Part shown: positions 1-11,683 of the stretch, piece by piece
Layout: every line of letters begins with the position of its first letter
Position numbering within the stretch: the first letter of the stretch is position 1
DNA from: Methanosarcina sp.
GTDB taxonomy: Archaea > Halobacteriota > Methanosarcinia > Methanosarcinales > Methanosarcinaceae
Reading direction: 5' to 3'
NCBI GenBank assembly: GCA_013330315.1
Contig: DUIO01000033.1
Span: forward strand, 18,485 to 30,167
DNA length: 11,683 bases
Made by a program: the position numbers and the translations under genes
The notes under the pieces: generated by a model
What the model was told of the DNA's origin: nothing
The model's database searches: none
The model's input: only the letters and a program-made list of their open reading frames with translations

Positions 1-517
1 GTAGCGGGTTTCTCATGCCTCTGGCCAGCTCTGCAGCTCTTCTCTCTATCCTGGCGTCTACATAGTGAGGATTGATAGCAGCTGCATACTCGTAGATTGC
101 AGAAACGTCAAATTCATCAAGGATTCCGGAATTCAAAGCCCTGTTAGCTGTTTCCGTGATCTCTTTTTCAGGAAGGACATGGTTATCCTTGAGTTTCTCT
201 GCTGCCTGTGCTGCTTCTTTTGTCGGTGGTGTTGCATGGCCCTCATAGGCAACATATGCAGAGACTCCAGCGAGTCTGGTGGCAGCCTTTGGATTTGGAA
301 GAAAGCTTCCGTATTTTTTGGTATTCATTTCATTGTCTGCATAGATCAGACGATATCCGCCGTTCAACATTTTCATTACAAGGATATGGCCGTTTTTCAG
401 CCTGGCAAGCAGGAACGGAACCGATACCGGAGCTGTGATTATTGCAAAGATCATGAAGAGCATCAGAGTCAAGAAGTTTGAAAATATTGAGACATAGAAC
501 AGAGAAAGCAACTGCAT
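1..517 (-). CDS. Partial membrane-anchored protein of the putative virion module
   Basis: Reading the minus strand from an ATG at 517 gives 172 codons with no stop before the left edge, so the C-terminus is missing. The ATG overlaps the TGA of the preceding gene (TGATG), which indicates translational coupling. Residues 5-40 are hydrophobic and form one long or two short membrane segments ending in FLLARLKNG. The rest is hydrophilic, with an alanine-rich helical stretch (about 97-110) and a charged helical end near residues 150-170. I do not recognise the family. Position as the fourth gene behind a coat-like membrane protein suggests a structural or envelope role, which is inference. The reading frame is well supported by coupling and by its length without stops. 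Confidence 0.75.
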   Translation of the reverse strand, partial: MQLLSLFYVSIFSNFLTLMLFMIFAIITAPVSVPFLLARLKNGHILVMKMLNGGYRLIYADNEMNTKKYGSFLPNPKAATRLAGVSAYVAYEGHATPPTKEAAQAAEKLKDNHVLPEKEITETANRALNSGILDEFDVSAIYEYAAAINPHYVDARIERRAAELARGMRNPL

Positions 518-1002
518 CAGTATCCCCTCCCGAAAAGCTTTCTCATTCTATTCCAGATGCCTCCGGACCCCGAGGACTGCATACCCCTTACATCCTGCTG
601 CAGGTATGTCTGATTGATTGACGTTGCAAGCAGTTTTCTTTCCTGTCCTTCTTTAGCCCTGCAGGCCTCTGTAAACACAATAGGCCTGAGATGAGTGAAT
701 ACAGATTCATCTTCCCAGGTAAAGTATGAAGGGGGTTTTGCCATGATCGTTGCTGTCTTGATGTCATCAAATGCGGTTACAATGTATCTGATATCTCTTT
801 CAGTGAAGTTTGATATTGCAAGGTTTTTTATGAAGGCTGAAGTGAAAAGCTTGAAATGAGGAGGAATATTTTTCAGCAGCTCATCCTTGTTCAGGAGCTC
901 CTGGATAAAGTCCAGCTGCTCACTCCTAAACTGATTCTTGTTTTGGTTAGGATTTGCAGGCACATATCCAGCTGCAAAGTAGTTTTCAGGAATTTCGTTC
1001 AA
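517..1002 (-). CDS. Hypothetical soluble protein, third gene of the putative virion module
   Basis: This 161-residue protein is not recognised. It starts at a TTG whose last two bases overlap the TGA of the upstream gene (TTGA); a strong GGAGG lies seven bases before the TTG, which decides the start. It has no membrane segment. The N-terminus is rich in Asn and Gln, the middle (about 45-120) is mixed helical with several aromatic residues, and the last 25 residues are Gly/Ser-rich followed by a basic, aromatic tail (WNRMRKLFGRGY). Its stop overlaps the ATG of the next gene. It is co-transcribed with three membrane proteins, so it could be a peripheral virion protein or an assembly factor, but nothing in the sequence proves this. 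Confidence 0.75.
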   Translation of the reverse strand: MNEIPENYFAAGYVPANPNQNKNQFRSEQLDFIQELLNKDELLKNIPPHFKLFTSAFIKNLAISNFTERDIRYIVTAFDDIKTATIMAKPPSYFTWEDESVFTHLRPIVFTEACRAKEGQERKLLATSINQTYLQQDVRGMQSSGSGGIWNRMRKLFGRGY

Positions 1003-1322
1003 TTTATGCCCTCCATGTTGTCCAGGATATCTCTCGATTTTTCAAACAAGATTACAAGCGTTAGCAGAATGCTAATGACGAACAGCAGAAACCAAAATAC
1101 TGCTATTGCATAGGCTTCCCAGCTATGTAGTGCAGCCAATTCTATCCCACCTGAAGAGTATCTAATATCCCAGCTAGCAGCGAACAGGATTATTGAAAGG
1201 ATAGTACTCAACAGCGTGGGGAATGCTGCTATTTTCTGTTTTGTTGCTCCCCAGTCATAGAGCCCAAGAATGAGCATGAGGATAGCAATAGTTGAGAAAA
1301 AAATGTAGAGGGAAGTGTTCAT
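999..1322 (-). CDS. Small three-helix membrane protein
   Basis: A 107-residue protein with three predicted membrane segments at about residues 4-23, 34-50 and 70-93, and a charged C-terminal tail (FEKSRDILDNMEGIN). The ATG lies three bases after a run of G (GGGGGG) and nine bases beyond the stop of the upstream coat-like gene, so the two are likely one transcript. The next gene starts inside its stop codon. No family recognised. Small polytopic proteins next to a two-helix coat protein are common in membrane-containing archaeal viruses, so an envelope or assembly role is plausible, but this is an inference from context. Confidence 0.75.
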   Translation of the reverse strand: MNTSLYIFFSTIAILMLILGLYDWGATKQKIAAFPTLLSTILSIILFAASWDIRYSSGGIELAALHSWEAYAIAVFWFLLFVISILLTLVILFEKSRDILDNMEGIN

Positions 1323-1331
1323 TGACCCCCC

Positions 1332-1733
1332 TTATGCTGCTCTTGAGAGAAGCATGACAGTACCGATAATTACAACAGCTGCAACTACAATGAGAGCCAC
1401 AGGCAAAAGCCCGTATGCATCCCAGGCTGTGCCGAAGATTGTTGAAATGGTGTTATTGCTTACGTCATCGGACCCAACAACATTAGGCTGTATCTTTGCA
1501 AGAATCATTGCACCTACACCCATTACAACAGCACCTGTAACAACTACCAGAACAGCATCCATGATGCCCATCGTTCCAGCTTCGTTCCTGCTGAACTCGT
1601 TCATTTGATGCCTGATAACATAAAGCTCGTTTAATATCTCGTCTGCTTGCTTCTTCTTACCAAACATTCTTGCTGTGAAGCAAGCACAAACAAGTAAGAA
1701 GAACTTTACTAAGGACTTGGCTTTCATCGACAT
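1332..1733 (-). CDS. Two-helix membrane protein resembling spindle-shaped-virus major coat proteins
   Basis: The 133-residue product has a charged N-terminal region (1-50, itself beginning with a short hydrophobic stretch), then SRNEAGTMG, a first hydrophobic helix (57-79), a short polar loop with Asn and Asp (82-96), and a second hydrophobic helix (107-130) beginning with GLLPV. This layout matches the coat proteins VP1/VP3 of fuselloviruses and their euryarchaeal relatives: two helices joined by a short polar loop. In SSV1 VP1 an N-terminal part is removed just before a Glu; here Glu51-Ala52 sits at the equivalent place. That is a resemblance by eye, not an alignment score. Alternatives are a pilin-like or other small membrane protein; the class III pilin signal is not clear. 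It is the first gene of a four-gene minus-strand cluster. A GGAG lies eleven bases before the ATG; Met3 and Met23 are other possible starts. Confidence 0.5.
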   Translation of the reverse strand: MSMKAKSLVKFFLLVCACFTARMFGKKKQADEILNELYVIRHQMNEFSRNEAGTMGIMDAVLVVVTGAVVMGVGAMILAKIQPNVVGSDDVSNNTISTIFGTAWDAYGLLPVALIVVAAVVIIGTVMLLSRAA

Positions 1734-1756
1734 ATTGGGTTACGCTCCAATTATTG

Positions 1757-1787
1757 TATACTAGATAGTATATGTTATATTACATAT
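1757..1787. promoter_or_regulatory. Inverted repeats in divergent promoter region (candidate operators)
   Basis: The very AT-rich stretch between the divergent coat-like gene and the ribbon-helix-helix gene contains TATACTA-GA-TAGTATA (1757-1772, seven-base arms) and ATATGT-TATATT-ACATAT (1770-1787, six-base arms). Ribbon-helix-helix proteins usually bind short inverted repeats near their own promoter, so the product of the adjacent gene may act here on both directions. A TATA-like ATAAATATTA near 1804-1813 would place a plus-strand start close to 1834. Binding is inferred. Confidence 0.45.
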
Positions 1788-1866
1788 ATTTTTGTAGATA
1801 ATGATAAATATTATGTGATTGTTATAAGCATTAATGCGGCACCACTGCTGCAGGAGGATTTCTGCA

Positions 1867-2019
1867 ATGGGAAACAAAAAATACGGCCAGATGGTCTATC
1901 TAAGGGTTCTCGTTCCAGAGAAATTGAAAGATGATGTACAGAAAAAAGCTAAAAAATACAAAATGAGCGACTCTGCTCTTAGTCGTATTATTTTAGAAGA
2001 AGCAGTAAAACAAATATGA
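1867..2019 (+). CDS. Ribbon-helix-helix DNA-binding protein
   Basis: A 50-residue protein with the fold pattern of Arc/CopG-type regulators: a beta strand (about residues 9-16, MVYLRVLV), then helix 1 (PEKLKDDVQKKAKKYK) and, after MSDSALS, helix 2 (RIILEEAVKQ). Strand residues of paired subunits normally contact the DNA major groove. I chose the ATG at 1867 because GGAGG lies nine bases upstream (1853-1857); an in-frame ATG at 1834 would add eleven residues outside the fold and would only suit a leaderless transcript. The stop overlaps the ATG of the next gene. It probably regulates its own operon and perhaps the divergent coat-like cluster through the inverted repeats at 1757-1787. Confidence 0.7.
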   Translation: MGNKKYGQMVYLRVLVPEKLKDDVQKKAKKYKMSDSALSRIILEEAVKQI

Positions 2020-2327
2020 AGCTAAATATCAGGACCACAGGAAGAATACTTCTCCTTGCAAGCATAGTGTCTGTTTTTTGCTTGGCTTGGTTTGTTCTGG
2101 TTTCTCATGAAGAATACCAGGAGTATGTAATCTTGGAGCAATACCAAACAGATCTATTTGATCCGGAAAGGGGACTGCTGCTGAAGGTTAGCCAGGATAA
2201 TTCTCAGGAGTATATTTATCTCAAAGACTGTGAGGTCCCGGAAGGCCTGCATCCAGGAGACAAGATTCGGATAAAGTGGGTATCTACAGCTGGAGAAAAA
2301 AGAATAGATGGAGTGTGGCCAGCATGA
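2016..2327 (+). CDS. Small membrane-anchored protein with C-terminal beta domain
   Basis: A 103-residue product that starts within the stop of the ribbon-helix-helix gene (ATGA). Residues 9-30 form a membrane anchor or uncleaved signal after a basic N-terminus (KLNIRTTGR). The remainder, beginning HEEYQEY, looks like a small extracytoplasmic beta-rich domain: strands around GLLLKV and EYIYL, then LHPGDKIRIKW, a loop-strand pattern often seen in small beta barrels. I do not recognise the family. It ends with an ATGA overlap to the next gene, so the three plus-strand genes are translationally coupled. Confidence 0.65.
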   Translation: MKLNIRTTGRILLLASIVSVFCLAWFVLVSHEEYQEYVILEQYQTDLFDPERGLLLKVSQDNSQEYIYLKDCEVPEGLHPGDKIRIKWVSTAGEKRIDGVWPA

Positions 2328-2566
2328 ACTTTAGAGTAAAAATATTGAATGAAAGAGTATTAGAAATAGGAAGAAAAATCGGATTTGAAAAAGAACTGAC
2401 ATTAGAGACAATTCCAGACAACATAAGGAACCTAACAATTCTAGGTTTTGTTTTTGTGTGGATCTCTTATTTCCTTAATATCAGTCCATTTTTTGCACTC
2501 ATTGTATTTGGAGTAGGGATTGCGTACAACTTTGGCAGGTATTGCAAGCTCAAGAAAATTAACTGA
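2324..2566 (+). CDS. Small two-helix membrane protein
   Basis: An 80-residue protein starting at an ATG that overlaps the TGA of the gene before it; a longer in-frame version from 2276 would overlap that gene by 52 bases and is less likely. About 40 charged N-terminal residues (NFRVKILNERV to TIPDNIRN) precede two closely spaced membrane segments (about 44-57 and 59-71) and a basic tail (GRYCKLKKIN). No family recognised. The same frame stays open for 65 codons after its TGA, described separately. Confidence 0.6.
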   Translation: MNFRVKILNERVLEIGRKIGFEKELTLETIPDNIRNLTILGFVFVWISYFLNISPFFALIVFGVGIAYNFGRYCKLKKIN

Positions 2567-2764
2567 AGGGAGTCTATTTTCCGGAAAATAAGAAAGTTCC
2601 TGCAGACAAGAACAAATCCTTCCAGAGCTTTTCTACAACTTCTTCCACAAGGAAAACTTCTCTTTTTTATAGCCCTTTACAGGCCATCAGAAAGTATTTT
2701 CCTTTATGATACAGAAACAGGAATATCTATAGATCCGGATAACTTGCTTTTTTTAATATTATAA
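2567..2764 (+). other. Open frame without start codon after the two-helix gene
   Basis: Directly after the TGA at 2564-2566 the same frame continues for 65 codons to TAA at 2762-2764 without an ATG or GTG, and with only one late TTG. It encodes a plausible mixed sequence (for example FLQTRTNPSRAF and SIFLYDTETG). A second frame here is also free of stops for about 45 codons, so chance is possible. It may be the tail of a gene cut by a point mutation, or non-coding spacer. It overlaps the end of the integrase gene by six bases. No selenocysteine or other recoding signal was recognised. Confidence 0.25.
2577..2588. repeat. Palindrome TTTTCCGGAAAA, also present upstream of the integrase
   Basis: A perfect 12-base palindrome lies 11 bases after the last plus-strand gene. 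Its core TTTCCGGAAA recurs at 3447-3456 on the other side of the integrase gene, so the two copies bracket that gene about 870 bases apart. They could be arm-type protein-binding sites or simply repeated AT-flanked palindromes. Confidence 0.4.
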
Positions 2765-3391
2765 AGAAAAACCCCATGCTATTAACTGTTTTTTAATATC
2801 CCTTAATTCATCATCTGAAAAAGCGAGCCCCTGATAATGGCGCATAGAGGTTAAAGAATCGTGACCCTGCCGTAAACACACAGTTGACTCGATAACTCCG
2901 GAAGCAATTAACCAGGACTCCAATGTTTTTCTACTTGACTTTACCGAGAGTCCATAAGGGTTCATGCCTGCAGATAGAGCCCATCTCTGAAGGTTCTTAT
3001 TCCAGGTGCTTTCTAAGGGAGGTTTACGAGCCTGCCAGAAGTCCTTTAGAAGATAATGGAACATGGAAGGAAGAGGATGAATAGTTCTTTCTAACTGCCT
3101 TCTTTTGTGCTTCTTCTGGGCTTCTTCCGGAAGATGAATTATGTTTCTTCTCTCATTGTACCAGGCAGGATTATCATAGAGCCTTAAAAGCTCCGCGTAG
3201 CGCATACCCGTAATTAAAAGAATATCTAAAGTTGTTTTATGCTGATCTTTTGGAATAGCGGCCTTTAATGCTTCATATTCTTTGGGGGTAAGGATTCTTA
3301 CATCTTTCACGTAAAAATGTAAAGCTTCAGAATCTTTTTCGTAACCTGATTTAGGGTATTTTACCAAAAAATCACCAAAGTATGTATACAC
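2759..3391 (-). CDS. Compact tyrosine recombinase/integrase (archaeal SSV-like catalytic domain)
   Basis: The 210-residue product is almost only the catalytic domain of a tyrosine recombinase. Visible catalytic residues are Arg64 (TGMRYAELL), a Lys-rich hairpin near 94-102, Lys151-x-x-Arg154 (the K-x-x-R box that replaces H-x-x-R in SSV-type archaeal integrases), His177 (RQGHDSL) and the nucleophile Tyr186 (MRHYQG). It would cut and rejoin DNA through a phosphotyrosine. Only about 30 residues precede the catalytic domain, so the usual core-binding domain is absent; full SSV integrases are about 330 residues. It is therefore a minimal recombinase or the C-terminal part of one split at an attachment site. 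An in-frame stop (3401-3403) rules out a longer frame. The start is GTG at 3391; TTG at 3367, three bases after GGTGAT, is an alternative. A possible core site lies just upstream at 3467-3497. Confidence 0.85.
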   Translation of the reverse strand: MYTYFGDFLVKYPKSGYEKDSEALHFYVKDVRILTPKEYEALKAAIPKDQHKTTLDILLITGMRYAELLRLYDNPAWYNERRNIIHLPEEAQKKHKRRQLERTIHPLPSMFHYLLKDFWQARKPPLESTWNKNLQRWALSAGMNPYGLSVKSSRKTLESWLIASGVIESTVCLRQGHDSLTSMRHYQGLAFSDDELRDIKKQLIAWGFSL

Positions 3392-3402
3392 AGATTTTAT
3401 TT

Positions 3403-3497
3403 AAACCTATGCATAATTAAGGTTTTAAGCTTAGAAATATCCAATATTTCCGGAAAAAAGGACAAAATGCATAGGTTTTCCTATAAAACCTGTGCAT
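3403..3497. repeat. Recombinase-core-like inverted repeat and extra arm upstream of integrase
   Basis: At 3467-3497 two 13-base arms, ATGCATAGGTTTT and AAAACCTGTGCAT, face each other across the five-base spacer CCTAT; they match in 12 of 13 positions. A third arm copy, AAACCTATGCAT, lies at 3403-3414 next to the integrase start. The 13-spacer-13 layout resembles core sites of tyrosine recombinases. Between the copies are a GAAATAT-CCA-ATATTTC inverted repeat (3434-3450) and TTTCCGGAAA (3447-3456). The site could be attP, a multimer-resolution site or an operator for the integrase gene; function is inferred. Confidence 0.5.
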
Positions 3498-3522
3498 GGA
3501 CTGTAGAGTAAATTTACAGAAA

Positions 3523-3548
3523 ACTTAGCATCACTACCGATACTAAGT
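3523..3548 (-). terminator. Stem-loop at the end of the HEPN gene
   Basis: On the minus strand, ACTTAGTATC and GATGCTAAGT pair over ten positions (one G-U) around the six-base loop GGTAGT. The HEPN stop codon TAG (3545-3543) lies inside the first arm, and the second arm runs into a short T stretch. This suits a transcript end. The GATACTAAGT half-site also occurs at 9454-9463, so a protein-binding role is possible. Confidence 0.45.
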
Positions 3549-4244
3549 CTTTGATTCCTTTTTACTTTGTTTATACTTCATTTCTTTTGAAATTAAAAAA
3601 TTAGCAAAATCTTCATATTTCTTATTGTGCAATTGTTGTTGTTTTTCCGTAACTCTATTATAAATATAATCGAAATCTCTTTTGAAAGTAGGAGTAGATA
3701 CCGCAAGATTATGTATCATTTGTGACAAATCTTTGAATATTTTGTATCTGAGGCTAATCTTCAGATAATTGTCATCGTTGATCATTCTTGTCAAATCTTG
3801 ATTTATATCGAGTAACTTATTATTAAAAGCATATTTCCATTGACCATGAGCTAATCTATTTCTCAATTCGGCGGAAGATTTCAAATGTTCGGTTATAATA
3901 TCAATTAATAAATCATATCTATTCTTGTTTATTGGATTGCTTGCATCATTTTGAAAACTTTTATTATATGCTATTTCTAAAGTTTTCTTCCATCTTTTTT
4001 CTAGTGAACTATTTCCGATAACTGTTTTTATTTCATCTTCTGTAAATGCATTTATTTCATAGATTAATTTTATAATTCGCACTTCAGTCCACGAATTAAC
4101 CAAAAAAGCTAGAATTTTTGTATAAACATCAATGTTTATTGTCTCTTCTTTTCGAATCGAATTTTTTAAAGTGACTTCTACTGACGAAATTGCTTTTTCT
4201 AATAATTTTAAATTTTCACAATGTTCATAGTAATATAAATTCAA
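3543..4244 (-). CDS. HEPN-family protein, probable RNase
   Basis: This 233-residue, mostly helical protein carries ELRNRLAHGQW, with Arg128 and His133 forming the R-x4-H motif that is the active site of HEPN ribonucleases. The R-N-R-L-A-H form is typical of catalytically competent HEPN domains in toxin and defence proteins, which usually act as dimers on RNA. Helices around 10-65 and 105-185 would form the domain; the C-terminus is Lys-rich. The start is TTG at 4244, supported by GAGGTG five bases upstream. No methylase, nucleotidyltransferase (MNT) or other protein antitoxin lies beside it. Instead a tRNA-like sequence ends 27 bases upstream on the same strand, so both may be on one transcript. 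The gene is more AT-rich than the replication and virion-like genes, consistent with acquisition as cargo. The target RNA is unknown; a non-toxic HEPN RNA-binding role cannot be excluded. Confidence 0.75.
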   Translation of the reverse strand: MNLYYYEHCENLKLLEKAISSVEVTLKNSIRKEETINIDVYTKILAFLVNSWTEVRIIKLIYEINAFTEDEIKTVIGNSSLEKRWKKTLEIAYNKSFQNDASNPINKNRYDLLIDIITEHLKSSAELRNRLAHGQWKYAFNNKLLDINQDLTRMINDDNYLKISLRYKIFKDLSQMIHNLAVSTPTFKRDFDYIYNRVTEKQQQLHNKKYEDFANFLISKEMKYKQSKKESKT

Positions 4245-4271
4245 CAGAACACCTCGAATCGAAAAGAGTAT

Positions 4272-4343
4272 GAATGGAAGAGGGAATCGAACCCTCTTAA
4301 ATTCTCACTTATGTGAGTGTGTTTACCTTTACACCATCCCAGG
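4272..4343 (-). tRNA. tRNA-like gene lacking an anticodon triplet (atypical or pseudo tRNA)
   Basis: Read on the minus strand, 72 bases fold as a tRNA: positions 8-9 TG, D-arm GTGT-AAAGGTAA-ACAC with the conserved GG, T-arm GAGGG-TTCGATT-CCCTC with the canonical T-loop, and an acceptor of CCTGGGA against TTCCATT that pairs at five of seven positions (the outer two do not pair). A shifted acceptor GGATGG/CCATTC also pairs over six. The anticodon stem CTCAC/GTGAG is perfect but closes on the tetraloop ATAA. This equals a normal loop with U33 and a purine 37 kept and three bases missing, so no anticodon can be read. The variable region AATTTAA has seven bases. A TATA-like TTTAAATATC (4364-4373) sits about 26 bases before the 5' end. 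It could be a decayed tRNA, an integrase attachment remnant or a functional tRNA mimic. Confidence 0.55.
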
Positions 4344-4363
4344 AAATATAAAAAATACTCTTT

Positions 4364-4373
4364 GATATTTAAA
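4364..4373 (-). promoter_or_regulatory. TATA-like promoter of the tRNA-like/HEPN unit
   Basis: On the minus strand AAAAAGTTTAAATATC gives a purine-rich BRE-like stretch followed by a TATA-like box centred at about 4368. The usual 25-27 base spacing puts transcription start at about 4342, the first base of the tRNA-like fold. A second AT-rich box (TTTTATATTT, near 4348-4357) would start inside the fold and is less likely. Confidence 0.45.
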
Positions 4374-4530
4374 CTTTTTGAGATTTTTAGTTAAATCGCT
4401 TCACAAGAAAATTACTTGTTACTAAAATAATAAACAGAATGAGTCAATTGATAGAGACGAACTTAAAAAGAAAAGGCAGTGTTGTAATTTTTCTGTAAAT
4501 TGGATATTTTTACATATTCCGCCAAAAAGG

Positions 4531-4557
4531 GGTAGTATCAGCTAAGCTGTCACTACC
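4531..4557. repeat. Stem-loop 1 with CAGC-TAA-GCTG core
   Basis: GGTAGT pairs with ACTACC, then a two-by-two internal loop, then CAGC-TAA-GCTG. It is followed at once by TGCAAAG. The same arrangement, GGTAA, CAGC-TTT-GCTG, TTACC, TGCAAA, occurs in stem-loop 2, so the two share an origin or a binding partner. The exact 12-mer CTACCTGCAAAG (4553-4564) recurs inverted at 10142-10153. Confidence 0.55.
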
Positions 4558-4699
4558 TGCAAAGTAGGCCAACGCTATCTGTTTAATATTCATGAAAAAA
4601 GAGGAATACAGGCTGAGATAATCAGAAAATTCTGTTTTTTGTGGTTGAAAACAAGAGGTAGAGAGCCTATTAGAATTTAGTATCATCTACTTTGCACCT

Positions 4700-4730
4700 G
4701 GTAACAGCTTTGCTGTAACAAGGCCTTACC
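4700..4730. repeat. Stem-loop 2, related to stem-loop 1
   Basis: GTAACAGC and GCTGTAAC pair at seven of eight positions across TTT (4701-4719); alternatively the outer GGTAA/TTACC arms enclose the same CAGC/GCTG stem and the palindrome AAGGCCTT (4720-4727). It is followed by TGCAAA as in stem-loop 1. It lies just after CTACTTTGCA, the inverted partner of 4558-4567. Confidence 0.5.
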
Positions 4731-4891
4731 TGCAAATTTCAAATAATAAGTCGTTTTTGATAGTAAGAACTCCCAAATTATTTAAAATGTGTTAGTTAAA
4801 AATTCAGTATTAGAAGACCCAATTTTTGCTTAGAATGCGTTTTGTCGGAAATGTTGGCGATACCCCAGAAATAAAAGAGAAAATAAGTGGA

Positions 4892-5725
4892 TTATACTTG
4901 TGAGTATAAAGGTAAAACCCACTTAATTTTTTTATCATTGCTTGATAGATTCTCTTCTGGGTTCTCAATCCATGAATAATACGCTATTTTTGTTTTGCGG
5001 GTTTGTCCTTTATATTTACCCGAATTATAAAAAACGTCGATTTTTCTATATTCGACCCGCAGATTAATTTTATGCGTTTTGTTTAAATTAATAAGAGCAC
5101 CATTTACATTCTTCGGGGCAAGTCCGGATTGCTCTATAATTTCTTTATTTGTTAAAGGTGACGTAGCAGATTTTAGACAGGCAATTACAGCGCTAGAATA
5201 AGAAAGTTTAGTTACTTTTTGACGATCAGTATCTACTTTTTGGCTATCAGTATCTACTTTTTGGATATCAGTATCTACTTTTCGGCTATAATTATTCGAG
5301 TTTTGCTTAATCTCAGGCAAACATGAAACCAAATTATTGTTTAAAGTTTCAATTTTCTTATCTTTTTTATATAAATGATTTATTTGTTTTTCTTGCGTTT
5401 TACTTCTTTTTTCAAGTTCGGCAAGCTTTTCTAAAATTGTTCTAAATTTATCGCTTAAATTATCATATCTGCTCTGGTATCCTATAATGTCGGTATAATG
5501 ATACGCAGCGACTCTACCGGGAGCGTTTTCAATAAGGGCTTCAAAAATATTTAAACTCTCATCAAAAGCTGATTTACTGGTATTGCTTATAGTGTTTAAG
5601 TACAGACTTCTCATTGCCTGTGCTAAGTCTTGCGTAAAATCTGGTGGCGCAAAAATAAAAAAGGGTATAGCTGTTTTAGTAGCTATATCTAATGCCCTCT
5701 CTCTGTCCGTTTTCCAATCTAACAT
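4892..5725 (-). CDS. Probable ParA partner: coiled-coil and winged-helix DNA-binding protein
   Basis: The 277-residue product follows parA and overlaps its end by 50 bases; AGGAG eleven bases before the ATG at 5725 supports this start. An N-terminal helical region (1-85) is followed by a coiled coil (about 88-135, KLAELEKRSKTQEKQ), a polar linker with three heptads KVDTDxQ (149-169), and a winged-helix-like domain (176-235, with LTNKEIIEQSGLAPKNVNGAL as helix-turn-helix and KINLRVEYRKIDVFY as the wing). ParA partners normally bind a centromere and stimulate the ATPase, and position and layout fit this, although the protein shows no ParB domain. Archaeal partition systems often use unrelated DNA-binding partners. 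The three heptads are encoded by 21-bp direct repeats that may also be DNA sites. Confidence 0.6.
   Translation of the reverse strand: MLDWKTDRERALDIATKTAIPFFIFAPPDFTQDLAQAMRSLYLNTISNTSKSAFDESLNIFEALIENAPGRVAAYHYTDIIGYQSRYDNLSDKFRTILEKLAELEKRSKTQEKQINHLYKKDKKIETLNNNLVSCLPEIKQNSNNYSRKVDTDIQKVDTDSQKVDTDRQKVTKLSYSSAVIACLKSATSPLTNKEIIEQSGLAPKNVNGALINLNKTHKINLRVEYRKIDVFYNSGKYKGQTRKTKIAYYSWIENPEENLSSNDKKIKWVLPLYSQV
5225..5287. repeat. Three 21-bp direct repeats inside the ParA partner gene
   Basis: Units at 5225-5245, 5246-5266 and 5267-5287 differ by one or two bases; each contains AGTATCTACTTTT. The unit length equals both seven codons and two DNA helical turns. Similar sequence outside the gene, TAGTATCATCTACTTTGC (4679-4696) and, inverted, GCCAAAAAGGGGTAG (4521-4535), suggests that the DNA itself may be a binding site, for example iterons or a centromere. 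Confidence 0.65.
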
Positions 5726-6794
5726 CTACTATCTTCTCCTGGACGTACATTGGCTCTTTGAATACAGGCATATACTTTTTAGATTCTTTTTCAATTTCAG
5801 AAAGCTTATCTTTTAATTTATCTGCTTTTGATTTCGTCCAGTAACTAAAGAAGTTTATACGGGGTTCTCGCATTTTATTTATGATTTCGTCACAAAGTTC
5901 TCTATAAACGTCCTTGCTTCTTGTAGCTGTGACGTCAAAAGCCTGCCCTTTCAACGAAGGAAGTTCCTTTACTCCGCTATCGCATACATACATTCCCAAA
6001 TACTCTTTTAAGGTTCGATACACAACGCTTTTTAAAAGATTGTCAGCTGATAACTCAGGGGTTCTTTTTGTATCTGCTTGATATTTAGTAATCGCAAAAG
6101 TGATATTGGGTGGCTGTGTTATCCCTGCTTTATAATGAGTATTAAGAACCCATGTAATTAAATGTTGCAATCCCCCGGCGGCTTCTAGCCCATCTACAGG
6201 ACAAACAATTTCATCTGCTGCAAGCAGAGCAAGTTTGCACATTAACGAACCTTCAAGAGCCGGAGCCGTGTCTATGATTATATAATCATAATAATCAAGA
6301 TAACTTCTAATAGCTTGTCTGGTTTTTATAGGTAAACTCATAGAATCCGGATCTAAAAAAGATTGATGATTAGCAATCTCATCTGCGCCCCCTGCTACTA
6401 TTTCTCCATGCTCATGTCCTGGCATTACTGAGAGTCTGCCTATTTTTTCAGCTTCTGTGTATCTTACAATGTAGGGATAATGTATAGATATTGGAAGGCG
6501 CATTTGTTTTTCTAAGAATTTTGGGTCTTCTGTGAGCCTGTAGAAATCTTTCAATCTTGCTTCATTATATATTTCGTCTGGAATACCTAAACGCTGAGTT
6601 AAATTACATTGTGTGTCTGCATCCCAAAGCAAAACGTTATATCCTAGCCGTATCAAATGTATTCCTAGAGCTAAGCTCACCGAAGTTTTGCCTGATCCGC
6701 CTTTTGCGTTCATGGCAGCTATAACTTTTGCTTTTGCTCGGCGTTCTCTACCAATCGGTAAAAATCGGGTTCTTTGTAATCTGACTTTTATCAT
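5676..6794 (-). CDS. parA: ParA-type partition ATPase
   Basis: The product (372 residues from the ATG at 6794) has the deviant Walker A motif AKGGSGKTS (about 30-38), the A' motif LLWDADTQCNLT (about 55-66) with its Asp, and Walker B YDYIIIDTAP (about 168-177). These define ParA/MinD-family ATPases that form ATP-dependent dimers on DNA and move plasmids apart. The C-terminal 60 residues are charged and helical (SKADKLKDKLSEIEKESKK) and may contact the partner protein. An ATG at 6875 would extend it by 27 residues, but that codon lies inside the TATA box and the extension crosses an 11-base inverted repeat, so 6794 is preferred. It forms an operon with the overlapping downstream gene. Confidence 0.9.
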   Translation of the reverse strand: MIKVRLQRTRFLPIGRERRAKAKVIAAMNAKGGSGKTSVSLALGIHLIRLGYNVLLWDADTQCNLTQRLGIPDEIYNEARLKDFYRLTEDPKFLEKQMRLPISIHYPYIVRYTEAEKIGRLSVMPGHEHGEIVAGGADEIANHQSFLDPDSMSLPIKTRQAIRSYLDYYDYIIIDTAPALEGSLMCKLALLAADEIVCPVDGLEAAGGLQHLITWVLNTHYKAGITQPPNITFAITKYQADTKRTPELSADNLLKSVVYRTLKEYLGMYVCDSGVKELPSLKGQAFDVTATRSKDVYRELCDEIINKMREPRINFFSYWTKSKADKLKDKLSEIEKESKKYMPVFKEPMYVQEKIVDVRLENGQREGIRYSY

Positions 6795-6828
6795 GTTGAT
6801 CGATCCAATAAAAATTCTGTAATTAGTT

Positions 6829-6881
6829 AATCCGACAGGTTTGCACCCCTGTCGGATTGAGAACGTTTCAAACATATAAAA
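6829..6881 (-). promoter_or_regulatory. parA promoter and operator
   Basis: On the minus strand TTTTATATG (rc of 6873-6881) is a good archaeal TATA box, placing the start near 6850. A perfect 11-base inverted repeat, AATCCGACAGG/CCTGTCGGATT with an 8-base spacer (6829-6858), covers that start point. A protein bound there would block transcription, so autoregulation by ParA or its partner is likely. It could also form a stem-loop at the RNA 5' end. Confidence 0.6.
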
Positions 6882-7181
6882 GGTTTTTGAGAATTTTAAA
6901 ACTTAGAAAGATATACAAATCAGAAACAAAGTTCGTTTCTATTTTTATTCCCTCGAAGACTACACAGAACCGAAAACTTAGTCCAAAAAACAATGAAATT
7001 TGAGCAGAAATCTTATTTTTTCATGCAAGAAATTAATCAATTTGCCGCACAAAAATATTATAAATTTTTTAAACAATTAATTTAATATTTATTATACAAC
7101 TTAAAAAAATAATTTTGTTTAGTTTTGTTTTAATTTACACCCACAGTGTTATTTATAGTCATACTACGTTATAATTATCCC
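6882..7181 (+). promoter_or_regulatory. AT-rich divergent region and leaderless promoter of the MCM-like gene
   Basis: This 300-base stretch between two divergent genes is strongly AT-rich and contains no gene. Near its right end TTATTTATAG (7149-7158) is a TATA-like box about 28 bases before the ATG at 7182, and no ribosome site precedes that ATG, so the mRNA is probably leaderless. A short inverted repeat GAAAC/GTTTC lies near 6922-6940. AT-richness beside replication and partition genes also allows an origin here, but no clear iterons were seen. Confidence 0.5.
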
Positions 7182-8486
7182 ATGAGCCAGTTAACTGAAA
7201 GAATGTATGGTTATGAATTATCAGGTGTTGAGTATCAGTTAATTTTCAATAAGACTGATTTGGGTTTTGTAAGAATCCTTAATAAAAAAGAATTTTGTTT
7301 AGATCCTTCGCCATTTTTAAACGCTCCGAGAGCAATCGTTTATGTTATCGATGATTGCCCAATGCCAGAAGAGCGCCAATTGATCAGAGTTACGACAACA
7401 GAACAGGAAGAGCGTATAACTGGCAATCTCCCGAAGGCCGGGAAAACTTACAACCTTTCGAAAACTGTTTATAAATACGTCCGGTCATGGGAAGAAGTCG
7501 ACCCAAATGTAATTAAAATACGAAAAACGCGAGAGGATTACGGAGATGAGCAGGACCACTATTTAGAGACAGTCGAGTTTATAGACTATTTTGGGTTGCC
7601 GTTTAAGTCCCTAGATCCTGATAACCCTATTGAGCCGATTTCGAATACGTTGGCATTTTACGCGGCTTCCTCTCAAGTTATTGGTCCTAATTCTAAAGGC
7701 GGTGTAAACGCTGCAGTAAGATGTATTGATAAAGCTTGGAAGGTTCTTGAAAAAAGAATATTTCCTTTAATTCCTGATGAGTTTAAAAAAACATCCTCAG
7801 TCAATTTTTATAAATATGGAGTAACGGAGGAAATAGTAAACCCTCTTAGATCAAAAGAAGTTAATCACGCTTATCCAAATCCTGATAAATTAAATTCTGA
7901 GATTTTGATAAGCTTAGGGCAATATGAATTAAGGCCGTATAAGGACTACAGAGAAGATTTAACATATCTGCGTCCAATGGCTAGGGCTTTTCAACTTGAT
8001 ATGTTGTTGTTCTCGCCGCGTACGACTACGAAAACTGACAAGGTTATGCTTGATAATGTTTACGATATGAGAAACAAAGTCCTGAATGCAGGTTATGACG
8101 TGAATAAGATAGATTTAGGCATGACCGTACCAAAATTAAGCGCGTCTTACGCCAGGATGAATTTAAAACCTGAGATATCAAAAGAGCATATTGAATCAGC
8201 ATATCATTTTTGGTTTGATGCATTCGAACAGGCGTTAGGATATACACAACTTCAAACGTCTAGTGCTGATCAAAGTGATATTTCAAGACTTGGAAGCGGA
8301 GCGTTGACTTTGTATACATATCTCGAAGAAACGTATGGAGTCGAGACGGCTATCCCAAAAACGGCAGTATATGAGACGAAAATCATGTCTGCTTATTTGC
8401 TGGAAGAGGCGATAGAAAAGCTGTTGGCTAGGGGTTTTATGATTTACCCGAATACAAAAGAGTTTAAGTTATTGTCTTTGAAGTAA
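7182..8486 (+). CDS. Probable replication protein with MCM-like C-terminus
   Basis: The 434-residue product is transcribed divergently from parA. The stretch from about 316 to 352 (VPKLSASYARMNLKPEISKEHIESAY) resembles the lid region of archaeal MCM helicases, where a run of the type L-x-E-A-x-A-R-x-x-L-S is followed by a Val/Ile-x-x-E-D helix. The last 65 residues look like a winged helix, as in MCM. I do not find a Walker A: GNLPKAGKT (about 81-89) is one residue too long. No arginine finger could be placed. It may be a degenerate MCM relative, an adaptor that recruits the host MCM to the rolling-circle origin, or an unrelated initiator. GTG at 7146 gives a longer frame, but the ATG at 7182 fits the TATA spacing. 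Confidence 0.45.
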   Translation: MSQLTERMYGYELSGVEYQLIFNKTDLGFVRILNKKEFCLDPSPFLNAPRAIVYVIDDCPMPEERQLIRVTTTEQEERITGNLPKAGKTYNLSKTVYKYVRSWEEVDPNVIKIRKTREDYGDEQDHYLETVEFIDYFGLPFKSLDPDNPIEPISNTLAFYAASSQVIGPNSKGGVNAAVRCIDKAWKVLEKRIFPLIPDEFKKTSSVNFYKYGVTEEIVNPLRSKEVNHAYPNPDKLNSEILISLGQYELRPYKDYREDLTYLRPMARAFQLDMLLFSPRTTTKTDKVMLDNVYDMRNKVLNAGYDVNKIDLGMTVPKLSASYARMNLKPEISKEHIESAYHFWFDAFEQALGYTQLQTSSADQSDISRLGSGALTLYTYLEETYGVETAIPKTAVYETKIMSAYLLEEAIEKLLARGFMIYPNTKEFKLLSLK

Positions 8487-8488
8487 TC

Positions 8489-8495
8489 TTTTTTT
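8489..8495 (+). terminator. T-run terminator after the MCM-like gene
   Basis: Seven T follow the TAA by two bases. Archaeal transcription often ends at such T-runs without a hairpin. The next gene is convergent and starts its 3' end 105 bases further on, so a stop here is expected. Confidence 0.5.
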
Positions 8496-8601
8496 ACAAA
8501 ACATAGAAGAGACACCCGGCTACAGATAATAATTAATTTTCTATCTCAAAAAAACCATTAGAAAAGAATAGGGAAAAAATAAAAAAGTGTTGGGTGAAAG
8601 A

Positions 8602-8934
8602 TTAGAAGTCATCGCTCTTTTTATGCTTACAGTCCCATACTCTTAAATTGAAATATATATAATCGGAATCGCTTTCAATTTCAGCTATCTTAAAACAGAC
8701 CTGGGATTCGGGTGTTTCCTCAGGGACAACTTCAAAGCCTGTTTTCAATATAATTCTAGTGGATAGAAATGGATTTTTCTTCGGCACCCAGTAAGTATCA
8801 TCAAAAGTCCCATCAAAACTGTATCTAAGGTTGTTGATGGATAGCTCAAAGGGAACATACTTCATGTGGTCTACAACGTCTAATAAAACGTCGGTGCTGT
8901 TGATTTCAATTCCGTCTACTTCCATGAAAGCCAT
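8602..8934 (-). CDS. Hypothetical 110-residue protein
   Basis: Not recognised. The sequence is acidic and rich in beta-prone stretches (PFELSINNLRYSF, STRIILKTGFEVV, DYIYFNLRVWDCKHK), suggesting a small beta-sandwich domain with no membrane segment or signal. GGTGA lies four bases before the ATG, which fixes the start. It is the last of the minus-strand genes from Rep leftward and converges with the MCM-like gene. A 22-codon frame with its own GAGG site ends within its ribosome site and might couple translation, but is too short to annotate. Confidence 0.65.
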   Translation of the reverse strand: MAFMEVDGIEINSTDVLLDVVDHMKYVPFELSINNLRYSFDGTFDDTYWVPKKNPFLSTRIILKTGFEVVPEETPESQVCFKIAEIESDSDYIYFNLRVWDCKHKKSDDF

Positions 8935-9078
8935 GATTTCACCTTTTTAATCTGACTAATTCTGGGCCTGATCTAAGATAAATTATTTTGGTTTGGATTT
9001 CCAACAACTTTCCTCAGGTCTGTAGCTGTCAGGCTAACATTTTTAACACAAAAAAAGAAATTTAATCAAAAGGAAAAG

Positions 9079-9285
9079 TTACAATCCTTCTGCAATGTAA
9101 GTTTTACTCCCGTATTTTTCAATTTCCAGTTTTTTGATTAAATTCAGTTTCTCAGTATAGAAGTACTCAAGTTCAAAAGCTTCAGCCCATTCAGGACATA
9201 CTTCTTTTTCTCCTGAGCTTCCCCAACAATCAACATCAAACTTTTTGCACACATTACCTTCTGACAAAATACATCCTTCTTTCAT
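9079..9285 (-). CDS. Small cysteine-containing hypothetical protein
   Basis: A 68-residue product with Cys5, Cys13, Cys20 and Cys30, a spacing that could hold a metal ion but matches no finger I know. The C-terminal half is helical and charged (LNLIKKLEIEKYGSK). GGTG six bases before the ATG supports the start; the site overlaps the end of a possible 35-codon frame upstream (9289-9396), which would put both on one message. Function unknown. Confidence 0.6.
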   Translation of the reverse strand: MKEGCILSEGNVCKKFDVDCWGSSGEKEVCPEWAEAFELEYFYTEKLNLIKKLEIEKYGSKTYIAEGL

Positions 9286-9288
9286 TAT

Positions 9289-9396
9289 TTACACCTGAGA
9301 TTTTTCTAAAGCTTTTACATAATCCAAATGATTATATTGACAGGCTGGAAGTTTATCTAAGTTGGCATAGTAGAAGCAGAAGGCTAAAAGTATCAC
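9289..9396 (-). CDS. Possible very small membrane protein
   Basis: From a GTG at 9396, 35 codons run to a TAA at 9291-9289, three bases before the next gene. The frame is open further upstream (to a TAG at 9441-9439) and reads SFDIKRLIIYVILLAFCFYYANL, a basic segment followed by a membrane helix, which looks protein-like. No ribosome site is visible before the GTG, so it may start otherwise or be decayed. Confidence 0.35.
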   Translation of the reverse strand: MILLAFCFYYANLDKLPACQYNHLDYVKALEKSQV

Positions 9397-9403
9397 ATAA
9401 ATG

Positions 9404-9465
9404 ATAAGTCGTTTGATATCAAAAGAAGGCCTTTTTTGCTAGGATGCTTCGTTGATACTAAGTAT
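9404..9465. repeat. Palindromes and shared motifs upstream of the small genes
   Basis: ATAAGTCGTTT (9404-9414) repeats the 11-mer at 4746-4756. It runs into the perfect palindrome TTTGATATCAAA (9412-9423), then AAGGCC with a T-run (9426-9437), and ATACTAAGTAT (9455-9465), whose GATACTAAGT form also occurs at 3539-3548. The set resembles the motifs in the 4677-4760 non-coding stretch and may bind the same factor. A T-run terminator role for a plus-strand transcript is also possible. Confidence 0.4.
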
Positions 9466-9494
9466 TCCACGTTAGCGTTTTAGTGTTCCTGTTT

Positions 9495-9854
9495 TTATTT
9501 TTTAGAGATTCCATACCAAGCTTTACATTGCATTGCATGCTCATATGCTTCCTTCCAATCTTGCGGTTTTAAAGTTGGGTGCTCGTACCCAAGAACGAAA
9601 ATTTGACCATTGGGAGCAACTGAGCGAATTTCATAAGTAGGGAAAGGAGCAGGAATTAACCCAATAACGCTAACATCTGGGTCTAGCTTAATTTGGTTAT
9701 CAAGCGCCCAGATACTATAATCAACACTGTTCCCGGTCGTTATCGGCTCTGAGTGAATAAATTCTACATCGCTTAAACCTTCCTCTGTTAAATTTGATTT
9801 TGTAATAAGATATCCTATCACTAGTTCTTTGATTAATTTTGGTTCTTCTGCCAT
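9495..9854 (-). CDS. Hypothetical 119-residue protein
   Basis: Not recognised. The N-terminus is helical (LIKELVIGYLITKSN), the middle has alternating beta-prone segments (VDYSIWALDNQIKL, VSVIGLIPAPFPTYEIRSV, GQIFVLGYEHP) and the C-terminus is a Trp-containing helix (DWKEAYEHAMQCKAWYG). It is probably cytoplasmic, with no signal. GGAG nine bases before the ATG supports the start. It lies among small minus-strand genes downstream of Rep, without an obvious partner. Confidence 0.65.
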   Translation of the reverse strand: MAEEPKLIKELVIGYLITKSNLTEEGLSDVEFIHSEPITTGNSVDYSIWALDNQIKLDPDVSVIGLIPAPFPTYEIRSVAPNGQIFVLGYEHPTLKPQDWKEAYEHAMQCKAWYGISKK

Positions 9855-9891
9855 CGTTTAATTCTCCTAGTCTTATTATTTATATTGTGGT

Positions 9892-10077
9892 TTATCCTTC
9901 TGTGCCTTCCAGCTGTACAAAGTCTTTAATAATATAATCACAAGTAGAAGAGGGATAGCATAACCATATTTTTACATTCTTCCTTTTCACTTCGATAGAT
10001 CCTCTAATATAACGGCTCTGCAGGTGTTCGCCACATTTCGGGCATATATGAAAGGAGCAAGGGATAAAACATACCAA
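9892..10077 (-). CDS. Small zinc-ribbon protein
   Basis: Two Cys pairs, CPKCG (Cys12, Cys15) and C-x5-C (Cys40, Cys46), separated by a beta-rich stretch (EVKRKNVKIWLC), form a zinc-ribbon of about 61 residues. Such proteins bind nucleic acid or other proteins. The start is uncertain: TTG at 10077 is the only canonical codon in this frame, which begins after a TAG at 10101-10099, and no good ribosome site precedes it. An 18-codon frame starting with an ATGA overlap at 10180 lies upstream in another frame. The gene may have lost its original 5' end. Confidence 0.5.
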   Translation of the reverse strand: MVCFIPCSFHICPKCGEHLQSRYIRGSIEVKRKNVKIWLCYPSSTCDYIIKDFVQLEGTEG

Positions 10078-10176
10078 TAAGTCCGCGTATGTGCAACCCT
10101 ACGCCTGAAAATAGGACTTTAATTCATCCTGAGAGCCAACCCTTTGCAGGTAGAAAGGAGTAGTCTTTTACACGGA

Positions 10177-10572
10177 TCATTGAGGATTAATTAGTTTTGT
10201 AATTTCAGCAATAATTGCAGCCTCTTCCTGTTCTAATTCAAAATAGGTTTTAGAATCTAACAACTCGAATATTTTTAATTCTTTATTAGCGGGTAAAGTA
10301 TTGAAGCGTTTATTAAATAGGTTGGTTATTAGTTCATATATTCTTTTTATATTTTTTAAGGAAAGTATTTCTTCATTCAAACTTTTTTCAAGGTCGTCAG
10401 AATAACCGTAACATGCTATAAGATTATCATAGATCCCATTTTCACCGGATTTATCATTTTCTAAAAGACTGAGATGATATTCAAGAGTTGAAATTGAATC
10501 GTTTACATAAAGCAATTCATTATGCAAAAATGCAGATAAATCACCATCCTCACAAGGCATATAATTTTCCAT
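10177..10572 (-). CDS. Hypothetical helical acidic protein downstream of Rep
   Basis: The product (131 residues from the ATG at 10572) is acidic and almost all helical, with likely coiled-coil segments around LHNELLYVNDSISTLEYHLSL and LEKSLNEEILSLKNIKRIYEL. No motif is recognised. The ATG at 10572, with AAGTGA four bases upstream and 16 bases after the Rep stop, is preferred to a GTG at 10611 that would overlap Rep by 23 bases. It probably shares a transcript with rep; a copy-control or replication accessory role is only a guess from position. Confidence 0.65.
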   Translation of the reverse strand: MENYMPCEDGDLSAFLHNELLYVNDSISTLEYHLSLLENDKSGENGIYDNLIACYGYSDDLEKSLNEEILSLKNIKRIYELITNLFNKRFNTLPANKELKIFELLDSKTYFELEQEEAAIIAEITKLINPQ

Positions 10573-10588
10573 AGTTTCACTTATTTGG

Positions 10589-11683
10589 TTAAGGATTATA
10601 TATAAGTTCACATGCCCGTCTAAAACTCGCTAAAGGCTTTTCTTTTTCCTTCGGCTTATTCCTCGACTTAGAGTCTGATTCCTTGCGAGTCTGCAGGAGA
10701 GCCCCAGCAAAGAAAGCTTTAGCTTTGTCATTATTTTTCTGGAAAAGCCTTTTACCTTTTTTTGAAACTACACTCACCCGAGCCCAGAATCCTTTTGTTT
10801 CATGCTTTTCTGGACTCTGTTTTATGTCTCTACTTGCAGACCAAAACTGGATATTAAAAGCCCAATATAGAGCCCCGGAACGGGGAGACATGGATTTTTC
10901 AAGATAATCAGAGAGAAAGCCGGCAGGAGCTTGGACACCTGCTTCTTTTGGAGGTTTACGCGCCCAGGTCCAGCCTTCTTTTGTCCGTGTTATGGCGCAA
11001 ATGTTCATCACCTTGCCGCCCCCATAGCTGACCCATACCTTTTTTAGAAGATGTATAGGCATTACCCAATTAATACCAAAAATTACAAGATGAAAGTGCA
11101 GCCTGCCGTTTTTCTGGAACTCGTTGACCTTAATATAAGTTAAACCCCTTGCAAGTTTAGAATTAAGAAGGTCCCGTAACTTATCCCAGGCTTCACGCAT
11201 TTGGTTGTTAACTGTTACAAGGTCACCGGCGTGAGAGGGAGCAGTAAGAGTAAGGAAAACACCTTTCAAATGCCGCCTGTTTGCATAGTCCCAGGTAGCC
11301 CAATAGGCTTGTTTGTTCTCTTCCTGCCGAATCACAGAAGTGAACCGGGTTTTATAGGGCAAATGGACCGTACTTGAAAAAACAGGGTTACCGTCCATGC
11401 TATGAACCATTTCAATATTTTCAGTGGTAATCCTCGATATGTATTCGCTGAATCCCTCAATGACCTCGAAATAAATATTATTGGTATAGATGAATTCCTT
11501 TGTTTCACGGTCCATGTAACCGAAACCGTTACACCGGCTGAGTTTATGAAGGGCTTTCCAGCGTTCAGGGTTAGTGTTTTTAAGGTCTTCCAAATTTTCT
11601 GAATGTTTATAAGTTTTTTCGGGTTGGTCACAGTGTCGTCCGCTATCGAGTTCTGTCTTGTCGGAAACTTGCTTATCTTGGAT
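10589..11683 (-). CDS. rep: HUH-type rolling-circle replication initiator, partial at the 5' end
   Basis: Counting from an in-frame TTG at 11593, the three Rep motifs are seen in order: motif 1 GVFLTLTAPSH (111-121), motif 2 GRLHFHLVIFG (163-173) with the metal-binding His166-x-His168, and motif 3 FLSDYLEKSM (226-235) with Tyr230 as nucleophile and Lys233. One such tyrosine is typical of plasmid Reps of the pC194 and archaeal plasmid type. Rep nicks one strand at the double-strand origin and stays bound through the tyrosine. The frame does not begin at 11593: it is open for 30 more codons to the right edge and reads as hydrophilic protein (GRHCDQPEKTYKHSEN), so the true start is probably outside. 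The C-terminus is basic (SKSRNKPKEKEKP). Confidence 0.9.
   Translation of the reverse strand: MQDKQVSDKTELDSGRHCDQPEKTYKHSENLEDLKNTNPERWKALHKLSRCNGFGYMDRETKEFIYTNNIYFEVIEGFSEYISRITTENIEMVHSMDGNPVFSSTVHLPYKTRFTSVIRQEENKQAYWATWDYANRRHLKGVFLTLTAPSHAGDLVTVNNQMREAWDKLRDLLNSKLARGLTYIKVNEFQKNGRLHFHLVIFGINWVMPIHLLKKVWVSYGGGKVMNICAITRTKEGWTWARKPPKEAGVQAPAGFLSDYLEKSMSPRSGALYWAFNIQFWSASRDIKQSPEKHETKGFWARVSVVSKKGKRLFQKNNDKAKAFFAGALLQTRKESDSKSRNKPKEKEKPLASFRRACELIYNP

Follow-up and report, generated by a model that had tools for sequence, protein, structure and literature searches.

What is a tRNA-like sequence doing directly ahead of a gene for a putative ribonuclease? In an 11,683-nt stretch of a Methanosarcina sp. 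contig—the window in what follows, taken at its full length—a gene for a HEPN-type protein is preceded on the same strand by a short RNA that resembles a tRNA without its anticodon. The original prediction held that such an RNA could serve as a decoy, an RNA antitoxin, or a resistant substrate mimic of the enzyme. We asked whether the RNA is real, whether it belongs to the gene, and what it may do there.

An RNA Ahead of a HEPN-Type Gene

The window comprises the last 11.7 kb (18485–30167) of a 30,167-base contig, and the features of the locus are collected in Table 1. The sequence and the ORF list agree with the predicted arrangement, in which the tRNA-like part ends 27 bases before the TTG start codon of the HEPN gene on the same strand.

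Table 1. Features of the locus, in window positions
Feature	Positions	Strand	Basis
HEPN-type ribonuclease gene	3543..4244	minus	233 aa, TTG start; ORF list; putative RNase activity
tRNA-mimic RNA	4272..4343	minus	RF00005 29.9 bits; covariance model R1 75.3 bits at 4274-4343 (window RNA in the R1 training set); covariance model R2 68 bits; covariation
TATA box TTTAAATA	4366..4373	minus	starts 30 nt before RNA 5' end; read from sequence
Shine-Dalgarno-like GAGGTG	4250..4255	minus	5 nt before HEPN TTG; read from sequence
Codons of catalytic-type motif R128-N-R-L-A-H133	3846..3863	minus	alignment invariance

In the register shared with its family, the window RNA has a 4-bp acceptor (UGGG/UCCA); folded alone, it favors an overlapping register that adds pairs from GGAUGG/CCAUUC. 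The D arm has 4 bp (GUGU/ACAC) and a loop containing GG, and the T arm has 6 bp (AGAGGG-UUCGAUU-CCCUCU). The third arm (CUCAC-AUAA-GUGAG, 5 bp) has no 7-nt anticodon loop: It measures 14 nt with a 4-nt loop, against 17 nt in tRNA, and the description of the RNA as anticodon-less was therefore apt. The 3′ end reads UCCAUUC followed by AUACUC, with no CCA tail.

ARAGORN does not call this RNA as a tRNA, and an Rfam scan of the whole window at gathering score gave no match; on a 301-base stretch, the canonical tRNA model (RF00005) scores it at 29.9 bits, just reaching the cut-off of 29. Folding the RNA by itself sets it only slightly apart from its shuffles (z −2.0; 8 of 200 do equally well), which makes the single sequence weak evidence. 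A covariance model built from 25 bacterial RNAs only (R2), by comparison, scores the window RNA at 68 bits (E 4.6e-20) as the sole match in the window and the rest of the contig; R2 also finds the two archaeal relatives of this RNA and nothing else in the four sources. We take this bacteria-only sequence comparison as decisive support for the reality of the window RNA. Chance or a folding artifact is ruled out by this model together with the covariation across the family described below.

Pairing of RNA and Gene across Homologous Loci

To survey the pairing, we drew 80 loci (of 99 confirmed) from the genomes of 84,980 species and 15 from IMG/VR; leaving out L099, whose match starts at base 2 without upstream DNA, gave 94 loci, which form 83 groups at 85% identity and include some near-copies. 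In 87 of the 94, the 200 nt upstream of the match contain a T-arm motif in the same orientation. Covariance model R1, built from a MAFFT alignment of 28 RNAs (A2), detects a same-strand RNA upstream of the HEPN gene at E ≤ 0.01 in 81 of 94 loci and at E ≤ 1 in 85; 27 of the 94 belonged to the training set, and 54 of the other 67 matched upstream at E ≤ 0.01. The four matches gained at E ≤ 1 are weak (L058, L060, L088 with a 20-base fragment, and L108). Across all 97 sources (977 kb, both strands), R1 returns 87 matches at E ≤ 0.01: the 81 upstream loci, the window, the second unit of L033, the inverted RNA of L056, and three true tRNAs (one in L076, two in L102). At E ≤ 1, the model also matches four true tRNAs and a 17-base fragment elsewhere. 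A T arm and a cloverleaf-like fold are visible by eye in L085, L092, L113, and L122.

The check on whether homologous genes commonly lack the RNA had been set beforehand, and they do not (81 of 94 carry it). The companion expectation of an RNA always 20–60 bases upstream stood as to the pairing (at least 81 of 94 loci) and proved too narrow as to distance: From the RNA to the start of the tblastn match, the spacing runs from 25 to 277 nt, with a median of 70. On these sequence comparisons, we regard the pairing of RNA and HEPN gene as established.

Departures from the common arrangement are few. L059 and L079 carry intact HEPN genes with no RNA detected in the DNA around them; they make up two of the three longest end branches in the protein tree and perhaps have another partner or function. 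L083 is a truncated HEPN gene without the RNA, and in L123 the contig begins 27 nt before the HEPN match. In L056, the RNA (3722–3656, minus) lies convergently behind its HEPN gene (2890–3612, plus), with promoter-like sequence and a hairpin recognized by eye; because of this placement, the RNA could act only in trans there. L033, a small Olleya contig, holds two divergent HEPN genes (1881–2588 and 3517–4290), each with an RNA of its own (1789–1866 and 3392–3464). Among further records, R1 matches strongly in L124 and L125 and weakly in L127 (13.8 bits); it has no match in L126, a gene remnant, or in L128, where a T-loop and a cloverleaf-like leader are visible by eye, and it misses the RNA of L142, likewise visible by eye.

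Among 149 archaeal relatives of the window's genome (96 of them at least 90% complete), the HEPN gene occurs in three, and an RNA above 40 bits occurs in exactly those three. At E ≤ 1e-7 with stricter filters, R1 gives five matches in this set: the three HEPN genomes at 65–76 bits and two at 38 bits, which ARAGORN reads as tRNA-Ala and tRNA-Gly. In P0009 and P0015, the predicted proteins start upstream and apparently read through tRNA-like sequence (GGFDS, WRVRVP), which suggests that the RNA is present there too.

A Cloverleaf with a Free Third Arm

Covariation identifies what is conserved in the RNA. In alignment A4 (81 RNAs, fitted to the model), 93.3% of cells are paired vs. 63.8% in shuffles; the MAFFT alignment of 28 RNAs gives 94.2% vs. 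74.6%. In A4, 18 of 19 pairs have changed on both sides, with contributions from all four helices. At the level of the alignment, this pattern shows that the cloverleaf is under selection. A D-loop GG and a T-loop UUCRANN occur in 81 of 81 RNAs, a conservation that is partly by construction because the model was trained on such loops. In tRNA, these are the parts that make the elbow.

The remaining parts vary. The third arm measures 9–55 nt across the 81 RNAs, with the tRNA length of 17 nt in only 2, which rules out an ordinary tRNA in the other 79. The acceptor is modeled as 4 bp, and the next pair outward forms in 23 of 81. The window RNA has neither the 17-nt anticodon arm with a 7-nt loop nor the 7-bp acceptor with a CCA end of a functional tRNA. 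Covariation, loops, and arm lengths therefore show, in the aligned RNAs, that selection keeps the elbow and the acceptor/T stack and no anticodon, and that the third arm is free in both length and sequence. Arm length serves as the criterion here because predicted loop size also misjudges true tRNAs: Folding closes 8 of 28 true tRNA arms to 3–4 nt (a set that excludes the HEPN-linked RNA of L076 and counts two genes twice).

A free third arm bears on one alternative, in which the RNA is an activator, guide, or bait—a cofactor of the enzyme, or a sensor of phage cutting, modification, or end repair that would switch on general RNA cleavage. The linkage data fit this account too, Cas13-type HEPN enzymes choose their targets by a bound RNA (PMC12737573), and the variable arm could be the sensor; however, the arm is predicted to be a closed stem-loop of 9–55 nt, and we noticed no free guide segment. 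We judge this account rather improbable.

By score alone, the RNA family grades into tRNA. True tRNAs reach 34.2 bits with R1 in the window's own genome and 38.5 bits in its relatives, and many family members score 20–34 bits, within that range. Members below about 40 bits are thus inseparable from tRNA by score, and the case for them depends on position, arm length, and covariation. Given the upstream RNAs of 60 loci, ARAGORN reports a tRNA in 17, assigning an amino acid to 10 and labeling 7 as tRNA-???, and the RNAs of 5 of 18 loci scanned reach the RF00005 cut-off; both results speak against a sharp border between mimic RNA and tRNA. At gathering score, no Rfam family besides tRNA matches the RNAs of the window and the 18 loci. 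One member stands close to this border: In L053 (301–524), genes for a 5S rRNA and a tRNA-Gly immediately precede the HEPN unit, and ARAGORN reads the RNA of the unit as tRNA-Leu(taa).

The HEPN-Type Protein

HEPN superfamily ribonucleases share an R-x4-6-H motif, typically RN...H, which the window protein contains. A sequence search with this protein returned 25 homologues, one of them labeled RiboL-PSP-HEPN by a source. R128, N129, A132, H133, G134, Q135, and W136 are invariant in all 26 proteins; Arg128 and His133, singled out in the original prediction, are thus borne out in homologues found without use of that motif. The same seven residues (RN..AHGQW) are invariant in 82 of 82 aligned members, many of which were found via a pattern containing the RN..AH motif.

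An AlphaFold2 model of the window protein is all-helical (mean pLDDT 93.7). Structure searches with this model gave no match above noise, with near misses including the HEPN proteins AbiV and Csm6′, and a sequence search for solved relatives returned nothing meaningful. The window protein has no Pfam match at E ≤ 0.1, no serious NCBIfam match, and no matching PADLOC model; across the family, any one PADLOC model matches at most 2 of 82 members. Weak Pfam profile matches link 6 of the 82 to HEPN_RiboL-PSP (PF18735) and 1 to HEPN_AbiU2 (PF18734), with which common descent is possible. Because structure and profile searches gave no clear match, we base the HEPN assignment on the motif and the predicted helical fold; ribonuclease activity is probable. 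Metal-independent cleavage is a trait of HEPN ribonucleases, and several other HEPN enzymes cut tRNA.

A Mobile Unit without a Recurrent Protein Partner

The ends of the window's contig share an 84-base direct terminal repeat, and it is therefore probably a circular element of about 30.1 kb; it carries ParA, a Rep-like protein, and an integrase (Pfam). A second tyrosine-recombinase-like ORF is visible by eye at contig positions 7513–8670. Within the window, a short imperfect tandem repeat (5213–5289) lies inside ORF 4892–5725 and encodes a repeated QKVDTD in a coiled-coil-like protein adjoining ParA. The host genome is 60.8% complete and shares its genus with Methanosarcina sp. UBA11020.

We looked for a protein partner by clustering the ORFs within 2.5 kb of the HEPN genes (blastp E ≤ 1e-6). 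The widest cluster reaches 6 of 83 groups and, by eye, resembles a recombinase; for that reason, the RNA is the only recurrent partner seen; a hidden protein antitoxin was sought in the same clusters and none emerged. The earlier remark that no protein antitoxin adjoins the HEPN gene in the window is thus true of the family.

Comparison of related loci delimits the unit. Between the window contig and the part of L029 compared with it, the common DNA amounts to 990 columns at 94% identity and comprises the promoter, the RNA, the HEPN gene, and short flanks; with L030, 721 columns are shared at 76%, ending 36 nt before the RNA. The family was found on plasmids, in one prophage, and on 16 IMG/VR viral contigs (viral scans with A5 and A6 added only one new contig), and the RNA-bearing rows of the protein tree span at least a dozen phyla from both domains. 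These alignments and settings show RNA and gene to be one conserved unit on mobile elements. The family is sporadic: Among 1,157 sampled genomes, it occurs in none besides the three centers, and random genomes therefore gave no independent sample.

The unit reaches Escherichia coli. In a collection of 5,426 E. coli genomes, 298 match a unit from Serratia, and only 2 hold at least 80% of it. In strain NH-21, the RNA scores 74.1 bits and the unit lies beside dicB, ydfD, and hokD, a prophage setting. Among the matches listed (18 of the 297 other E. coli rows), only the C-terminal part of the HEPN gene is present, without the RNA, and the same holds for six phage records. One of these relics, in Escherichia phage D2 (L126), is a C-terminal remnant of a Serratia-like HEPN gene; up to 297 E. 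coli records hold such remnants, which are often unannotated. Annotation overlooks the HEPN–RNA unit: Three annotated records that contain the gene call its product "hypothetical" and list no RNA.

An integrase gene lies 151 nt past the HEPN stop in the window, and the RNA could in principle be an attachment site or a captured tRNA remnant beside it. Against this, the RNA accompanies the HEPN gene across phyla while the commonest neighbor, the recombinase-like one, appears in 6 of 83 groups; apart from itself, the RNA region has a best match of just 21 bases in its own genome; and all helices covary, unlike those of a decaying remnant. We consider such an origin highly improbable. The RNA is located by the HEPN gene, not by an integrase or an element border, which also settles the concern that the tRNA-like part might prove to be only an attachment site at element borders.

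Promoter Motifs and an Alternative Hairpin

Promoter-like motifs cluster at fixed distances from the RNA. TTGACA-like hexamers (5 of 6 bases) peak at −36 to −34 from its first base (23 in 84 loci; at most 4 elsewhere) and TATAAT-like hexamers at −13 to −11 (15 in 84 loci, of which 10 sit at −12; no other position has more than 5). The window's TATA box recurs at −30 in L029 (TATAAATA) and L030 (TTTAAATA). Transcription should therefore begin close to the first base of the RNA and run into the HEPN gene; we infer one promoter, whose start coincides with the RNA 5′ end.

In most bacterial members, the leader is predicted to adopt a second structure that excludes the cloverleaf. In the predicted folds, 68 of 86 RNAs have 6 or more of the initial 10 bases of the 3′ T/acceptor strand paired with downstream sequence; 9 or more of the 10 pair in 39 of 85 loci, vs. 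2.8% of 6,530 swapped combinations. Median energies are −34 kcal/mol for the hairpin segment and −22 kcal/mol for the cloverleaf. In E. coli L124, the hairpin takes in the SD-like GGUGG ahead of the annotated start. Runs of at least four T occur in the hairpin region of 25 of 69 hairpin members, vs. 12% of control windows, and the hairpin may act as an attenuator in some members. It is absent from the window's clade and from a second clade whose acceptor is mostly GGGGG/CCCCC. On the protein tree, the hairpin state changes only twice over 80 labeled rows; L109 is labeled "hairpin" by eye despite 5 of 10 counted pairs, and the tree leaves out near-copies (L070, L075, L104, L118, L119, L120) and L083, which is too short. 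Because L104 and L120 duplicate each other, the tree lacks their sequence altogether.

A hairpin this frequent looks regulatory. The main rival of the decoy reading is cis-autoregulation, in which the RNA would be nothing more than the 5′ leader of the HEPN message. By binding or cutting the mimic there, the enzyme would limit its own expression, and the hairpin would be the off state. The upstream position in 81–85 of 94 loci, the promoter motifs at the RNA 5′ end, the excess of hairpin pairing over swapped combinations, its agreement with the protein tree, and the masked GGUGG in L124 all point this way; indeed, the leader position in nearly all members suits a cis role equally well. The L056 locus, where the RNA follows the gene in inverse orientation and keeps the hairpin, counts against a sole role of this kind, although it is one locus. 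The two clades without the hairpin, the window's own among them, also stand against it, and we further list against it that every RNA above 40 bits in the 149 archaeal relatives accompanies a HEPN gene. On balance, we hold cis-autoregulation as the whole explanation to be unlikely.

A Candidate tRNA Decoy

The reading we lean toward, with modest confidence, is that the RNA restrains the HEPN RNase as an uncleavable tRNA decoy and that the two form a two-component unit. The HEPN protein would recognize the tRNA elbow and would normally cut tRNA or other RNA. The mimic, processed out of the leader, would bind the enzyme tightly and offer no loop to cut, and the enzyme would be kept idle until infection or loss of the element removed the RNA. 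The alternative pairing in most bacterial members, between the 3′ T/acceptor strand and the region before the HEPN start, would tie translation or transcription of the toxin to formation of the cloverleaf.

The points in favor of a decoy are the linkage, the covariation, the recurring RNA-only partnership, the mobility, the dual units of L033, and the arrangement of L056. A decoy, an RNA antitoxin, or a resistant substrate mimic, as originally proposed, each fits these observations. The intact but RNA-less genes of L059 and L079 weigh against a strict antitoxin, which would forbid them.

Relation to Known Systems

The closest parallel is AbiF. Two reports describe AbiF as a HEPN RNase that an RNA encoded in cis keeps in check (PMC12737573, PMC12373285); AbiF with its RNA is reported in prophages (PMC12373285), and Cas13 is held to descend from AbiF (PMC12737573). 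AbiF is a direct precedent for neutralization of a HEPN RNase by such an RNA. Like AbiF–AbiFr (Abi_2; type III-like toxin–antitoxin; RF03085), the unit described here combines a small HEPN-type protein with a small, structured, cis-encoded RNA partner in place of a protein. The two differ in both parts: Abi_2 (PF07751) matches 0 of 82 members at E ≤ 0.01, RF03085 has no match at gathering score in the window and 18 loci nor any up to E 10 in window positions 4150–4450, and the RNA here is a tRNA-like cloverleaf, not the abiF motif.

In classical ToxIN, the RNA comes in tandem repeats and binds and neutralizes the toxin. Type III toxin–antitoxin systems (ToxIN, CptIN, TenpIN) resemble our unit in having the RNA directly upstream of a putative RNase gene (here in 81 of 94 loci), and the T run in 25 of 69 hairpin members is as expected for an attenuating terminator. 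They differ in that the R1 search finds one RNA per HEPN gene rather than tandem repeats, the two RNAs of L033 belonging to two genes; the protein is HEPN-type, not ToxN-type; and neutralization here is putative. HEPN/MNT (type VII) systems have a nucleotidyltransferase antitoxin gene adjacent; among the 10 window proteins, none has an MNT-type Pfam match, and no neighbor family exceeds 6 of 83 groups. Canonical tRNA (RF00005) shares the four helices, the D-loop GG, and the T-loop UUCRANN, and differs from the family in the acceptor and third arm and from the window RNA in the CCA tail and 7-nt anticodon loop. HEPN_RiboL-PSP and HEPN_AbiU2 touch the family only through the weak profile matches given above.

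Threonyl-tRNA synthetase limits its own expression through the tRNA-like thrS operator. That operator, too, is a tRNA mimic at the 5′ end of a message, and the thrS product is a tRNA-binding enzyme; here, the gene encodes a putative RNase and belongs to a mobile unit, and L056 is a natural copy whose RNA lies outside the message. In the open-access literature searched, we came across no description of a HEPN gene paired with a tRNA-like RNA.

A broader proposal combines these elements, and we put it forward tentatively, as somewhat short of an even call: The units would form an undescribed RNase–RNA class that spans bacteria and archaea. Its anticodon-less tRNA mimic would be devoted to an elbow-recognizing HEPN toxin, as antitoxin or as infection sensor, and in most bacteria a hairpin excluding the cloverleaf would couple production of the restraining RNA to that of the toxin.

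Implications

The unit is directly testable because it is small (about 0.9 kb) and has an apparently intact copy in E. coli. If the RNA restrains the enzyme, the family would constitute a toxin–antitoxin or defense class with a tRNA decoy as its antitoxin. It would show how a cell shields its tRNAs from an elbow-reading enzyme and would supply a natural tRNase inhibitor. It would also be a second HEPN-plus-RNA lineage, beside AbiF, the presumed source of Cas13.
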